Assembly (NCBI RefSeq): GCF_013302895.1
Contig: NZ_VJOK01000001.1
Location: 2,914,600 to 2,978,599 of the forward strand
From: Streptomyces albus subsp. chlorinus
Lineage (GTDB): Bacteria > Actinomycetota > Actinomycetes > Streptomycetales > Streptomycetaceae
DNA length: 64,000 bases
Direction of reading: 5' to 3'
In this document: positions 1 through 64,000 of the stretch, one piece after another
How positions within the stretch are numbered: position 1 is the stretch's first letter
Layout of the letters: every line of letters begins with the position of its first letter
Notes under the pieces: model-generated
Told to the model about the DNA's origin: nothing
The model's database searches: none
What the model saw: only the letters and a program-made list of their open reading frames with translations
Made by a program: the position numbers and the translations under genes

Positions 1-144
1 GGAGGGCGCGGCGGGGTCGGGCGCGGCGGAGAACGTGCAGGAGGGAGCGGTGGGGGCCGGCGGAGTGGCGGGGGTGGTACCGGAGGCTGAGGCGGGGGTG
101 GAGGCGGGTGCGGGGTGCGAGTCGGACGATTCCGAGGTGACCAA
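1..144 (-). CDS. Partial CDS, unknown protein (N-terminus only)
   Basis: The first 48 codons of a minus-strand gene run off the left edge of the window. The frame has almost exclusively G or C in third positions. The start is inferred as TTG at 144, five bases after a GGGAGG ribosome binding site (minus strand). The visible protein begins MVTSESSDSHPAPA and is Ala/Pro/Thr/Ser-rich with no visible domain, so it is probably a disordered N-terminus. Function unknown. Confidence 0.5.
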   Translation of the reverse strand, partial: MVTSESSDSHPAPASTPASASGTTPATPPAPTAPSCTFSAAPDPAAPS

Positions 145-169
145 CGGGTCCTCCCTGGTCGCAACGCGT

Positions 170-193
170 GGGCCCGCTGATGCTCGCGGGCCC
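170..193 (-). terminator. Hairpin terminator after the dipeptidase gene
   Basis: Perfect inverted repeat with 8-base arms (GGGCCCGC at 170-177, GCGGGCCC at 186-193) and an 8-base loop. It lies about 80 bases past the stop of the dipeptidase gene and just before the next minus-strand start. There is no U-tract, as is usual for Streptomyces hairpin terminators. Confidence 0.6.
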
Positions 194-271
194 GGGGAGG
201 CGAGTCAAGACCGCTCGCCGCCCGGGGCCCGCGTACCGGAACCGTGTCGTCCGAAGGGAGTTGAGGCGCTG

Positions 272-1480
272 TCAGCCGTCGAGGTCGCCGATGGTGGCCA
301 GCGAGGGGCCGCGCCGCGTCTGGAGGGTGCGGGCCACCTCCTCGGCCTCGCGCAGCACCCGGACGGCGTTGGACCAGGTCAGCTTCGCCAGGTCCGCCTC
401 GGACCAGTGGCGGTCCAGCAGCTCGGCGATCAGGTTCGGATAGCCGGAGACGTCCTCCAGCTGCGCCGGGGTGAAGGCCGTGCCGTCGTAGTCGCCGCCG
501 AGGCCGATGTGGTCGATGCCCGCGACCTCGCGCATGTGGTCGAGGTGGTCGGCGACCGTACGGGCGTCGGGCACCGGCCGCGGGTTGGCCTCCTCGAAGG
601 CGCGCTGCACCCTGCGCCCCTCCTCGCTCAGGTCGAGGCGGTCCAAACCGTGCGCACGCATGTTCGCGTCGGCCGCCTCGGTCCAGGCCACCGCCTCCGG
701 CAGGATGAACTTCGGCACGAACGTCGCCATGGCCACGCCCCCGTTGTCCGGAAGCTGCGCGAGCACGTCGTCGGGGATGTTGCGGGGGTGGTCGCAGACG
801 GCGCGCGCGGAGGAGTGCGAGAAGAGCACCGGCGCCTCGGTCACCCGCAGGGCGTCCCGCATCGTCTCGGCCGCCACGTGCGAGAGGTCCACCAGCATGC
901 CCAGCCGGTTCATCTCGCGGACCACCTCCTCGCCGAAGCGGCTCAGTCCGCCGGCGCGGGGCTCGTCGGTGGCCGAGTCGGCCCAGTCGAGCGAGTTGTT
1001 GTGGGTGAGCGTCATGTAGCGGACGCCCAGCCGGTGGAGGGCGCGCAGGGCGGCCAGGGAGTTGTTGATGGAGTGCCCGCCCTCGGCGCCCATCAGGGAG
1101 GCGATCCGCCGCTGGGCGTGCGCCGCCTCCATGTCCTCGGCGGTGAAGGCCAGTTGCAGGTCCTCGGGGTAGCGGGCGACCAGCAGCCGCACCGCGTCGA
1201 TCTGCTCCAGGGTGGCGCTCACCGCGTCGTCCCCGGTCAGCTCGCCGGGCACGTAGACGGACCAGAACTGGGCGCCGACGCCCCCGGCGCGCAGCCGCGC
1301 CAGGTCGGTGTGCAGCCGCTCGCTCTGGTCCTGGGCGATGTCGAGCTTGTCCAGGTCGTAGCGCACCTGTTCCCGCAGCGCCCAGGGCAGGTCGTTGTGC
1401 CCGTCCACGACGGGGTGCTCGGCCAGCAGCGCGCGGGCGCGCTCCAGGCTGGAGCCGGACGCGGTGCCGGCGGCGGTCAT
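272..1480 (-). CDS. Membrane dipeptidase (peptidase M19, renal dipeptidase family)
   Basis: Zinc-dependent dipeptidase of 402 aa, the normal family length, hydrolysing dipeptides. Visible motifs are the first metal pair in [12 protein letters not shown] near residue 25, GAEGGHSI near 130, [10 protein letters not shown] near 160, [10 protein letters not shown] and [15 protein letters not shown] in the middle, and [10 protein letters not shown] near 325. There is no signal peptide, so a cytoplasmic enzyme is likely. The ATG overlaps the purE stop by four bases (ATGA), so the gene is translationally coupled as the last gene of purK-purE-dipeptidase. The substrate cannot be read from sequence. 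Confidence 0.9.
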
Positions 1481-2025
1481 CGGGCGCCTCCCGCCTGGCC
1501 GCCGAAGCCGAACCCGGTCTCCCCGGCGACCTTGGCGCGCAGCCGCCGGCCCTTCTCGGTGGCCTGCTCGTTCAGCTCCTGCTGGAAGTCGCGCATCCGC
1601 GCCCGGAGTTCCTCGTCGTGCGCGGCGAGCATCCGGACCGCCAGCAGCCCCGCGTTGCGGGCGCCGCCCACCGAGACGGTGGCCACCGGCACGCCCGCGG
1701 GCATCTGCACGATGGACAGCAGCGAGTCCATGCCGTCCAGGTACTTGAGCGGCACGGGGACGCCGATGACGGGCAGCGGGGTCACCGAGGCGAGCATGCC
1801 CGGCAGATGGGCCGCGCCGCCCGCGCCCGCGATGACCGCCTTGAGGCCCCGGTCGGCGGCGTCCTCCCCGTAGGCGACCATCTCGCGCGGCATGCGGTGC
1901 GCGGAGACGACGTCCACCTCGTAGGGCACCTCGAAGTCGTCGAGCGCCTTGGCGGCCTCCTCCATGACGGGCCAGTCCGAGTCGGACCCCATGACGATCC
2001 CCACGAGAGGGCTTGGACTAGTCAT
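1477..2025 (-). CDS. purE: 5-(carboxyamino)imidazole ribonucleotide mutase PurE
   Basis: Converts N5-CAIR made by PurK into CAIR in de novo purine synthesis. The 182-aa protein carries the class I PurE signature GSDSDWPVM close to the N-terminus, SAHRMP near residue 45 and the GGAAHLPGM loop near 75. The ATG at 2025 follows an AGGAG site. It starts 51 bases after purK and overlaps the following dipeptidase gene, so the three form one operon. Confidence 0.96.
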
Positions 2026-2076
2026 ACGACTCCTAGGTGAAGGGAGGATGGGTGGTTGCCGGGCGCCGGGGAGTGC

Positions 2077-3237
2077 TCACTTGGTGATCGTGCCGCGCAG
2101 GTACCCCGCGGCGTGGGCCGCCCGCTCGCGCAGGTCGGCGAGGTCGTCCCCGTACACGTTGACATGTCCCACCTTGCGGCCGGGCTTCACGCCCTTGCCG
2201 TACATGTGGATCTTCAGCTGGGGGTCCCTGGCCATGCAGTGCAGGTAGGCGGAGTACATGTCCGGGTAGTCGCCGCCCAGCACATTGGCCATGACGGTCC
2301 AGCGCGCACGGCAGCGCGGGTCGCCGAGCGGCAGGTCGAGGACGGCCCGCACATGGTTGGCGAACTGCGAGGTCACCGCGCCGTCCTGGGTCCAGTGCCC
2401 GGAGTTGTGCGGGCGCATGGCCAGCTCGTTGACGAGCACCCTCCCGTCCCTCGTCTCGAACAGCTCGACGGCGAGGTGGCCGACCACGCCCAGTTCGTGC
2501 GCGATCCGCAGCGCAAGCTGCTGGGCGTGCACGGCCGCTTCCTCCGACAGGCCGGGCGCGGGTGCGATCACGGTGTCGCAGACGCCCTCGACCTGGATGG
2601 ACTCCACCACGGGGTAGGCGACGGCCTGCCCGTGCGGGGACCGTACGACGTTGGCGGCCAGTTCCCGCGCGAAATCCACCTTCTCCTCGGCGAGCACGGC
2701 CACGCCCGCCTTGAAGGGCTCGGCGGCGTTCGGGTCGTCGGCGCCGCGGACGATCCACACCCCCTTGCCGTCGTACCCGCCGCGCACGGTCTTGAGGACG
2801 ACGGGGAAGCCGTCGCCGCCCTCGGGCGCGCCCTCCCTGGCGAACGCCGCGACGTCCTCGGGCCCGCTGACGATCCGGTTGCGCGGAGCCGGGATGCCCA
2901 GCTCGCCCAGCCGCGCGCGCATCACGCCCTTGTCCTGGGCGTGCACCAGCGCGTCCGGCCCGGGGCGGACAGGGATGCCGTCCGCCTCCAGCGTGCGGAG
3001 GTGCTCGGTCGGGACATGCTCGTGATCGAAGGTGATCACATCGCAGCCCTGTGCGAAGCGCCGCAAGGTGTCCAGATCTCGGTAGTCGCCAACGACAACA
3101 TCGTTGACGACCTGCGCCGCCGAGTCCTGCGGACCATCGGAGAGAAGCCTGAATCTGATGCCGAGCGGGATGCCCGCCTCGTGGGTCATACGAGCGAGCT
3201 GGCCCCCGCCGACCATGCCGACTACCGGGAACGTCAC
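2077..3237 (-). CDS. purK: 5-(carboxyamino)imidazole ribonucleotide synthase PurK
   Basis: ATP-grasp enzyme that carboxylates AIR to N5-CAIR in purine synthesis; PurE acts next. The 386-aa protein starts VTFPVVGMVGGGQLARM, the typical nucleotide-binding opening of PurK. Later ATP-grasp features are VVLKTVRGGYDGKG near residue 145 and the metal/ATP region ELFETRDGRVLVNELAMRPHNSGHWT near 265. The frame stays open upstream, but GTG 3237 is the natural start: there is no Shine-Dalgarno sequence and a TACCCT -10 box ends seven bases before it, suggesting a leaderless message. Confidence 0.94.
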   Translation of the reverse strand: MTFPVVGMVGGGQLARMTHEAGIPLGIRFRLLSDGPQDSAAQVVNDVVVGDYRDLDTLRRFAQGCDVITFDHEHVPTEHLRTLEADGIPVRPGPDALVHAQDKGVMRARLGELGIPAPRNRIVSGPEDVAAFAREGAPEGGDGFPVVLKTVRGGYDGKGVWIVRGADDPNAAEPFKAGVAVLAEEKVDFARELAANVVRSPHGQAVAYPVVESIQVEGVCDTVIAPAPGLSEEAAVHAQQLALRIAHELGVVGHLAVELFETRDGRVLVNELAMRPHNSGHWTQDGAVTSQFANHVRAVLDLPLGDPRCRARWTVMANVLGGDYPDMYSAYLHCMARDPQLKIHMYGKGVKPGRKVGHVNVYGDDLADLRERAAHAAGYLRGTITK

Positions 3238-3719
3238 GGGTCCAGGGTACGGGGCACCCGGCAGCGCCCCTCCGGCCCCACCCGCCCCGCCGGACAACGG
3301 GGCGCCTCTCCGTGCTCGCCGCCACGTTCTTGTCAGGGACCTGAAGGGCAACGGGGGCAGGGAATGCGCCGTACGAAACAGGCCATCCCCCACGCCCGGG
3401 CACCACCGAGTCCGTTTGCGCGGGTACTCCGGGTGCGGGACGCGGCACCAGCGCTTCGACGCCGCGCGCCCTGTCAGGGACGTCACGTTCCGCATCACTG
3501 TCCGCGACTGACCAGCGCACTCTCGGCGCGGGAGCACCGGAGTGGTTCGCTCCGATGTGCGAACGCGGCGGACCGGTGAGACGATGGCCCGTCCAGCCGG
3601 GGACCACGGGCTGCGCCGATCGCCCCACGGGGCGGAGCGACGGCTGGTTAGCATGGGGCAGCCCTTCGACGCCGACCAGGAACGGGGCTGAAACCATCGC
3701 TAGGGGTGAACGGCGCTCT
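3238..3719. other. Intergenic region between purK and the GtrA-like gene
   Basis: Divergent gap of about 480 bases with no convincing gene. It holds the purK -10 element and a direct repeat of TGTCAGGGAC (near 3334 and 3472). A TAGCAT hexamer at about 3649 could be a -10 for the rightward gene, but I see no matching -35. Confidence 0.5.
3244..3249 (-). promoter_or_regulatory. -10 element for leaderless purK
   Basis: TACCCT on the minus strand ends seven bases before the purK GTG, which places transcription start at or next to the first codon. No purine-rich ribosome site precedes the GTG. A consensus -35 is not evident. Confidence 0.45.
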
Positions 3720-4502
3720 GTGCGCCCGCGACTGGAACGGCTCGTGCGCGAACTCGCCAAGTTCGGCGCCGTCGGCGCGCTGGGCTTCCTGGTGAACGTC
3801 GCGATCTTCAATCTGTGCATCCACACGTTCCAGCTCGCGCCCATCCGCTCCGGCGTCATCTCGCAGGTCGTCGCGATCGGCACCAACTACCTGGGCAACC
3901 GCTACTGGACGTACCGGGACATCGACAAGAGCCGCATCCACCGCGAGACGACGCTGTTCTTCTTCTTCAGCGGAATCGGTCTCGTCCTGGAGAACGGCAT
4001 CCTCGCCCTCTCGCACTACGGGTTCGGCTACACCTCGCCGCTCGCCGACAACATCGCCAAGAACGTCATCGGGCTGCTGCTCGGCACCGCCTTCCGCTTC
4101 TGGTCGTACCGCACCTGGGTCTTCCGGGTGGGGGCGCAGCAGGCGGCGGCGGAGGCCGGGGAAGCCGGGGAGACCGGCCGCGGGACGGGAGTCCGCGAGG
4201 CCGTCCCGCACGAGGCCGCCGACGGCGCCCGGTCCGCCGGGGTGCCGTACCCGGTCGGTCCGGCGCCCGCGGGGTCAGGCGCCGGGACGAGCGGTCTCGC
4301 CGGAGGTGTCGGGGCCGGTGGTGTCGGGGCCGGTGGCGTCGGAGCCGGTGGCGTCGGGGCAGGCTCCCCCGGCAGCGGGAGTCCCGGTACCGGTGGTACC
4401 GGTGGTGCCGGTGGCGTCGGGGCCGGCGGTGTCGGGGCAGGGGGCGGCGTCGGTGGCCTCGCGGCTGAGGAACAGCGCGAAGACCGGCGGCAGCTGCTGT
4501 AG
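3720..4502 (+). CDS. GtrA-like four-helix membrane protein
   Basis: GtrA/DPMS1-like proteins are small membrane proteins linked to export or flipping of polyprenyl-linked sugars for cell-surface glycans. The segment beginning LVRELAKFGAVGALGFLVNV is the family opening, followed by further membrane helices and a final FRFWSYRTWVF motif near residue 135. GTG 3720 has an AGGGGTG ribosome site; the frame is open further upstream. After residue about 140 comes a Gly/Ala/Val-rich repetitive tail of about 120 aa (GGVGAGGVGAGG type). The last 228 bases lie antisense to the histidine-kinase gene, so the true C-terminus is uncertain. Confidence 0.8.
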   Translation: MRPRLERLVRELAKFGAVGALGFLVNVAIFNLCIHTFQLAPIRSGVISQVVAIGTNYLGNRYWTYRDIDKSRIHRETTLFFFFSGIGLVLENGILALSHYGFGYTSPLADNIAKNVIGLLLGTAFRFWSYRTWVFRVGAQQAAAEAGEAGETGRGTGVREAVPHEAADGARSAGVPYPVGPAPAGSGAGTSGLAGGVGAGGVGAGGVGAGGVGAGSPGSGSPGTGGTGGAGGVGAGGVGAGGGVGGLAAEEQREDRRQLL

Positions 4503-5714
4503 GAGTTCCAGCCGGCCGCCGTCCGCCTCCGCCAGATCGCGGGCGACGGCGAGGCCGAGCCCGGTGGAGTTGTGGCCGCTGACCGTCCGCTCGAACACCC
4601 GGGACCCCAGCGCCTCGTCCACACCGGGCCCCTCGTCCGTGACCTCGACCACGACCTGGTTGCCGGTGACCCGGGTGCGCAGAGCGACGGTGCCGTCCCC
4701 GTGCATCAGCGAGTTCTCGATCAGCGTCGCGAGCACCTGCGCCACCGCTCCGGGGGTCCCCACGGCGCGCAGCCCCGTCTTCCCGGAGCGCACTATGGCC
4801 CGGCCCGCGCTGCGGTAGGCGGGCTTCCACTCCTCGATCTGCTGCTTGACGACCTCGTCCAGGTCGAAGCCCACGGCCGAGCCCGTGCGCGGGTCCCGGG
4901 AGTTGGTCAGCAGCCGCTGCACCACGTCGGTGAGCCGCTCGACCTGGGCCAGCGCGATGGTGGCCTCCTCCTTGACGACCGCCCGGTCCTCGGGCGCCTC
5001 GCCCTCGGAGGTCGCGATGATCTCCTCCAGCCGCATGGACAGGGCCGTCAGCGGGGTGCGCAGCTGGTGCGAGGCGTCGGCGGCCAGCCGCCGCTCGGCG
5101 GTCAGCATGCGGCCGATGCGGTCCGCGCTGGCGTCCAGCACGTCCGCGACCCGGTCCAGCTCGGGCACCCCGTAGCGGCGGTGCCTGGGGCGCGGGTCGC
5201 CGGAGCCGAGGCGTTCGGCGGTCTCGGCCAGGTCGGTCAGCGGCGCGGCCACCCGGTGGGCCTGGCGTACGGCCAGCGCCGCGGCGGCGACGACGGCGAG
5301 CAGCGCCACCGCCAGGATGATCAGCAGGGTGCGGCCGACCTCGGCGCGCACCGCCGAGCGGGACGCCTGCACGGTGACGCGCTCGCCGTGCGCGCCCGTC
5401 TCCCGCGCCTCGACGACCTCGCCCGAGGGCCGCTCGCCCACCTCGATGGGCGCGCGGTCGCCGGGCATGTCGACACGGATGTAGCGGACGTAGCGGTCCT
5501 TGGAGGCGGTGACGCCGATCGACGCCTTCGTCACCCTCTCCCCCGCGACCAGCCGGCTCTCGACGGTGGAGACGAGCCGGGATGCCTCGGCCCGGACGCT
5601 GTCGCGGGTGCTGCTCTCGATGGTGCGTGACTCGACGATGACGAGCGAGACGCCGAAGACCGCGACCACGACGAGGACGACGGCGAGGGTGGACAGGATC
5701 AGCCGGCGGCGCAC
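4275..5714 (-). CDS. Two-component sensor histidine kinase
   Basis: Membrane sensor kinase of 479 aa that would phosphorylate the response regulator encoded just upstream. It has an N-terminal helix (about 5-28), an extracytoplasmic region (30-125), a second helix (about 128-150), a HAMP linker, the phospho-acceptor box DASHQLRTPLTALS with His216, and an ATPase domain with ENSLMHGDGT (N box), DEGPGVDE (G1) and STGLGLAVARDL (G2). The last about 75 aa are a Thr/Gly/Asp-rich repeat overlapping the GtrA-like tail on the other strand. GTG start; 15 bases separate it from the regulator gene. The signal is unknown. Confidence 0.92.
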   Translation of the reverse strand: MRRRLILSTLAVVLVVVAVFGVSLVIVESRTIESSTRDSVRAEASRLVSTVESRLVAGERVTKASIGVTASKDRYVRYIRVDMPGDRAPIEVGERPSGEVVEARETGAHGERVTVQASRSAVRAEVGRTLLIILAVALLAVVAAAALAVRQAHRVAAPLTDLAETAERLGSGDPRPRHRRYGVPELDRVADVLDASADRIGRMLTAERRLAADASHQLRTPLTALSMRLEEIIATSEGEAPEDRAVVKEEATIALAQVERLTDVVQRLLTNSRDPRTGSAVGFDLDEVVKQQIEEWKPAYRSAGRAIVRSGKTGLRAVGTPGAVAQVLATLIENSLMHGDGTVALRTRVTGNQVVVEVTDEGPGVDEALGSRVFERTVSGHNSTGLGLAVARDLAEADGGRLELLQQLPPVFALFLSREATDAAPCPDTAGPDATGTTGTTGTGTPAAGGACPDATGSDATGPDTTGPDTSGETARPGA

Positions 5715-5729
5715 GTGCTGGTTACTTCC

Positions 5730-6410
5730 CTAGCTCTTCTCGAAGCGGAAGCCGACGCCGCGCACGGTGGCGATGTAGCGCGGATTGGCCGCGTCGTCCC
5801 CGAGCTTCTTGCGCAGCCAGGAGATGTGCATGTCGAGCGTCTTGGTGGACGACCACCAGGTGGTGTCCCACACCTCGCGCATCAGCTGGTCCCGGGTGAC
5901 GACCCGGCCCGCGTCCCGCACCAGCACCCGCAGCAGGTCGAACTCCTTGGCGGTCAGTTGCAGCTCCTCGTCGCCCATCCAGGCGCGGTGCGACTCGACG
6001 TCGATCCGCACCCCGTGGGTGGTCGGGGGCTGGGCGGACTCGGCCGGTGAACCGCGGCGCAGCAGGGCCCGCACCCGCGCCAGCAGCTCGGCGAGGCGGA
6101 ACGGCTTGGTGACGTAGTCGTCCGCGCCCGCGTCGAGGCCGACGACGGTGTCCACCTCGTCGGCGCGCGCGGTCAGGACGAGGACGGGGAAGGTGTGGCC
6201 CTCGTTCCGCAGCCTGCGGCACACCTCGAGACCGTCCATCCCGGGCAGTCCCAGATCCAGCACGACCAGGTCGATGCCCTCGCGCAGTCCGGCGTCCAGC
6301 GCGGTGGGACCGTCCTCGCGCACCTCGACCTCGTACCCCTCCCGGCGCAGGGCACGGGCCAGGGGCTCCGAGATCGACGCGTCATCCTCGGCGAGCAGTA
6401 CACGGGTCAT
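5730..6410 (-). CDS. OmpR-family response regulator
   Basis: DNA-binding response regulator of 226 aa, first gene of a two-gene operon with the histidine kinase. The receiver domain (1-115) has the acidic pair D9-D10, phospho-acceptor D52 in LDLGLPGMDG, T80 and K102 in VTKPF. The C-terminal winged helix (about 130-224) has the usual LTAKEFDLLRVL and the recognition region with TLDMHISWLRKKLGDD. It is divergent to the POT transporter gene, which may be a target, but that is inference from position only. Confidence 0.94.
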   Translation of the reverse strand: MTRVLLAEDDASISEPLARALRREGYEVEVREDGPTALDAGLREGIDLVVLDLGLPGMDGLEVCRRLRNEGHTFPVLVLTARADEVDTVVGLDAGADDYVTKPFRLAELLARVRALLRRGSPAESAQPPTTHGVRIDVESHRAWMGDEELQLTAKEFDLLRVLVRDAGRVVTRDQLMREVWDTTWWSSTKTLDMHISWLRKKLGDDAANPRYIATVRGVGFRFEKS

Positions 6411-6777
6411 GCACCGATGGTAGTCCGCGTGGCCGAGCGTGAGGGCGGACGGTCGCGGGGCCGTGCGCTCCCCCGGGGCAGCCGCCGGGCCGGGGGTGGC
6501 CGCTGACGATCTCCAGGTGAAGTGGACACGTCACCAACGAAAACGCCACATGGTTCCCTCTTTCACCTGCGATGTATCTCACAAGCTCTTCCCCGGCCCC
6601 GGAACCGGTGACTTATGGTGAGAAGGATCTGTCGTGACCGGCGGGGACCTGTGTCCTTCTCGACACCTCACGGTCCCGTAGCTGTGCGAGCCGCGGTCCC
6701 AGGCCGCGGTCACCCCCCACCCGGGCGCGCTGCCCCCTTCGTCGGGCACGCGCGTCCCGACCCCGAGGAAAACCCAC
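6411..6777. other. Divergent intergenic region, response regulator / POT transporter
   Basis: About 370 bases without a gene. It contains an inverted repeat with 8-base perfect arms, CAGGTGAA (6514-6521) and TTCACCTG (6562-6569), 40 bases apart, and a TATGGT -10-like hexamer at 6614-6619. These could be control sites for one or both flanking genes; no consensus -35 was recognised. Confidence 0.4.
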
Positions 6778-8271
6778 ATGGCGTCCAGTCTGACGAAGGA
6801 CGCGGCCGGCTACACCGGCGGCAAGACCTTCTTCGGCCACCCACGAGGTCTGGCCACCCTGTTCATGACCGAGATGTGGGAGCGCTTCAGCTTCTACGGC
6901 ATGCGTGCCCTGCTGGTGCTCTACCTGACGGCCGCCGCGGCGGACGGCGGCATGGGCATGGCGGCGTCCACCGCCGTGGCCCTGTACTCCGTCTACAACG
7001 CCACGGTCTACCTGATGTCGATGCCGGGCGGCTGGCTCGGCGACCGGGTGTGGGGGCCGCGCAAGACGGTCACCATCTCCGCCGCGGTCATCATGATCGG
7101 GCACGCGCTGCTGGCCGTCGGCGTGAACGCGCTGTTCTTCGTCGGCCTCGTCTTCATCGGCGTCGGCTCCGGCCTGCTGAAGGCCAACATCTCCACGATG
7201 GTCGGCCAGCTCTACAAGGGCCCCGAGGACCCGCGCCGCGACGGCGGCTTCACCGTCTTCTACATGGGCATCAACATCGGCGGCTTCTCCGCCCCGCTGC
7301 TCATCGGCTGGGCCGGCGAGAAGATCAGCTGGCACCTGGGCTTCGGGCTGGCCGCCGCCGGTATGGGCCTCGGCCTGATCCAGTTCCTCCGCGGCAGCCG
7401 GCACCTGGCCGCTGACTCCACCGTGGTCCCCAACCCGCTGAGCGCCCAGGAGCGCGCCAAGGCGCTGCGCAACCTGGTCGTCAGCGTCGTGGTGCTGGCG
7501 GTCTTCTACGCCGTCATCGTCTTCGCCGACCTGTTCACCATCGACTGGGTGCTGTGGCCGGTCTCCATCCTCGGCATCCTGCTGCCGACCTACTACTTCA
7601 CGCGGATGCGCCGCGACCGCGAGGTCTCGCCCGGCGAGAAGTCCAAACTGACCGCCTACATCTGGTTCTTCGTCGCGGCGGCCATCTTCTGGATGATCTT
7701 CGACCAGGCCGGTTCCACGCTGAACCTCTTCGCCGAGGAGAACACCTCCAAGAGCCTGTTCGGCCTCACCTTCCCCACCAGCTGGTTCCAGTCGGTCAAC
7801 TCCCTGTGGGTGATGATCCTCGCACCCGTCCTGGCGGCCCTGTGGGTCAAGCTGGGCAGGCGGAACCCGTCCACCACCTCGAAGTTCTCCGTCGGCCTGA
7901 TCGGCATCGGCGCCTCCTTCGGCCTGATGATGCTGGCCATGGGCGCGGCCGCCGGCGGCGTCCAGGTCAGCCCCATGTGGCTGATCACGGTCTACCTGAT
8001 CCAGACGATCGCCGAGCTGTGCCTCTCCCCGGTCGGCCTGTCGGTGACCACCAAGCTGGCGCCCGCCAAGTACGCCAGCCAGCTCATGGGCGTGTGGTTC
8101 CTGGCCGTCACCGCCGGTGACTGCGTCTTCGCCATCGTCAAGCTCGTCGTCGGGGACGCCGCCAGCGGCAAGACGGGCTTCGCCGTCCAGGGCGTCATCG
8201 CCGCCCTCGCGGGCATCGCCTTCCTGGCCGCCCGCAACAAGATGAGGCCCCTCCTGGGCTCGGTGAAATAG
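6778..8271 (+). CDS. POT/PTR family proton-coupled oligopeptide transporter
   Basis: Imports di- and tripeptides with protons. The 497-aa protein has the POT signature ExxERF in TEMWERFSFYGMRALLVLYLT near residue 33, the FTVFYMGINIGGFSAPL motif near 160, and about 14 hydrophobic segments. ATG 6778 follows a GAGGAAAA stretch. It is divergent from the response regulator/kinase operon and is closed by a strong hairpin. It is a single-gene unit. Confidence 0.95.
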   Translation: MASSLTKDAAGYTGGKTFFGHPRGLATLFMTEMWERFSFYGMRALLVLYLTAAAADGGMGMAASTAVALYSVYNATVYLMSMPGGWLGDRVWGPRKTVTISAAVIMIGHALLAVGVNALFFVGLVFIGVGSGLLKANISTMVGQLYKGPEDPRRDGGFTVFYMGINIGGFSAPLLIGWAGEKISWHLGFGLAAAGMGLGLIQFLRGSRHLAADSTVVPNPLSAQERAKALRNLVVSVVVLAVFYAVIVFADLFTIDWVLWPVSILGILLPTYYFTRMRRDREVSPGEKSKLTAYIWFFVAAAIFWMIFDQAGSTLNLFAEENTSKSLFGLTFPTSWFQSVNSLWVMILAPVLAALWVKLGRRNPSTTSKFSVGLIGIGASFGLMMLAMGAAAGGVQVSPMWLITVYLIQTIAELCLSPVGLSVTTKLAPAKYASQLMGVWFLAVTAGDCVFAIVKLVVGDAASGKTGFAVQGVIAALAGIAFLAARNKMRPLLGSVK

Positions 8272-8688
8272 CTCTTCGCCCTGCGGGGAGGGTGCCCTCC
8301 GGCGCTCCCTGGAGAGCCGCCCCTCCCTCTCCCTGCACCGGTGCCTGCCGCCGGCGGTCCTGGACCGCCGGCGGCAGGCGTCGTTGAGGCGCGGCGGACG
8401 ACGACGAACCGGAGCGACGAACCGGAGCGACGAACCGCGGCGGTCCGTGTGGCGGTCCTGGCGGCGGTTTGTGGCGGTCCGTGACTGGCCCGGCGGCGGT
8501 CTGTGACGGTCCCGGCGTCGGCGCGTGCGGTCCGTAGCCGTCCCGGCAGCGATCTGCTACTGCCCCGGTATCGCGTGGCTGTCCCGGCGTCGGCCTCGGG
8601 GCACGTCGTCGGCTTCGGCGTCGGTTTCGATGGCGGCGTCGGTTCGGCGTCGGCCGTCGACTGTGGTCGGCGAGCGGCCGGGGACCGT
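8272..8688. repeat. Gene-free region with a hairpin and degenerate tandem repeats
   Basis: No gene supported. After the POT terminator come three tandem copies of a 13-base unit starting CGACGAACCG (8402-8440), then about 240 bases of degenerate GGCGGTCCGTG- and GGCGTCGG-like units reaching the stop of the next minus-strand gene. Reading frames crossing it are compositional artefacts. Confidence 0.6.
8343..8379 (+). terminator. Strong hairpin terminator after the POT transporter
   Basis: Perfect inverted repeat with 18-base arms (8343-8360 and 8362-8379) around a single central base, about 75 bases after the transporter stop. It begins with GCCTGCCG and ends with CGGCAGGC. It can serve both strands. 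Confidence 0.8.
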
Positions 8689-9660
8689 CTACGGTGACGG
8701 CTCCGCGGGGTCGGTGGCGGGGTGGGCCCCTCGGGGTGCCTGCGGGCCCTCGTTGGTCCGCCGTCCGCCTCCGCGGCGGGGAGGAACCGCCGAAGGGCGG
8801 CGGTCGGGGAGCGGGCGCAGCCGGTTGACCGCCGCCATGCCCAGCCGGAAGACCGCCACCGGAACCACCGCGCACAGCAGGATCCAGAAGAGGGTCACCC
8901 CCCACGGCCGCCCGACGTCCCAGGGCTGTTCCGTCAGCACCCGCCGGCCCAGCTTGGCCGCGACGGTGTAGTCCCCGTGGGCGCCCGAGGCCAGCTCGAC
9001 ATCCAGTTCGATCCGCGCCTTCTCCCCCGGATCCACCGTGCCGCGCCACTGCTGCCGCTCCCACTCGGGGGCGAGGACGCCGTGCGCGGTGCCCACGTCG
9101 AAGACGGGATCCCTGGCACGGTCGGAGCCCAGGTTGCCGACCGTCAGCACGAGCGTGCGCCGCTCCGGGGCGCCGAACCAGTTGAGCAGCCCGCTCTCCC
9201 CCTCCAGACGCGCCGCCAGGACGGCAAGCCGTCCGCCCGTACGGCGCTCGGGCAGCGGCTTGACCGGGTGGCCGGCGACCCGGAGGGCGGCGTCGGCCGC
9301 CGCGTACGCACCGGTCACCGTCGCCGCCCGCACCACGCACGGGCACGGCTCGGGCGGCTCGGCCACGGGCAGCTCCTCGCGGAAGCGGCCGTCCGCGTCG
9401 GTGGTGACGGCCCGCCCCTCCGCGTTGGCGCAGGTGTTGGTGCCGCCGATGGCCTTCCGGCCGCACACCAGCAGGGTGAGCAGGGTCTCGGGCCGCCAGC
9501 CGGCACCCCGCACGGTGAGGCTCGCACCGGCGCCCACCTCCGCGCGGGAGAGGGTGATCCTCGGGCGGTCGGCCGCGCCGGCGGCGGGGTGGACCGCCAG
9601 CAGCACGCCCACCACCACGAAACCCACCAGACACGCGGTCGCCCGGACACTCGTCCTCAC
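8689..9660 (-). CDS. Ig-like membrane-anchored surface protein, third gene of WxL-like operon
   Basis: Protein of 323 aa with a signal peptide or signal anchor (about 5-28, ACLVGFVVVGVLLAVHPAAG), a predicted IPT/Ig-like extracellular domain (RITLSRAEVGAGASLTV, with cysteines at VCG, NTCAN and CPC), a second beta-rich segment (LTVGNLGSDRARDPVFDVG) and a C-terminal helix (GVTLFWILLCAVVPVAVF) with a short basic tail. The GTG overlaps the correct-frame stop of the preceding gene as GTGA. It is fused to that gene in one open frame only because of an apparent one-base frameshift. The exact family is unrecognised; a role at the cell surface is inferred. Confidence 0.7.
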   Translation of the reverse strand: MRTSVRATACLVGFVVVGVLLAVHPAAGAADRPRITLSRAEVGAGASLTVRGAGWRPETLLTLLVCGRKAIGGTNTCANAEGRAVTTDADGRFREELPVAEPPEPCPCVVRAATVTGAYAAADAALRVAGHPVKPLPERRTGGRLAVLAARLEGESGLLNWFGAPERRTLVLTVGNLGSDRARDPVFDVGTAHGVLAPEWERQQWRGTVDPGEKARIELDVELASGAHGDYTVAAKLGRRVLTEQPWDVGRPWGVTLFWILLCAVVPVAVFRLGMAAVNRLRPLPDRRPSAVPPRRGGGRRTNEGPQAPRGAHPATDPAEPSP

Positions 9661-11010
9661 TTCGCCGCTCCCGTCAGCTCGCGCTGCCCCCCGCTGTCCT
9701 CGCCGCCGCCGGACCCGCCGGACCCGCCGTGCCCCGCCGCCGGGCCCGCTGTCCCCGCCGCCGGGCCCGCTGTCCTCGCCGCCGGACCCGCCGTCACCCC
9801 TGCCACCGCCACCACCGACGACCCCGCTCCCCCCAGAGCCCCCGCTGTTCCCGGTGCCCCCGTTGTCCCCGCTGTTCCCGACGCCGGTGCTGCCGGCGGC
9901 GCCCGTACCGTCGGTGGCACCGGTGCCGCCGCCCGACGCCACCGCGCCGTCCGTTCGCCGGCGCCCGCGCAGACACCAGCCCGCGCCGCCCGCCGCCGCC
10001 ACCAGCAGGAGGCCGGCCGCCCACCCCCACGGGAGGGCGGTGTAGGAGGCGGTGGCCGTGTCCCGCGCGCCGCCGCCCGCCGTGGCGGTGAGCCGCACGT
10101 CCGCCAGGTCAGCGCGCGGCGGGTCGGCCCACTTCTCGTGCCGGGTGACGCGCTGGCCCGGCAGCAGTTCCAGCGGCAGCAGCCGGGGCGCGGGTACGTT
10201 CAGCCGCCCGAACAGTCCGTCGGCGCGGACGGTCAGCCGGGGGCGCAACGCCGTGTTCCCGCGGTTGACCAGCGTGTAGGTGAGCGTCGCGGCGCCGTCG
10301 TCCCGCCGTGTGACCGAGACGTCCTCGATGCCGAGCGCGGCCAGGGACGGGCCGCTGACCCGCAGGTGGACGCGGACACCCGAGGTGCGCTCCGGGGCGC
10401 TGACGACGATCGCGGCCGGGTGGTCGCCGGGCACCGCGCTCTCGGGCACGGTGACGCTCAGCGGCACCTCCGCCCTGGTCCGGGGCGGCACCTCCACCGT
10501 GTCCCGGGCGAGCGCGATCCATGTGCCCGCGCCCGCGCTGCGCCCCTCGTCGCGGAGGGCGAACCCGCCGCCGCGCGCGTTGTAGGCGTCGGCACCGCGC
10601 AGCCGGAAGGTGCGGGGCTCGTCGCCGCGGTTGGTGAGCGCGAGGGAATCCCTCAGCACGGTGCCGGGCGCACCCTCAAGGTAGAAGAAGGACCGCGCGT
10701 CCCCTTCCGCGCTCCGGTTCGCATCCCCCGCGGGCGGCGAGGGCGCCGCCGACCAGGAGGGCCCGCCCTCCTCGTGCGGCGCGGCCACGGCCGTCCCGCC
10801 GCACACGCACACGCACACGCACACCACAGCGAGCAGCACCCCCAGCACCACCCCCCGCACCGCCAGCCCGACCCCCCGCCCACCCGTCCGGCCGCCCCGG
10901 GACGGGGGCCGGACGGGGCCGGGTCGGGGGTGCGGTGCGGCGGGGGCGGTTGCTGGCTCGCCGGCCGGGGGGCGGGTGCCCGGGGTGGCGGGCGCGGCAG
11001 GGTCCCTCAC
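9657..11010 (-). CDS. WxL/DUF916-like cell-surface protein with apparent +1 frameshift
   Basis: Secreted, membrane-anchored protein. A long signal sequence carrying a Val-Cys repeat is followed by a domain opening SFFYLEGAPGTVLRDSLAL, which resembles the peptidoglycan-binding domain of WxL-interacting proteins (DUF916), then a second beta domain, a helix (WGWAAGLLLVAAAGGAGW) and a Gly/Ser-rich tail. Up to about 9740 coding runs in the GTG-11010 frame. From there third-position GC and a natural ending (SGGQRELTGAAK, stop at 9657) lie in another frame. The span is one base longer than a multiple of three, fitting one extra G in the four-G run at 9732-9735. The start lies three bases after the LPKTG gene. 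Confidence 0.65.
10801..10826 (-). repeat. Hexanucleotide tandem repeat in signal peptide
   Basis: Four copies of a CACACG-type hexamer encode alternating Val-Cys in the signal peptide of the DUF916-like gene. Length changes would be in frame, so they would alter hydrophobic length rather than switch the gene off. Confidence 0.6.
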
Positions 11011-11013
11011 GGG

Positions 11014-11787
11014 TCAGTGCCGGACCGCGGCCCTGCGCCGCGTGACCCACAGGGCTCCGCCGACCCCGGCCAGGAGGACGGTTCCGCCGAGGGTGCCGAG
11101 GGCGACGGCCGAGTCGGCGGGGCCGGTCTTGGGCAGTCCGCCGCCGCTGGGGGCCGATCCGCCGGTGGCCGCCGCGCCGCCGGATGTCGCGTCGCCGCCT
11201 CCGCCCGTCGCGCCGCCGGAGGCGTCCCCGCCGCCGGTACCGCCGCCGGAACCACCGCCGCCCGCCGCGGTCACGTCGAGGGTGAGGGAGGGCTTGGGGT
11301 TGTTCTTGGGCTCGCAGGTGGTGGTCGTGCCCAGCGCCTTGATGGTGAGCGTGCTGGCGGTGAAGGTGACCTTGCCGCTCTTCTTCGGCGTGTAGGTGCC
11401 GGAGAGGTCCGGGATCTTGATGGGCGTGTTCGCGGGGATCGCCTTGTCGTTGGGCGGTCCGGTCACGGGGATGGTGCCGGTCTCGGCGCCGCCGAGCTTG
11501 ATCTTGGCGCTGGGGTTCATCGCGCCTTTGCCCAGTTCGATGGGGCTGGAGGAGACGCCCTTCTCGAAGGACATCGTCAGCTTGTAACCGCTGCCGCTCT
11601 TCACGGACTTGATGTCGATGGGCGAGACGGCACCCTTGTCGCCGATGGGCGTCTTGCACTGGTAGTCGACATCGACGGTCGTGGCGCTCGCGGCCGGGGC
11701 CGTCAGCAGTACGGCTGATCCGGCGACGAGGGTCGCCACCGCCGTGGCGGCGGCCGCGCGGACGGGGCGTTTCTTGCTGTGGGACAC
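11014..11787 (-). CDS. LPXTG-type sortase-anchored surface protein
   Basis: Secreted wall protein of 257 aa. Signal peptide 1-35 ends PAASA; the mature beta-rich part (36-165) contains two cysteines (YQCKT, TTCEP) and may form one Ig-like domain; a Gly/Ser/Thr linker follows, then GLPKTGPADS near residue 215, a hydrophobic segment and a basic end (VTRRRAAVRH). That is a canonical sortase sorting signal. It is first in an operon with the two membrane-anchored surface proteins downstream, which suggests they form a surface complex. The mature domain is not recognised. Confidence 0.85.
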   Translation of the reverse strand: MSHSKKRPVRAAAATAVATLVAGSAVLLTAPAASATTVDVDYQCKTPIGDKGAVSPIDIKSVKSGSGYKLTMSFEKGVSSSPIELGKGAMNPSAKIKLGGAETGTIPVTGPPNDKAIPANTPIKIPDLSGTYTPKKSGKVTFTASTLTIKALGTTTTCEPKNNPKPSLTLDVTAAGGGGSGGGTGGGDASGGATGGGGDATSGGAAATGGSAPSGGGLPKTGPADSAVALGTLGGTVLLAGVGGALWVTRRRAAVRH

Positions 11788-11900
11788 GGGGGTTCCCCCT
11801 TCATCCGGACTCGCAAGTTACTGACGACACATCAGATTTGGCGCCGACAGTAGCCCCAGCCCCTTGCCGAGGGAAGACCACCGGCACACCGGAGCGAAAA

Positions 11901-11944
11901 GGGCGGGGGCCCGGTGGCCGGTACCGGCCACCGGGCCCCCGCCC
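11901..11944 (-). terminator. 44-base perfect palindrome, terminator of the HATPase gene
   Basis: Perfect palindrome with 22-base arms meeting at 11922/11923 (centre GGTACC), beginning GGGCGGGGGCC. It sits 25 bases after the anti-sigma kinase stop. With no natural loop it would fold as a very stable hairpin or cruciform. Confidence 0.75.
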
Positions 11945-11968
11945 GTGCGATGTCGTGGTGCGCCCCGG

Positions 11969-12679
11969 TCAGTTGGGGGCCGCGAGTTCCGCCCACACCG
12001 TCTTGCCCACCCCGTCCGGGTTGCGCACCACGCCCCAGTCGAGGCACAGCCGCTGGACGATGAACATGCCGTGCCCGCCGGGCCGCCCGGCGCGGTGCGG
12101 GGTCCGCGGGGAGGGCGAGCCGCTGCCCAGGTCGACGATCTCCAGGCGGAGCACCTTCGAGTTGGCGCCCACGCGCAGCTCCTCCGGCCCGTTGGCGTGC
12201 AGGCACGCGTTGGTGACCAGCTCGGAGACGACCAGCAGCACGTCCTCGGCGGCGGCGCGCTGGTCGGCGGTGGCGGCCGGCAGCCAGCCCCAGTCGTGGA
12301 GGGCCTGGCGGGTGAAGTCCCGCGCGCGGGGCACGGCGCCGCTGGCACCGACGAGCCGCAGTCTGCGCACCTGCCGCATCGGCCGGCCTGCCTGGCGCGC
12401 GGTCCCTGCGGCGGCCGAGGCCGCACTCTCCGCAGCGGTCCCCATGGCGCCACTCCCCCCTTCGGGTTCGGGTGCGGACGTGGAAGCAGCCGCGGAATCG
12501 AAGACTCCGGATGTCGGCCCACGCCCAGTATCCGTACCGGCTCGCACCCGCGCACCGGCGGCCCCCGCCTCAGCGGTGTCCGCCGCCGCGCCTCCGGCGC
12601 ACCCGTGGGCCGCGGCGTCCGGGGCACCCTCGGGCTCCGGACCGCGGTCGCCCGCCGGTTGCGGCCGGGTGGTGCTCAT
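11969..12679 (-). CDS. Anti-sigma serine kinase-like HATPase (RsbW/SpoIIAB type)
   Basis: In partner switching such kinases bind a sigma factor and phosphorylate a STAS antagonist. The 236-aa protein has a disordered Ala/Pro/Gly-rich N-terminus (1-100) and a HATPase_c_2 domain (about 105-235) with the N box VSELVTNACLHA, a degraded G1 (LEIVDLGSGSPSP) and GHGMFIVQRLCLDWG. The ATG at 12679 has a GAGGTGA site. It follows the STAS gene on the same strand, opposite the sigma gene. Many Streptomyces proteins of this class lack proven partners, so the target is inferred from position. Confidence 0.85.
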   Translation of the reverse strand: MSTTRPQPAGDRGPEPEGAPDAAAHGCAGGAAADTAEAGAAGARVRAGTDTGRGPTSGVFDSAAASTSAPEPEGGSGAMGTAAESAASAAAGTARQAGRPMRQVRRLRLVGASGAVPRARDFTRQALHDWGWLPAATADQRAAAEDVLLVVSELVTNACLHANGPEELRVGANSKVLRLEIVDLGSGSPSPRTPHRAGRPGGHGMFIVQRLCLDWGVVRNPDGVGKTVWAELAAPN

Positions 12680-12859
12680 CAGTGGTTCACCTCACCGATC
12701 ACCGGTTGCCGATTCGCCGTCCCACGTCCGGTCCGCCCAGGGCGGTTCCTTGACGCGCTGTACACGAATGTCTGACAGATTCGTTGGACTCCTGCCCGGA
12801 CGCACCGTGAGAACACTTACGGATTCGGCCGGACCTGTGTGATGCGTGTAACGCGTCGG

Positions 12860-13258
12860 TCACGCGTCGGGCTTCTGTGCCGCACCCGAGGGGGGCCGCA
12901 GAGCCGAGTCGAGGTCGTCGTGCACGGTGAAGACCACGGCGGCTCCGGTGATCTCGAACACGCGCGCGACGACCGGGAGCATCCCCGCCAGGTGCACACC
13001 GCCCCCCGCGGCCTCGGCCTTCAGCCGGGCGCCGAGCAGGACGTTCAGCCCCGTCGAGTCGCAGAACTCGAGCCGCGAGCAGTCCACGACGAGGCGGCTG
13101 TACCCCTCGTCGACGCTGCGCTCCAGCGGCTCGCGCAGCAGTTCCGCGGTGTGGTGGTCCAGCTCACCCTCCGGGGTCACCACGGCACTCTCTCCTACGT
13201 GCCGTACGTCGACCGTCAGCCGGCCCCGGCTTGTGCTGCCGGGCATCCCGCGGTCCAT
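12860..13258 (-). CDS. STAS-domain anti-sigma factor antagonist
   Basis: SpoIIAA/RsbV-like antagonist that would bind the HATPase kinase when unphosphorylated. The STAS domain runs from LTVDVRHVGESAVVTPEGELD to about residue 120; the phosphorylatable serine is in LEFCDSTGLNVLLGA. ATG 13258 is preferred because of the AAGGGGTG ribosome site five bases upstream; GTG 13291, with a GGGGGAA stretch upstream, would add 11 residues. It is divergent from the sigma gene and followed by the anti-sigma kinase gene. Confidence 0.88.
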   Translation of the reverse strand: MDRGMPGSTSRGRLTVDVRHVGESAVVTPEGELDHHTAELLREPLERSVDEGYSRLVVDCSRLEFCDSTGLNVLLGARLKAEAAGGGVHLAGMLPVVARVFEITGAAVVFTVHDDLDSALRPPSGAAQKPDA

Positions 13259-13518
13259 GCACACCCCTTCTCGTCGCGTGAGGGCCTTCACTGCTTCCCC
13301 CGTCGAGCGGTTCGAACCCTACGCCTTCGACGGCTCTACCGGTAGCCGAACATTGGACATAACGCATGTGATGTGAACAAAACGAACTTGCTCTGGCTGT
13401 GGAGAAGCAGGTAGGTCTAATAGGGATACCGAACCAACGTCGGCCTTGGAGGCGCCGCACCCCGCAGTGCACGTCACGGCTTCGGCAGCCATATGCCGAG
13501 AAACCATGGAGGACAGCC

Positions 13519-14511
13519 ATGTCACCCCGGCTCGCCAACGGGATATCCGACCCCGCTGATACGCAGGTCGCGACCGCTCCCGCCGTTCCGGAGCAGCCCA
13601 GCCCGGACTCCCTGCCGGATTCCCACCCTCTGCCCACCGACGCCCTCGGCGGCGATCCCACGAGTGCGGAGCAGATCGCCGAGGCGGTGGAAGCCGACCT
13701 CTTCGATCAGCTCCAGCTCCCCGAGATCCCACCCTACGACGAGGTCGGCCCGCTGGACGCGCGGGCCCTGTCCAAGACGCTCTTCCGGCGTCTGGAGACC
13801 CTCGAAGAGGGCACCCACGAATACGCGTACGTACGCAACACGCTCGTCGAACTCAATCTGGCGCTCGTCAAGTTCGCGGCCTCCCGCTTCCGCTCGCGCA
13901 GCGAGCCGATGGAGGACATCGTCCAGGTCGGCACGATCGGTCTGATCAAGGCGATCGACCGCTTCGAACTCGACCGCGGCGTGGAGTTCCCCACCTTCGC
14001 GATGCCGACCATCGTCGGCGAGATCAAGCGCTTCTTCCGCGACACCTCCTGGTCGGTGCGGGTACCCCGCCGCCTCCAGGAGCTGCGGCTCGACCTGGCC
14101 AAGGCGGGCGACGAACTCGCCCAGAAGCTGGACCGCGCGCCGACCGTCGAGGAGCTGGCCCAGCGCCTGAAGATCTCCACCGAGGAGGTCGTCGAGGGCA
14201 TGGCCGCGAGCAACGCCTACACGGCCAGCTCGCTGGACGCCCAGCCCGAGGAGGACGACACCGAGGGCGCCCTGGCCGACCGCATCGGCTACGAGGACCA
14301 CGGGCTCGAAGGCATCGAGTACGTCGAGTCCCTCAAGCCCCTCATCGCCGAACTCCCCGCGCGTGACCGCAGAATCCTCTCGCTGCGCTTCGTGGCGAAC
14401 ATGACCCAGTCGGAGATCGGGGAGGAGCTGGGCATCTCCCAGATGCACGTCTCCCGCCTCCTGTCCCGCACCCTGGGCAAGCTCCGCAAGGGACTGATGA
14501 TCGAGGAATGA
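13519..14511 (+). CDS. RNA polymerase sigma factor, SigB/SigF family
   Basis: Group 3 sigma factor of 330 aa for stress or development promoters. After a disordered N-terminus (1-75) come region 2 (NLALVKFAASRFRSR, DIVQVGTIGLIKAIDRF, EFPTFAMPTIVGEIKRFFRD), region 3 (SWSVRVPRRLQELR) and region 4 (LPARDRRILSLRF, MTQSEIGEELGISQMHVSRLLSR). ATG 13519 has a TGGAGGA site; in-frame codons upstream are not coding. The divergent STAS and HATPase genes make it the likely target of a partner switch, similar to sigB-, sigI- and sigF-type loci of Streptomyces. Confidence 0.93.
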   Translation: MSPRLANGISDPADTQVATAPAVPEQPSPDSLPDSHPLPTDALGGDPTSAEQIAEAVEADLFDQLQLPEIPPYDEVGPLDARALSKTLFRRLETLEEGTHEYAYVRNTLVELNLALVKFAASRFRSRSEPMEDIVQVGTIGLIKAIDRFELDRGVEFPTFAMPTIVGEIKRFFRDTSWSVRVPRRLQELRLDLAKAGDELAQKLDRAPTVEELAQRLKISTEEVVEGMAASNAYTASSLDAQPEEDDTEGALADRIGYEDHGLEGIEYVESLKPLIAELPARDRRILSLRFVANMTQSEIGEELGISQMHVSRLLSRTLGKLRKGLMIEE

Positions 14512-14550
14512 CGCGGGGGCGTCGCACCCCGTGTGCGACACGCTCCGCGT

Positions 14551-14594
14551 GCCGAGGGCCCGGCCGGACGTCCACGTCCGGCCGGGCCCTCGGC
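14551..14594. terminator. Bidirectional hairpin terminator, sigma factor / MarR
   Basis: Perfect inverted repeat with 21-base arms (14551-14571, 14574-14594) around CC, starting GCCGAGGGCCCGG. It sits between convergent genes, 40 bases after the sigma-factor stop and about 85 bases beyond the stop of the minus-strand MarR gene. Confidence 0.85.
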
Positions 14595-14680
14595 CTGTAC
14601 GGCGCCGCCCGGTGCGGCCCGCCTGCCGCGGTCCCCCGGTGGGGCCCTTCCGGTGCGGTCCTCCCGGGACGGCCCGCTCT

Positions 14681-15337
14681 TCAGGCCGGGCCCTCGCTCA
14701 CCGCCCGGTCCCGCAGCGCGCCGTCCAGGATCCGCTCCAGCGCCGTCAGGTCCGCGGGCGGCAGTCCGCGCAGCGCCGGGGGCGGGGTGTCGGTGATGCG
14801 GGCCATCTCCGCCGCGGCCCGCGCGCCCTGAGGGGTGACCTCGACCAGCTTGGAACGGCGGTCGGCCGGGTTCGGCTCGCGGGTCACGAGACCCCGCTTG
14901 ACCAGGTACTCGACGGTCAGCGTGGTGTAGGGGGCGTCGGCGAACAGCGCCGCCGCCAGCGCCCGGAGCGTCAGCGGCCCCTCGGCGGCGATGTGGCGCA
15001 GCGCCTTCGCCCGGAAGTAGCTCATCCCGAGCGCCTCGGTCACCCGCCCCCGGACATCGGCCGCCTCCAGGACGAGGGCCCGCAGATCGCGCCAGACCCG
15101 CACCGCCCTCGGGTCCGCCGGGAGCGCGTCCGGAAGTGCGGACAAGAGCGCGTCCGGGGGTGCGGACGAGGGGGCCGGTGCCTCGACGGGGTCGTGGGCC
15201 GGGGTTTCCTCGGGGGCGGGGGTCTCGTTGGGCGTGGAGGTGTGGCCGGGGTCGGGACCGGGGCCGGTGGTGTGGTCGGGACCGGGGCCGGGGGCGGCGC
15301 CGGGGGTCGGCCGGGGGTCGCGCGGGGAGTCGTTCAT
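14681..15337 (-). CDS. MarR-family transcriptional regulator
   Basis: Winged-helix regulator of 218 aa. The first about 75 residues are a Pro/Gly/Thr-rich extension; the MarR fold follows (ALRHIAAEGPLTLRALAAAL, then LVKRGLVTREPNPADRRSKLVEVTPQG, which is the wing). Its ATG overlaps the stop of the MFS transporter as ATGA, so it is co-translated with the pump it probably controls. The effector is unknown. Confidence 0.88.
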   Translation of the reverse strand: MNDSPRDPRPTPGAAPGPGPDHTTGPGPDPGHTSTPNETPAPEETPAHDPVEAPAPSSAPPDALLSALPDALPADPRAVRVWRDLRALVLEAADVRGRVTEALGMSYFRAKALRHIAAEGPLTLRALAAALFADAPYTTLTVEYLVKRGLVTREPNPADRRSKLVEVTPQGARAAAEMARITDTPPPALRGLPPADLTALERILDGALRDRAVSEGPA

Positions 15338-16845
15338 CCCGTCGTCGCCTCGCTGTTCGTACGGTTCGTCGGCCGGGCGGCCGGCGCCCCGGGTGCCTCG
15401 CCGCCCAGGAGGAGGGCCGCGCGCCGTGCCGACTCGCGGGCCCGGCGGCCCGTGGTCAGCACGCCCAGGAGCAGGACGGCGAGGCCGCACCCGGTGATGA
15501 TCCACCATGCCGTGCGCTGCGCGTCCTGGAACCCGGCCGCGCCGCCCAGTCCGCCGCCGGCGCCCACCCCGCCCGCCGTGGCGCTCGCCATCACGGCACC
15601 GATGACGGCCACGCCCAGGGAGGAGCCGACCTGCCGGCTGGTCGAGGCCACGGCGGCGGCGACACCCGCCTGCGCGCGGGGCATCCCGGAGACGGCGGTG
15701 TTGGTGATGGGCGCGTTGACCAGTCCGAAGCCGATGCCGAAGAGGACGTAGCCGCAGAAGAGGACGCCCAGGGAGAGGTCGGCCGAGGCCGTCCACGCCA
15801 GGAGCAGCCCCGAGGCCGTCAGGCCCAGGCCCGCCGCCACCAGGGGCAGCCGGGGGCCGCGGCTGCCGACCAGGCGGCCCGAGAGCGGGGCGAAGACCAG
15901 CGTCATGGCCGCCATCGGCAGCGTGCACAGGCCAGCGTGCAGCGCGCTCATGCCGCGTATCTCCTGCAGGTACAGGGACGTCAGGAAGAGGAAGCCGCCC
16001 AGCGCGGCGAAGGCGCACACCGCGGTGGCCGTCGCGCCCGCGAACGGGACGCTGCGGAAGAAGCGCGGGTCGATGAGGGGCTCGGGGCGGCGCGACTCGT
16101 GGACCACCAGCCCGGCCAGGGACAGCAGCGCCGCGGCGGCACAGCCCGCCACCAGCGGCGAGGCGGGCCCGTGGTGCGGGCTCTCGATGATGCCGTAGGT
16201 GAGGCTGCCCAGCAGCACGATCATCAGTATCTGGCCGACCGGGTCCACCCGGCGGGAGCGGGGCGCACGGGACTCGGGGACGTAACGCGTCGTCAGCAGC
16301 AGGGCGGCCAGACCCACCGGCACATTGACCCAGAAGATCGCCTGCCAGCCGCTCACCTCGACCAGCAGTCCGCCCAGGATGGGGCCCGCCGCCATGCTGA
16401 TGCCGACGACGCCGCCCCACACCCCGATCGCGCGGGCGCGTTCGCGCGGATCGGTGAAGGTGTTGGTGATGATCGACATCGCCACGGGGTTGAGCATCGA
16501 ACCGCCCACCGCCTGGAGCGCGCGGGCCGCCACCAGCCACCCCAGCCCCGGCGCCAGGCTGCACAGCAGCGAGCCGAGCACGAAGAGGGCGAGCCCCCAG
16601 CGGAAGACCCGGCGCCGGCCCATCCGGTCCGCCGTGGAGCCGGCCAGCATCAGCAGCGCCGCCAGCACGAGGGTGTAGGCGTCGACGACCCACTGGAGCC
16701 CGGAGACGGAGGTGCCCAGGTCCGTGCGGATGTCCGGCAGTGCCACGTTCAGCGCCGTCGTGTCCAGGCTGACGATCAGCAGCGACATGCAGCAGATCGC
16801 CAGGATCAGGAGGCGGCGGCACGGGGTGGGTTCGGCGTCGGACAA
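15334..16845 (-). CDS. MFS drug exporter, DHA2 (14-helix) family
   Basis: Proton-driven multidrug efflux protein of about 503 aa with 14 hydrophobic segments. Family motifs visible are SLDTTALNVALPDI in helix 1, GSTADRMGRRRVF (motif A) and ARALQAVGGSMLNP plus PILGGLL (motif C) in the middle. TTG 16845 is chosen because GGGGGG precedes it by four bases; GTG 16869 is an alternative without a ribosome site. The gene is coupled to a MarR regulator downstream. Confidence 0.88.
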   Translation of the reverse strand: MSDAEPTPCRRLLILAICCMSLLIVSLDTTALNVALPDIRTDLGTSVSGLQWVVDAYTLVLAALLMLAGSTADRMGRRRVFRWGLALFVLGSLLCSLAPGLGWLVAARALQAVGGSMLNPVAMSIITNTFTDPRERARAIGVWGGVVGISMAAGPILGGLLVEVSGWQAIFWVNVPVGLAALLLTTRYVPESRAPRSRRVDPVGQILMIVLLGSLTYGIIESPHHGPASPLVAGCAAAALLSLAGLVVHESRRPEPLIDPRFFRSVPFAGATATAVCAFAALGGFLFLTSLYLQEIRGMSALHAGLCTLPMAAMTLVFAPLSGRLVGSRGPRLPLVAAGLGLTASGLLLAWTASADLSLGVLFCGYVLFGIGFGLVNAPITNTAVSGMPRAQAGVAAAVASTSRQVGSSLGVAVIGAVMASATAGGVGAGGGLGGAAGFQDAQRTAWWIITGCGLAVLLLGVLTTGRRARESARRAALLLGGEAPGAPAARPTNRTNSEATTG

Positions 16846-16871
16846 GGGACCCCCCGGGATTGTTTTCACCA

Positions 16872-16894
16872 CTACAACGATTGTGATGCTACAA
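16872..16894 (-). promoter_or_regulatory. Possible MarR operator upstream of the exporter
   Basis: An ACAA-cga-TTGT dyad (16874-16884) and two direct CTACAA copies (16872, 16889) form an unusually AT-containing patch just upstream of the exporter start. Position suggests autoregulation by the co-encoded MarR protein. The arms are short, so this is weak. Confidence 0.35.
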
Positions 16895-16966
16895 CCAACC
16901 ACCGACAGTCCGGCACCGTGCGGGCACCGCCGCCGGCCGCGCGCCTCCGGGCCCCCTGCGGCCGGT

Positions 16967-18145
16967 TCAGGGAACGCGTACGCCCCGGTGCCACACCCCG
17001 GCGACCAGCGGGACGCCCGGACGGTAGGAGAGGTGGACGTGGGAGGGGGCGTCCAGGAGGGCGACATCGGCGCGGGCGCCGGGGCTCAGGCGGCCGACGT
17101 CGGTGCGGTGCAGCGCCCGCGCGCCGCCCGCCGTCGCCGACCAGAGGGCCTCGTCGGGGGTCATATTCATCTCCCGGACGGCGATCGCGATGCAGAACGG
17201 CATGGAGGACGTGTAGGAGGAACCCGGGTTGCAGTCGGTGGACAGCGCCACCGTGATCCCCGCGTCCAGCAGCCGGCGGGCGTCCGGGTAGACCGCGCGC
17301 GTGGAGAACTCGCAGCCGGGCAGCAGCGTGGCCACGGTGCTGCCCTGTGCCAGCGCGTCGATGTCCGCGTCGGTCAGATGGGTGCAGTGGTCCGCCGAGG
17401 CCGCGCCCAGCTCCACGGCCAGCCGCACACCCGGCCCGTAGGAGAGCTGGTTGGCGTGGACGCGGGGGGTCAGGCCCCTGGCCTTGCCCGCGGTGAGGAT
17501 CGCCCGGGACTGGTCCTCGTCGAAGGCGCCCTCCTCGCAGAAGACGTCCACCCAGCGGGCGTGGGGGGCGCACGCCTCCAGCATCTCCCCCGCCACCAGC
17601 GCGGTGTACCCGTCCGGGTCGGACGCGTACTCCGGCGGCACCACATGGGCGCCGAGGTAGGTGACCTCGTCCACCTCCGACGCGGCCGCCACCCGCAGCG
17701 CCCGCGCCTCGTGCCGGGGGCTGAGGCCGTACCCCGACTTGGTCTCCAGCGTGGTGGTGCCCTGGGCGCGCATCTCGGCCAGGTGTGCGTCCAGCGTCGC
17801 CGCGAGGGCTTCGTCGGAGGCCTCGCGGGTCGCCTGGACGGTGGTGCGGATGCCGCCCGCCGTGTAGGGGCGGCCGGACATGCGGGCGTTGAACTCCTCG
17901 GTGCGGTCGCCCGCGTAGAGGAGGTGGGAGTGGCTGTCCACGAAGCCGGGGACGGCGGCCCTGCCGCCCGCGTCGTGCGCGGTGTCGGCGGCCGGTGCCC
18001 GCTCGGCGGGGCCCACCCAGGCCACCTCGCCGTCCTCCATGACGAGGGTGGCGTTCTCGATGACACCGAGGGCGCTGCCGTCCCCGAGGGCGGGGTCGTT
18101 CGTCACCAGGGCGCCGATGTTGGTGAGGGCTGTCGCGTGAGGCAT
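16967..18145 (-). CDS. hutI: Imidazolonepropionase HutI
   Basis: Hydrolyses 4-imidazolone-5-propanoate to N-formimidoylglutamate, third step of histidine degradation. Amidohydrolase fold, 392 aa; zinc-site motifs [13 protein letters not shown] near residue 70, KSGYGL near 135, [11 protein letters not shown] and [15 protein letters not shown] near 310. ATG 18145 follows AAGGA. It is last of the four hut genes, 65 bases after hutF. Confidence 0.95.
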
Positions 18146-18210
18146 ACGGGTCCTTGGGTGGGCGGGGCGGGGGCCGCGGTCATCAGAGGCGGGGCCCGGC
18201 CCCGCGGTCG

Positions 18211-19632
18211 TCAGGGGCGGAGTGCGGCCAGGGCTTCGGTCAGGGCGTGCGGGACGGAGTCCACCAGGGTGTGGTTGCCGTCCCGTACGACGTGGCGGCC
18301 GGCGACCACGGTGTGGCGGACGTCGGCGGACGTGGCCGCGAAGACGGCCGCCTCCGCCGCGAGCCGGGCCACCGGCCCGGCCGTGCGCACCGAGTCGAGC
18401 GCGACCGTGGTGAAGTCGGCGAGCGCCCCGGTCTCCAGGCGGCTCGCCTCCGGCCAGCCCAGCGCTGCGTGACCGCCCTCGGTCGCGGCCCGCAGCAGCT
18501 GCCCCGCCGTCCAGTGGCCCCGCGTGCGGCTGGCGAGCCGCTCGTTCAGCTCCATCGCGCGGGCCTCCTCGAACAGGTCGATGACGGCGTGGCTGTCGCT
18601 GCCCAGCGACAGTGTGGCCCCGGCCCGGTCGAGCGCGGGGGCCGGCCCGATGCCGTCGGCCAGGTCGCGTTCGGTCGTGGGGCACATGCACACGCCCGTT
18701 CCCGAACGGCCCACCCGGCGGATGTCGTCCCCGGTCAGATGGGTGGCGTGGACGGCGGTGGTGCGCGGCCCGAGGACGCCGTGCTCGGCCAGCAGCGCGG
18801 TCGGCGTCATACCGTGCGCGCTCTCGCAGGCGTCGTTCTCCGCGGTCTGCTCGGACAGGTGGACGTGCAGCGGCGCGCCCCGCTCCTCGGCCCACGAGGC
18901 GACGGTGCCCAGCTCCCGGGCGGGAACCGCCCGCACGGAGTGCGCGGCGGCGCCCACCCGCACGTGGTCGCCCTCCGGCTTGAACGCGGAGACCCGCTCG
19001 GCCCACGCCTCGGCGGTGCCGTCGCTGAAGCGCAGCTGCTGCCGGGTGGGCGGCTCGCCGCGGCCCTTGCGGCCGATGCCGGAGGCCAGGTAGGCGGTGT
19101 CCAGCAAGGTGATGCGGATACCGGCGTCGGCCGCGGCGGCGACCAGCGCGTGGCCCATCGCGTTGGGGTCGTCGTAGCGCTCCCCGCCGGGCGCGTGGTG
19201 CAGGTAGTGGAACTCTCCCACGCAGGTGATGCCCGCCAGCGCCATCTCCGCGTACACCGCGCGGGCCAGCGCGTAGTAGCTGTCCGGGGTGAGCCGGGCG
19301 GCCGTCTGGTACATGGTGTCCCGCCACGTCCAGAACGTGCCCGAGCCGACCTGGACGGTGCCGCGCAGCGCCCGGTGGAAGGCGTGCGAGTGCGCGTTCG
19401 CCAGGCCGGGCAGCGTGAGCCCGCGCAGCACGACCGCCCCGGGCGGCGGCGCCTCGACGCCCGTACGGATCGCGCCGAGCCGCCCCCGCGCGGTCACCTC
19501 CAGCACGACGTGCGGCTCGACGGTGCCGTTGAGCCAGGCCAGCTCGCACCAGTAGGACTTCTCGGCCGGGACGTCACCGGGACCCGGGTCGGGTCCGGTG
19601 GCGTTCGGGTTCGTTCGCGTCCTCGTCGTCAC
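18211..19632 (-). CDS. hutF: Formimidoylglutamate deiminase HutF
   Basis: Converts N-formimidoylglutamate to N-formylglutamate and ammonia. Amidohydrolase-superfamily protein of 473 aa: [16 protein letters not shown] gives the HxH metal site near residue 80, [12 protein letters not shown] near 260, [11 protein letters not shown] near 290, and [19 protein letters not shown] near 345. The GTG overlaps the preceding stop (GTGA). Its presence means the pathway here goes through N-formylglutamate rather than direct formamide release. Confidence 0.93.
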
Positions 19633-20972
19633 ACCAGACCTTCCAGTACCTCGGCGAGCGCGGTGACGCCCGCCGTGCAGTCGTCCTCCTCGGCGGACTC
19701 GGCAGGCGAGTGCGAGACGCCGGTGGGGTTGCGGACGTACAGCATGGCGGTGGGCACCGAACCGGACAAAATACCCGCGTCGTGTCCCGCGCCCGTGGGC
19801 AGGACGGGCACCCGGCCGCCGAGCAGCGCGACCAGCCGGTCCCGCAGCACGTGGTCGAACTCCACCAGGGGCGTCGCCGACTCGCGCGTCACCTCGACCG
19901 CCACCCCGTCCCGGCCGCCCCGCTCCCCCGCCGCACGCTCGATCTCCTCGACGACGGCGGCCAGCGTCTCCTCGTCGGGAGCCCGCGAGTCGAGCCAGCC
20001 GCTGACCAGCGACGGCACGGCGTTGACGCCGTTCGGCTCCACCGCCACCTTGCCGAAGGTCGCCAGCGCGCCCGCCAGCCGCGCCTTCTTCCGCGCGGCG
20101 AGCACCGTGTTGGCGTACGTCAGCATCGGGTCGTGGCGGTCCTCCAGACGGGTGGTGCCCGCGTGGTTGGCCTCGCCGCGGAAGTCGAACCGCCACCGGC
20201 CGTGCGGCCAGATCGCCGACGCAACGGCGATCCGGTGCTCCGTCTCCGCGAGGGCGCGGCCCTGTTCGATGTGGAGTTCGACGAACGCGCCGATGCGGGC
20301 CAGCCGACCGGGGTCCGGGCCGAGCGCCCCGGGGTCGTGGCCCGCCGCCTCCATCGCCCGCGGCAGCGAGACGCCCTCCGCGTCCGTCAGGGCGTGGGCG
20401 CCCTCCCTGGTGAGCGCGCCGGTCATCAGCCGGGAGCCCACGCACGAGAGTCCGAAGCGGGCGCCCTCCTCGTCGGTGAAGTTCACGATCGCCAGGGGTC
20501 GGGTGAACGGTACGTTCCGTGCGCGGAGTTCATCGAGGGCCGCGAACGCGGAGATGACGCCCAGCGGGCCGTCGAAGGCGCCGCCGTCCGGGACGGAGTC
20601 CAGGTGGGAGCCGGTCACCACGGCGTCCCCGGCGTCCTTGTCGCCGGCCCACGCCCACTGGTTGCCGTTCCCGTCCACCTCGTAGTCCAGGCCCCGGGAC
20701 TCCGCCTGCCCGCGGAACCACTCCCGGCACTCCTGGTCGGGGACCGTCCACGCGAACCGGCGGTAGCCGCCGGAGGCGGCACGCCCGAGAGGGAGCAGCT
20801 CCTTCCACATCTCGTGGAAGCCGGCCCCCTTCCCCGCCCCCGGCTGCGGGCGGCCCGCCTCCCGGCCGGGAAGTGCCCCCGGTTCAGCCCCTGCGGACCG
20901 ATCGCCCCCACGGGACGGCGGGGTGATGCCCACAACCGGAGGATGTCCGGGTTCCGTGGGATCGGGCTCCAT
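19629..20972 (-). CDS. M20/M28-fold amidohydrolase of the allantoate/carbamoylase family in hut operon
   Basis: The 447-aa protein belongs to the hydantoinase/carbamoylase (amidase, M20) family. Binuclear metal-site motifs are SHLDSVPDGGAFDGPLG near residue 120, TDEEGARFG near 170, ELHIEQG near 230, and GAGHDAG with SHSPAES in the C-terminal part; a dimerisation lid lies between. Relatives are usually called allantoate amidohydrolase. Between hutU and hutF, with a one-base overlap (TGATG) and a four-base overlap, it most probably hydrolyses N-formylglutamate to glutamate plus formate (HutG role). No HutG-type deformylase is seen here. The N-terminal 50 residues are low-complexity; ATG near 20808 could be the true start. 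Confidence 0.88.
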   Translation of the reverse strand: MEPDPTEPGHPPVVGITPPSRGGDRSAGAEPGALPGREAGRPQPGAGKGAGFHEMWKELLPLGRAASGGYRRFAWTVPDQECREWFRGQAESRGLDYEVDGNGNQWAWAGDKDAGDAVVTGSHLDSVPDGGAFDGPLGVISAFAALDELRARNVPFTRPLAIVNFTDEEGARFGLSCVGSRLMTGALTREGAHALTDAEGVSLPRAMEAAGHDPGALGPDPGRLARIGAFVELHIEQGRALAETEHRIAVASAIWPHGRWRFDFRGEANHAGTTRLEDRHDPMLTYANTVLAARKKARLAGALATFGKVAVEPNGVNAVPSLVSGWLDSRAPDEETLAAVVEEIERAAGERGGRDGVAVEVTRESATPLVEFDHVLRDRLVALLGGRVPVLPTGAGHDAGILSGSVPTAMLYVRNPTGVSHSPAESAEEDDCTAGVTALAEVLEGLV

Positions 20973-22642
20973 CAGGCTTCTCCCTCTCGCATGGGGATGC
21001 GGACGTTGCGGTCGGCGGCGACCGCCTCGGCCTCGGGGTACCCCGCGTCGACGTGCCGGATGACACCGGTGCCGGGGTCGTTGGTGAGGACCCGTCGCAG
21101 TTTCTCGCCCGCGAGGGCGGTCCCGTCGGCGACGGTGACCTGGCCGGCGTGCAGGGAGCGGCCCATGCCGACACCGCCGCCGTGGTGGAGGGAGACCCAG
21201 GTGGCGCCGGAGGCGACGTTGAGCATGGCGTTGAGCATCGGCCAGTCGGCGATGGCGTCGGAGCCGTCGCGCATGGCCTCGGTCTCGCGGTAGGGGGAGG
21301 CGACGGAGCCGCAGTCGAGGTGGTCGCGGCCCAGCACGAGGGGCGCGGAGAGTTCACCGGAGGCGACCATGTCGTTGAAGCGTTCGCCGGCCGCGTCCCG
21401 TTCGCCGTAGCCGAGCCAGCAGATGCGGGCGGGCAGTCCCTGGTAGTGGACGCGTTCGCCGGCGAGGCGGAGCCAGCGGGCGAGGGAGGTGTTCTCGGGG
21501 AAGAGATCGAGCAGGGCGCGGTCGGTGGCGGCGATGTCGGCGGGGTCGCCGGAGAGGGCCGCCCAGCGGAAGGGGCCCTTGCCCTCGCAGAAGAGGGGGC
21601 GGATGTAGGCGGGGACGAAGCCGGGGAAGGCGAAGGCGCGTTCGTACCCGGCGAGCTGGGCCTCGCCGCGGAGGGAGTTGCCGTAGTCGAAGACCTCGGC
21701 GCCCGCGTCCTGGAAGCCGACCATGGCCTCGACGTGCGCGGCCATGGACGCGCGGGCGCGCCGGGTGAAGTCGGCGGGTTTCTCGGCCGCGTAGGTGGCC
21801 ATGTCCGCGAAGTCGATGCCGACCGGCAGGTACGAGAGCGGGTCGTGGGCGGAGGTCTGGTCGGTGACGATGTCGATGGGGGCGCCGTCGGCCAGCAGTC
21901 GCGGCAGCACCTCGGCGGCGTTGCCGAGCAGGCCGATGGACAGGGGGCGGCGGGCGTCGCGGGCCTCGACGGCGAGCCGCAGCGCCTCGGCGGTGTTCTC
22001 CGCGCGGACGTCGAGATAACCGTGTTCGATGCGGCGGTCGATGCGCGAGGGGTCGCACTCGACGACGAGGGCGACGCCGTCGTTCATGGTGACGGCGAGC
22101 GGCTGGGCGCCGCCCATGCCGCCGAGTCCGGCCGTCAGGGTGATGGTTCCGGCGAGTGAACCGCCGAAGCGCTTGGCGGCGACGGCCGCGAAGGTCTCGT
22201 AGGTGCCCTGGAGGATGCCCTGGGTGCCGATGTAGATCCAGGAGCCGGCCGTCATCTGGCCGTACATGGTCAGGCCGAGCTGCTCCAGACGGCGGAACTC
22301 CTCCCAGTTCGCCCAGTCGCCGACCAGGTGCGAGTTCGCGATCAGGACGCGCGGGGCCCATTCGTGTGTGGTCATCACCCCGACGGGGCGGCCGGACTGG
22401 ACGAGCATCGTCTCGTCGCCGCGCAGGGTGCGCAGGGTGCGGACCATCGCGTCGAAGGACGCCCAGTCGCGGGCGGCCTTGCCGGTGCCGCCGTAGACGA
22501 CGAGTTTGTCGGGGTGCTCGGCGACCTCGGGGTCGAGGTTGTTCTGCAGCATCCGCAGAGCGGCCTCCTGCTGCCATCCGAGCGCGCTCAGCTCGCTGCC
22601 GCGCGGTGCCCTGACCGGGCGCGGTCCTGCGGTGCTGGTCAT
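20972..22642 (-). CDS. hutU: Urocanate hydratase HutU
   Basis: Hydrates urocanate to imidazolonepropionate using tightly bound NAD+ as electrophile. Full length (556 aa). NAD-binding [13 protein letters not shown] near residue 170, [13 protein letters not shown] near 195, and the conserved [10 protein letters not shown] with the active-site Cys near 410. ATG 22642 follows an AGGAGG site. First gene of hutU-amidohydrolase-hutF-hutI; histidine ammonia-lyase is not in this window. Confidence 0.97.
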
Positions 22643-23064
22643 ATGGCCCTGCCTCCTCGACTCCAGCCGTATCTGATCTATTCACTAACCATACGCAGTG
22701 AATAGATCTAGTCAACAGGGGGAGCGGGCTTCCCCGCCGCGACCGCCCGCGTCCGGTCGGGGCACCTTCCAGGGCCGGTCGGAGGTGTTCCGGTCGCCGC
22801 CCGCGCCCGCCGCCGCCTACGGTCGTCGGGAAGCGCGCCGACGCCACGCCCCTGGTGCCGACCCCACATCCCTGGTTCGGAAACCCCGCGCTCCGGGTAC
22901 TGCACGTCAGCACACGCCCGCGCAGCCCCTGCCGTCCCGGTCGCCCCGTCCCGTCCCCCTCCGTCCCGTCCCGTTCCCCTCCGTCCCGTCCCGTTCCCCT
23001 CCGTCCCGTCCCCGCCCCGTTCCCCTCCTCCCCCCGCCCCTCCCCCGCAGCCCCGGAGAACGAC
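22643..23064. other. Divergent intergenic region hutU / PfpI-like gene
   Basis: Contains the hutU promoter-operator at its left end. From 22946 to about 23026 there is a tandem array of a 20-base pyrimidine-rich unit beginning CCGTCCCGTC: two exact copies (22961-22980, 22981-23000) and degenerate flanking copies. No gene is supported. Confidence 0.6.
22675..22715 (-). promoter_or_regulatory. hut operon promoter embedded in a 12-base inverted repeat operator
   Basis: Perfect inverted repeat: GATCTATTCACT (22675-22686) and AGTGAATAGATC (22697-22708), spacer 10. On the minus strand a promoter TTGACT-N16-TATGGT fits (-35 at 22715-22710, -10 at 22693-22688), so one arm fills the spacer, the -10 lies in the loop and the other arm covers the start site. 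A bound dimer would block polymerase, consistent with a repressor of histidine utilisation. Confidence 0.75.
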
Positions 23065-23778
23065 ATGTCGCAGATTCTTTTCGTGCTCACCGGCGCCCAG
23101 CACTGGACGCTCGCCGACGGGACCCGGCACCCCACCGGGTTCTGGGCCGACGAGGCGGTCGCCCCCTACGAGGCGTTCAAGGCGGCGGGCCACCAGGTGA
23201 CCGTCGCCACCCCCGGCGGAGTCGTCCCCAGCGTCGACCAGGCCAGCCTGTCCGCCGACGCGAACGGCGGACAGGAGGCCGCCGACCGGGTCGCGGCGGG
23301 GCTCGACGCCTTCGTGGAACTCGGACAGCCGCTGAGCATCGAGGACGTCCGCATCGACAGCGGCGGCGGCCCCGCCGGCTACGACGCCGTCTTCTACCCC
23401 GGCGGCCACGGCCCCATGGAGGACCTGGCCACCGACAGCGACTCCGGCACGCTGCTGGTACGCACGCTGGCGTCGGGACGTCCGCTGGGCGTCGTCTGCC
23501 ACGGCCCGGCGGCGCTGCTGGCCGCCCACACCCAGCAGGGCGCCAGCGCGGTCTACGGATACCGGCTGACCGCCTTCACCAACGCCGAGGAGCACGAGAC
23601 GGGCCTGGCCACCAAGGCCAAGTGGCTGCTCCAGGACCGGCTGGTGGAGTCCGGGGCGCACTTCGAGGAGGGCAGGCCCTGGGAACCGCACGTGGTGGTG
23701 GACCGCAACCTGGTGACCGGCCAGAACCCGGCCTCCGCCGGACCCGTTGCCACGGAGATCATCAAGATGCTCGGATGA
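23065..23778 (+). CDS. DJ-1/PfpI (Hsp31-like) class I glutamine-amidotransferase-fold protein
   Basis: The 237-aa protein has the PfpI fold: [17 protein letters not shown] near residue 40, an acidic residue in [15 protein letters not shown] near 115 and the nucleophile elbow [11 protein letters not shown] near 150. Relatives are glyoxalase III/deglycase-like or chaperone-like stress proteins. ATG 23065 has a CGGAG site. It is 37 bases upstream of an aldo/keto reductase, so the pair may act together on reactive carbonyls; this is inference. Confidence 0.85.
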
Positions 23779-23815
23779 GGCACGTACCGTCCCTCCCGGC
23801 GAATGGAACACAGCG

Positions 23816-24739
23816 ATGACCAGCACCGCACAGCCCGGCAGCCGGCCGGCCGACGCCTCCGGCACCTTCCTGCTGGGCGGAGAACTGCCCGTCAACCGGC
23901 TCGGATACGGCGCGATGCAGCTGACCGGCCCCGGCGTCTGGGGTGAGCCGCGGGACCCGGACGAGGCCGTCCGGGTACTGCGGCGCGCGGTCGAGCTGGG
24001 CGTCAACCTCATCGACACGGCCGACTCCTACGGCCCGTTCGTCAGCGAACGCCTGATCCACCAGGCCCTGCACCCGTACCCGGACGACCTGGTCATCGCC
24101 ACCAAGGGCGGGCTGACCCGCTCCGGCCCCGACGACTGGCGCCCGGTGGGCCGGCCCGAGTACCTGCGCCAGCAGTGCGAACTGAGCCTGCGCCACCTGG
24201 GCCTGGAGCGCATCGACCTCTACCAGCTGCACCGCATCGATGCGAAGGTGCCGGTCGCCGACCAGCTCGGCGAACTCGCGCTGCTCCAGCAGGAGGGCAA
24301 GATCCGGTTCATCGGGCTGTCCGAGGTGACCGTCGCCCAGCTGGCGGAGGCCAGGAAGCTGGAGACCGTCGTCTCCGTGCAGAACCTCTACAACATCGCC
24401 GACCGCAGCGCGGAGGACGTGCTGGAGTACGCGGAACGGGAGACGGCCCGCGGCGACAGCCTGGCGTTCATCCCCTGGTTCCCGATGGCGACCGGCGAAC
24501 TCGCCAAGCCGGGCGGCCCGCTGGACGCCGCCGCCCGGCAGCACGGCGCGAGCCCCTCCCAGCTCGCCCTCGCCTGGCTGCTGCGCCGCTCCCCGGTGAT
24601 GCTGCCGATCCCCGGCACCTCGCGGGTGGCGCACCTGGAGGAGAACACCGACGCGGCCCGGATCGAGCTGACGGACGCCGAGTTCGAGGCACTGTCGGAC
24701 GCGGTCGCCGGCCCCCGCAGGCCGGACAGCACGGGGTAG
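23816..24739 (+). CDS. Aldo/keto reductase
   Basis: NADPH-dependent carbonyl reductase, TIM barrel of 307 aa. Catalytic tetrad visible: Asp and Tyr in [15 protein letters not shown], Lys in [12 protein letters not shown] and His in DLYQLHRID; the cofactor end has [18 protein letters not shown] 23816 has only a weak GGAA site; in-frame ATG 23747 overlaps the upstream gene. Likely in an operon with the PfpI-like gene. Confidence 0.92.
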
Positions 24740-24757
24740 GCGGCACGGTGCGGGCCC

Positions 24758-24803
24758 GGCCCGTGGTGCGGGACGGGGCGGGCCCGTGGTGCGGGACGGG
24801 GCG
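24758..24803. repeat. 23-base tandem duplication
   Basis: Two exact adjacent copies (24758-24780, 24781-24803) of a unit beginning GGCCCGTGGTGCG, between the convergent aldo/keto reductase and phosphatase genes. Confidence 0.7.
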
Positions 24804-24836
24804 GGCCCGCCCGCGGCCGGCCCGGACCGCCGCGCT

Positions 24837-24915
24837 CAGTCAGTCCGCGGCCCCTGGGCGGTCAGCCGCGGCCCCGGGCAGTCAGTCCACAGCCCCCGCC
24901 CCGGGCAGTCAGTCC
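24837..24915. repeat. Degenerate tandem repeat spanning the phosphatase stop codon
   Basis: CAGTCAGTCC occurs at 24837, 24879 and 24906, separated by CCGCGGCCCC-like segments; the copy at 24906 contains the stop of the minus-strand phosphatase. The 3' end of the gene therefore appears duplicated outward. Confidence 0.6.
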
Positions 24916-26090
24916 GCGGTCTCCGGACGGCCGTGCCAGTCGACGCACATGATCAGAGCGTCGTCCTGGAGGGCGGCCTCGCGCCGGTAGCCGGCCAGTT
25001 CCCGCAGCACGGCGACGGGGACCTGGGCGGCGGGCAGCAGCCGGTTGGCGGCCAGGGAGCGGGCCAGGGAGCGGTCGCCGTACTTCTCGCCGCCCCGGCC
25101 CGACGTTTCGTAGACACCGTCGCTGCCGATCAGCAGCCGGTCATCCGGCAGCACCGTGAAGTGCTCCTCCGTGTAGACGGTGTCCTCGAACATGCCCAGC
25201 GGGAGCTGGTGGTCGAAGGTGACCTCCGTGACCGTACGGCCGCCGCGCAGCCGCCACAGCCGGGGCGAACCCGCGTCGACCGCCTCGACCTTCCCGGTGG
25301 CCAGCTCGAACCGCAGCAGGAGCACCGCCACATGGGCGGAGCCCTGGTACTGGGCGTAGACGGCCTGGTCGGCGAGGGTCGCCTGGCCCGCCAGGTCGAG
25401 ACCGGCGCGGCGGGCGTTGCGCAGCGCGTTGGCGGCGAGGCTGGTCAGCAGGGCGGCGTCCATGCCCTCGCCCATGCCGTTGGTGATGCTGAGCGTCAGA
25501 TAGCGCTCGGACGCCTCCCAGTCGAAACTGTCACCGAAGATCGCGTAGGCGGGCTCCAGATGGGCGCCGACCTCGAACTCGGGGCGGACGCAGGAGCGTC
25601 CGGGCAGCAGCTGCCACTGCATCTCCGCCGCCAGGGTGAGCCGGGTGGCCCGCCGTGCCAGCACGAACAGGTCCGTGTCCCGTTCGGCGACGACGATCTC
25701 GTGGCCGAGCGCCTCGCACAGCTCCCGCAGCTCGGGCAGGAGCGCCCGGGGATCGACGGTGGTGGGCAGCCCCACCGACAGCGTGCCCAGCCGGTCGCCC
25801 CGGATCGTCACCGGCAGGTGGACGACGATCCCCGCACCCCGCCCCCGCGTGATGTACGGCTCCTGGGCGCCGAACGCGCGCCCCTGCGGGCTGTCGTGGA
25901 CGGGCACCGGCGGACTGCCGTCCGGGTCCCCACCGGACACCGCCTGCAGCGAGGACATCCCGTAGTCGACCATGCGGAGTTCGACCGCGTCGGCGCCGAA
26001 CCGCTCCTCCAGCTCGGCTGCCACGACGGAGACGAGCGTGTGCGGAGGCGCGGCGCGCAGCTTCTGCTGGACGGCGGCGAGTCTGTCCAC
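24909..26090 (-). CDS. GAF-PP2C (SpoIIE-type) phosphatase-like protein with altered metal motif
   Basis: SpoIIE/RsbU-like phosphatases dephosphorylate STAS antagonists. The 393-aa protein has a GAF-like sensor (about 10-150) and a PP2C domain (170-385) with FGDSFDW, AGSPRLW, LLIGSDGVYE and QDDALIMCVD. The motif normally written DVMGHG reads ITNGMGEGMDAALL, so a metal-ligand Asp appears replaced by Asn; activity may be altered or lost. GTG start at 26090. No adjacent STAS gene; the partner-switch module at 12-14.5 kb is a conceivable partner. Confidence 0.85.
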   Translation of the reverse strand: MDRLAAVQQKLRAAPPHTLVSVVAAELEERFGADAVELRMVDYGMSSLQAVSGGDPDGSPPVPVHDSPQGRAFGAQEPYITRGRGAGIVVHLPVTIRGDRLGTLSVGLPTTVDPRALLPELRELCEALGHEIVVAERDTDLFVLARRATRLTLAAEMQWQLLPGRSCVRPEFEVGAHLEPAYAIFGDSFDWEASERYLTLSITNGMGEGMDAALLTSLAANALRNARRAGLDLAGQATLADQAVYAQYQGSAHVAVLLLRFELATGKVEAVDAGSPRLWRLRGGRTVTEVTFDHQLPLGMFEDTVYTEEHFTVLPDDRLLIGSDGVYETSGRGGEKYGDRSLARSLAANRLLPAAQVPVAVLRELAGYRREAALQDDALIMCVDWHGRPETAD

Positions 26091-26377
26091 GGCGGTCCTG
26101 GTTCTGTGCGGGGCTGACGATGACCCGCGCGGGATCGCGCTGCTCAGCCGGTTTCCGTGCGGATGTCGGTGCGGTGCTGCTCACCGTACCCCAGCGGCGT
26201 CCGGCGCGAGCCCGCTGTCGTACCGGGCGAACGCGCCCTCGCGGTGCGAGGCCGTCCGGTGCGGTCCGGTGCGGTGCGGTGGGGGCGGGTGCGATGAGTT
26301 CCGGCGCCGGGGACGGTCCACCTTCCGAGCGCCGCGCACCGGGCCCGGCGCGCACAGCGTGAAGGAGGCGGAGCGTC

Positions 26378-26812
26378 ATGTCGGAGCCGGGGAGTTGCCG
26401 AGTGGGCGGTGTGGTGCTGGGGAGCACGGACCCGCGGCGGCTGTGGGAGTGGTACCGCACCGCCTTCGCGCCGCCGCGTGACGGCGACGACCGCGACCAC
26501 GGCCACGGAGGCGGAGGCGGCGAGGGCGGCGGGGAAGCGCCCCTGCTCTCCCTGGAGCTGGGCGGCACATACGTGATCTTCGAGAGCCGGGACGACGTGG
26601 GGCGCAAGTCCGTCGAGCCCGGCCGGATCCTGGTCACCTTCGAGGTCACCGGCATCTGCGCCCACGAGAAGCGGCTCACCGCGACGCTCAACCCCCGCTG
26701 GATCCGCCCGGTGGAGGCGGCCGGCGAACGGGTGCTGCTGGGCACCCTGGAGGACCCGGACGGCAACTACGTCCAGCTCTTCGAGGTCACCGACGACAGC
26801 CCCACCGCCTAG
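26378..26812 (+). CDS. VOC (glyoxalase/bleomycin-resistance) superfamily protein
   Basis: Small 144-aa protein with one VOC-like fold: VVLGSTDPRRLWEWYRTAF at the start, a His/Gly-rich loop (45-55), SLELGGTYVIFESRDD, and the ending LEDPDGNYVQLFEV. The C-terminal Glu of the metal site appears to be replaced by Gln (YVQLFEV), so it may not be a metalloenzyme. ATG 26378 has an AAGGAGG site. It lies four bases before a DinB-like gene, so the two are probably co-expressed. Confidence 0.8.
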   Translation: MSEPGSCRVGGVVLGSTDPRRLWEWYRTAFAPPRDGDDRDHGHGGGGGEGGGEAPLLSLELGGTYVIFESRDDVGRKSVEPGRILVTFEVTGICAHEKRLTATLNPRWIRPVEAAGERVLLGTLEDPDGNYVQLFEVTDDSPTA

Positions 26813-26816
26813 CGCC

Positions 26817-27818
26817 GTGCCGGGGCAGACGGAGAGCGGGGGCGTCCCGGTACGGACGGCCGCCCGGCACCAGGCCGTCGAACTGCTGCGGCACGCGGTC
26901 GGCTACGCGCTGGGCACCGCCCAGGCCGTGACGCCCGCACTGCTGGACCGGCCGACACCGTGCGCGGAGTGGGACCTGCGCCGGCTGATGTCCCACCTGG
27001 ACGACTCCCTGGCGGCGCTGCACGAGGGCATCGCCGACGGCGCGGTGGCCCTGCACCCGCCGGGGGGCGGCACGGCGCCGCGACCGGGAGGGCACGGGGC
27101 CCGGGAGGGGACGGTCCCATACCCTCCCGGGCCGACACCCGCCTCCGGGGCGGGCCCCGCCGCGACCACCTCGGACGGCGGCCCGGCGACCGCTCCCGGG
27201 ACCGGACGCGGGACCGGGACCGGGACCGGGTTCAGGATCGGGACCGGCCCGGACTCGACGGGCGGGCCCCAAACCGGGCCCACGGACGGGACCGGACGCG
27301 GGACCGGGGCCGGGGCCGGACCCACAACCGGGGCCGGGACCACATCAGGGACCAGGACCGCGACCGGGCAGGAAGCCGTTGCGGCCCACACGACCCACAC
27401 CCACGGGGTCGGCGGGCCCCACGGGATCGCCGGGGACAACACGGCCGACGAGGTGCGGAGGGTCCACGGGGCCGACCCGGCGGGGGTCTTCAGGAGGCGG
27501 GCCGCGCGTCTGCTGGGGGCCTGGGCCGCCGCGCCGGGGCGCGAACTGCTCACGGTGGCCGACGCGCCGCTGACGGCGACGGCCCTGGCGCTGACGGGCG
27601 CGGTGGAGCTGGCCGTGCACGGCTGGGACATCGCGCAGGCCACCGGCCGGCCGGACCGCCCGGTGCCCGCACCGCTGGCCGCCCGGCTGCTGCCGGTAGC
27701 CCGGCAGCTGGTGCCCCACGAGGGGGCCCGGCCACCGCTGTTCGCCCCCGAGGTCCCGGTGCCGCGCGACGCGCCCCCGGGGGACAGACTGCTGGCCTTC
27801 CTCGGCCGGGTGCCGTAG
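26817..27818 (+). CDS. DinB/TIGR03086-like metal-binding protein with a disordered insertion
   Basis: The ends match the TIGR03086/maleylpyruvate isomerase N-terminal family: CAEWDLRRLMSHLDDSL near residue 45 and ALTGAVELAVHGWDIAQATGRP near 265 supply the metal-site His/Glu residues of a four-helix bundle. Between about 80 and 205 is a Gly/Thr/Pro-rich insertion (TGRGTGTGTG type), making it 333 aa against the usual about 200. GTG start four bases after the VOC gene. Thiol-dependent transferase relatives exist, but the substrate is unknown. Confidence 0.78.
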   Translation: MPGQTESGGVPVRTAARHQAVELLRHAVGYALGTAQAVTPALLDRPTPCAEWDLRRLMSHLDDSLAALHEGIADGAVALHPPGGGTAPRPGGHGAREGTVPYPPGPTPASGAGPAATTSDGGPATAPGTGRGTGTGTGFRIGTGPDSTGGPQTGPTDGTGRGTGAGAGPTTGAGTTSGTRTATGQEAVAAHTTHTHGVGGPHGIAGDNTADEVRRVHGADPAGVFRRRAARLLGAWAAAPGRELLTVADAPLTATALALTGAVELAVHGWDIAQATGRPDRPVPAPLAARLLPVARQLVPHEGARPPLFAPEVPVPRDAPPGDRLLAFLGRVP

Positions 27819-27863
27819 GGGTCTCCGCTCCGGGTGCTGTAGGGGGTTGGGTGGGCGCGGGCC

Positions 27864-28559
27864 TCACGGCCGGTAGACGCACTCCGTCAGGACGCTGCGC
27901 ACACGCCAGCCGAGCGTCTCGTACAGTGCCCGCCCCTGCGGGGTGGCGCCCAGCAGGCCGAGGGTCGCGCCCGCGGCCACGGCGCGGTCGGCGAGCGTAC
28001 GCATCACCACGCTGCCCAGGCCCCGGCGCCGGTGTGCCTCCTCGGTGCTGATCCGGTCCATCACCGCGGCACCGTCGCGCACGGCCATCTGCCCGCGCGC
28101 GGCGGGCTCGCCGGCCGCGTCGTCGATCCGGACGAGGGTGACGCCGTCGCGTGTCTCCACCGTGCGGGCGTAACCGTCGGGCAAGGCGTCCGGTCCGCCG
28201 ACCGCGCGTCCGTGGCCTGTGCCGGGGCCCGCGAGGGTGAGGTCGGCGGTCATCAGGTGGCCGGTTTCCCCGTGGTCCACCTGCCAGCCGTGCGGCAGCC
28301 AGGCGGCGACCTCGTCCGGCTCGGCGAAGACCATGATCCAGGTCTCCGGCACGGTCACCCCGGCGGTGGCCTCGCGCACCGCCTCCTCGTCGGCACGCAG
28401 CAGCACGTGCCGCCCCACGATCCGTGCGGACCCGACGTCCATGTACAGGCCCCACGGCAGCCGGGTGGGCGCGGGGGTGCCCCGCGAGACCGTCCAGCCG
28501 GTGACCCACGTCCTGACCAGAGCGGGGTCCGCGTACCCCACCGCACCGGCGTCGCCCAA
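27864..28559 (-). CDS. GNAT-family N-acetyltransferase
   Basis: The 231-aa protein has a weakly conserved N-terminal half and a GNAT acetyl-CoA core near residue 165 (VMDRISTEEAHRRRGLGSVVMRTLADRA) ending LGLLGATPQGRALYETLGWRV. TTG 28559 is the start because GAGGAGG lies six bases upstream. Substrate unknown. It is convergent with the DinB-like gene. Confidence 0.85.
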   Translation of the reverse strand: MGDAGAVGYADPALVRTWVTGWTVSRGTPAPTRLPWGLYMDVGSARIVGRHVLLRADEEAVREATAGVTVPETWIMVFAEPDEVAAWLPHGWQVDHGETGHLMTADLTLAGPGTGHGRAVGGPDALPDGYARTVETRDGVTLVRIDDAAGEPAARGQMAVRDGAAVMDRISTEEAHRRRGLGSVVMRTLADRAVAAGATLGLLGATPQGRALYETLGWRVRSVLTECVYRP

Positions 28560-28661
28560 TCAGGGCCTCCTCACAGCTGTCGGAAAGGACAGCCGCACAC
28601 AGTAGGGCCGCCGGCCCGCCGAGGGCACCTGGTTTTCACGGACCGGACGGCGCACCCCCCC

Positions 28662-28709
28662 CGCTCCGCGCGTCACTCCACGCCTCGCTCCGCGCGTTAC
28701 TCCGCGAAC
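28662..28709. repeat. 24-base tandem duplication spanning the rpiR-like stop codon
   Basis: Two adjacent 24-base units (28662-28685, 28686-28709), both beginning CGCTCCGCGCGT and about 80% identical; the second includes the stop of the RpiR-family gene. Confidence 0.6.
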
Positions 28710-29548
28710 AGGCCCCGTTCCCCGGCGCGGGCGTCGAACTCCTCCAGCCGCGCCTGCGCGTCGGGCAGCCCGTCGCACATGGCCTCCAGCAGGACGCGCC
28801 CCAGCAGCATGGGGGCGCAGGCGGTGTCGAAGGCCAGGCCCGTACCGACGGCGGCGGGCAGCAGCAGGTCACCGGGGCGGGCGACGGGCGCGAAGGCGCT
28901 GTCGGCGACGGTGACGACGGCCAGCCCCGCCGCGCGCGCCCGCTCCAGCGCCTCCAACGTCTCGCGCGGATGCCGGGGCAGGGCGAAGCACAGCAGCGCG
29001 GTGGCCCCGGCACGGACGCAGCCGTCGAGGCGGTCCTCCAGCATCGAGCCGCCCTCGGTGAGCAGCCGCACATCGGGATGGACCTTTGCCGCGAAGTAGG
29101 AGAAGCCGCTCGCCTGCGCCGCGGCGGCCCGCAGCCCCAGGACGGGCAGCGGGCGCGAGGCGGCCAGCAGCGCGCCGGCGCGCTCGACGGGCGCCGGGTC
29201 CTCCAGCAGTGCGGCCAGGTGCCGCAGGTTCTCGATCTCGGCGTGCACGGCCTGCTGGTACTCGTTGAGGCCGCCGCGCTCCTCGCCCCCCGCGGCGGGC
29301 TCGGTCCCCTCCGCCGGTTCGCTCTCGCGCAGATGGCGGCGGAGCGCCGGGTAGCCGTCGAAACCGAGCGCCACCGCGAACCGGGTGACCGACGGCTGGC
29401 TGACCCCGGCCAGTTCCGCCAGCTCCACACTGGAGAGGAACGGCGCGTCTCCGGCCCGGCGCACCATGCAGTGCGCGATCCGGCGCTGCGTGGGTGTCAG
29501 CCGGTGCCCCTCGAAGAGCTTCAGCAACCGCGCGCTGGCGCTGCTCAT
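28697..29548 (-). CDS. MurR/RpiR-family transcriptional regulator
   Basis: Sugar-phosphate responsive regulator of 283 aa: N-terminal HTH_6 domain (LTPTQRRIAHCMVRR, FLSSVELAELAGVSQPSVTRFAVALGF) and C-terminal SIS domain (about 125-265). ATG 29548 has a GAGAGGTG site. It follows the sugar ABC/dehydrogenase operon on the same strand after a 170-base gap with an inverted repeat, so it may have its own promoter and may regulate that operon. Confidence 0.9.
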   Translation of the reverse strand: MSSASARLLKLFEGHRLTPTQRRIAHCMVRRAGDAPFLSSVELAELAGVSQPSVTRFAVALGFDGYPALRRHLRESEPAEGTEPAAGGEERGGLNEYQQAVHAEIENLRHLAALLEDPAPVERAGALLAASRPLPVLGLRAAAAQASGFSYFAAKVHPDVRLLTEGGSMLEDRLDGCVRAGATALLCFALPRHPRETLEALERARAAGLAVVTVADSAFAPVARPGDLLLPAAVGTGLAFDTACAPMLLGRVLLEAMCDGLPDAQARLEEFDARAGERGLFAE

Positions 29549-29579
29549 CCCGCACCTCTCATTCAGCCCGCTCCTCCCT

Positions 29580-29595
29580 TGCATAACCCTATGCA
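29580..29595 (-). promoter_or_regulatory. Inverted repeat upstream of the RpiR-type regulator
   Basis: TGCATA-ACCC-TATGCA, perfect 6-base arms, 32 bases upstream of the regulator start. It is AT-rich against its surroundings and in operator position, so autoregulation is plausible. Confidence 0.45.
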
Positions 29596-29639
29596 GCGGG
29601 CCCGGCCCGGGCAAGGCGGGACGGAGGCGACACGGGAGA

Positions 29640-29790
29640 CGTCACCCCTGCCCCTCCTCAGACACCTGCCTCTCCTCGATCCGATGCCCCTCCTTTGACC
29701 CTTGCCTCCCCTCGACCCGCTACCCCTCCTCCACCCGCTGCCCCCCTTCGAAGCCCTGCCTCTCCTCCACCCGCTGCCCCTCCTCGAACC
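29640..29790. repeat. Degenerate minisatellite at the end of the Gfo/Idh gene
   Basis: About 150 bases of CCTCCTCxACCCGCTGCC-like units that begin inside the last 24 codons of the dehydrogenase (protein repeats GQRVEE) and continue past its stop at 29720. Confidence 0.6.
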
Positions 29791-31003
29791 AGCGGGCCAG
29801 CTCCGGCGCCACCCTGGCGACCGTCACGGGCCGTCCGCCGTCCCGCAGCGACTCGGTGGCCGCGACCCCGGCGGCCACCGCCTCCCGCGCGGCCACCGGA
29901 CTGGTGTCCGTCCTGCCGCCCTCCCGCACGAACCGCAGGAACTCCGCCACCAGCAGCGGGTCGGAGCCGCCGTGCCCGTCCTCGTCGGGTATCGGCACGG
30001 GGATGACGAGATCGGCGTCGGCACGGTAGCCGCTGCGCCGCTTCCAGACCCGCACCTCGGCGCTCTCGCCGTGGTCCCCGAAGTTCTCCAGCCGGCCCTC
30101 GGTGCCGATGACGGTGTAGTTGCGCCAGTAGTCGGGCGTGTAGTGGCACTGCTGGTAGCTGGCGTGCACCCCGCCCTCCAGGCGCATCACCATCATCGAC
30201 AGGTCCTCCACGTCCACCACCGGGTTGAGACCGGTCAGCGACAGCGGCGGCCAGTTGTTCTCCGGGTCGTACCAGTCCGGCATCACCGCGCCGGGGGGCT
30301 GGCCCGAGCGGTCGGTGATGTCCCCGTAGACGGTCAGCCCGCCCAGCGCCGTGACCCGCTCGGTGTAGGCACCGGCCAGCCAGTGGATGACATCCAGGTC
30401 ATGGGCACCCTTCTGGAGGAGCAGGCCGGTGGTGTTCCGGCGGTCGGCGTGCCAGTCCTTGAAGTAGAAGTCACCGCCGTGGCCCACGAAGTGGCGGCAC
30501 CAGATCGCCTTGACCTCGCCGATCTCGCCGCGCCGTATCAGCTCGCGCATCGTCCGCACCACGGGCATGTGCCGCATGTTGTGGCCCACGTACAGCCGGG
30601 CGCCGCCCGCACGGGCGGCCTCCAGCACGCGGTCGCAGCCCTCCGTGGTGATGGCCAGCGGCTTCTCCACGAAGACGGCGACACCGGCCGCCAGCAGCTC
30701 GCACGCGAGCTGCTCGTGGGTGTGGTCGGGGGTGATGACGAAGACCGCGTCCAGCTCCTCGGCGTCCAGCAGCGCGCGGTGGCCGGCGTACAGGCGCACG
30801 TCGTCGCCGAACCACGCGCGGGCGCGGTCGAACATCCGCGGGGAGGTGTCGACGGCGGCCACCACGCGGGAGCCCTCGCCGGGCCGGTGCGCGTGCCGGG
30901 CGACGGTGGCGCGCAGGCCGAGCCCGATGACGGCCAGGCGCAGCTCGCGGGAGCGGGAGCCGCCGGCTTCGCCGGTCGCCTGGTCCACGGTCGTGTCGGT
31001 CAT
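29720..31003 (-). CDS. Gfo/Idh/MocA-family NAD(P)-dependent oxidoreductase
   Basis: Dehydrogenase of sugars or inositols, 427 aa. Rossmann start LRLAVIGLGLRATVARHA near residue 22, VEKPLAITTEGCD near 115 with the catalytic Lys of the EKP motif, and the C-terminal sheet domain including QKGAHDLDVIHWLAGA with the conserved His. ATG 31003 lies five bases after the permease stop, so it is the fourth gene of the sugar ABC operon and probably acts on the imported sugar. The C-terminus ends in a short repeat. Confidence 0.92.
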   Translation of the reverse strand: MTDTTVDQATGEAGGSRSRELRLAVIGLGLRATVARHAHRPGEGSRVVAAVDTSPRMFDRARAWFGDDVRLYAGHRALLDAEELDAVFVITPDHTHEQLACELLAAGVAVFVEKPLAITTEGCDRVLEAARAGGARLYVGHNMRHMPVVRTMRELIRRGEIGEVKAIWCRHFVGHGGDFYFKDWHADRRNTTGLLLQKGAHDLDVIHWLAGAYTERVTALGGLTVYGDITDRSGQPPGAVMPDWYDPENNWPPLSLTGLNPVVDVEDLSMMVMRLEGGVHASYQQCHYTPDYWRNYTVIGTEGRLENFGDHGESAEVRVWKRRSGYRADADLVIPVPIPDEDGHGGSDPLLVAEFLRFVREGGRTDTSPVAAREAVAAGVAATESLRDGGRPVTVARVAPELARWFEEGQRVEERQGFEGGQRVEEG

Positions 31004-31008
31004 GCTGC

Positions 31009-31881
31009 TCAGCCCTTCATTCCGGAGAAAGCGATGCCCTGGATGAACTGCCGCTGCATCGTGACGAAGACGACGATCACCGGCAGCGTGGCCAGCACGG
31101 AGCCGGCCATCAGCACCGGGTACTCCGTGAGATGCGCGCCCTGGAGCGTGGCCAGCCCGGCCGACAGCGGCATCCTGGACGGGTCGGTGTTGACGACCAG
31201 CGGCCACATCAGGTCGTTCCAGGACCACAGGAAGGTGAGGATGCCCAGCGCCAGCAGCCCGGGGCGGGCCAGCGGCAGGGCGATCCGCCAGAAGACGGTG
31301 AACGGGTTGGCGCCGTCCAGGCGGGCGGCCTCCTCCAGTTCGGCGGGCAGCCCCAGGAAGAACTGGCGCAGCAGGAAGGTGCCGAACGCGCTGAACATGC
31401 CGGGAACCACCAGTGCCTGGAGGGAGTTGAGCCAGCCGAGGTCCTGCATGATCTGGTACTGCGGCAGCAGGAACAGCTGGCCCGGCACCATCAGCACCGC
31501 CAGGAACCCGAGGAAGAGCGCGCCGCGCCCGGGGAAGGGTATGCGGGCGAACGCGTAGGCCGCCATCGAGCACAGCAGCAGTTGCGCGGCCGTGCGCAGC
31601 AGCGTCATCAGCACGGTGTTGACCAGCTGGTCGGTGAACGGGATCGAGGAGAAGACCGTCGCGTAGTTCGACCACTCCCAGTGCTCCGGCAGGATCGTCG
31701 GCGGTACCCGGGTGGACTCCCCGAAGGACTTGAAGGAGGTCAGCACCTGCCACAGCAGCGGGAAGACGGTGATGACCGCCCCCAGGGACAGCACCAGGTG
31801 CGCGGGCCACAGCCGCCCCTCGCGGCGCGTGGGGCGCGGGCGGCGCGGCGGACGCGAGGCGCGCGGGTGCGTCTCAGCCAT
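31009..31881 (-). CDS. Carbohydrate ABC transporter permease (MalG type)
   Basis: Inner-membrane permease subunit of 290 aa with six helices; the EAA loop ELEEAARLDGANPFTVFWRIALPLARP near residue 185 contacts the ATPase. ATG 31881 overlaps the first permease gene by eight bases. No ATPase gene is in the operon, as usual for Streptomyces importers energised by a shared MsiK-type ATPase. Confidence 0.94.
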   Translation of the reverse strand: MAETHPRASRPPRRPRPTRREGRLWPAHLVLSLGAVITVFPLLWQVLTSFKSFGESTRVPPTILPEHWEWSNYATVFSSIPFTDQLVNTVLMTLLRTAAQLLLCSMAAYAFARIPFPGRGALFLGFLAVLMVPGQLFLLPQYQIMQDLGWLNSLQALVVPGMFSAFGTFLLRQFFLGLPAELEEAARLDGANPFTVFWRIALPLARPGLLALGILTFLWSWNDLMWPLVVNTDPSRMPLSAGLATLQGAHLTEYPVLMAGSVLATLPVIVVFVTMQRQFIQGIAFSGMKG

Positions 31882-32887
31882 AGTGGACCCACCTCTTCTG
31901 CAACCGGAACTGGAGGGCGGTCAGTGCCATGATCAGGACGAACAGCACACAGACGATGGCCGCCCCGTACGCGCGCTGGTTGTCGAAGAAGGACTTCTGG
32001 AAGAACAGCATCACGATCGTCTGGCCCTCGCTGTAGGCCGGGTTCGTGACACCCACCGCGGTGTTGGCGCCCAGGATCATGTAGATCAGGTCGAACACCT
32101 GGAGGGACTGGATCACCGACAGCACCGTGGTGAAGAACAGCGTCGGACTCAGCAGCGGCATCGTCACCGAGAAGAACTGCCGTACCCGCCCGGCACCGTC
32201 CAAGGACGCGGCCTCGTAGTAGTCCTGCGGGATGCTCTGCAGCCCGGCCAGCAGCAGGATCATGTTGTAGCCGACGGTCATCCACACGCCCACCGCGGCG
32301 ACCGCGAACCGCACCGCGTCCGGATCGGACACCCAGTAGGTGCCGTCGATGCCGATGGCGTCCAGCGCCTGGTTGAGGATGCCGACGTCGCCGTTGTAGA
32401 GCCACCGCCACACGACCGCCACCGCGGCGGGCATGGTGACCACCGGCAGGAAGTACAGCGTCCGGTACAGCCCGGTGCCGCGCATCCCCCTCAGGTTGAG
32501 CAGCACGGCCAGCACCATCGAGACGGGGATGCCCAGCAGCACCAGCACGGTGTACACCAGGCTGTTGCCCAGCGACTGCCACACCTCGGGGTCGTGCAGC
32601 AGTGTGCGGTAGTTCGCCAGCCCGATCCAGGTGGTGCCGCCGAAGGGGCCCCACTCGGTGAAGCTGAAGTACAGCGTCTGCACCACGGGCCACAGGTAGA
32701 ACACCGCGAGGCCCAGCCCCGCCGGGGCGATCAGCGCGTATCCCCACCACTTGTCGCGGTGCAGGAAACGGCGCTCCCGTTTGCGCAGCGCCCGCTGGCT
32801 GACAGGGGACGCCTCCGGCCCGCCCGGCCGCGCGGACGGAGGCGGTGCCGTGCCCCTGGCCGCACCGGCTTCGACCTCGACGCTCAT
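31874..32887 (-). CDS. Sugar ABC transporter permease (MalF type)
   Basis: Membrane subunit of 337 aa: cytoplasmic N-terminus (1-45), helix WWGYALIAPAGLGLAVFYLW and further helices, EAA loop DYYEAASLDGAGRVRQFFSVTMPLL near residue 230. ATG 32887 overlaps the binding-protein stop as ATGA. Confidence 0.94.
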   Translation of the reverse strand: MSVEVEAGAARGTAPPPSARPGGPEASPVSQRALRKRERRFLHRDKWWGYALIAPAGLGLAVFYLWPVVQTLYFSFTEWGPFGGTTWIGLANYRTLLHDPEVWQSLGNSLVYTVLVLLGIPVSMVLAVLLNLRGMRGTGLYRTLYFLPVVTMPAAVAVVWRWLYNGDVGILNQALDAIGIDGTYWVSDPDAVRFAVAAVGVWMTVGYNMILLLAGLQSIPQDYYEAASLDGAGRVRQFFSVTMPLLSPTLFFTTVLSVIQSLQVFDLIYMILGANTAVGVTNPAYSEGQTIVMLFFQKSFFDNQRAYGAAIVCVLFVLIMALTALQFRLQKRWVHYG

Positions 32888-34164
32888 GCCGTTCCCTCCT
32901 GGGCGAGCAGCTGGTTCATCGCCTTGGTGAGGGCACGCGACACGCTCTCCAGGCTCTCGTTCCCGCTCCACGCCCGGGACAGCAACTGCAGCTCCTTGTG
33001 CGACCATGCGGCGGTGTTGGTGGAGATCGGATACGGCACCGCGTAGGCCACGGCGTCCAGATGGACCTTCAGGTCGAACGTGGGCATCGCGTCGGCCCAC
33101 GGCTGCTGGGTGCCGTTGCGCGCCGGGATGGCCGTGCCGTGCTCGGCCTGGATGAGGGAGCCGTGCTTGCCGGACATGAACCGCACGAAGTCACGGGCCA
33201 GCTCGGGGTGCGGTGTCCTGGCGTACACCACGTTGGCCAGGCCGTGGATGACGCTGGCGCGGCGCCGGCCCCGGGGCAGCGGTGCGACGCCGATCTTCGA
33301 GCGCAGCGCGGGATCGGCCCAGAAGGTGGCCGCGTTGTACGAGCACTCGTAGGTCATGGCGAGCTTGCCCGCCTGGAACATCTGGGTGGGGTCGGTGTCG
33401 GTGAGCTGCTGGAGGCTGGGCGAGGCGCGGTACCGGTGGATCATGTCGATCCACAGCCGGAGCCCCTCCAGGGTCTCCGGGTCGGAGTAGCCGGAGTGCT
33501 TCCGGTCCTTCGACAGCACCCATCCACCGGCCTGCGGGATCGAGTTGTAGTAGTTCTCCTGCGCCCGCACCGGAGCGCCGATCCCGTAGACCCCGCGGCG
33601 CCGGTCGGTGAGGCGCTGGGCGTTGTCGATCAGGTCCTGCCAGGTCCACTTCTCGTCCGGGTGGTCCACACCCGCCCGGTCGAAGAGCTCCTTGTTGAAC
33701 CACAGCGCGACCGTGTCGAAATCCTTCGGCGCCCCGTACTGCGTGCCCTTCCAGCGGTAGAGCCTGGCCAGGTCGGACGGGAAGTCGGCCGGGTCGAGGA
33801 CGGCGTCGTCACCCTCGGTCTCCAGCGGCAGGAGCTGCCCGTTCTCCGCGTAGAGGCCGAAGTTGGGCCCGTTCATCCAGAACACGTCGGGCGCCGAGCC
33901 GCCGGAGCAGGCGGTACGCAGCTTCGTCCAGTACGTGGCGTTGGGGGTGAGCTGCACCTCCACCGTGACGCCCGGCCGGGTGCGCTCGAACTCCTTGGCG
34001 GCCTTCTTCATGGCGGGCACCTGGTAGACGTCCCAGACGCCGTAGGTGAGGTGCCCGCCGCGCCTGCCGGAGGACGAGGAGGCGGGGGGACTGCCGCAGC
34101 CGGCCGCGAACGCCGAGGCGCCGAGCGTCGTCGCGGCGGCTGCGAGGAGCGAACGTCTGCGCAC
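32884..34164 (-). CDS. Extracellular sugar-binding lipoprotein of ABC importer
   Basis: Solute-binding protein of 426 aa. Lipobox AFAAGC puts the lipidated Cys at 23; the RRRSLL start may mark Tat export. The fold of family 1 binding proteins is visible: YGVWDVYQVPAMKKAAKEFERTRPGVTVEV, PDVFWMNGPNF, GAPKDFDTVALWFNKELFD. GTG 34164 has a GGGAGGA site. First gene of the importer operon; the sugar is unknown. Confidence 0.93.
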   Translation of the reverse strand: MRRRSLLAAAATTLGASAFAAGCGSPPASSSSGRRGGHLTYGVWDVYQVPAMKKAAKEFERTRPGVTVEVQLTPNATYWTKLRTACSGGSAPDVFWMNGPNFGLYAENGQLLPLETEGDDAVLDPADFPSDLARLYRWKGTQYGAPKDFDTVALWFNKELFDRAGVDHPDEKWTWQDLIDNAQRLTDRRRGVYGIGAPVRAQENYYNSIPQAGGWVLSKDRKHSGYSDPETLEGLRLWIDMIHRYRASPSLQQLTDTDPTQMFQAGKLAMTYECSYNAATFWADPALRSKIGVAPLPRGRRRASVIHGLANVVYARTPHPELARDFVRFMSGKHGSLIQAEHGTAIPARNGTQQPWADAMPTFDLKVHLDAVAYAVPYPISTNTAAWSHKELQLLSRAWSGNESLESVSRALTKAMNQLLAQEGTA

Positions 34165-34196
34165 GCCGGGGTCCTCCCTTGGAGCCGGATGCCGGA

Positions 34197-34245
34197 AAGC
34201 TATGTGTTCGAAGATGACGCGTCAATATCCGTTTCAATCATCTTC
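34197..34245 (-). promoter_or_regulatory. Promoter and operator of the sugar ABC operon
   Basis: Minus strand TTGACG (34225-34220), 17-base spacer, TAGCTT (34202-34197), giving a start near 34190. A perfect palindrome TGACGCGTCA (34215-34224) overlaps the -35, and GAAGATGA/TCATCTTC arms (34210-34217, 34238-34245) flank it. This is a likely repressor site for a LacI-, ROK- or RpiR-type regulator. Confidence 0.65.
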
Positions 34246-34280
34246 ACGCAGTACAGTGCCCCCTCCGGCGGCGGGAGTCA

Positions 34281-34432
34281 GTAGTGCCAGGGCGAGTGTC
34301 CGCGGTAGTGCCAGGGCGAGCGTCCGCGGCGGGCCCCGGGGCGGCCCGGCACCACCCGCCGGCGGCCGGCCTGTGCCCGCGCCCTCGATCAGGCGGCTGG
34401 GGTTCCCCCGCGGATACTCGCCCTAGCACCAC
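34281..34432. repeat. Two direct and one inverted copy of a 24-base repeat
   Basis: Copies at 34281-34304 and 34305-34328 (one mismatch, head to tail) and an inverted copy at 34409-34432 (21 of 24 match). Core GCCAGGGCGAGTGTCCGCG. The inverted copy could pair with the direct ones across about 80 bases. Confidence 0.65.
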
Positions 34433-34466
34433 TGCCGCCGCCCCGGATCGGCCGTACCGTGAGGGC

Positions 34467-34883
34467 ATGAGCGCACCCGACTCCGAGCTGAAGAAGGAAC
34501 TCGACGCCACCCTGCAGACGCGCAGGGAGCTGGGGCCCGAGTACGAGGACGAGTTGATCGACTCGTTCCTGGAGAAGGTCGAGCAGCGGCTCGACACCGT
34601 GGTCGACAAACGGGTGCGGCGCCAGCTGGCGGAGCAGCAGATGATGGCGGCGCGGGGCACCTCGGCGACGAGACCCCAGCAGACCTCGCCCGTCTACCCC
34701 GACGGACTCGGCGCCCGCCTGGGCCTGGCGGTGGCCTCCCTGGTCCTGGCGATCCCGCTCTCGGCGATCGCCGTCGTCAACGCCGGCATGACGGGGCTCC
34801 TCACCTGCTGGGCCGGCATCGTCGCCGTCAACGCCCTCCAGGCCAGCCGCACCTGGTTCTCCCGAAGAGACGAGAAGCCCTGA
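34467..34883 (+). CDS. Small integral membrane protein with N-terminal coiled coil
   Basis: The 138-aa protein has a charged helical N-terminus (LGPEYEDELIDSFLEKVEQRLDTVVDKRVRRQL) followed by two hydrophobic segments (about 82-102, 106-124) and a basic end. Such proteins are common and uncharacterised in Streptomyces. ATG 34467 follows GTGAGGG. Function unknown. Confidence 0.82.
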   Translation: MSAPDSELKKELDATLQTRRELGPEYEDELIDSFLEKVEQRLDTVVDKRVRRQLAEQQMMAARGTSATRPQQTSPVYPDGLGARLGLAVASLVLAIPLSAIAVVNAGMTGLLTCWAGIVAVNALQASRTWFSRRDEKP

Positions 34884-34955
34884 GCGCCGCGCCGAGCCCC
34901 CGGCGGACGCGCGACGCCCCTCCCCGGGCGGCCTCCGGGAAGGGGCGGGAGCGGA

Positions 34956-34981
34956 GGTGGGGACCGGTCCCGGTCCCCACC
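34956..34981. terminator. Bidirectional hairpin terminator
   Basis: Perfect 12-base arms (34956-34967, 34970-34981) around TC, beginning GGTGGGGACC, between the convergent membrane-protein and cystathionine beta-synthase genes. Confidence 0.8.
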
Positions 34982-35010
34982 GGCCGGACGGGCTCACTGG
35001 GCGGACGGGC

Positions 35011-36399
35011 TCACCGGGCGTCGCTGGCGAGGAACGCCAGCAGGTCCTGGCGGCTGACCACCCCGCTGGGCCGCCCCTCCGCCAGGACGACCGCCGCGTC
35101 GGCCCCTTCCAGCACGGCCATCAGGTCGGCCACGGGCTCCCCCGAGCCCACGTGCGGCAGCGGTGCGCTCATGTGCTTGTCCAGCGCGTCGTCGAGGGAG
35201 GCGCGCTGCGCGAACAGCGCGTCCAGCAGCTCCCGTTCCACCACCGACCCGATGACCTCCGCGGCCATCACATCCGGGTGGCCGGCACCGCGCTTGACGA
35301 CGGGCATCTGGGAGACGCCGTACTCGCGCAGCACCTCGATGGCCTCCCCCACCGTCTCCTCGGGGTGCATGTGCACCAGGGAGGGCATGGGCCCCTCCTT
35401 GAACCGCAGCACATCGCCGACCCGGGCCCCGGCGGTGCCGCTCTCCTCCAGGAACCCGTAGTCGTTCATCCACTCGTCGTTGAAGATCTTGCTGAGGTAG
35501 CCGCGTCCGCTGTCCGGCAGCAGCACGACCACCACGTCGTCGGGCCCCAGGCGCCTGGCGACCTCCAGCGCGCCGACGACGGCCATCCCGCAGGAGCCGC
35601 CGACCAGCAGCCCCTCCTCCCGGGCCAGGCGCCGGGTCATCCGGAAGGAGTCCTTGTCGGAGACGGCGACGATCTCGTCGGTGATGTTCCGGTCGTACGC
35701 GTCGGGCCAGAAGTCCTCACCGACGCCCTCGACCAGGTACGGACGGCCCGAACCGCCCGAGTAGACGGAACCCTCCGGGTCGGCGCCGATGATCCGTACG
35801 CGGCCGTCGCTGACCTCCTTCAGATACCGCCCGGTCCCGCTGATGGTGCCGCCGGTGCCGATGCCGGCGACGAAATGGGTGATCCGTCCCTCGGTCTGCT
35901 CCCACAGCTCGGGGCCGGTCGTCTCGTAGTGCGAGCGGGGGTTGTCCGGGTTGCTGTACTGGTCGGGTTTCCAGGCGCCGGGGGTCTCCCGGACCAGCCG
36001 GTCGGAGACGTTGTAGTAGGAGTCGGGGTGCTCGGGGTCGACGGCGGTCGGGCACACCACGACCTCGGCCCCGTACGCGCGCAGGACGTTGATCTTGTCC
36101 ATGGAGACCTTGTCGGGGCAGACGAACAGGCAGCGGTAGCCCTTCTGCTGGGCGACGATGGCCAGTCCGACACCCGTGTTGCCGGAGGTGGGCTCGACGA
36201 TCACCCCGCCGGGCCGCAGCGCGCCGGACGCCTCGGCCGCCTCGATCATGCGCAGCGCGATCCGGTCCTTCACGGAGCCGCCCGGGTTGAAGTACTCGAC
36301 CTTCGCCAGGACGGTGGCCTCGATGCCCTCCGTCACGCTGTTGAGCTTGATCAGCGGGGTGTTGCCGACAAGCTCGATCATCGACTCGTGATACTGCAC
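35011..36399 (-). CDS. cbs: Cystathionine beta-synthase
   Basis: PLP enzyme condensing serine with homocysteine (reverse transsulfuration). Catalytic domain 1-320: FNPGGSVKDRIALRM with the PLP Lys near residue 44, EPTSGNTGVGLAI near 75, the phosphate loop GIGTGGTISGTGR near 180 and GGSCGMAV near 270. Two CBS domains follow (about 340-460). Length 462 aa fits PALP plus a CBS pair, distinguishing it from O-acetylserine sulfhydrylase. GTG 36399 opens VQYHESMIELVGNTPLI. Confidence 0.94.
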   Translation of the reverse strand: MQYHESMIELVGNTPLIKLNSVTEGIEATVLAKVEYFNPGGSVKDRIALRMIEAAEASGALRPGGVIVEPTSGNTGVGLAIVAQQKGYRCLFVCPDKVSMDKINVLRAYGAEVVVCPTAVDPEHPDSYYNVSDRLVRETPGAWKPDQYSNPDNPRSHYETTGPELWEQTEGRITHFVAGIGTGGTISGTGRYLKEVSDGRVRIIGADPEGSVYSGGSGRPYLVEGVGEDFWPDAYDRNITDEIVAVSDKDSFRMTRRLAREEGLLVGGSCGMAVVGALEVARRLGPDDVVVVLLPDSGRGYLSKIFNDEWMNDYGFLEESGTAGARVGDVLRFKEGPMPSLVHMHPEETVGEAIEVLREYGVSQMPVVKRGAGHPDVMAAEVIGSVVERELLDALFAQRASLDDALDKHMSAPLPHVGSGEPVADLMAVLEGADAAVVLAEGRPSGVVSRQDLLAFLASDAR

Positions 36400-36641
36400 C
36401 GTGGTCTCCGCGCGTAGTCGTGGTCGTGGGCCGCGGGGTCGCGAGCCCGTGCCGACACCATATTGGGCAACACGTGCACGCCGGGGGCGCGTTGCAGCAA
36501 GGTCCGCACGGGGCAACACAGTCATGAGGGGTTCGAGCCCCGCGCGCGACGGAGAGTTCACCACTCCTTGAAAAGGTACGGACCGATGACCACACCAACG
36601 CAGCAGCACGACAACGCGGGAGGCGGAAGAGGAGAATGCCG

Positions 36642-37673
36642 ATGTCGAAGGCGTCGAGCGCGAGAGTAGCCCGGCGGATCGCGACCGCGGCCGCCTACGG
36701 AGGCGGCGGGATCGGCCTGGTCGGTGGGGCGGCGGTCGGGCTGCTCTTCACCGAGATCCAACTGGCGAAACGTCATATCGGCGGCTCCGGGGACGAGCCG
36801 CCCAAGGCCGACGGTCTGTACGGCGGCGCCTTCGGCAGGCTCTACCCGGGGCAGCCCCTGCGACTGGCCTTCCTGGGTGACTCGACCGCCGCGGGACAAG
36901 GCGTCCACCGGCCGCGCCAGACGCCCGGCGCCCTGCTGGCCTCCGCGCTGGCGGCCATCGCCGAACGCCCCGTCGAGCTGCGCAACGTCGCGCTGTCCGG
37001 GGCCATGTCCGACGACCTGGAACGGCAGATCACCCTGCTGCTCAGCGAGCGGGACCTCGCCGAGGCACCGGACGTGTGCGTGATCATGATCGGCGCCAAC
37101 GACGTCACCCATCGCATGCCCCCGGCGCGCTCGGTCCGCTACCTGTCGGACGCGGTGGCACGGCTGCGTACCGCCGGCTGCGAGGTGGTGGTCGGCACCT
37201 GCCCCGACCTGGGCAGCGTCGAGCCCGTGGGACAGCCGCTGCGCTGGATCGCGCGGCGGCTTTCGCGTCAGCTCGCGGCCGCGCAGACCATCGCCGTCGT
37301 CGAGGAGGGCGGCCGCACGGTCTCGCTGGGCGACCTGCTCGGCCCGGAGTTCTCCGCGAACCCGCGCGAGCTGTTCGGCCCCGACAACTACCACCCCTCC
37401 GCCGAGGGGTACGCCACCGCCGCGATGGCCGTCCTGCCCACCCTGTGCGCGGCGCTGGGGCTGTGGCCGACGGAGGACGAACGGCCCGACGCCCGGCGCC
37501 GCGAGGGCGTGCTCCCCGTCGCCCGCGCCGCGGCGGAGGCCGCCGCCGAGGGCGGCACCGAGGTCGCGGGGATGCGCGGCCCCTGGGCCCTCCTCAAACA
37601 CCGCCGCCGCCGCAGGCTGCCGCCCCCGGAAGAGATCACCCGCGAACCCCAGCCCGAAGCCGGCCGCCACTGA
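36642..37673 (+). CDS. SGNH/GDSL hydrolase, membrane-anchored or secreted
   Basis: Esterase/lipase-like hydrolase of 343 aa with an N-terminal hydrophobic segment (about 10-40). Block I LAFLGDSTAAGQG with Ser near residue 85, a GAND block (MIGANDVTHRM) near 155, and the C-terminal DNYHPSAEGYA with the Asp-His pair near 250. ATG 36642 is preferred to 36636 because the GAGGAG site is then seven bases away. A basic tail follows. Substrate unknown. Confidence 0.88.
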   Translation: MSKASSARVARRIATAAAYGGGGIGLVGGAAVGLLFTEIQLAKRHIGGSGDEPPKADGLYGGAFGRLYPGQPLRLAFLGDSTAAGQGVHRPRQTPGALLASALAAIAERPVELRNVALSGAMSDDLERQITLLLSERDLAEAPDVCVIMIGANDVTHRMPPARSVRYLSDAVARLRTAGCEVVVGTCPDLGSVEPVGQPLRWIARRLSRQLAAAQTIAVVEEGGRTVSLGDLLGPEFSANPRELFGPDNYHPSAEGYATAAMAVLPTLCAALGLWPTEDERPDARRREGVLPVARAAAEAAAEGGTEVAGMRGPWALLKHRRRRRLPPPEEITREPQPEAGRH

Positions 37674-37678
37674 GACCT

Positions 37679-37756
37679 GCACCAGGACCTGTCCGATAGG
37701 ACCCGCACCAGGACCTGTCCGAGGAGGCACTCCCACGATCTGTCCGAGGAGGCCCT
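37679..37756. repeat. Tandem 26-base repeat after the SGNH hydrolase
   Basis: GCACCAGGACCTGTCCGA occurs at 37679-37696 and 37705-37722, with a third, diverged copy (GATCTGTCCGAGGAGGC) near 37737. It lies just downstream of the stop codon. Confidence 0.6.
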
Positions 37757-37832
37757 CCCGGGACCCGCCCGATGACGCGCGCCCGAGGTCCGGCGCGGGT
37801 GTCCTGACCGGCGGCTTGACCGGCGAGGCGGG

Positions 37833-37848
37833 AAAAGCAAACGCTTAG
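37833..37848. promoter_or_regulatory. Possible TetR-type operator upstream of thiolase
   Basis: AAAAGCAAACGCTTAG, an AAGC-n4-GCTT dyad in an AT-rich patch 100 bases before the thiolase start. It resembles sites of acyl-CoA-metabolism TetR regulators in actinobacteria (inference from memory of such motifs). Confidence 0.4.
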
Positions 37849-37947
37849 AAGAGGCCCGCATCACACCGTGCAGGCCGTGACCCGCACCCTACGGGCGGGT
37901 AGCTTCCGCTGCGTAGCCGTCCGACCCGCCCACTCCCTGGAGTACCG

Positions 37948-39198
37948 ATGCCCGAAGCAGTGATCGTCTCCGCCACCCGCTCCCCCATCGGCCGCGCCTT
38001 CAAGGGCTCCCTCAAGGACGTCCGCCCGGACGATCTGACGGCAGAGATCATCAAGGCCGCCCTGGCCAAGGTGCCGGAGCTGGACCCGGCCGACATCGAC
38101 GACCTGATGCTGGGCTGCGGCCTCCCGGGCGGTGAGCAGGGGCACAACCTCGGCCGTGTCGTCGCCGTGCAGATGGGCATGGACCACCTGCCGGGCTGCA
38201 CCATCACCCGGTACTGCTCCTCGTCCCTCCAGACGACCCGCATGGCGCTGCACGCGATCAAGGCCGGCGAAGGGGAGGTGTTCATCTCCGCGGGTGTCGA
38301 GGTGGTCTCCCGCTCCGTCAAGGGCACCTCCGACGGAATGCCCGACACCCACAACCCGCTCTTCGCCGACGCCGAGGCGCGTACCGCGGCCCGCGCGGAG
38401 AAGGGCGGCGAGGGCTGGACCGACCCGCGGGAGGACGGCCGGCTGCCGGACATCTACATCGCGATGGGCCAGACCGCCGAGAACCTGGCCCGGTACAAGG
38501 GCATCTCGCGGCGTGAGATGGACGAGTTCGGTGTGCGGTCCCAGAACCTCGCCGAGAAGGCCCTCGCCGACGGCTTCTGGGAGCGGGAGATCACGCCCGT
38601 CACCACGCCTGGGGGCGCCTCCGGGGCCGAAGGCTCCGGGGGAGGCACGGTGGTCAGCAAGGACGACGGCCCGCGTCCCGGCGTCACACTGGAGGGCGTC
38701 GAAGGGCTCAAGCCCGTCTTCCGCCCCGACGGCCTGGTCACGGCGGGCAACTGCTGCCCGCTCAACGACGGCGCCGCCGCGCTCGTGATCATGTCCGACA
38801 CCAAGGCGCGCGAGCTGGGCCTGACCCCGCTGGCCCGTATCGTCTCGACCGGCGTCTCCGCCCTCTCCCCCGAGATCATGGGGTACGGCCCCGTCGAGGC
38901 CAGCAAGCAGGCGCTGGCCCGCGCGGGCATGTCAATCGGCGACATCGACCTGGTCGAGATCAACGAGGCGTTCGCGGCCCAGGTGATCCCCTCCTACCAG
39001 GACCTCGGCATCGACCTCGACAAGCTGAACGTCAACGGCGGGGCCATCGCCGTGGGTCACCCCTTCGGGATGACCGGTGCCCGCATCACCACCACGCTGC
39101 TCAACTCGCTCCAGTGGCACGACAAGCAGTTCGGCCTGGAGACGATGTGCGTGGGCGGCGGCCAGGGCATGGCGATGGTGCTGGAACGCCTCAGCTGA
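37948..39198 (+). CDS. Thiolase (acetyl-CoA C-acyltransferase)
   Basis: Catalyses thiolytic cleavage of 3-ketoacyl-CoA or the reverse Claisen condensation. 416 aa. Nucleophile Cys in YCSSSLQTTRMALH near residue 91, EINEAFAAQ near 345, GGAIAVGHPFGMTGAR near 365 and CVGGGQGMAM near 400 with the second catalytic Cys. The IEINEAFAA/GHP arrangement suits a degradative (FadA-like) enzyme. ATG has a CTGGAG site. Confidence 0.95.
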   Translation: MPEAVIVSATRSPIGRAFKGSLKDVRPDDLTAEIIKAALAKVPELDPADIDDLMLGCGLPGGEQGHNLGRVVAVQMGMDHLPGCTITRYCSSSLQTTRMALHAIKAGEGEVFISAGVEVVSRSVKGTSDGMPDTHNPLFADAEARTAARAEKGGEGWTDPREDGRLPDIYIAMGQTAENLARYKGISRREMDEFGVRSQNLAEKALADGFWEREITPVTTPGGASGAEGSGGGTVVSKDDGPRPGVTLEGVEGLKPVFRPDGLVTAGNCCPLNDGAAALVIMSDTKARELGLTPLARIVSTGVSALSPEIMGYGPVEASKQALARAGMSIGDIDLVEINEAFAAQVIPSYQDLGIDLDKLNVNGGAIAVGHPFGMTGARITTTLLNSLQWHDKQFGLETMCVGGGQGMAMVLERLS

Positions 39199-39225
39199 GC
39201 CCCCTTCGGGCTCCGCCGGGGGCTC
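39197..39225 (+). terminator. Hairpin terminator after thiolase
   Basis: GAGCCCCC (39197-39204) and GGGGGCTC (39218-39225), starting within the stop codon of the thiolase gene. Confidence 0.7.
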
Positions 39226-39320
39226 CGTATGCTCCCGGCAGGGCCGCTGCCCCGGCGCGTCCGGGGCAGGGCACCCCGCACCACCGGCTGTGCACGCGCC
39301 GATACGTTGGCGAGACCGAA

Positions 39321-39355
39321 GCGCCCCCAGGATGTGATATACACCCTGGGGGCGC
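39321..39355. terminator. Second hairpin between thiolase and the next gene
   Basis: Perfect 11-base arms GCGCCCCCAGG (39321-39331) and CCTGGGGGCGC (39345-39355) with an AT-rich loop (ATGTGATATACAC). It may be a backup terminator; the AT-rich loop could also be a binding site. Confidence 0.55.
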
Positions 39356-39535
39356 GGCATAAGCGCAGGTCAGAGCGGTATGGCTGCGCGCTGCTCGGTT
39401 CGCACCCTGTCCCATTCGCCGGGATTTGCACTACGGTCGGAGAACCTTGGACAACCTTCGCGACAGCGCTGTTGTAGGAAGTCAGGGGAACGACCGGGGG
39501 GACGTGTCAGGGGGGTCGAACCGGAACCGGGAGTC

Positions 39536-40705
39536 ATGTCAGTGAGCGCCATATCCCTCATCCTGCTGTGTGCGGCGGCCGTGGCCACCGCGTTGGGCGG
39601 TGCGGCACTGCACACGGCACGCGGCCTGCGCCGTCAGCTGACAGCGCTGCGCGCCGAACTGGAGCCGACAACCGCAGCCGCCGGCACGGTCCCGCACGCC
39701 CGGACGGCGCCGGGGAGCCAGGAGCACGGCGGGACTGAGAGCGGCGGAACGGAGAGCGGCGAAGCGGAGGAGGGCGCCTTCGAGCGGCAGATCCGCGCCG
39801 CTGTCGCCGCCGCGCTGGCGGACGAGCGGGAACGCGAACTGGCGGAGGCGCGCGCCTTCTGGGCCGCGCAGGAAGCCCGCGACGCGGGCCCCGGGTCGGG
39901 CGCCCTGCTGGCGGGCCACGGCACGGAGTACGAGGTCGCGCCGAGCGATCTCGACGACGGCTTCCCGCACCTGCCGGACGCCTCCCGGACCGGCACCGCC
40001 CTCCCGGACGCCTCCCTCACGGACTACCCCTTCGCGGACACCGCCCTCCCGGACGCCCCCCTCACGGACACCGGTCTCCCGGACTCCGGCCCCACCGGAC
40101 CCGGTGACGAGACGGCCGGGACGCCGGGCGCCGGCGACCGCGCCGCCGGCCACCGCCCGCCCACGGGTTCCGAGACGGGCGAGCTGTTCATCCCGCGCCA
40201 GCCCGGCCCCGAGGACGGCGACGTGGACGTGGAGGTGGACGTCGCCCCGTACCAGGGCGCCGGGAGCGAGCCCGGGACCGGGTCCGGGGAGGAGCCCCCG
40301 GACCTGGCGGCGGCGCGCCGCCGCCACCCCTCCCAGCCCGACTACAACCTCAAGGGCGAACCGGTCACCCCCCAGGCGGCGCCCTCGCCCGCGCCGACGG
40401 TCACCTATCACGAGCGCACCATCGAACGGCTCGCTCAGCTGGCCGACGCCCGCACCCCGCTGGCCGACGTACGGCCCGGCCCGCTGGGCACGCTGGACCT
40501 GTACCTGTTCGAGGACGGTACGACGGTGTGCCTGTCGCCGGGCGACCGCGTCACCAGCGAGGCGCTGGCCGACGCCGTACGCCGCGGCGAACCGCCCGTC
40601 CTGATGGGCGGTTCCGGCATCGCCGGCTCCTACACCCTCACCTTCGCCTACCCGGACGGCAGCACGGCCTACCTGCTGGCCGACCGCGTCATCACCCCGC
40701 TGTAG
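39536..40705 (+). CDS. Membrane-anchored acidic protein of unknown function
   Basis: The 389-aa protein has an N-terminal helix (about 4-26), a charged helical stretch, an acidic disordered middle with LPDASLTDYPFADTALPDAP-type repeats (about 150-185), and a folded C-terminal part (about 285-389: LGTLDLYLFEDGTTVCLSPGD, SYTLTFAYPDGSTAYLLADR). ATG 39536 has a GGGAG site. No family recognised. Confidence 0.78.
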   Translation: MSVSAISLILLCAAAVATALGGAALHTARGLRRQLTALRAELEPTTAAAGTVPHARTAPGSQEHGGTESGGTESGEAEEGAFERQIRAAVAAALADERERELAEARAFWAAQEARDAGPGSGALLAGHGTEYEVAPSDLDDGFPHLPDASRTGTALPDASLTDYPFADTALPDAPLTDTGLPDSGPTGPGDETAGTPGAGDRAAGHRPPTGSETGELFIPRQPGPEDGDVDVEVDVAPYQGAGSEPGTGSGEEPPDLAAARRRHPSQPDYNLKGEPVTPQAAPSPAPTVTYHERTIERLAQLADARTPLADVRPGPLGTLDLYLFEDGTTVCLSPGDRVTSEALADAVRRGEPPVLMGGSGIAGSYTLTFAYPDGSTAYLLADRVITPL

Positions 40706-40733
40706 CCGCCCGCCCAGCCGCAGCCCCCGCGCA

Positions 40734-41093
40734 CTACGGGCGGGGGGTGCGGCTGGGCGGGAAGACGGGTGCCGTTCCGATCAGGTGGAGCGCCTCCGCG
40801 AGGGCGGGCCCGGCCACGGCGGGCGGCGCCTCCTCCAGCGCGGCGGCCAGGTCGTGCCCGGCGACGGCCAGTTGGTCCCCGACGGCGAAGATCCCGGCGT
40901 CGGGCAGCTCCCTCCCGCCGGGGCCGCCGCCCTCCGGGAACTCCAGCCGCTGGGCCCGCAGCGCCAACTCCCTCGCGAGAGCCAGCCCCTCGGCTGCGGC
41001 TCCCCGCCGCAAGGTGCTCTGCGGCATGGCCCGCAGCCGGTCGGCGAGCCGTTCCACGGCGTCGGTCAGGGGGCGGGTATCCACGGACGGCAC
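40734..41093 (-). CDS. Hypothetical helical protein
   Basis: The 119-aa protein is rich in Ala and Leu and predicted mainly helical (LTDAVERLADRLRAMPQSTLRRGAAAEGLALARELALRAQRLE). No membrane segment or known motif. GTG start at 41093. High third-position GC supports coding. It is convergent with the preceding membrane-protein gene. Confidence 0.7.
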   Translation of the reverse strand: MPSVDTRPLTDAVERLADRLRAMPQSTLRRGAAAEGLALARELALRAQRLEFPEGGGPGGRELPDAGIFAVGDQLAVAGHDLAAALEEAPPAVAGPALAEALHLIGTAPVFPPSRTPRP

Positions 41094-41208
41094 GCCCTCA
41101 CCTTATCCAGTGCGTCGCCCGACCCGGCGATCCCGCACTGTTGCCAACGCCCGAACACTCAGGCAACGTGGCGTCAAGGACTCATTGCAGAAGCGTCCGG
41201 AGGCGCCG

Positions 41209-41436
41209 ATGTCCCAAGTCTTCTCCGAAGAGACCCACCGGAACATGCTCTCCCGCATCCCGCAGTGCACCGGTCGTGAAGTCTCCGACTGGCTCCGCAT
41301 GGTGGACGAAGGCCCCGCCCTGCTCCGCTTCGAGGAGAAGGTGAGCTGGCTCCGCGGCGAGCACAACCTCGCCTACGGGCACGCCAAGGCCATCATCCAC
41401 GAGCACGACCTGCGCCGCGCCGCACGCCACTTCTAG
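41209..41436 (+). CDS. Small DUF4287-like protein
   Basis: The 75-aa protein reads MSQVFSEETHRNMLSRIPQ, then GREVSDWLRMVDEGPALLRFEEKVSWLRGEHNLAYGHAKAIIHEHDLRRA. The 'G...W...LR...HNL.YGHAKAIIHEHD' pattern matches DUF4287-type proteins, often found alone or fused to DUF5655. ATG has a CCGGAGG site. Function unknown. Confidence 0.8.
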   Translation: MSQVFSEETHRNMLSRIPQCTGREVSDWLRMVDEGPALLRFEEKVSWLRGEHNLAYGHAKAIIHEHDLRRAARHF

Positions 41437-41529
41437 ACCGGGCCCGTGCCGCCTGGACGCAGGGCCCGAAGTCCCAGGCGTCAGGAGAAACAGGACGAAG
41501 GACGCGAACCACCAGCAGCGAACAGCGCG

Positions 41530-41565
41530 GAGGGCCCGGGAGGCAGGCACACCTCCCGGGCCCTC
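41530..41565. terminator. Bidirectional hairpin terminator
   Basis: Perfect 14-base arms (41530-41543, 41552-41565) beginning GAGGGCCCGGG, loop of 8, between the small DUF4287-like gene and the convergent Bax-inhibitor-like gene. Confidence 0.85.
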
Positions 41566-41609
41566 TTCGTCTGCGTCCTCGTCGCTCGATGGCGACGCTC
41601 AGCTGGCGC

Positions 41610-42476
41610 TCAGTTGTCGCCCTGCAGGATGGCGATCAGCCGGAGGAACTCCAGGTAGATCCACACCAGCGTCAGCGTCAGACCGAAGGCGGACAGCCAC
41701 GCCTCCTCCTTCGGGGCGCCGTAGGCGATGCCGTCCTCGACCTGCTTGAAGTCCAGGGCGAGGAACAACGCGCCGAGCACGACGCCGATGACGCCGAAGA
41801 GGATGCCCAGGCCGCCGCTGCGGAAGCCGAGCCCGTCACCGCCGCCGAAGGCGGCGAAGAGCAGGTTGACCGCCATCAGCAGCACGAAGCCGATGGCCGC
41901 GGCCATCACGAAGCGGTAGAACCGCTGGGTGACACGGATCACACGGGTCTTGTAGAGCACCAGGACGGCGGTGAAGACCGCCATGGTGCCGAGCACCGCC
42001 TGCATGGCGGCGCCGTTCACCCACTGGTTGACGTAGTTGCTCAGGGCGCCGAGGAACAGCCCCTCGAAGGCGGCGTACGCGAGGATCAGCGCGGGCGACG
42101 CCTTGCGCTTGAACGTCTGGACGAAGCCCAGCACCATCGCGACGAGGCCGGCGCCGACGGCGAGGCCGAGCGAAAGCCCGGTGAACCAGGCCACGGCGGC
42201 GGTGACGACGACGAGGCCGAGGGTCATGCCCGTGCGGGCGACCACGTCGTCCATCGTCATCCGTCCGGCGGACGGGGCCGCCGGGGGCGCGTACGGCTGA
42301 CCGGCGGTCTGCGTCTGCTGCGCGGCATCGGGCTGCTGCGCGTACGGGTTGGCGGCGTAGGGGTTCGTCGCGTACGGGTTCCCGGCCTGCGGCGGCTGCT
42401 GCTGCGCGTTGAAGCCGGCATAGCCGCTGGTGCGGCTGAACCCCCGTCGCGAGAAGACCGGGTTGCTGCTCCTCAT
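41610..42476 (-). CDS. Bax inhibitor-1/YccA-like membrane protein
   Basis: The 288-aa protein has a cytoplasmic Gln/Asn/Pro-rich N-terminus with ANPYAxNPYA repeats (about 25-60) followed by seven hydrophobic segments, including LGLVVVTAAVAWFTGLSLGL, SPALILAYAAFEGLFLGALS and ILFGVIGVVLGALFLALDFKQVEDGI. The terminal segment WLSAFGLTLTLVWIYLEFLRLI is the family signature. These act as ion or pH-responsive channels in other bacteria. ATG 42476 follows TGGAGGAG. Confidence 0.9.
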   Translation of the reverse strand: MRSSNPVFSRRGFSRTSGYAGFNAQQQPPQAGNPYATNPYAANPYAQQPDAAQQTQTAGQPYAPPAAPSAGRMTMDDVVARTGMTLGLVVVTAAVAWFTGLSLGLAVGAGLVAMVLGFVQTFKRKASPALILAYAAFEGLFLGALSNYVNQWVNGAAMQAVLGTMAVFTAVLVLYKTRVIRVTQRFYRFVMAAAIGFVLLMAVNLLFAAFGGGDGLGFRSGGLGILFGVIGVVLGALFLALDFKQVEDGIAYGAPKEEAWLSAFGLTLTLVWIYLEFLRLIAILQGDN

Positions 42477-42646
42477 CTCACTCCTCCATGGCCACACGGC
42501 GCGGCCTCGCAGTCCAGCGTAATGCGTTAGTAAAAACAGCACGCTAGTCCAGAGTCAACAACGAGGAAAAGGCGTTCGTTGTTCCTCGCCCCCGGCCACC
42601 CGCGCCTGCCTCACCCGCCCGGGTGAGGCAGGCGGCGCACCGCGGT

Positions 42647-43222
42647 TCAGGAGCGCAGCACCAGGACGGCCCCCGCGAGCACGGCGCCGAGGACGAGGGC
42701 GCCCGCGCCGTGGGCGAGCCGGTGGGGCCGCGGCAGCGGAAGGACCCGGTCGGCCGCCAGCCTGCCGGGGCCGGTGAGGGTGAGCGCGGCGGCCGCCACC
42801 AGGAGCAGCAGCTCGTACTCGACGCCTTCGGGGGCGAAGAAGCCGCCGCCCCACTTCACGGCGAGCGCGTTGAGCATCGTGCCGAAGACCGCGGCGCCCG
42901 CCAGCGGAGTGAGCAGGCCCAGCGCGAGGCCGAGTCCGCCGAGTGTCTCGCTGAGCCCGGCGACGACGGCCATGGTCGTGTGCGAGGGGTAGCCCGCCGA
43001 GGCGAAGAACTGCGCGGTGCCCTCCAGCCCGCCGCCGAACCAGCCGAAGAGCTTCTGCGCGCCGTGCGCCGCCATCGTGAGGCCGACCGCGAGGCGGAGC
43101 AGGAGCAGGCCGGCGTCATGACCGGACTGCTCGGCCGGGGCCGCTCCGGGCGAGAGGGGGGCGGCGGGGAGCCGGTCGTCTCGCGGGGCCCCGGGGGCCT
43201 GGGCGGTGTGGGGGGACGTCAT
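42647..43222 (-). CDS. DoxX-family membrane protein
   Basis: The 191-aa protein has a disordered N-terminus and four helices; LLLLRLAVGLTMAAHGAQKLFGWFGG near residue 40 and SETLGGLGLALGLLTPLAG are DoxX hallmarks. Some actinobacterial members work with redox partners in thiol stress. ATG 43222 follows GGAGG. Divergent from a MarR regulator with shared operators. Confidence 0.9.
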   Translation of the reverse strand: MTSPHTAQAPGAPRDDRLPAAPLSPGAAPAEQSGHDAGLLLLRLAVGLTMAAHGAQKLFGWFGGGLEGTAQFFASAGYPSHTTMAVVAGLSETLGGLGLALGLLTPLAGAAVFGTMLNALAVKWGGGFFAPEGVEYELLLLVAAAALTLTGPGRLAADRVLPLPRPHRLAHGAGALVLGAVLAGAVLVLRS

Positions 43223-43272
43223 GAGCGGAGCCTCCTTCTTCGGGCGGCCGGGACGGGCCACCGACGCGAAGT

Positions 43273-43337
43273 GTTTCGAATTCGAACGAGGATCTCGACC
43301 GTAACAAGGAGGTTTGAATTTGAACAACACGTAGAAT
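43273..43337. promoter_or_regulatory. MarR-type operators and leaderless marR promoter
   Basis: Two AT-rich dyads: TTCGAATTCGAA (43275-43286, perfect) and GTTTGAATTTGAAC (43312-43325). A TAGAAT -10 (43332-43337) ends seven bases before the regulator ATG, so its mRNA is probably leaderless and the second dyad covers the -35 region. The first lies in the doxX leader. Confidence 0.6.
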
Positions 43338-43344
43338 AGGCCGT

Positions 43345-43854
43345 ATGGCCGAGACCAGGTGGCTCGATGAGCGGGAGATGGCGGCCTGGCAGGGCTTCCT
43401 GGAGGCGACCAGCCGGGTCTCCCGTCATCTGGAGCAGCAGCTGAAGGAGGACGCGGGCCTCTCCCACCCGCAGTACGAGATCCTCGTCCGCCTCTCGGGC
43501 ACGCCCGATGGCGAGGTACGGATGACGGACCTGGCCGAGGGCCTGGTCACCTCCAAGAGCAACCTCACCTACCAGGTGGGCCAGCTGGAGAAGCGCGGCC
43601 TGGTGCGGCGGCGCTCCTGCCCCACCGACGTCCGCGGCGTCCTCGCCGCCCTCACGGACGAGGGCCGCGACGTGCTGCGCGCCGCGGCCCCGGGTCACGT
43701 GGCGGCCGTCCGCGAAGCCCTGATCGACGTGCTCGAACGCGACGAGATCGACGTCCTCGCCCGCGCGCTGGGCCGCGTCGGCGCGCGGCTGCGCCCGCCG
43801 CGTCAGGGCACGGGCAGCGCGGACAGCGGCGGGAGCGGCACCTCCTCCTCGTAG
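43345..43854 (+). CDS. MarR-family regulator, divergent to doxX
   Basis: The 169-aa protein has a MarR fold: LEQQLKEDAGLSHPQYEILVRLSG, recognition helix region LAEGLVTSKSNLTYQVGQLEKRGL and wing VRRRSCPTDVRGVLAALTDEGR. Its 3' end overlaps the convergent fusion gene by 52 bases. Likely represses itself and doxX through the intergenic dyads. Confidence 0.92.
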   Translation: MAETRWLDEREMAAWQGFLEATSRVSRHLEQQLKEDAGLSHPQYEILVRLSGTPDGEVRMTDLAEGLVTSKSNLTYQVGQLEKRGLVRRRSCPTDVRGVLAALTDEGRDVLRAAAPGHVAAVREALIDVLERDEIDVLARALGRVGARLRPPRQGTGSADSGGSGTSSS

Positions 43855-44816
43855 TCGAGGTGGGCCTCCAGCTCCCGCGTCATGCGGGCGAGTTCGGCGC
43901 GGAAGCGCTCGGCGCCTGGGACCGCTCCGGAACCGTGCCCGTGGCCCGCGCCGGTGCCGGTTCCGGTGCCCGGCCCCGGTTCGTGACCGCGGGCCGCCAG
44001 ACAGGACAGCAGGTCCTCCAGCTCCCCGCGGATACGGTCCACCGTGCGGTGCTCGTCGCGCAGCCGGGCGAGCGCGGGTGCGAGGCCGGGGTACTTCTCG
44101 GCCAGCGCCGGGAAGGCCCCCTGGTCCTCCGAGGTGTGGTGCGTGTGCAGTCCCTCGCAGAAGGCGAGGCAGTGCTGGCGCAGTTGGAGCCCCAGCGGCG
44201 GCGGGGCGTGCGGTGCGGTCCGCCGCGCAGCGAAGTACGCCTCCGCCTCGTCGGCCACGTGCCGCAGCTGGTCGCGCAGCCAGGCGTGGATCTCCAGCAG
44301 CTTGTCCACGAGGCCGGTGAACGGCGCCTCCGGCACGAGCCGCTCCAGCCGTACGACGGGCAGCGGCCGCTCGACCCGCGCCTGGTAGTCCGCGTATCCG
44401 GGTGCGTGCCGTACGACGTGTGCGAACAGCCGCGCGCGTTCGGCGCCCCCGGTGGGCACGGCGACAGCCCCGTACGCCTCCGCCCCCACCTCGACGCGGA
44501 CGGCGGGGTGGGCGAGCAGGTTGTGGTACCAGGCCGGGTTGCGCGGCGCGCCACCGGCGGAGGCGACGACGAGGAGGCCGCCGTCCTCGTCGCGGACGTA
44601 GCCGAGCGGGCAGGTCTGCTCCTGGCCGGTCCGCGCCCCCCGCGTGGTCAGCAGCAGCAGATCACCACCCTCGAACGGCCCGCCGACACGGCCGGCGTTG
44701 GCGCGGAACTCCTCGACGACGGCGCGGTTGAAAGCGCTGACGCGGGGCGGTGCGGGCGGAAAGGGAGAAGGGCTCAGGAAAACAGCTCCATGGGGAGTGG
44801 CGGCCCCTGCGCGCAC
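43803..44816 (-). CDS. F420-type nitroreductase domain fused to hemerythrin domain
   Basis: Two-domain 337-aa protein. Residues about 27-150 match deazaflavin-dependent nitroreductases (Ddn-like): LLLLTTRGARTGQEQTCPLGY, NPAWYHNLLAHPAVRVEVG. Residues about 165-330 form a hemerythrin-like domain with the full ligand pattern: EIHAWLRDQL, HTHHTSEDQGAFP, DEHRTVDRI and HLDYEEEVPLP. This suggests a di-iron O2/NO sensor or store coupled to F420H2- or flavin-dependent reduction. GTG 44816 is preferred (GGAAGG seven bases upstream); 44873 would add 19 residues. Confidence 0.82.
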   Translation of the reverse strand: MRAGAATPHGAVFLSPSPFPPAPPRVSAFNRAVVEEFRANAGRVGGPFEGGDLLLLTTRGARTGQEQTCPLGYVRDEDGGLLVVASAGGAPRNPAWYHNLLAHPAVRVEVGAEAYGAVAVPTGGAERARLFAHVVRHAPGYADYQARVERPLPVVRLERLVPEAPFTGLVDKLLEIHAWLRDQLRHVADEAEAYFAARRTAPHAPPPLGLQLRQHCLAFCEGLHTHHTSEDQGAFPALAEKYPGLAPALARLRDEHRTVDRIRGELEDLLSCLAARGHEPGPGTGTGTGAGHGHGSGAVPGAERFRAELARMTRELEAHLDYEEEVPLPPLSALPVP

Positions 44817-45381
44817 ACGGGTGCCTTCCGGCTCATGGATGCCTTCCGGGCGCACGGGTGCCCCTGTTCGCACGGGGCCGCCTCGGCGGGCGGCCCGGAC
44901 GCGGGCGGGTGGGGCCTGGGACAGGGTGGGAAGAACCGGCTGGGCCGGTGAGGAGTCAGGTTCGGCCCCTGGCGGGCAGCGAGCGCGCCGGGACGGCCGG
45001 GTGGAACGCCGGCCGCCGGCGGATCAGAAGATCACGTGTCAGACGAGCCCGGCGGTGTGTGTACGCACGATGCACTCCTCACGTCAGGTGCCTCCATGCC
45101 ACTGCCGTACGCACAGCAGCGTCACGCGGCACGGCTGCCCATTCGACCCGCCCTCCCGCCTGCGTTTCAAGAGCCGTCCGCGACCGGTTCTCAGGGCCGT
45201 CCTCGGGCCCGCCGCGGTGTTCTCGCCGGGCGGCGCGGTGTTCGCCCCCATGGCCGCCGTCCTCGGCCTCGTCGCCCTGCCGGCTCTCGCTCTCCTCCTC
45301 CCCCTCCCGGGACCGGCCCGGGTCCGCGCGGGAGGACGGCGGAAGGGGGCGCCGCGCACTGCCGTCCCACCGTCCCGGCGG
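44817..45381. other. Region without supported gene
   Basis: About 565 bases between two minus-strand genes. A plus-strand frame from ATG 45070 would give a hydrophobic stretch (FAPMAAVLGLVALPALALLLPL) but runs on antisense through the aminotransferase gene, so I do not call it. No hairpin or promoter stood out. Confidence 0.5.
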
Positions 45382-46605
45382 TCAGCTCCCGGCGCGCAGT
45401 ACGGTGCCCAGTCGCCGCAGGCCCTCCCGGATCTCGTCCGGGGTGTGGGTGGTGAACGACAGCCGGAGGGTGGCCGGGTCGGGGGAGCCGGCGAAGAACG
45501 GCGCTCCGGGGACGTAGGCGACGTCATGGGTGACGGCCTCGCGCAGCAGTGCCGTCGCGTCGTGCCCCTCCGGCAGCCGTGCCCACACGAACATGCCGCC
45601 CTCCGGACGGTTCCATGTGCTGCCGGGCGGGAGGGCGGCGGACAGTCCGTCCACCAGGGCGTCGCGGCGCTGCCGGTAGGAGGCGCGGACGCGGTCCAGG
45701 TGCGCGTCGAGGTCGTGCTCCGTCAGGTAGCGGGCCGCCGCCGCCTGGTCGACGGTGGAGCAGTGCAGGTCGAACGACTGCTTGGCGATGACACAGGCGC
45801 GGCGCAGCGCGCCGGGCGCCCGCAGCCAGCCGAGTCGCATCCCGGGCGACATCACCTTGGAGAAGCTGCCCATCAGCACCGTGCGGTCGGCCGCCTCGGG
45901 CAGCGACGCGAGCCGGGGCACCGGCTCGCCCTCGAACCGCAGTTCGCCGTACGGGTCGTCCTCGACCAGCCACAGCCCGTGCCGCGCGGCGACCTCGGCG
46001 ACGGCCTGCCGCCGGGCCAGGGGGAGGGTGCGGCCCGTGGGGTTCTGGAAGGTGGGCACCAGGTAGAGCAGCTTGGGCCGCTCCCGCTCCACCGCCTCGG
46101 CCAGCGCCCCGGGGTCGATCCCCTCGTCGTCCGAGCTGACGGGCACGACGCGCGCGCCCGCGAAGCCGAAGCACTGCAGCGCGGCCAGATAGGTGGGGTT
46201 CTCCACCAGCACGGTGTCGCCCGGCTCCAGCAGGGCGGTGGCCAGGAGGGTGAGGGCCTGCTGGGAGCCGGTGGTCACCAGCAGGTCGGCGGGGCCGGTC
46301 GGCAGGCCGGTGCCCGTGAGCCGGTCGGCGACCGCCGCCCGCAGCGCCGGGTCACCCTCGGTGGTGGAGTACTGGAGCACGCGCTGCGGCTCCTCGGCGA
46401 GCACCCGGTCGAAGGCGGCCCGTACGCCCTCCGTGTCGAACAGTTCCGGCGCGGGGAGTCCTCCGGCGAAGGAGATCACCTCGGGGCGCTCCGTGAGCGC
46501 CAGGATCTCGCGTACGGGCGAGGCTCCGACCGAGGCGGCGCGGGCGGCGAGCGGGGGCGCGGGAGCTGCGGCGGGGGCGGGGCCCGCGAGGGTGCTGGAT
46601 GTCAT
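45382..46605 (-). CDS. PLP-dependent aminotransferase, class I/II (MocR/LysN-like without HTH)
   Basis: Fold-type I aminotransferase of 407 aa: FAGGLPAPELF near residue 46, TTGSQQALTLLATALLEPGDTVLVENPTY near 110, PTFQNPTGRTL near 185, the PLP Lys in GSFSKVMSPGMRLGWLRAP near 245, and the substrate Arg near TLRLSFTTHTPDEI. Similar to 2-aminoadipate/kynurenine-type transaminases; the amino acid is unknown. ATG start; no HTH domain is attached. Confidence 0.92.
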   Translation of the reverse strand: MTSSTLAGPAPAAAPAPPLAARAASVGASPVREILALTERPEVISFAGGLPAPELFDTEGVRAAFDRVLAEEPQRVLQYSTTEGDPALRAAVADRLTGTGLPTGPADLLVTTGSQQALTLLATALLEPGDTVLVENPTYLAALQCFGFAGARVVPVSSDDEGIDPGALAEAVERERPKLLYLVPTFQNPTGRTLPLARRQAVAEVAARHGLWLVEDDPYGELRFEGEPVPRLASLPEAADRTVLMGSFSKVMSPGMRLGWLRAPGALRRACVIAKQSFDLHCSTVDQAAAARYLTEHDLDAHLDRVRASYRQRRDALVDGLSAALPPGSTWNRPEGGMFVWARLPEGHDATALLREAVTHDVAYVPGAPFFAGSPDPATLRLSFTTHTPDEIREGLRRLGTVLRAGS

Positions 46606-46680
46606 TCCCGCAGCTTAGGAACCCTGTGCGAACCTGCCCACTGGTATCCGGTATGTGGTCGTCCGGGCGTCCGGACGGGG

Positions 46681-47465
46681 TCAGAGCGCGTGGCCGCCGG
46701 CGACCTGGAGGACCTGTCCGGTGATCCAGCGCGCCTGGCCGGAGGCCAGGAACACGACCGCGTCCGCGATCTCCTCGGGGGTCCCGACCCGGCGCGGCGG
46801 AACCCCGGGCACGACCGCTGCTCGACCGGTTCCCGCGGCATCCAGCCGGTCTGCACGGACCCGGGCACCACGGCGTTGACGCGGATGCCGCGCGGCCCCA
46901 GGTCGAGCGCGGCGGCCCGGGTGACGGCCTCCAGCGCCGCCTTGGAGGTGCCGTAGGCGACCTGGCCGGGAAAGGCGCGGGCCGCGTCCGTGGAGACGTT
47001 GACGACGGCGGCGGGGCGTCCGCGCCGGGCGAGTTCGGCGGTCAGTACGGCGGGCGCGAACGTGTTGACCCGGTAGGTGCGCTCCATCGCCTGATACGTC
47101 AGCGCGTCGGCGGTGTCCGGGAGTTCGCAGTGCGCCGCGTTGTTCACGAGGACGTCGACGGGTCCGAGGCGGGCGGTGACGGCCTCCAGCAGGCACTCGG
47201 CCGCGTCCGGCGCGGCCAGGTCGGCGGGGAGGGGCACGGCCTGTGCGGCGCCGTCCTCGCGCAGCCGGGCGAGGACCGCCTCGGCCTGTGCGCGGGTCGG
47301 CGCCGTGTGCGCGTACGTCACGTCCCGGGGGTTCGGGCCGCCCGGATACCAGTGCGCCGCCACCCGCGCGCCCAGCCGCGCGAACGCACGGGCCGTCGCC
47401 TCACCGATGCCGCCCACCGCGCCGGTGACCAGCACCGTGCGGCCGGAGAGTCCGGGATCGGTCAC
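46681..47465 (-). pseudogene. Short-chain dehydrogenase/reductase, one-base frameshift
   Basis: SDR oxidoreductase: TVLVTGAVGGIGEATARAFARLGA (NAD(P) loop), VLVNNAAHCELPD, and the active site Ser...YxxxK in VNVSTDAARAFPGQVAYGTSKAALEA. The reading frame is normal to about 46820 (GSVQTGWMPREPVE). The expected ending (PPRRVGTPEEIADAVVFLAS ... GGHAL, stop 46681) is in another frame. The span is one base short of a multiple of three, fitting loss of one G near 46817-46823. GTG 47465 start. Either a recent mutation or a sequencing error. Confidence 0.85.
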
Positions 47466-47546
47466 CGTGCCGCCCTCGCACCGCCCGGGGCCGCGCCTCA
47501 ACCGGCTTTCGCCCCCGCCCGCCCCGGGGCGCGGACGCCGCCCGTG

Positions 47547-47963
47547 TCACCCGGCCTCGGCCGCCGTCCGCGCCTGGACGAGCCAGATGTGGCCGTCCGG
47601 GTCGGTGAAGGCTCCGGCGTAGCCCCACGGGCGCCGGGCGGGCGCGGAGACGGTGCCGGCACCGGCGCGCACGGCGCGGGCCACCAGTGCGTCGACGTCG
47701 CTCTCGTCGGCTACGGGCACGGCGAGGACGCACTCGCTGCTCCCGGGTTCGGCGACGGTGTGGTCGCCGATGACCCATCCGAAACCACCGGTGGGGATGA
47801 GCATGAGCCGCATTCCGTCGTTGACGACGAACCGCAGCGGCTCGGGCACCCCGTCCTCGGCGAGCTTGCCGACGGCCTCCAGCCCCAGTCCGTCCCGGTA
47901 GAACGTATAAGCCCTCATGCGGTCTGCGACGGGCAGGCTGACGGTGACGGTCGCGAGTGCCAT
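47547..47963 (-). CDS. VOC-superfamily (glyoxalase-like) protein
   Basis: The 138-aa protein: VTVSLPVADRMRAYTFYRDGLGLEAV, RLMLIPTGGFGWVIG, and ending YAGAFTDPDGHIWLVQ. Typical single-domain VOC protein; the C-terminal Glu of metalloenzymes is not evident, so the role may be binding. ATG 47963 follows an AGGAGGGATCC stretch. Confidence 0.85.
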   Translation of the reverse strand: MALATVTVSLPVADRMRAYTFYRDGLGLEAVGKLAEDGVPEPLRFVVNDGMRLMLIPTGGFGWVIGDHTVAEPGSSECVLAVPVADESDVDALVARAVRAGAGTVSAPARRPWGYAGAFTDPDGHIWLVQARTAAEAG

Positions 47964-48193
47964 GGCGGATCCCTCCTCGGGGTGGACGTCTCCCGCCTCT
48001 CGGGGCGGGCCTCCCGGCGCGGACGCGGGCGGGAGGGAGCACGGGAGAGGGACTCTCCCCGCCGCGCGGACTCATCGCGCGGAGGCGCGCGCCGCACCGG
48101 GCCCGCGAATCGCCGGTTGGGATCACGCCGAACGGGTACCTGCGGGCCGATATTGGGCCTGGAGCGAATTCGCGAGAAAGGGAGGCCCGCCAG

Positions 48194-48553
48194 ATGACGG
48201 CCGAGATGTCCGAAGGGGAGATGGAAGTCTCCGTGGAGCTCAGCGACTGCGCCTGCGAGGACGCCGAAGCGGTCTTCAGGGTGCTGAGCGGGTTGTTTCC
48301 CTCGGACTGGGGGGAGCTGCGCCCGGAGGGACGCAAGGCGAACGTATGGCTGTCCCGGTTCGATGTGACCCGCGAGGCGGCGCAGCCGGACGTGGTGCCG
48401 CTCGGCTCCCGGGTGACGGCCGAGCTGCAGGGCTCCCCGTACGCGGTCGAGAGGCTGCACCGCACGCTGCTGGAGGCCTTCGGCGTGGTGGAGGTGCTGG
48501 AGGTGGCCGGCGACCAGGAGAAGCAGCTGCGGCTCCGCCTGGAGAGCCGCTGA
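48194..48553 (+). CDS. Small conserved-looking protein next to bldA
   Basis: The 119-aa acidic protein (MTAEMSEGEMEVSVELSDCACEDAEAVFRVLSGLFPSDW...) looks like a mixed alpha/beta fold, with no known motif. ATG 48194 follows GGGAGG. Strong third-position GC. Convergent with the bldA tRNA gene. Function unknown. Confidence 0.75.
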   Translation: MTAEMSEGEMEVSVELSDCACEDAEAVFRVLSGLFPSDWGELRPEGRKANVWLSRFDVTREAAQPDVVPLGSRVTAELQGSPYAVERLHRTLLEAFGVVEVLEVAGDQEKQLRLRLESR

Positions 48554-48787
48554 ACCCCTCCGGGAGCCGGTGGACTCCTCGGGAACCACCGAGCCCGTCG
48601 GGGAGCCGCGTCCGCCCGGCGGCGCGGGGGCACGGCCGGTTCCGGCCGTATCCCCGCGCGGCGCCGCTGATTTCGCGCCAACCTGGCAGCGGCTGCCGGG
48701 GGGCGCGGTACTGCGGGGAGGCGTCCCCGAAGAGGGTGACCCCGGTACGGGTCGCGGGCCCGCCGGGGCGGGAGCGGAAGAGGGCGG

Positions 48788-48810
48788 GACGCAGGCGCCC
48801 GGCCTGCGTC
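48788..48810 (-). terminator. Terminator of bldA
   Basis: GACGCAGG (48788-48795) and CCTGCGTC (48803-48810) with a 7-base loop, immediately after the 3' end of the tRNA gene on the minus strand. Confidence 0.75.
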
Positions 48811-48813
48811 GGT

Positions 48814-48899
48814 TGGTGCCCGGAGCCGGACTTGAACCGGCACGGCCCCTAGGGCCAACGAGGTTTAAGCTCGTCGTGTCTGCATTCCACCATCCGGGC
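48814..48899 (-). tRNA. bldA: tRNA-Leu, anticodon UAA (bldA), CCA encoded
   Basis: Type II tRNA of 86 bases on the minus strand. Acceptor stem GCCCGGA/TCCGGGC, encoded ACCA end, T arm CCGGTTCAAGTCCGG, long variable arm built from GGCCCTAGGGGCC, and anticodon stem ACGAG/CTCGT with loop CTTAAAC, anticodon TAA at 48867-48865. It decodes the rare UUA codon. In Streptomyces this is BldA, the translational switch for aerial growth and antibiotic synthesis. Confidence 0.96.
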
Positions 48900-49402
48900 A
48901 CCGGTCTGCTGGAGCGCTCCGTGCACCGCTGGGCGCACACGGCCCTCCCCAGGACGCGGGACGAGCCTATCCAGGGTCGTCCCCCGAACAGCGGATCGAC
49001 AGACCGATGTTGTCTTATTTTATTGGCAACTGACGGGGCATCAGCGTCACATGCACCACTTCGCAGCGCTCTTCCGCGTCCGTCCGGCTCGCCAGAAATG
49101 ACGGAAAGTCGCCGCTCGATCACCCGGATGTACGTCGCTTCCTGACCATCGGCATATGCCAACGGCCTCTTCGGCTCGTTTCGCACGGCACCGCACGCCT
49201 CCAAACGAGTCCGTTCCGCTCCCGGCCGTCTCAGGGTCCGCCGTCATACCCAAGGATGACGGAGGGGCCGGGAGCTACCTCCGAAGGCTCCCCCGAAAAC
49301 CGGAGCCCGGACGGATCCGGGGGCGCGGGCGGGACGGAACGATGGTGAGCACTTGGAAACCTCCGCTCTTCCCAACCGAGATCCCGACAGGAGCACCGCG
49401 CC
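48900..49402. other. Divergent region bldA / ABC exporter
   Basis: About 500 bases without a gene. It includes the likely bldA promoter and an AT-rich island (TGTTGTCTTATTTTATTGGC at about 49011) unusual for this genome, which may be a regulatory region for either side. Confidence 0.5.
48964..48969 (-). promoter_or_regulatory. Likely -10 box of bldA
   Basis: TAGGCT on the minus strand, placing the start near 48957, about 58 bases before the mature tRNA 5' end. The -35 is not clear. Confidence 0.4.
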
Positions 49403-50218
49403 GTGACGACCAGCACCCGTCCGCACCACTTTGCGGGTGGCCCGTACCCCGGAGCCCCCGAAGCCCACCCGAACACCGGCGTCGCCGCGGCGCGGGCCAC
49501 GGACCTGTGCAAGGTCTACGGCCAGGGCGAGACCCAGGTGGTCGCCCTCGACCGGATATCGGTCGAGTTCCGGCAGGCCGAGTTCACCGCCATCATGGGC
49601 CCCTCCGGCTCCGGCAAGTCCACGCTGATGCACTGCATGGCGGGGCTCGACTCGATCACCAGCGGCAGCGCCCGCATCGGCGACACGGAGCTGACCGGGC
49701 TGAAGGACAAGAAGCTGACCCAGCTGCGGCGCGACCGCGTCGGGTTCATCTTCCAGGCGTTCAACCTGCTGCCCACGCTCACCGCGCTGGAGAACATCAC
49801 GCTGCCGATGGACATCGCCGGCCGCAAGCCCGACAAGGCGTGGCTGGACCGCGTCATCGGGACCGTCGGCCTGGCCGACCGGCTCAAGCACCGGCCCAAC
49901 CAGCTCTCCGGCGGGCAGCAGCAGCGCGTGGCCGTCGCCCGCGCCCTCGCCTCCAAGCCGGAGATCATCTTCGGGGACGAGCCGACCGGCAACCTCGACT
50001 CGCGGGCGGGCGCCGAGGTGCTCGGCTTCCTGCGCAACTCGGTGCGGGAGCTGGGCCAGACCGTCGTCATGGTCACCCACGACCCGGTGGCCGCGGCCTA
50101 CGCCGACCGTGTCGTCTTCCTCGCCGACGGGCGCATCGTCGACGACATGCGGGGGCCGACCGCCGACAGCGTGCTGGAGCGGATGAAGTCCTTCGACGCC
50201 AGGGCCCGCACGAGCTGA
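49403..50218 (+). CDS. ABC transporter ATP-binding protein (MacB/LolD type)
   Basis: ATPase of 271 aa for the FtsX-type permease downstream. After a variable first 25 residues: Walker A GPSGSGKST near residue 73, Q-loop FIFQAFNLLP, signature LSGGQQQR near 170, Walker B IIFGDEPTGNLDS near 190, and switch His in MVTHDPVAA. GTG 49403 follows CAGGAG. 66 bases before the permease, with which it forms an operon. Confidence 0.95.
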   Translation: MTTSTRPHHFAGGPYPGAPEAHPNTGVAAARATDLCKVYGQGETQVVALDRISVEFRQAEFTAIMGPSGSGKSTLMHCMAGLDSITSGSARIGDTELTGLKDKKLTQLRRDRVGFIFQAFNLLPTLTALENITLPMDIAGRKPDKAWLDRVIGTVGLADRLKHRPNQLSGGQQQRVAVARALASKPEIIFGDEPTGNLDSRAGAEVLGFLRNSVRELGQTVVMVTHDPVAAAYADRVVFLADGRIVDDMRGPTADSVLERMKSFDARARTS

Positions 50219-50284
50219 GCCGCGGCCGACGCCCCGGCCGACCCCCCAAGGACCTCTCCCAGAAGGACGCTTCAGGACCTCCCC

Positions 50285-52825
50285 ATGCTCCGTACAGCCT
50301 TGCGCAACGTCTTCGCGCACAAGGCCCGGCTGCTGATGACGATGCTCGCCGTACTGCTCGGCGTGGCCTTCGTCTCCGGCACCCTGGTCTTCACCTCCAC
50401 CATTTCCGAGGCCTTCCACAAGAGCTCCGAGAAGGGCTACGCGGATGTCGACGTCTCCATACGCCAGGAGAACGGCGACGCCCCCCAGGGCCGCAGCACC
50501 GTCTCGCCGCTGAGCCAGCGCACCCTGGAGAAGGCCGGCCGGCTGCCCGGCGTCGCCTCCGCGACCGGTGTCGTCTCCGGCTTCGCCGCGCTCTCCGACA
50601 AGGACGGCAAGCTCGTCGGTGACGGCTTCTCCACCCAGGGCGCCAACTACTACGCGGGCGGCGACGGCAAGGGCACCGACCCGCGGTACCCGATGAAGGA
50701 CGGCACGGCGCCCCGCGCCCAGGGCCAGATCGCGCTGGACGCCAAGACCGCCGAGCGCACCGGCTACCAGGTCGGGGACACCGTGCGCATGTCGGTGAAC
50801 GGCCCCGTGCGCACGGAGAAGGTCACCGGCGTCTTCACCACCGACGACGGCAGCGTCGCCGCGGGCGGCACGCTGGTCCTCTTCGACAACGCCACGGCGC
50901 AGCGGCTGTTCGCCAAGCCCGGCGAGTACACCGAGATCTCCCTCAAGGCGGACCCCGGCGTCTCCCAGGCCGCGCTCAAGGAGCGGGCCGAGAAGATCCT
51001 GCCCGCCGACGCCGAGGCCGTCACCGGCAAGAAGCTCGCCGACGACGAGTCGAAGGCCATCGAGAGCAGCATGTCCGGCATGAAGACCAGTCTGCTGGCC
51101 TTCGCGGGGATCGCGCTGTTCGTCGGCATCTTCATCATCGCCAACACCTTCACCATGCTGGTCGCCCAGCGCACCAAGGAGCTGGCGCTGCTGCGCGCGG
51201 TGGGTGCCAGCCGCCGCCAGGTGACCCGCTCGGTGCTGATCGAGGCGCTGGTCGTGGGCGCGGTCGCGGGCCTGGCCGGCATGGCGGCGGGCGTCGGCAT
51301 CGCCGCGGGGCTGCGCGCCGTGATCGGCAACATGGGCGCCATGCCCGACGGTCCGCTGGTCATCGAGCCGAGCACGACCCTCGTCGCGCTCCTCGTCGGC
51401 ATTGTCGTCACCGTCCTGGCGGCCTGGCTGCCGGCCCGGCGTGCCGCCAAGATCCCGCCGGTCGCCGCGATGGGCGCCCTGCACGCCCCGGCCTCGACGC
51501 GCTCCCTGGTCGTGCGCAACACCATCGGCGCGCTGCTGTCCGCCGCGGGTGCGGCGCTGGTGCTGGTGGCGACGAAGATGGACGAGGGCGGCAAGGGGCC
51601 CATGGGACTGGGCGCGGCGCTGCTTCTGATCGGCGTGTTCGTGCTGACGCCGCTGCTGTCCCGTCCGCTGATCGCGGCGGCGGCGCCGGTGCTGCGGATG
51701 TTCCACATCAGCGGCAAGCTGGCCCGCCAGAACGCGGTCCGCAACCCGCGCCGCACGGCGGCCACCGCCTCCGCGCTGATGGTCGGTCTGACGCTGATCA
51801 CGGGTCTGACGGTCATCGCGGGCGGTGTGCAGAAGGGCATCGACAAGATGGCGTCGGACTCGCTGAAGGCGGACTACACCGTCTCCATGGCGAACTTCAC
51901 GCCGCTCTCCCCCGCGGTGGAGAAGAAGCTGGCCCAGTCCGACGAGATCACCGCGACCTCCCCGCTGCGCAACGCGCAGGCCCGCATCGGCGGCAACACC
52001 GAGTACCTGACCGGTGTCAACGGCTCGACCATCGGCAAGCTGACCTCGCTCGACTTCACGGCGGGCGGCTGGTCCGGCCTCGGCAGCGGGCAGAAGATCG
52101 TCGTGGACGACACCACCGCCAAGAACAAGGGGTGGAAGGTCGGCTCCCGCCTCCAGGTGACGTACGAGGACGGCGCGAAGGGGCAGTTGACCGTCGGCGG
52201 GCTCTACAAGGGCAACGAGATGATCAAGGGCATCCTCGTCGACAGCAAGGCCGTCACCCCGCACATGTCCCAGGTCGCCGACATGCAGGTGCTCGCCAAG
52301 ACGAAGGACGGGGCGACCGGCGCGGTCAAGGACTCCCTCGAAAAGCAGCTCGGTGACAACCCGGCGATCAAGGTCCAGGACAAGAAGGACATCTCCGAGG
52401 GCGTCGCGCAGACGATCAACATCCTGCTGAACATGCTCTACGGGCTGCTCGCGATGGCCGTCATCGTCGCCGTCCTCGGCGTGATCAACACGCTCGCCAT
52501 GTCGGTCTTCGAACGCGGCCAGGAGATCGGGATGCTGCGCGCCATCGGGCTCGACCGGCGCGGCATCAAGCGGATGGTGCGGCTGGAGTCGCTGGTCATC
52601 TCGCTCTTCGGCGGGGTGCTCGGCATCGGCCTCGGCGTCTTCTTCGGCTGGGCCGCCGGAGAGCTGATCACCGGCGCCGGGCTGGACACCTACAGCCTGG
52701 TGCTCCCCTGGGGCCGGATGGCCCTCTTCCTCGCCCTCGCCGCCCTGGTGGGTGTGCTGGCCGCGCTGTGGCCCGCACGGCGGGCGGCCAGGCTCAACAT
52801 GCTCGCCGCGATCAAGGCGGAGTGA
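50285..52825 (+). CDS. FtsX-like ABC transporter permease
   Basis: Large permease of 846 aa with a duplicated FtsX architecture: helix 15-40, a large extracytoplasmic domain (45-255), helices around 265-405, a second set beginning near 425, another extracytoplasmic domain (510-705), and final helices to 840. TKELALLRAVGASRRQVTRSVLIEAL and GQEIGMLRAIGLDRRGIKRMVRLESL are the two paired cytoplasmic motifs. It probably drives mechanotransmission or export of a lipid, peptide or drug. It ends with a hairpin terminator. Confidence 0.94.
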   Translation: MLRTALRNVFAHKARLLMTMLAVLLGVAFVSGTLVFTSTISEAFHKSSEKGYADVDVSIRQENGDAPQGRSTVSPLSQRTLEKAGRLPGVASATGVVSGFAALSDKDGKLVGDGFSTQGANYYAGGDGKGTDPRYPMKDGTAPRAQGQIALDAKTAERTGYQVGDTVRMSVNGPVRTEKVTGVFTTDDGSVAAGGTLVLFDNATAQRLFAKPGEYTEISLKADPGVSQAALKERAEKILPADAEAVTGKKLADDESKAIESSMSGMKTSLLAFAGIALFVGIFIIANTFTMLVAQRTKELALLRAVGASRRQVTRSVLIEALVVGAVAGLAGMAAGVGIAAGLRAVIGNMGAMPDGPLVIEPSTTLVALLVGIVVTVLAAWLPARRAAKIPPVAAMGALHAPASTRSLVVRNTIGALLSAAGAALVLVATKMDEGGKGPMGLGAALLLIGVFVLTPLLSRPLIAAAAPVLRMFHISGKLARQNAVRNPRRTAATASALMVGLTLITGLTVIAGGVQKGIDKMASDSLKADYTVSMANFTPLSPAVEKKLAQSDEITATSPLRNAQARIGGNTEYLTGVNGSTIGKLTSLDFTAGGWSGLGSGQKIVVDDTTAKNKGWKVGSRLQVTYEDGAKGQLTVGGLYKGNEMIKGILVDSKAVTPHMSQVADMQVLAKTKDGATGAVKDSLEKQLGDNPAIKVQDKKDISEGVAQTINILLNMLYGLLAMAVIVAVLGVINTLAMSVFERGQEIGMLRAIGLDRRGIKRMVRLESLVISLFGGVLGIGLGVFFGWAAGELITGAGLDTYSLVLPWGRMALFLALAALVGVLAALWPARRAARLNMLAAIKAE

Positions 52826-52867
52826 CCCGCGCGGGGCAGTCACCCGCTCCGTACGGCGACCGCTGGA

Positions 52868-52914
52868 GAAAGCCGTCTTCCCCGTCCCGGCCAGGGACGG
52901 GGAAGACGGCTTTC
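52868..52914. terminator. Bidirectional hairpin terminator
   Basis: Perfect 21-base arms (52868-52888, 52894-52914) with a 5-base loop, beginning GAAAGCCGTC and ending ACGGCTTTC, so short U-tracts exist on both strands. Between the convergent permease and cyclopropane synthase genes. Confidence 0.92.
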
Positions 52915-52941
52915 GGGTGGGTTCCGGGTGGGAGCGGCCGA

Positions 52942-54303
52942 TCAGTCGCGCGCGGTGGCGTCCGCCGTCCAGGTGCGGGTGCGCAGCGGCAGTCCGGAGG
53001 CCCCGGACTCCGGGGTCTTGACGGCCAGCACCTGGTTGACGCCGATGCGGTTGTGCTCGAAGGCGAGCGCGGAGGCGGCCATGTAGAGGCGCCAGACGCG
53101 GGCGCGGCCCGGCGTGGTGAGACGGGCGGCCCGCGCGAAGCCGGCCTCCAGGTTGCGCACCCAGGCGCGCAGTGTCAGCGCGTAGTGCTCCCGCAGCGAC
53201 TCCACGTCCCGGACCTCGAAGCCGGCCCGCTCCAGCAGGCTCACCGTGCGGCCGACGGGGGCCAGTTCGCCGTCCGGGAAGACGTAGGCGTCGATGAACT
53301 CGTCGACGCTGTAGGACTCCTCGTCCGCGAGGGGGCGGCGGGCGATCTGGTGGTTGAGCAGCCGCCCGCCGGGCCGCAGGAGGGCGTACAGGTCGTCGGC
53401 GTACTCGCGGTAGCGGGCCGCGCCCACGTGCTCGGCCATGCCGACCGACGAGATCGCGTCGTAGGGGCCGTCGTCGATCTCGCGGTAGTCCTGGACGCGG
53501 ATCTCCACGCGGTCCGCGAGGCCCTCCTCGGCGACGCGTTTGCGGCCGTAGGCGGCTTGTTCGCGGGAGAGGGTGACGGCGACGGCGCGCACCCCGTACT
53601 CGCGTGCCGCGTGCAGGACGAGCGAGCCCCAGCCGCCGCCGACGTCCAGCAGCCGCTGGCCCTCGCGCAGGGCGAGCTTGCGGCAGATGAGGTCGATCTT
53701 GTCGTGCTGGGCCTGCTCCAGGGTGCCGCCCGGCTGCCAGTAGGCGCAGGAGTAGACCATGCTGGGGCCGAGCACGAGTTCGTAGAAGTCGTTGCCGACG
53801 TCGTAGTGGTGGCTGATGGCCTTGCGGTCGCGGCCGAGGGTGTGGCGCAGACCGGTGCGGCGGCGGGACTCCTCGGCGGGCGGCGGGGGCGGCAGTCCGG
53901 GACCTGCCAGCTTCAGCAGTTCGGCGGCGGCCTCGCGGGCCGCCGGATCGCGGGCCAGCGCCAGCGCGCTGCCCAGCCGCCCGGCCCTCGGCGCGGGGGA
54001 GGCGGGGGCGGCGGACGCCGCGGCGGGGGACTCGTCCCGCTCCCAGATCAGACCCGCGAGCACGTCCAGTGCCTCGTACAGGTCGCCCTCGACATCCAGG
54101 TCCCCGGCGACCCATGCCCGGGCCAGCCCCAGTTCGCCCGGCCGCCACAGCACGCGGCGCAGGGCCCGGCGGTTGCGGATGACCAGTACGGGGGCCCCGG
54201 GCGGCCCCGCCTCACTGTGGTCCCAGGCTCGCACCCGCACGGGGAGCGGGGCCGGCAGCACCTTCTCCGCGAGCGCGACGATCCGCCTGGCGGCACCGGG
54301 CAT
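52942..54303 (-). CDS. cfa: Cyclopropane-fatty-acyl-phospholipid synthase
   Basis: SAM-dependent enzyme adding a methylene bridge to unsaturated phospholipid acyl chains. 453 aa: N-terminal lipid-binding region, Ala/Pro-rich linker (about 115-160), then HHYDVGNDFYELVLGPSMVYSCAYW near residue 190 and the SAM motif LLDVGGGWGSLVLHAA near 245, with GMAEHVGAARY near 310. ATG 54303 follows CGGAGG. Confidence 0.92.
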   Translation of the reverse strand: MPGAARRIVALAEKVLPAPLPVRVRAWDHSEAGPPGAPVLVIRNRRALRRVLWRPGELGLARAWVAGDLDVEGDLYEALDVLAGLIWERDESPAAASAAPASPAPRAGRLGSALALARDPAAREAAAELLKLAGPGLPPPPPAEESRRRTGLRHTLGRDRKAISHHYDVGNDFYELVLGPSMVYSCAYWQPGGTLEQAQHDKIDLICRKLALREGQRLLDVGGGWGSLVLHAAREYGVRAVAVTLSREQAAYGRKRVAEEGLADRVEIRVQDYREIDDGPYDAISSVGMAEHVGAARYREYADDLYALLRPGGRLLNHQIARRPLADEESYSVDEFIDAYVFPDGELAPVGRTVSLLERAGFEVRDVESLREHYALTLRAWVRNLEAGFARAARLTTPGRARVWRLYMAASALAFEHNRIGVNQVLAVKTPESGASGLPLRTRTWTADATARD

Positions 54304-54519
54304 AGAGCACACCTCCGTGGAAGGAAGGGGTGGATTCCCCCTACACCTAACACTGGCGGGGGGTGATGTATGCCCACTGTGCACAAGGAACCGGCCGTTC
54401 GCGTACGGCGGATACGGGCGAGGGGCGTGAGCCCCACGGATGGCTCACGCCCCTCTCAGGCGTTTTCCCCGGCGTATCCCCGCGTGCCCCTCCGCGCGCC
54501 CCGCGCGGAGGGGCGGCGG

Positions 54520-55968
54520 TCAGGAGGAGGCGCCCGCCTTCTCCCCCTTGCCGTCGACCGTGCTGTCGGCCCGGCCGTCGGCGGTCGCCTTGCTGGTGTC
54601 GGCCGGCGCGGAGGCGTCCGCCTTGGCGAGGGCCGCGGCCGTCACCGGCGCCGCCGCCTCGTAGAACTCGCCGCGCGGGTGCTCCATGGCGCCCAGCGAG
54701 ACGACCTCGCGCTTGAGGAACATGCCCAGCGTCCAGTCGGCGAAGACCCGGATCTTGCGGTTCCAGGTGGGCACGGCCAAGCCGTGGTACGCGCGGTGGA
54801 AGTACCAGGCCAGCCGGCCCCGCAGCTTGATCTTCGTCTTGCCGAAGACGATCATCGCGACGCCCTTGTGCAGACCCAGGCCCGCGACGGCACCCTTGTT
54901 GTGGTGCTTGTACTTGCCCTGCGGGAAGCCGCGCATCCCGGAGATGACGTTGTCGCCGAGCACCTTGGCCTGGCGCAGCGCGTGCTGCGCGTTGGGCGGG
55001 CAGAACGCGTTCTCCTTGTCGGAGGCCAGGTCCGGGACCTGCGCGTTGTCACCGGCGGCCCAGGCGTAGTCCATGCCCTTGACCTGCATGGTGGCGTCCA
55101 CGTCCACGTGCCCCTTGGGGCCGAGCGGCAGGCCGAAGCGGGAGAGCACCGGGTTGGGCTTGACGCCCGCGGTCCACACGATGGTGCTGGAGTCGACCTC
55201 CAGGCCGTTCTTGAGCACCACGTGGCCGTCCACACAGGACTCCATGGAGGTGTTGAGGTACACCTCCACGCCGCGCTTCTTGAGGTGCTCCAGGCCCCAC
55301 TCGCCGAGCTTCGGGCCGACCTCGGGCAGGATCCCGGGGGCCGCGTCGACGAGGACGAACCGCATGTCCTCGCGCTTGACGTTGGGGTAGTACTTGGCGG
55401 CGTCGCGCGCCATGTCCTCGACCTCGCCGATGGTCTCGGCGCCGGCGAACCCGCCGCCGATGAAGACGAAGGTGAGGGCCTTGCGGCGGGCCTCCTCGTC
55501 ACGCGTGGAGTCGGCCTTGTCCAGCTGCTCCAGCACGTGGTTGCGCAGGCCGATCGCCTCCTCGACGCCCTTCATCCCGATGCCGTTCTCGGCGAGACCC
55601 GGCACGGGGAAGGTGCGCGAGACGGCACCCATGGCGACGACCAGGTAGTCGAAGGGCAGCTCGTACGCGTCGCCGACCAGCGGCGAGACAGTGGCCACCT
55701 TGCGGTCCTGGTCGATGGAGGTGACGCGACCGGTGAGGACCTCTGCCTTCGGGAGCACGCGTCGCAGGGGGACCACGACGTGGCGGGGGGAGATGCTGCC
55801 GGCCGCAGCTTCTGGGAGGAAGGGCTGGTACGTCATGTACGAGCGGGGGTCGACGACCGTGACGGTCGCCTCGCCGTAGCGCATCTTCTTGAGGATGCGC
55901 CGCGCTGTGTACAGACCGACGTACCCGCCACCCACTACGAGGATTCGGGGACGCTCCGTGGTGCTCAT
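54520..55968 (-). CDS. ndh: Type II NADH dehydrogenase (NDH-2)
   Basis: Non-proton-pumping NADH:menaquinone oxidoreductase, a membrane-surface flavoprotein of 482 aa. FAD site RILVVGGGYVGLYTARRI near residue 8, NADH site FVFIGGGFAGAETIGE near 170, YAWAAGDNAQVP near 305 and the amphipathic C-terminal membrane part (WYFHRAYHGLAVPTW). A Lys/Asp/Ala-rich tail follows. ATG 55968 has no ribosome site; a GATACT -10 lies seven bases upstream, so leaderless. A Rex-like operator precedes it. Confidence 0.95.
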   Translation of the reverse strand: MSTTERPRILVVGGGYVGLYTARRILKKMRYGEATVTVVDPRSYMTYQPFLPEAAAGSISPRHVVVPLRRVLPKAEVLTGRVTSIDQDRKVATVSPLVGDAYELPFDYLVVAMGAVSRTFPVPGLAENGIGMKGVEEAIGLRNHVLEQLDKADSTRDEEARRKALTFVFIGGGFAGAETIGEVEDMARDAAKYYPNVKREDMRFVLVDAAPGILPEVGPKLGEWGLEHLKKRGVEVYLNTSMESCVDGHVVLKNGLEVDSSTIVWTAGVKPNPVLSRFGLPLGPKGHVDVDATMQVKGMDYAWAAGDNAQVPDLASDKENAFCPPNAQHALRQAKVLGDNVISGMRGFPQGKYKHHNKGAVAGLGLHKGVAMIVFGKTKIKLRGRLAWYFHRAYHGLAVPTWNRKIRVFADWTLGMFLKREVVSLGAMEHPRGEFYEAAAPVTAAALAKADASAPADTSKATADGRADSTVDGKGEKAGASS

Positions 55969-55975
55969 GAAATCG

Positions 55976-56020
55976 AGTATCCACCCACCGGCGGGGGTCA
56001 CTTCGTGAGGGTCTTCACAA
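55976..56020 (-). promoter_or_regulatory. ndh promoter with Rex-like redox operator
   Basis: 56003-56020 matches the Rex consensus TTGTGAA-n4-TTCACAA at 12 of 14 positions, with one perfect half site (TTCACAA). It lies about 35 bases upstream of the ndh ATG, over the -35 region of a GATACT (55981-55976) promoter. Rex senses NADH/NAD+ and represses respiratory genes in Streptomyces. Confidence 0.65.
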
Positions 56021-56273
56021 GGATGCCCGCCCTCTCTGCTACACTTCGCCGCCCCGTGACCGACCCCACAGCACGGACACGGAACCACTGGCCGCCGCGA
56101 ACCGTTGGTGCACCTTTTGAGCTGCGGGGATCTGCGGCGGCGCGAGTGGACCACCCGGTACGCCGGGCCGGGCGCCGCCCAGGTGACCGAGCACCGCGCG
56201 GACCGAGCCGCCGCCGCACCCGGCACCACCGGTTGCTCCCACGTAAAAACCTGCCCTCACCGGGCACTTTTCC

Positions 56274-56287
56274 ATGTGAAACATTTC
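56274..56287. promoter_or_regulatory. GTGAAACATTTCAC dyad
   Basis: GTGAAA-CA-TTTCAC, perfect 6-base arms (approximate coordinates) in a local AT-rich patch between ndh and the toxin-antitoxin pair. Regulator unknown. Confidence 0.4.
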
Positions 56288-56414
56288 ACGAAAGTTCCCG
56301 CGAGGGGGCGGCTGAAGCCCTGGCACGAGTGCCTTCACCTCTATCAGGAGAGGAGGCACTTGCTCAAGTGAGAGCCTGGCCGCCGGCCAGGGGCCGCCTC
56401 GTCGGACCGAGAGC

Positions 56415-56437
56415 GTGTACACGTCGACGCGTACACT
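56415..56437 (+). promoter_or_regulatory. Antitoxin autoregulatory operator with -10
   Basis: 22-base near-perfect palindrome (56415-56436; arms GTGTAC and GTACAC, core CGTCGACG, one mismatched pair). It overlaps a TACACT -10 that ends seven bases before the antitoxin ATG. A leaderless, self-repressed operon is implied. Confidence 0.7.
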
Positions 56438-56443
56438 CGCCTC

Positions 56444-56716
56444 ATGACCGAGAACACCGTGACCGTACGGGAAGCCCGCGCGCACCTCGCCGACCACATC
56501 AACCGCGCCGAGGAAGGCGTTCCGACCGTCATCACGCGCAACGGCGCTCCGGTGGCGGCCGTGGTCCCGATCGCGGACTTCGAGGCGCTGGAGGAAGCGG
56601 CCGATGTGATGCTGGCGCGGGAGGCGGAGGCGGTCCTGGCCGAGGGCGGCCCCACCGTGACGATGGCGGAACTGCTGGCGGATCTCTTCACCGAGCGGGG
56701 CGGCGAGGCGGCGTGA
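56444..56716 (+). CDS. Phd/YefM-family antitoxin
   Basis: The 90-aa antitoxin: VTVREARAHLADHINRAEEGVPTVITRNGAPVAAVVPIADF is the DNA-binding Phd fold; the C-terminus (about 55-90) would wrap the toxin. Its stop overlaps the toxin GTG (GTGA). Likely represses its own promoter via the 22-base palindrome. Confidence 0.93.
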   Translation: MTENTVTVREARAHLADHINRAEEGVPTVITRNGAPVAAVVPIADFEALEEAADVMLAREAEAVLAEGGPTVTMAELLADLFTERGGEAA

Positions 56717-56982
56717 AATACGCCTTCCGGTTCACCACGGCGGCGCAGCGGCAACTCCGGGCCGTCAGCCGGCCCGACGCCATGCGCATCCTGGCCGCAC
56801 TGACCGCGCTCGGCGACGACCCGTACCGCGAGGACGCCGACGTCAAGAAGCTCACCGGCCCGTCGGAACTCTACCGGCTCCGGGTCGGAAGCTACCGGGT
56901 CGCCTACCAGATCAACGACGGGGAACTCGTCATCCTCGTCGTCAAAGCGGGCGACCGGCGGGACGTCTACCGCAACCTGTAG
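56713..56982 (+). CDS. RelE/ParE-superfamily toxin
   Basis: The 89-aa toxin: YAFRFTTAAQRQLRAVSRPDAMRILAALTALGDDPY, KLTGPSELYRLRVGSYRVAYQI, ending VVKAGDRRDVYRNL. Basic residues and the YRLRVGxYRVxY segment fit RelE mRNA interferases. Translationally coupled to the antitoxin. The pair sits alone between core genes, as if inserted. Confidence 0.92.
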   Translation: MKYAFRFTTAAQRQLRAVSRPDAMRILAALTALGDDPYREDADVKKLTGPSELYRLRVGSYRVAYQINDGELVILVVKAGDRRDVYRNL

Positions 56983-57018
56983 GAGCGAGACGCCCCGGCC
57001 CGGACCACCCGCCGCCGT

Positions 57019-58002
57019 TCACCGGTCGGTGCGGCCTCGACGCGGGTCGCATGCCACAGACCACGCGATCCCGTCCAGGATGTCGTGTTCGCTGACCACG
57101 ACCTCCTCGGCGCCGGTCCGCTCCATGATCGTCTGGAGGACGAGGGCGCCCGCGTTGATGACGTCCACGCGGCCCGGGTGCATGACGGGGATCGCGGCGC
57201 GCTCCTCGTGGGTGGCCGCGATCAGGCGGGAGGTGAGGGCGCGGACCCGGTCCAGGGAGAGGCGGGTGTGGTGGATCCGGGTCGAGTCGTAGGCGTCCAG
57301 GTCGAGGGCGATGCCGCCCAGCGTGGTGACCGTGCCGGCCAGGCCGACCAGGGTGCGGGCCCGCTCCAGCGGCACCGTACGGGCCACCTCGTCCAGGGCC
57401 TCGGCCACGTCCGCGCGGATCGCCGCCACCTGTTCGGGGGCCGGGCTTGCGGCCGGCACGCCGTCGGCGCCGGTCAGGTGGCGCTCGGTCAGCCGCACGC
57501 AGCCGATGTCCACGCTGCGGGCCGCCTCGACCCCCTCGGCGCCGAGCACGAACTCCGTGGAGCCGCCGCCGATGTCCACCACCAGGTACGGCGGGGCGAA
57601 GGTGCCGGGCGCCAGTTCCCTGGTGGCGCCCGTGAAGGAGAACTCGGCCTCCTGGTCGCCGGTGATCACCTCCGGCTCGACGCCGAGGATGCCGAGGACC
57701 CCGCGCACGAACTCCTCGCGGTTGTCCGCGTCCCGGGACGCGGAGGTGGCGGCGAAGCGGACGCGCTCCGGCGGCACGCCGAAGGCGGCGACGACCTCGG
57801 CGTACCGGCGGCACGCCGCGAACGTCCGCTCCAGCGCCTGAGGAGCCAGCCGGCCGGTGCGGTCCACGCCCTGCCCCAGCCGGACGATCTCCATCCGCCG
57901 GTCCAGTTCCGTGAGCGCGCCCGCCTGGGGGTCCAGGTCGGCCACCAGCAGCCGGATGGAGTTGGTGCCGCAGTCGATCGCGGCCACACGACGTACCGTC
58001 AT
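57019..58002 (-). CDS. ppx: Ppx/GppA-family exopolyphosphatase
   Basis: Actin-fold phosphatase of 327 aa acting on polyphosphate or pppGpp. AAIDCGTNSIRLLVADL near residue 7, GDQEAEFSFTGA near 115, VVDIGGGSTEFVLG near 140 and VGLAGTVTTLGGIAL near 220. Short form without C-terminal HD domain, as in actinobacteria. ATG overlaps the DUF501 stop (ATGA). Confidence 0.93.
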   Translation of the reverse strand: MTVRRVAAIDCGTNSIRLLVADLDPQAGALTELDRRMEIVRLGQGVDRTGRLAPQALERTFAACRRYAEVVAAFGVPPERVRFAATSASRDADNREEFVRGVLGILGVEPEVITGDQEAEFSFTGATRELAPGTFAPPYLVVDIGGGSTEFVLGAEGVEAARSVDIGCVRLTERHLTGADGVPAASPAPEQVAAIRADVAEALDEVARTVPLERARTLVGLAGTVTTLGGIALDLDAYDSTRIHHTRLSLDRVRALTSRLIAATHEERAAIPVMHPGRVDVINAGALVLQTIMERTGAEEVVVSEHDILDGIAWSVACDPRRGRTDR

Positions 58003-58544
58003 GCCCGGCCTCCCGTCTCCCCGTCCGGCTCCGGCACCGTCACGCACGGGCCCTTGCGCCACCACTCGGGCAGCATCGCCAGCGCCTCGTCCCCCAGCGG
58101 GTTGACGCCGGGCCCGGCGACGAGCGAGTGCGCCACCAGGACGTGCAGGCACTTGACGCGGTCGGGCATGCCGCCCGCGCTGGGGAAGCCGACCAGTTCC
58201 TCGATGGCGTCACGGCGCGTCAGATAGTCCTCGTGCGCCGCCCGGTAGGCGTCGGCCAGCTCCGCGTCCTCGCGCAGCCGCTGGGTCATCTCCTTCATCA
58301 CGCCGTTCGCCTCCAGCGTGCCGATGGCGGAGGCCGCGCGCGGGCAGGTGAGGTAGTAGGTGGTCGGGAACGGCGTACCGTCCTCCAGCCGGGGCGCGGT
58401 CTCCACCACGTCCGGCAGCCCGCAGGGGCAGCGGTGGGCGATGGCGCGCAGCCCGCGCGGCGGGCGGCCGAGCTGCTCGATGAAGGCGGCGACGTCCGCG
58501 TCGGTGGGCGGCGTCGGCTCGGTCCGGGGCGGTGGGGTGTCCAT
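57999..58544 (-). CDS. DUF501 family protein
   Basis: The 181-aa protein with conserved PRGLRAIAHRCPCGLPDVVETAPRL, TTYYLTCPRAASAIG and GGMPDRVKCLHVLVAHSLVAGPGVNPLGDEAL. The Cys-rich CPCG and CP could bind metal. DUF501 is consistently linked to ppx, ftsB and eno in actinobacteria; function unknown. ATG 58544 is the only good start. Confidence 0.92.
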   Translation of the reverse strand: MDTPPPRTEPTPPTDADVAAFIEQLGRPPRGLRAIAHRCPCGLPDVVETAPRLEDGTPFPTTYYLTCPRAASAIGTLEANGVMKEMTQRLREDAELADAYRAAHEDYLTRRDAIEELVGFPSAGGMPDRVKCLHVLVAHSLVAGPGVNPLGDEALAMLPEWWRKGPCVTVPEPDGETGGRA

Positions 58545-58639
58545 GGGTGAGGGTGCTCGTCGCTTCGTTCGCAGGTCGGACGGTGGGAAGTGGTGCGCGC
58601 TCGCGGGCGGCGCGCGGGTGCGGCGCGGCCGGGGAGGTG

Positions 58640-59137
58640 TCACCGGGGGCGGTCGGTGTTCTCGGTGCCGTCGGCGCTGTCCAGACCGTCCCACAGGTTG
58701 TCGTACCAGGGCCGGTCCGCGGGCCCGCGACCTCGGGGGCGGCTCACCTCGGCGGTGCCGTCGCGCATGGTGTAGCCCGTCTCGCCGGGCCGCACGAAGT
58801 GCAGGTGCTCGCGGGCCTGCCGCTCCACGTACGCGGGATCCTGCCAGCGCGCCCGCTCCCGGCGGAGTTCGGCGAGCCGCTCCCGCGCCTTGTCGGCCCG
58901 CGCCCGCTGGTCGGCGATCTCGGCGCGCTGGGTGACGTACTGCCGCGTGGGGTACGCCAGTACCACGACGAGGGAGCACAGGACGAGGGCGAGCACCGTC
59001 GCCCTGCCGGTGAGCCGCCCCCGGCGCGGGGTGCGGAACCTCGCCCGGCCCTGTGCGCGGTACACCCGCTCGGCGGCCTGGGCGCTGAGGGCGCGCAGGC
59101 GCGTCGCGGTGGAGAAACGGTCCCGGTCCGCTCCCAT
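58640..59137 (-). CDS. FtsB/DivIC-type septum formation initiator
   Basis: Bitopic divisome protein of 165 aa: basic cytoplasmic N-terminus, one helix (TVLALVLCSLVVVLAYPTRQYV, about 48-68), then an extracellular coiled coil (AEIADQRARADKARERLAELRRE) and ARWQDPAYVERQAREHLHFVRPGETGY, the DivIC signature. ATG 59137 follows GGGAGAGG. Between enolase and DUF501. Confidence 0.93.
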   Translation of the reverse strand: MGADRDRFSTATRLRALSAQAAERVYRAQGRARFRTPRRGRLTGRATVLALVLCSLVVVLAYPTRQYVTQRAEIADQRARADKARERLAELRRERARWQDPAYVERQAREHLHFVRPGETGYTMRDGTAEVSRPRGRGPADRPWYDNLWDGLDSADGTENTDRPR

Positions 59138-59268
59138 ACCTCTCCCTGCTCCGTGTCCCGGCGTCCCCCCGGGCCCCCGCGGTGCGTCCCCGGGGAGCCT
59201 ACCGATGTCCGCGGTGCCGGACCCGCCCCGCGCGAGGGAGGGTTCCGGCACCGCGGCGGTGGTGCGGG

Positions 59269-60591
<1,323 letters not shown>

Positions 60592-60676
60592 CTAACCGCC
60601 CCCCGCGCCCGCCCCCGGTGCGCTCCCGCCCAACGTGGCCGATTAGGTGGAGTGGCTCATATGGGGGCGGAACGGC

Positions 60677-61780
60677 TCACACGCGCAGGTGCTGTCCGGG
60701 GCGGATCAGATCGGGGTCGTCGCCGACCACCCCGTGGTTCCGCTCGTACAGCTCCTGCCAGCCGCCCGCCACGTCGTGCTCCGCCGCGAGGCGCGAGAGG
60801 GAGTCGCCGGGCCGGACGGTGACGCGGTGCCTGCCGCCGTCCCCGTCGCGGCCCTCGCCCCGGGACGCGCGGTCCGGCGACCCCGCCCGGTCCCGCCCCT
60901 CGTCGGCGGGCTTGCCCCGGTGCTTGCCCTTCCCCACGCCCGGGGCCTCGGTCCGGTCCGCGTCACCGGACGGGGCCTTGAGCCGCTCGGCGCCGCCGGG
61001 ACCCAGGTCCGACCAGCTCCCGGTCCCGGTCGGGCCGGGCGCGGCGGACCCGTCGGAGCCCTGCCGGCCGCCGCTCCCCGCGGACGGCTCCTCGGAGGGG
61101 CCGGACGACTCCTCGCCGCCCTTGTCCCCCTTGCGGTCCTCGCCGCCCTTGCGCTCCTTGTCACCCTTGCGGTCCTTGTCCTCGGGGTCGGCCTTGCCGC
61201 TCTCGCGGTCCTTGCCGCCCTTGCCGCTGTCGGCGGAACTGTCCTCGCCGGGAGCCTTGCCGCCCGTCTCGCCGCCGTCCCCCGCGCCGGGCCGGCCGCC
61301 CTTGTCGCCGGAGTCCCGCTCGGACCCGGCGCCCGGGGACGGGGGCGGGGTCGGGGTGGTGCCGGGGCCGGTGGCCGGGTTCTCGCGGTCACCGCCGTCA
61401 CCGCCGTCCTCGTCGCCGGTCAGGGCGGTGCCGCAGTGCGGGAAGGACGCGGGCCCCTCGGCCTCCAGGAGCTTCTCGGCGACGGCGATCTGCTGGGTGC
61501 GGCTGGCCAGGTCGGGCCGCTCGGCGTACACCGTGCCGCCGTAGTACTTCCAGGTGTCCAGGTCCAGCTTGAGCCCGCCGTAGTACCCGTCGGAGTCGTT
61601 GGCGCTCCAGGTGCCGCCGCTCTCGCAGTCCGCGACCCGGTCCCACGCCGAGGCGTCCGCCGCGTGCGCGCCGGTGGCGCCGAGCAGCGGCAGGGCGATG
61701 CCCGCACCCGTCACCCCGGCGGCGACGAAGACAGCGGGGGCCTGGCGGGGGCGGCGGTGCCGACCGTTCCCGGAGCGCAT
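60677..61780 (-). CDS. Resuscitation-promoting factor: Rpf transglycosylase plus LysM
   Basis: Secreted wall hydrolase of 367 aa that helps spores or dormant cells revive. Signal peptide (1-41, ending TGAHA), Rpf domain (about 42-118) with the catalytic Glu in ADCESGGTW and GYYGGLKLDLDTWKYYGG, a Gly/Asp/Lys/Ser-rich linker (about 120-310), and a C-terminal LysM (HRVTVRPGDSLSRLAAEHDV... LIRPGQHLRV) binding peptidoglycan. Corresponds to RpfA/RpfC-type proteins of Streptomyces. ATG 61780 has a GAGAGG site. Confidence 0.93.
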   Translation of the reverse strand: MRSGNGRHRRPRQAPAVFVAAGVTGAGIALPLLGATGAHAADASAWDRVADCESGGTWSANDSDGYYGGLKLDLDTWKYYGGTVYAERPDLASRTQQIAVAEKLLEAEGPASFPHCGTALTGDEDGGDGGDRENPATGPGTTPTPPPSPGAGSERDSGDKGGRPGAGDGGETGGKAPGEDSSADSGKGGKDRESGKADPEDKDRKGDKERKGGEDRKGDKGGEESSGPSEEPSAGSGGRQGSDGSAAPGPTGTGSWSDLGPGGAERLKAPSGDADRTEAPGVGKGKHRGKPADEGRDRAGSPDRASRGEGRDGDGGRHRVTVRPGDSLSRLAAEHDVAGGWQELYERNHGVVGDDPDLIRPGQHLRV

Positions 61781-61841
61781 GGAGAACCTCTCGTATCGGG
61801 AGCGTGGGGACATGCGGGACGTGATGCGAAGTCGGCGACCG

Positions 61842-61870
61842 AACGTAGCCGCCAACGGCCGGCGTCACAA
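61842..61870 (-). promoter_or_regulatory. Promoter of the rpf gene
   Basis: Minus strand TTGTGA (61870-61865), 17-base spacer, TACGTT (61847-61842), start near 61835 and a 55-base leader. The short leader leaves no room for the c-di-AMP riboswitch known upstream of some Streptomyces rpf genes. Confidence 0.55.
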
Positions 61871-61916
61871 GCGAATGTCGTGGAGATCACGCCGTGGTCA
61901 CGCGGCTGACGGCCTG

Positions 61917-63206
61917 TCAGTTCTCCGGTTCCGCAACGGGGGTGAACGCCACGGGCAGGGTCCGCAGCCCGCGCATGATCAGCCCGCCGCGCCACCGCAG
62001 TTCGTCCGGGTCGGCGGCCAGCCGCAGGTCGGGCAGCCGGTGCAGCAGTGCGGCCAGCGCGGTACGGCCCTCCAGCCGGGCCAGCGGTGCGCCCAGGCAG
62101 TAGTGGATGCCGTGCCCGTACCCCAGGTGCTGGTTGTCCCGCCGCGCCAGGTCCAGGGTGTCGGGTTCGCTGAACTTCTCCGGGTCGCGGTCGGCCGCCG
62201 CCAGGACGACCAGCACCGGCTCGCCCTCCCGTACGCGCTGTCCGCCGAGGGTCAGCTCGCGGGTGGCGAAGCGCCAGGTCGCCAGCTCCACCGGGCCGTC
62301 GTAGCGCAGCAGTTCCTCGACGGCGGTGGCCAGCAGCTCCTCGTCGTCCTCGGCCACGGCACGCTGGAGGACGGCCCGCTGGCCGGGGTTGCGCAGCAGC
62401 GCGTACGTCCCGTTCCCGATCAGATTGACGGTCGTCTCGAACCCGGCGAACAGCAGGATGAACGCCATCGCCGCCGCCTCGTTCCCGGTGAGCTGCTCAC
62501 CGTGGTCGGAGGCGCGGATGAGACCGGAGATCAGATCGTCGGCCCCCTCGGCGCGGGCCAGCTCCTCCCGTTTGCGGTGGATCAACTCGGCGAGGTAGCC
62601 GCGCATCTTCTTGACCGCGCGGCCCACACCGCCCCGGGGGCTGCCCGGTTGATGGAGCATCATCCCGGCCCACGCGCGGAAGTCCTCCTGGTCCTCACGC
62701 GGGACACCGAGCATGTCGCAGATGGCGTAGATCGGCAGCGGGAACGCGTACGCGTGGATCAGGTCCGCCTCGCCGCGCGCCGCGAAGGCGTCGATCAGGC
62801 CGTCCGCGAGTTCCCGCACCCGCGGGGCGAAGGCCGCCACCCGGCGGGGGGTGAACGCCTTGGAGACCAGCCGGCGCAGCCGCGTGTGGTCGGGCGGGTC
62901 GATGTTGAGCAGGTGCGTCATCAGATTGGCGCTGCGCTCGCCCGGGATGCCGACCTTCCCCTTGCCGTGCGCGCCCTGCTCGCCGTGGTGGTGCGGGTTC
63001 TTGCTCAGCCGGGGGTCGGCGAGCGCCTGCCGCGCGTCCGCGTACCGGGTGACCAGCCACGCCTCCACCCCGCTGGGCAGCCGTGTCTTCCGTACGGGCG
63101 CGTGCTCGCGCAGCCACGCGTACGCGGGGTAGGGGTCGGCCGCGAACCGCCAGTCGAACAGCGGCGGCATGCCGGGTGGGTCGCTCGGAGTGTTCTGGTC
63201 CTGCAC
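61917..63206 (-). CDS. Cytochrome P450
   Basis: Class I bacterial P450 of 429 aa. I-helix AFILLFAGFETTVNLIGNG (acid-alcohol pair replaced by E-T-T, as in many Streptomyces P450s), ExxR in EELLRYDGPVELATWR near residue 290, and the heme loop LGYGHGIHYCLGAPLARLEG with the Cys ligand near 375. GTG 63206 has a weak site. No ferredoxin gene adjacent; substrate unknown. Confidence 0.94.
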   Translation of the reverse strand: MQDQNTPSDPPGMPPLFDWRFAADPYPAYAWLREHAPVRKTRLPSGVEAWLVTRYADARQALADPRLSKNPHHHGEQGAHGKGKVGIPGERSANLMTHLLNIDPPDHTRLRRLVSKAFTPRRVAAFAPRVRELADGLIDAFAARGEADLIHAYAFPLPIYAICDMLGVPREDQEDFRAWAGMMLHQPGSPRGGVGRAVKKMRGYLAELIHRKREELARAEGADDLISGLIRASDHGEQLTGNEAAAMAFILLFAGFETTVNLIGNGTYALLRNPGQRAVLQRAVAEDDEELLATAVEELLRYDGPVELATWRFATRELTLGGQRVREGEPVLVVLAAADRDPEKFSEPDTLDLARRDNQHLGYGHGIHYCLGAPLARLEGRTALAALLHRLPDLRLAADPDELRWRGGLIMRGLRTLPVAFTPVAEPEN

Positions 63207-63352
63207 GCCTACGACCGTATGCGCCGTCCGGAAGCGCCGCGCACCCGGTGGCGGCTCCACGGTGACGGGCTCCGCTGTGACGAGTCCACGGTGGCGGCTC
63301 CCCTGGTGGCGGCCCTCCGTGGGGGCGGCTCCGCGCTCGTGGTCCCTCGTGG

Positions 63353-63997
63353 TCACCCCGGAAGGTGGTCCAGCCACCCCGTCGTGATCAGGTACTGGCC
63401 CAGCAGGTATCCCGCCATGATCAGCGTCTCCTGCGAGGGGAAGTCGCACCCCGCCGTCTGGAGCCCGATCAGCGCGTCGGAGGCCACGAACGCCACAGCG
63501 CCGGCGGCCATCCTGCCCCCGACGCCGAGCGCCGCGGCGCCCATCGCCGCCAGCGCCAGGCTGTACCCCGCGACCGGGAGCCGCATCCGGCGCTCCAGCG
63601 CGGGTGCGAGCGCGGCGTTGACCGCCGCCCACGCCCCGAACGCGGCGGCGGCCCGCCGGGGCCGGGCCCGCAGTCCCCGCACGGCGCCGAGCCGGCCCGT
63701 CATGCCGGCCGTGTAGCTCAGTTGCGTCCCCAGGAAGGCGGCCATGCCCGCCAGCAGGGCCTTCTCGTGACGGTCCCACAGCAGCGCGGTGTCCCCCACG
63801 GTGGCGCAGGCCAGCCCCGCCAGCAGGGCCTTGGGCACACGGCCGCCCTCCGCAGAGCGGACCGCGTGCGCGGCGAGCGCGGGCATCAGGAGCGGCTTTC
63901 CGGCCCTGGCCGGTCCGCGCGGCGCCCTCACCGTGGCGTACAGGTCGCCCGCCCCCAGGGCCGCGAACGCCGCCAGTGCGGCCCTCTTCGTCAGCAT
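63353..63997 (-). CDS. Lysoplasmalogenase (YhhN)-family membrane protein
   Basis: The 214-aa protein with about seven hydrophobic segments: AGKPLLMPALAAHAV, ALLAGLACATVGDTALLWD (conserved GDxxL), GYSLALAAMGAAALGVGGRM and AFVASDALIGLQTAG (SD motif). Family members hydrolyse lysoplasmalogens or sit in lipid metabolism. ATG 63997 is three bases from the window end, so its promoter is not visible. Confidence 0.88.
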   Translation of the reverse strand: MLTKRAALAAFAALGAGDLYATVRAPRGPARAGKPLLMPALAAHAVRSAEGGRVPKALLAGLACATVGDTALLWDRHEKALLAGMAAFLGTQLSYTAGMTGRLGAVRGLRARPRRAAAAFGAWAAVNAALAPALERRMRLPVAGYSLALAAMGAAALGVGGRMAAGAVAFVASDALIGLQTAGCDFPSQETLIMAGYLLGQYLITTGWLDHLPG

Positions 63998-64000
63998 GCG

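Follow-up and report, generated by a model that had tools for sequence, protein, structure and literature searches.

WxL gene clusters have been described as systems of Bacillota, mainly of gut commensals, with over 91% of 938 WxL sequences falling in Firmicutes (PMC9772566). As outlined in that account and in PMC10599100, such clusters combine a small WxL protein, a large WxL protein and a WxL-interacting protein (WxLIP) of the architecture DUF916-DUF3324-TM, often together with an LPxTG protein. The TM helix of the WxLIP has been proposed, in the account of PMC10599100, to enter the host cell membrane.

The window that we analysed, a stretch of 64,000 nucleotides from Streptomyces albus subsp. 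chlorinus, holds a sortase-type locus that, together with its relatives, is called locus A here (genes 1-3, usually followed by a gene 4). Judging from its sequence, this locus very probably descends from a WxL cluster, and our preferred reading is that it is probably a sortase-anchored derivative of an actinobacterial WxL-WxLIP surface cluster, in which the displayed domain has moved to sortase anchors. Its features are given below; signal-peptide and transmembrane (TM) assignments come from hydropathy, with no dedicated predictor.

11901 to 11944, minus strand: strong hairpin resembling an intrinsic terminator, between gene 1 and the RsbW-like gene upstream of it (20-pair stem, then TTTT)
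11014 to 11787, minus strand: gene 1, predicted secreted sortase substrate, 257 aa (sorting motif, hydropathy, conservation)
11263 to 11682, minus strand: g1 domain of gene 1, an all-beta domain that shares homology with the N-terminal one of actinobacterial WxL proteins (profiles, predicted structure)
11122 to 11136, minus strand: LPKTG sorting motif of gene 1 (motif)
11044 to 11112, minus strand: C-terminal hydrophobic segment of gene 1, then a basic tail (hydropathy)
9657 to 10860, minus strand: gene 2, WxLIP homologue, start uncertain (GTG at 10860 or up to 11010), its frame continuing into gene 3 (profiles, tree)
10402 to 10701, minus strand: match to PF06030 (WxLIP_PGBD) in gene 2 (profile scans)
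9970 to 10026, minus strand: TM stretch of gene 2, just over the threshold, Arg-rich stretch after it (hydropathy)
9661 to 9897, minus strand: glycine-rich tail of gene 2, holding the frameshift relative to relatives (comparison with relatives)
9657 to 9660, minus strand: GTGA overlap, ancestral gene 2 stop over gene 3 start (gene 2/3 overlap of relatives)
8689 to 9660, minus strand: gene 3, membrane-anchored protein by hydropathy, 323 aa (conservation, hydropathy)
9271 to 9570, minus strand: neocarzinostatin-type domain of gene 3 (profiles, predicted structure)
8911 to 9231, minus strand: second Ig-like domain of gene 3 (predicted structure)
8836 to 8901, minus strand: TM helix of gene 3 (hydropathy, predicted structure)
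8272 to 8688, no strand: usual site of gene 4 in relatives (two g1 domains and LAxTG), empty in the window (no relic found)

The contents and the coordinates of the three minus-strand genes are as the preliminary description had given them; what needs amending is the picture of three consecutive genes, because genes 2 and 3 form one continuous open frame of 773 aa in the window sequence. Relatives end gene 2 with a stop that overlaps the GTG start of gene 3; the same ending exists here, in a different frame. Our 80 named loci are the best 80 of 466 confirmed matches and are biased to close relatives; among them the gene 2 stop overlaps an in-frame gene 3 start in 69 of the 73 that have both genes, and genes 2 and 3 lie in one frame otherwise only in L185. 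This overlap points to three genes as the most likely ancestral layout, disfavouring the 773-aa fusion as the ancestral product, and to a window that most likely carries a frameshift or a sequencing error in the glycine-rich gene 2 tail; mutation and sequencing error cannot be told apart. A terminator-like hairpin (11901 to 11944) suggests that gene 1 begins its own transcription unit; between 8200 and 12100, both strands taken together, three terminator-like sites were found vs 0.8 expected. In gene-by-gene comparisons with six relatives, 18 in all, differences are most frequent at the third codon position every time.

The order gene1-gene2-gene3 is kept in 72 of the best 80 of 466 matches, which rules out a chance cluster or a one-genome oddity, while gene 2 was not found in seven of these 80, with genes 1 and 3 kept. 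That the locus is more than chance is also indicated by a genus-wide draw of 121 genomes, the window's own included, with gene 3 present in 87 and gene 1 in 88. The preliminary description had proposed to look for conservation of gene order across Streptomyces, and had named a gene order unique to this genome, or a lack of structural likeness to WxLIPs, as grounds for abandoning it; the uniqueness is refuted by these counts, and kinship with WxLIPs was found by profile comparison and in a tree (see below). It was silent on the usual gene 4, on the neocarzinostatin-type domain of gene 3 and on the WxL operons within Streptomyces.

Gene 1 had been taken for an LPKTG-anchored secreted protein, and the sequence has all the parts of one: a signal-like hydrophobic stretch at the N-terminus, then the domain, and after LPKTG another hydrophobic stretch with a basic tail behind it; TIGR01167 matches at 19.1 bits (cut-off 15.9). 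Among the best 80 of 466 matches, LPxTG is present in 78 of 80 proteins of gene 1, that of the window being one of them. Gene 4, a doubled g1 domain, is found in 67 of these 80 loci; neither the window nor its nearest relatives have it, and no relic of it was seen at 8272-8688 among the 12 best tblastn rows, all of which lie on gene 1. Wherever gene 4 comes next (67 of 67 loci), the gene 3 stop overlaps a start codon, its frame disregarded, and gene 4 ends in LAxTG in 66 of 67 proteins among the same best 80 of 466. By PF04203, the genome to which the window belongs has three sortases, all of class E, and none of another class. A class E sortase of S. coelicolor has a reported preference for LAxTG, according to PMC5148588. 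Taken together, these two points make the presumed sortase processing of LPKTG on gene 1 less certain.

The displayed domain itself leads back to WxL proteins. A g1 profile (213 hits, reduced to 194 long ones and then to 67 below 85% identity) matched the N-terminal domain of WxL proteins with probability 99.5 over 143 columns; one gene 4 protein is 41% identical to one WxL protein over 169 aa, and gene 1 of the window 29% over 115 aa (E 9e-10). That the g1 domain is a WxL domain in disguise was ruled out (profile probability 0.2). No WxL domain is present at the locus, nor was one found in the rest of the genome by PF13731 or by our own WxL profile (75 candidates scored); of 121 genomes of the genus, 53 do match that profile. 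Among 296 genomes of the actinobacterial class, 62 have matches to PF06030, a model that also matches Thermotoga; 40 loci were hand-picked from these matches and fetched. In 37 of these 40 the WxLIP gene has a WxL-like gene next to it, by a WxL profile iterated on those same loci, and in one Streptomyces branch the locus lacks a WxL gene. WxL operons exist within Streptomyces itself, alongside the WxL-less locus A. The WxL stretches were reduced from 49 to 41, of which PF13731 matches 25, and 16 WxLIPs and 10 WxL proteins were hand-picked for alignments. In 10 of the 40 fetched loci, and also in L060 and L061, the WxL protein begins with a g1 domain, its middle domain being neocarzinostatin-like by profile, and in some actinobacterial WxL loci the gene after the WxLIP gene encodes a neocarzinostatin-type domain. 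Since the g1 domain sits on WxL proteins of paralogous loci and the genome has no detected WxL domain, the earlier proposal that a sortase substrate replaces the WxL protein gains support.

At the level of sequence, the homologies, the conserved order, the overlapping frames and the pairing of sorting motifs are established, as is the nested place of gene 2 within the actinobacterial WxLIPs. From these we infer the following history. The parental type would have had a secreted protein with an N-terminal g1 domain, a neocarzinostatin-like domain and a terminal WxL domain; the gene after it would have encoded a WxLIP that combined two Ig domains, the first of them peptidoglycan-binding, with a TM helix. 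In locus A the WxL domain would have been lost, leaving the g1 domain on gene 1 (LPxTG) and, in most relatives, doubled on gene 4 as well (LAxTG), with gene 2 as the putative WxLIP and gene 3 as a predicted membrane-anchored neocarzinostatin-type protein. All products would be exported, sortases would attach the g1 proteins to peptidoglycan, and the products of genes 2 and 3, seated in the cell's own membrane, would extend into the wall and bind both peptidoglycan and the g1 proteins. The result would be a membrane-to-wall surface complex with outward g1 domains for attachment or ligand capture. We give the formation of a physical complex an even chance, and hold adhesion or ligand capture as its outcome only tentatively.

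The same parts could instead form a purely structural tether that, in hyphae or spores, holds the membrane to the wall, serving envelope integrity and taking no part in adhesion or ligand binding. A single overlapping gene set that encodes proteins with sorting signals and a pair of membrane-anchored ones whose Ig domains face the wall would fit it, and the RsbW-like, STAS and sigma-70 genes that adjoin the locus in the window would suit stress control. Set against this, the large WxL protein of Bacillota bears N-terminal host-binding domains in the description of PMC10599100, which suggests display rather than tethering, and we regard the tether as unlikely.

A second alternative depends on gene 3, whose build (two Ig-like domains between a signal-like stretch and a TM stretch) agrees with the earlier characterization as Ig-like and membrane-anchored, a characterization that was incomplete, the outer domain being of neocarzinostatin type. 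Structure predictions were made for the g1 domain and for gene 3 (mean pLDDT 78.9 for the latter). The modelled first domain of gene 3 matches macromomycin and neocarzinostatin with Z 11.9 and 11.4 over 94 and 96 residues, at 24 and 23% identity; these matches come from a second aligner, the top Foldseek rows being RbmA and transglutaminases, with neocarzinostatin absent from the 50 Foldseek rows listed. On the model, the outer domain is of the neocarzinostatin-type fold, as a match of scaffold. Neocarzinostatin and macromomycin are carriers of a bound chromophore, and gene 3 has a conserved cysteine pair whose spacing we take to be similar to that of the first disulfide in this family. PF00960 gives 24.0 bits on gene 3 of the window, slightly under its cut-off of 25; across the gene 3 family (80 named rows reduced to 42, plus the window) it matches 42 of 43 rows and NF040680, the enediyne chromoprotein model, 43 of 43 at E <= 0.01. 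The possibility that gene 3 encodes a true enediyne chromoprotein was rejected, NF040680 giving 29.5 and 37.6 bits vs its curated cut-off of 86 bits, and no enediyne biosynthesis genes were seen among the scanned neighbours of the window locus. Gene 3 had no match in plasmids.

These likenesses to chromophore carriers could mean that a peptide or small hydrophobic molecule is bound at the surface by the neocarzinostatin-type domain, that the g1 proteins concentrate it or pass it on, and that the peptide transporter (POT) and two-component system nearby are linked to such capture or sensing. A POT gene adjoins the locus in 73 of the best 80 of 466 matches; beyond the window's copy lie a DraK-type kinase and a response regulator. 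However, the fold match concerns the scaffold, the POT gene is convergent to the locus and outside the operon, and the NF040680 scores are below the cut-off. This ligand-capture or sensing reading appears quite improbable.

Our preferred reading, a sortase-anchored derivative of a WxL cluster, requires that gene 2 be a WxLIP. From its N-terminus it shows a signal-like stretch (residues 1-30), a region matched marginally by PF06030, a further Ig-like region and a TM stretch of low score (residues 279-297, barely over the threshold), with an Arg-rich stretch afterwards. On the window protein PF06030 scores 22.3 and 24.4 bits in single-protein scans, under the cut-off of 27.3, 26.7 bits in a genome search and 27.6 with neighbours in frame, the last counted as over the cut-off. 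Of 72 gene 2 rows 44 were kept, and 41 of them plus that of the window make up a set of 42; PF06030 matches 26 of these 42 at E <= 0.01 (best E 3.4e-6), another Ig model, FixG_C, matches 21 of 42 with a better best E (8e-8), and PF06030 also matches in a control genome, Thermotoga maritima, so the model is not confined to WxL systems.

In profile comparison against 16 actinobacterial WxLIPs with a WxL gene nearby, the gene 2 family reaches probability 100 (E 8.8e-56, 44% identity), and against eight Bacillota WxLIPs probability 86.4 (E 4.7e-6, or 5e-6 when rounded) over 257 columns that run through the TM, vs a probability of 0.4 each (E 0.16 and 0.17) for the gene 3 and g1 control profiles. 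The annotated neighbour of these eight is a WxL gene in six, a 'cell surface protein' gene in one and neither in one. The second region of gene 2 aligns in place with the Bacillota WxLIPs by profile, the DUF3324 model being without a match, and the actinobacterial and Bacillota WxLIPs align with one another across the PGBD only. Searches against PDB sequences speak against the WxLIP reading in one respect: for the gene 2 profile the best match was a group B streptococcal R4 surface protein (E 2e-4, 37 residues), the Enterococcus WxLIP reaching only E 0.3. In further PDB searches, phmmer with the fused 773-aa frame, profiles of g1, gene 3 and WxL, and single WxL proteins gave nothing useful. 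When rows of genes 2 and 3 were aligned together, the gene 3 rows were placed onto gene 2.

We also built a tree of 69 rows: 19 from locus A (every third gene 2 alignment row and five further locus-A proteins), 42 actinobacterial PGBD proteins, three of them without a detected WxL gene, and the eight Bacillota proteins, whose rows are long-branched and deviate in composition. The midpoint root falls on the Bacillota branch. Gene 2 of locus A forms a single clade (100/100) beside eight Streptomyces WxL-linked WxLIPs (96/88), and lies inside the actinobacterial set if Bacillota are the far group. Going by sequence, gene 2 is thus related to WxL-interacting proteins and is shown to nest among those of actinobacteria, and the DUF916 likeness put forward in the preliminary description holds, on profile comparison with controls and on tree position. 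That locus A merely sets unrelated Ig-like surface proteins side by side, with a generic Ig-fold match to DUF916, could draw on the single-sequence Pfam scores under cut-off and on the FixG_C and Thermotoga matches, but is very improbable given the WxLIP profile match with clean negative controls, the nested tree position, the g1 domain common to WxL proteins and the conserved overlapping genes.

The proposed derivation of locus A from a WxL cluster by a change of anchors would have several consequences. A conserved WxLIP in Streptomyces, with its TM stretch and Arg-rich end, suggests that the WxLIP helix sits in the bacterium's own membrane. More tentatively, a WxLIP may act without any WxL protein: the membrane WxLIP and its neocarzinostatin-type partner might clamp wall-linked g1 proteins sorted by LPxTG and LAxTG, an anchor-swapped, WxL-less machine with a borrowed neocarzinostatin fold module. 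The near-strict LPxTG/LAxTG split of paralogous domains within one gene set offers a natural test of division of labour between sortase signals. The neocarzinostatin-like modules may hint at the origin of enediyne carrier proteins; no literature linking neocarzinostatin with WxL was found in open-access papers, a weak absence.

Among known proteins, the neocarzinostatin and macromomycin apoproteins (PF00960) are the best structural matches of the first domain of gene 3, which, unlike them, is membrane-anchored, has a second Ig domain and scores below the chromoprotein cut-off. For the g1 domain, whose predicted structure had no Foldseek match in the PDB at E <= 0.001, the best structural match is a putative membrane anchored protein of Corynebacterium diphtheriae (PDB 3lso; Z 9.6, 132 of 140 residues, 21% identity, the next match having Z 6.8); the following stretch of the 3lso chain matches the first domain of gene 3 at background level (Z 8.0), and profile searches gave no sequence match to 3lso. 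CwpG of Actinoplanes missouriensis, set beside gene 3 by its description in PMC13251363, likewise has a neocarzinostatin-like domain on a predicted actinomycete surface protein, but is itself a sortase substrate candidate; its deletion left sporangium formation unchanged, according to the same source. The closest relatives of gene 2 are in actinobacterial WxL-WxLIP operons (such as L199, L205, L231 and L061), which retain a C-terminal WxL domain, whereas locus A has none and uses LPxTG/LAxTG. With the Bacillota WxL clusters, locus A shares a WxLIP-type protein (signal-like stretch, PGBD, putative second Ig region, TM stretch), an LPxTG protein and co-directional surface genes. Unlike them, it has no WxL protein at the locus and none detected in the window's genome, its displayed domain bears sortase signals, it adds a neocarzinostatin-type protein, and its host is a Streptomyces rather than a gut commensal.

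Its matches place the locus in a Streptomyces genome of 7.6 Mb (99.8% complete) that, going by best named matches, is close to S. smyrnaeus, S. albus and S. cacaoi. Purine genes lie on one flank of the locus, as do a peptide transporter and a two-component pair of the DraK type. Its parts, together with the sortase genes of the same genome, are as follows (window positions unless stated otherwise):

4275-6410: DraK-type histidine kinase and response regulator, on one side of the locus
8689-11010, minus strand: gene 2 and gene 3 in one open frame, 3' of gene 1; two genes in relatives
11014-11787, minus strand: gene 1, with a signal-like stretch, the g1 domain (about 140 residues) and a linker rich in glycine, then LPKTG, a hydrophobic segment and a basic tail
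11901-11944: strong terminator-like hairpin, between gene 1 and the RsbW-like gene 5' of it
11969-14511: RsbW-like, STAS and sigma-70 genes, on the opposite flank
G000:C1:3755384-3759220 (the window's own genome, contig coordinates): three class E sortases clustered together (L062, L063, L064), found by PF04203

The neighbouring genes may hint at stress control of the locus. The preliminary description spoke of three consecutive genes; in the window, genes 2 and 3 share one frame. The gene 2 stop overlaps the gene 3 start in frame in 69 of the 73 named loci having both genes, and lies over the gene 3 start codon in eight of nine near relatives inspected (locus L112 being the exception); the window has the same junction, though in a different frame from the gene 2 ectodomain. 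Wherever gene 4 is present (67 of 67 loci), the gene 3 stop overlaps a start codon, counted regardless of its reading frame. These overlaps suggest translational coupling, and the fusion in the window would probably be due to a recent frameshift, or to faulty sequencing, within the glycine-rich tail. The third codon position was the one most often different in all 18 gene comparisons with six relatives, a pattern that fits selection on the proteins.

Among 121 sampled genomes of the genus gene 3 was found in 87 and gene 1 in 88, one of the latter (G065) being counted at E 6e-4 only. Of 466 confirmed gene 3 matches, the best 80 were taken as named loci, and the conservation of gene order that the preliminary description had put forward as a check is borne out, with gene 1-gene 2-gene 3 kept in 72 of them. 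In these same best 80 gene 2 was not found at seven loci, while 67 carry gene 4, which adds two further g1 domains; three are present in total at 65 of 81 loci (window included). Gene 4 is missing from 13 named loci, eight of which belong to the nearest relatives of the window (S. smyrnaeus, diacarni, reniochalinae, oryzae, spirodelae, albus, qinglanensis and cacaoi); of the remaining five, four also lack gene 2 and one stops at a contig edge. At the position that gene 4 occupies in relatives, the window has a degenerate GCCGACGCCG-like repetitive stretch (8300-8688), within which no relic of the gene was found.

The proposed likeness of gene 2 to the DUF916 domain of WxL-interacting proteins (WxLIPs) could be upheld by profile comparison, which was used because Pfam scores were marginal and FixG_C, a generic Ig model, matches as well. 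Against eight Bacillota WxLIPs (six adjoining a WxL gene, one a "cell surface protein" gene and one neither in the fetched stretch), the gene 2 family matched at probability 86.4 and E 4.7e-6 over 257 columns including the transmembrane segment, whereas the gene 3 and g1 profiles, run as controls, gave 0.4. Against 16 actinobacterial WxLIPs with a WxL gene nearby it matched at probability 100 and E 8.8e-56 with 44% identity, and these in turn matched the Bacillota set at probability 95 and E 3.8e-8, in an alignment confined to the peptidoglycan-binding domain (PGBD, PF06030). There is also counter-evidence: in a search of PDB sequences, the top hit of the gene 2 profile is a group B streptococcal R4 surface protein (37 residues, E 2e-4), with the Enterococcus WxLIP at E 0.3, and PF06030 also matches the control genome of Thermotoga maritima, which is not known to belong to any WxL group. 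Judged from its sequence, gene 2 is best regarded as a WxLIP by descent.

In a class-wide sample of 296 genomes, PF06030 was found in 62 and the Pfam WxL model PF13731 in 22 (14 of them over the cut-off). Around PF06030 matches, 40 loci chosen by hand were fetched, and a WxL-like gene adjoins the WxLIP in 37 of these by a profile iterated on those same loci; with this profile none was seen beside the WxLIP in L225, L232 and L234. Because of that iteration an independent check was made with Pfam, and PF13731 matched 25 of 41 of the WxL-like domains at E <= 0.01. Across loci L198-L237, WxL-WxLIP gene pairs are widespread in Actinobacteria, and the second WxL motif has diverged to a consensus near YxAtLTLT in place of a WxL. 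The g1 domain opens the WxL protein in ten of the 40 loci, as well as in two others, L060 and L061; by profile, a set of ten such proteins consists of g1 (probability 99.5), a neocarzinostatin-like domain (85.5) and then WxL. A neocarzinostatin-type gene lies 3' of the WxLIP in five of the 40, and again in L060 and L061. Near a contig end, L061 (2575-9510) has a WxL cluster that comprises, in this order, genes for a WxL protein, a WxLIP, a neocarzinostatin-type protein and a membrane-rich protein of 595 aa with no Pfam match, and an open frame ending in an LPQTG signal. Five Streptomyces loci (L202, L204, L205, L207, L208) encode in succession a small, apparently secreted g1-only protein, a g1-middle domain-WxL protein and a WxLIP, a recurring set separate from the window's locus, yet its closest cousin.

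As to gene 3, the NCBIfam enediyne chromoprotein model matched 43 of 43 family rows and the Pfam neocarzinostatin family 42 of 43 (E <= 0.01), with the window's copy falling below the curated cut-offs of both. The best structural alignments of its model (mean pLDDT 78.9, with a single weak loop) are to macromomycin (Z 11.9, 94 residues) and neocarzinostatin (Z 11.4, 96 residues); Foldseek alone places other two-domain proteins on top and an Enterococcus WxLIP at rank 41. Four cysteines (C66, C77, C106 and C108 in the window, 8689-9660) are invariant in 43 of 43 rows, and they include a CPC motif, presumably at the position of neocarzinostatin's second cysteine pair, that could be redox- or metal-related. 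The g1 domain of gene 1 is modelled confidently (mean pLDDT 94.3) and has no Foldseek match at E <= 0.001; with a second aligner only 3lso, a putative membrane-anchored protein of Corynebacterium diphtheriae, stands out (Z 9.6, 132 residues, 21% identity; next match 6.8). The stretch after its g1-like part matches the first domain of gene 3 at Z 8.0, which is background level. Possibly 3lso combines a g1-type domain with a neocarzinostatin-like one behind it, in the same order as the Streptomyces WxL proteins. The regions compared with 3lso were 11263-11682 (g1) and 8833-9576 (gene 3).

Sorting motifs are almost strictly divided: of 80 gene 1 proteins, the window's among them, 78 carry LPxTG, and of 67 gene 4 proteins 66 carry LAxTG. 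The others comprise an LSRTG, an apparently frame-changed ending and a contig end. By PF04203 the host genome has three sortases, all of class E, and none of other classes was found. In S. coelicolor, SrtE1 is reported to prefer LAETG over LPETG (PMC5148588). The LPKTG of gene 1 is a puzzle in a genome where PF04203 finds class E enzymes only: either one of these accepts it, or a sortase was missed. The products of genes 1 to 4 would be exported, those of genes 2 and 3 being held in the membrane and extending into the wall, and gene 1 (with gene 4 where present) being linked by sortase to peptidoglycan and displaying its g1 domains. A complex of WxLIP and WxL protein from Enterococcus has been solved (PDB 9i25). 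The PGBD of WxLIPs is thought to retain WxL proteins on peptidoglycan (PMC10599100); with the WxL protein gone, g1 proteins and gene 3 would be natural candidates for the partners held by gene 2.

When Bacillota are taken as the far group, a tree of 69 rows puts gene 2 of locus A, the gene 1-gene 2-gene 3(-gene 4) set, in a single clade (100/100) adjoining eight Streptomyces WxL-linked WxLIPs (96/88), both inside the actinobacterial set. The tree is rooted at its midpoint and has Bacillota rows that are long and compositionally different, so the direction of change depends on Bacillota as outgroup. The simplest reading of these sequences would be that a WxL protein was present in an ancestor, that its WxL domain was then lost, and that the g1 domain acquired sortase signals. 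In the genus sample, gene 3 and WxL occur together in 48 genomes, gene 3 without WxL in 39, WxL only in five and neither in 29 (two genome lists compared by eye and assumed to be the same draw, with 32 WxL candidates scored per genome); in the host genome, one of the 39, no WxL domain was detected with all 75 candidates scored. Since these 39 genomes have gene 3 without WxL, locus A seems able to do without a WxL partner encoded elsewhere in the genome. No description of such a sortase-anchored variant was found in the open-access literature among the matches listed. Locus A falls outside WxL clusters in the strict sense, because the protein that defines them is missing; by its sequences it is best seen as a derived, sortase-anchored variant of these clusters.
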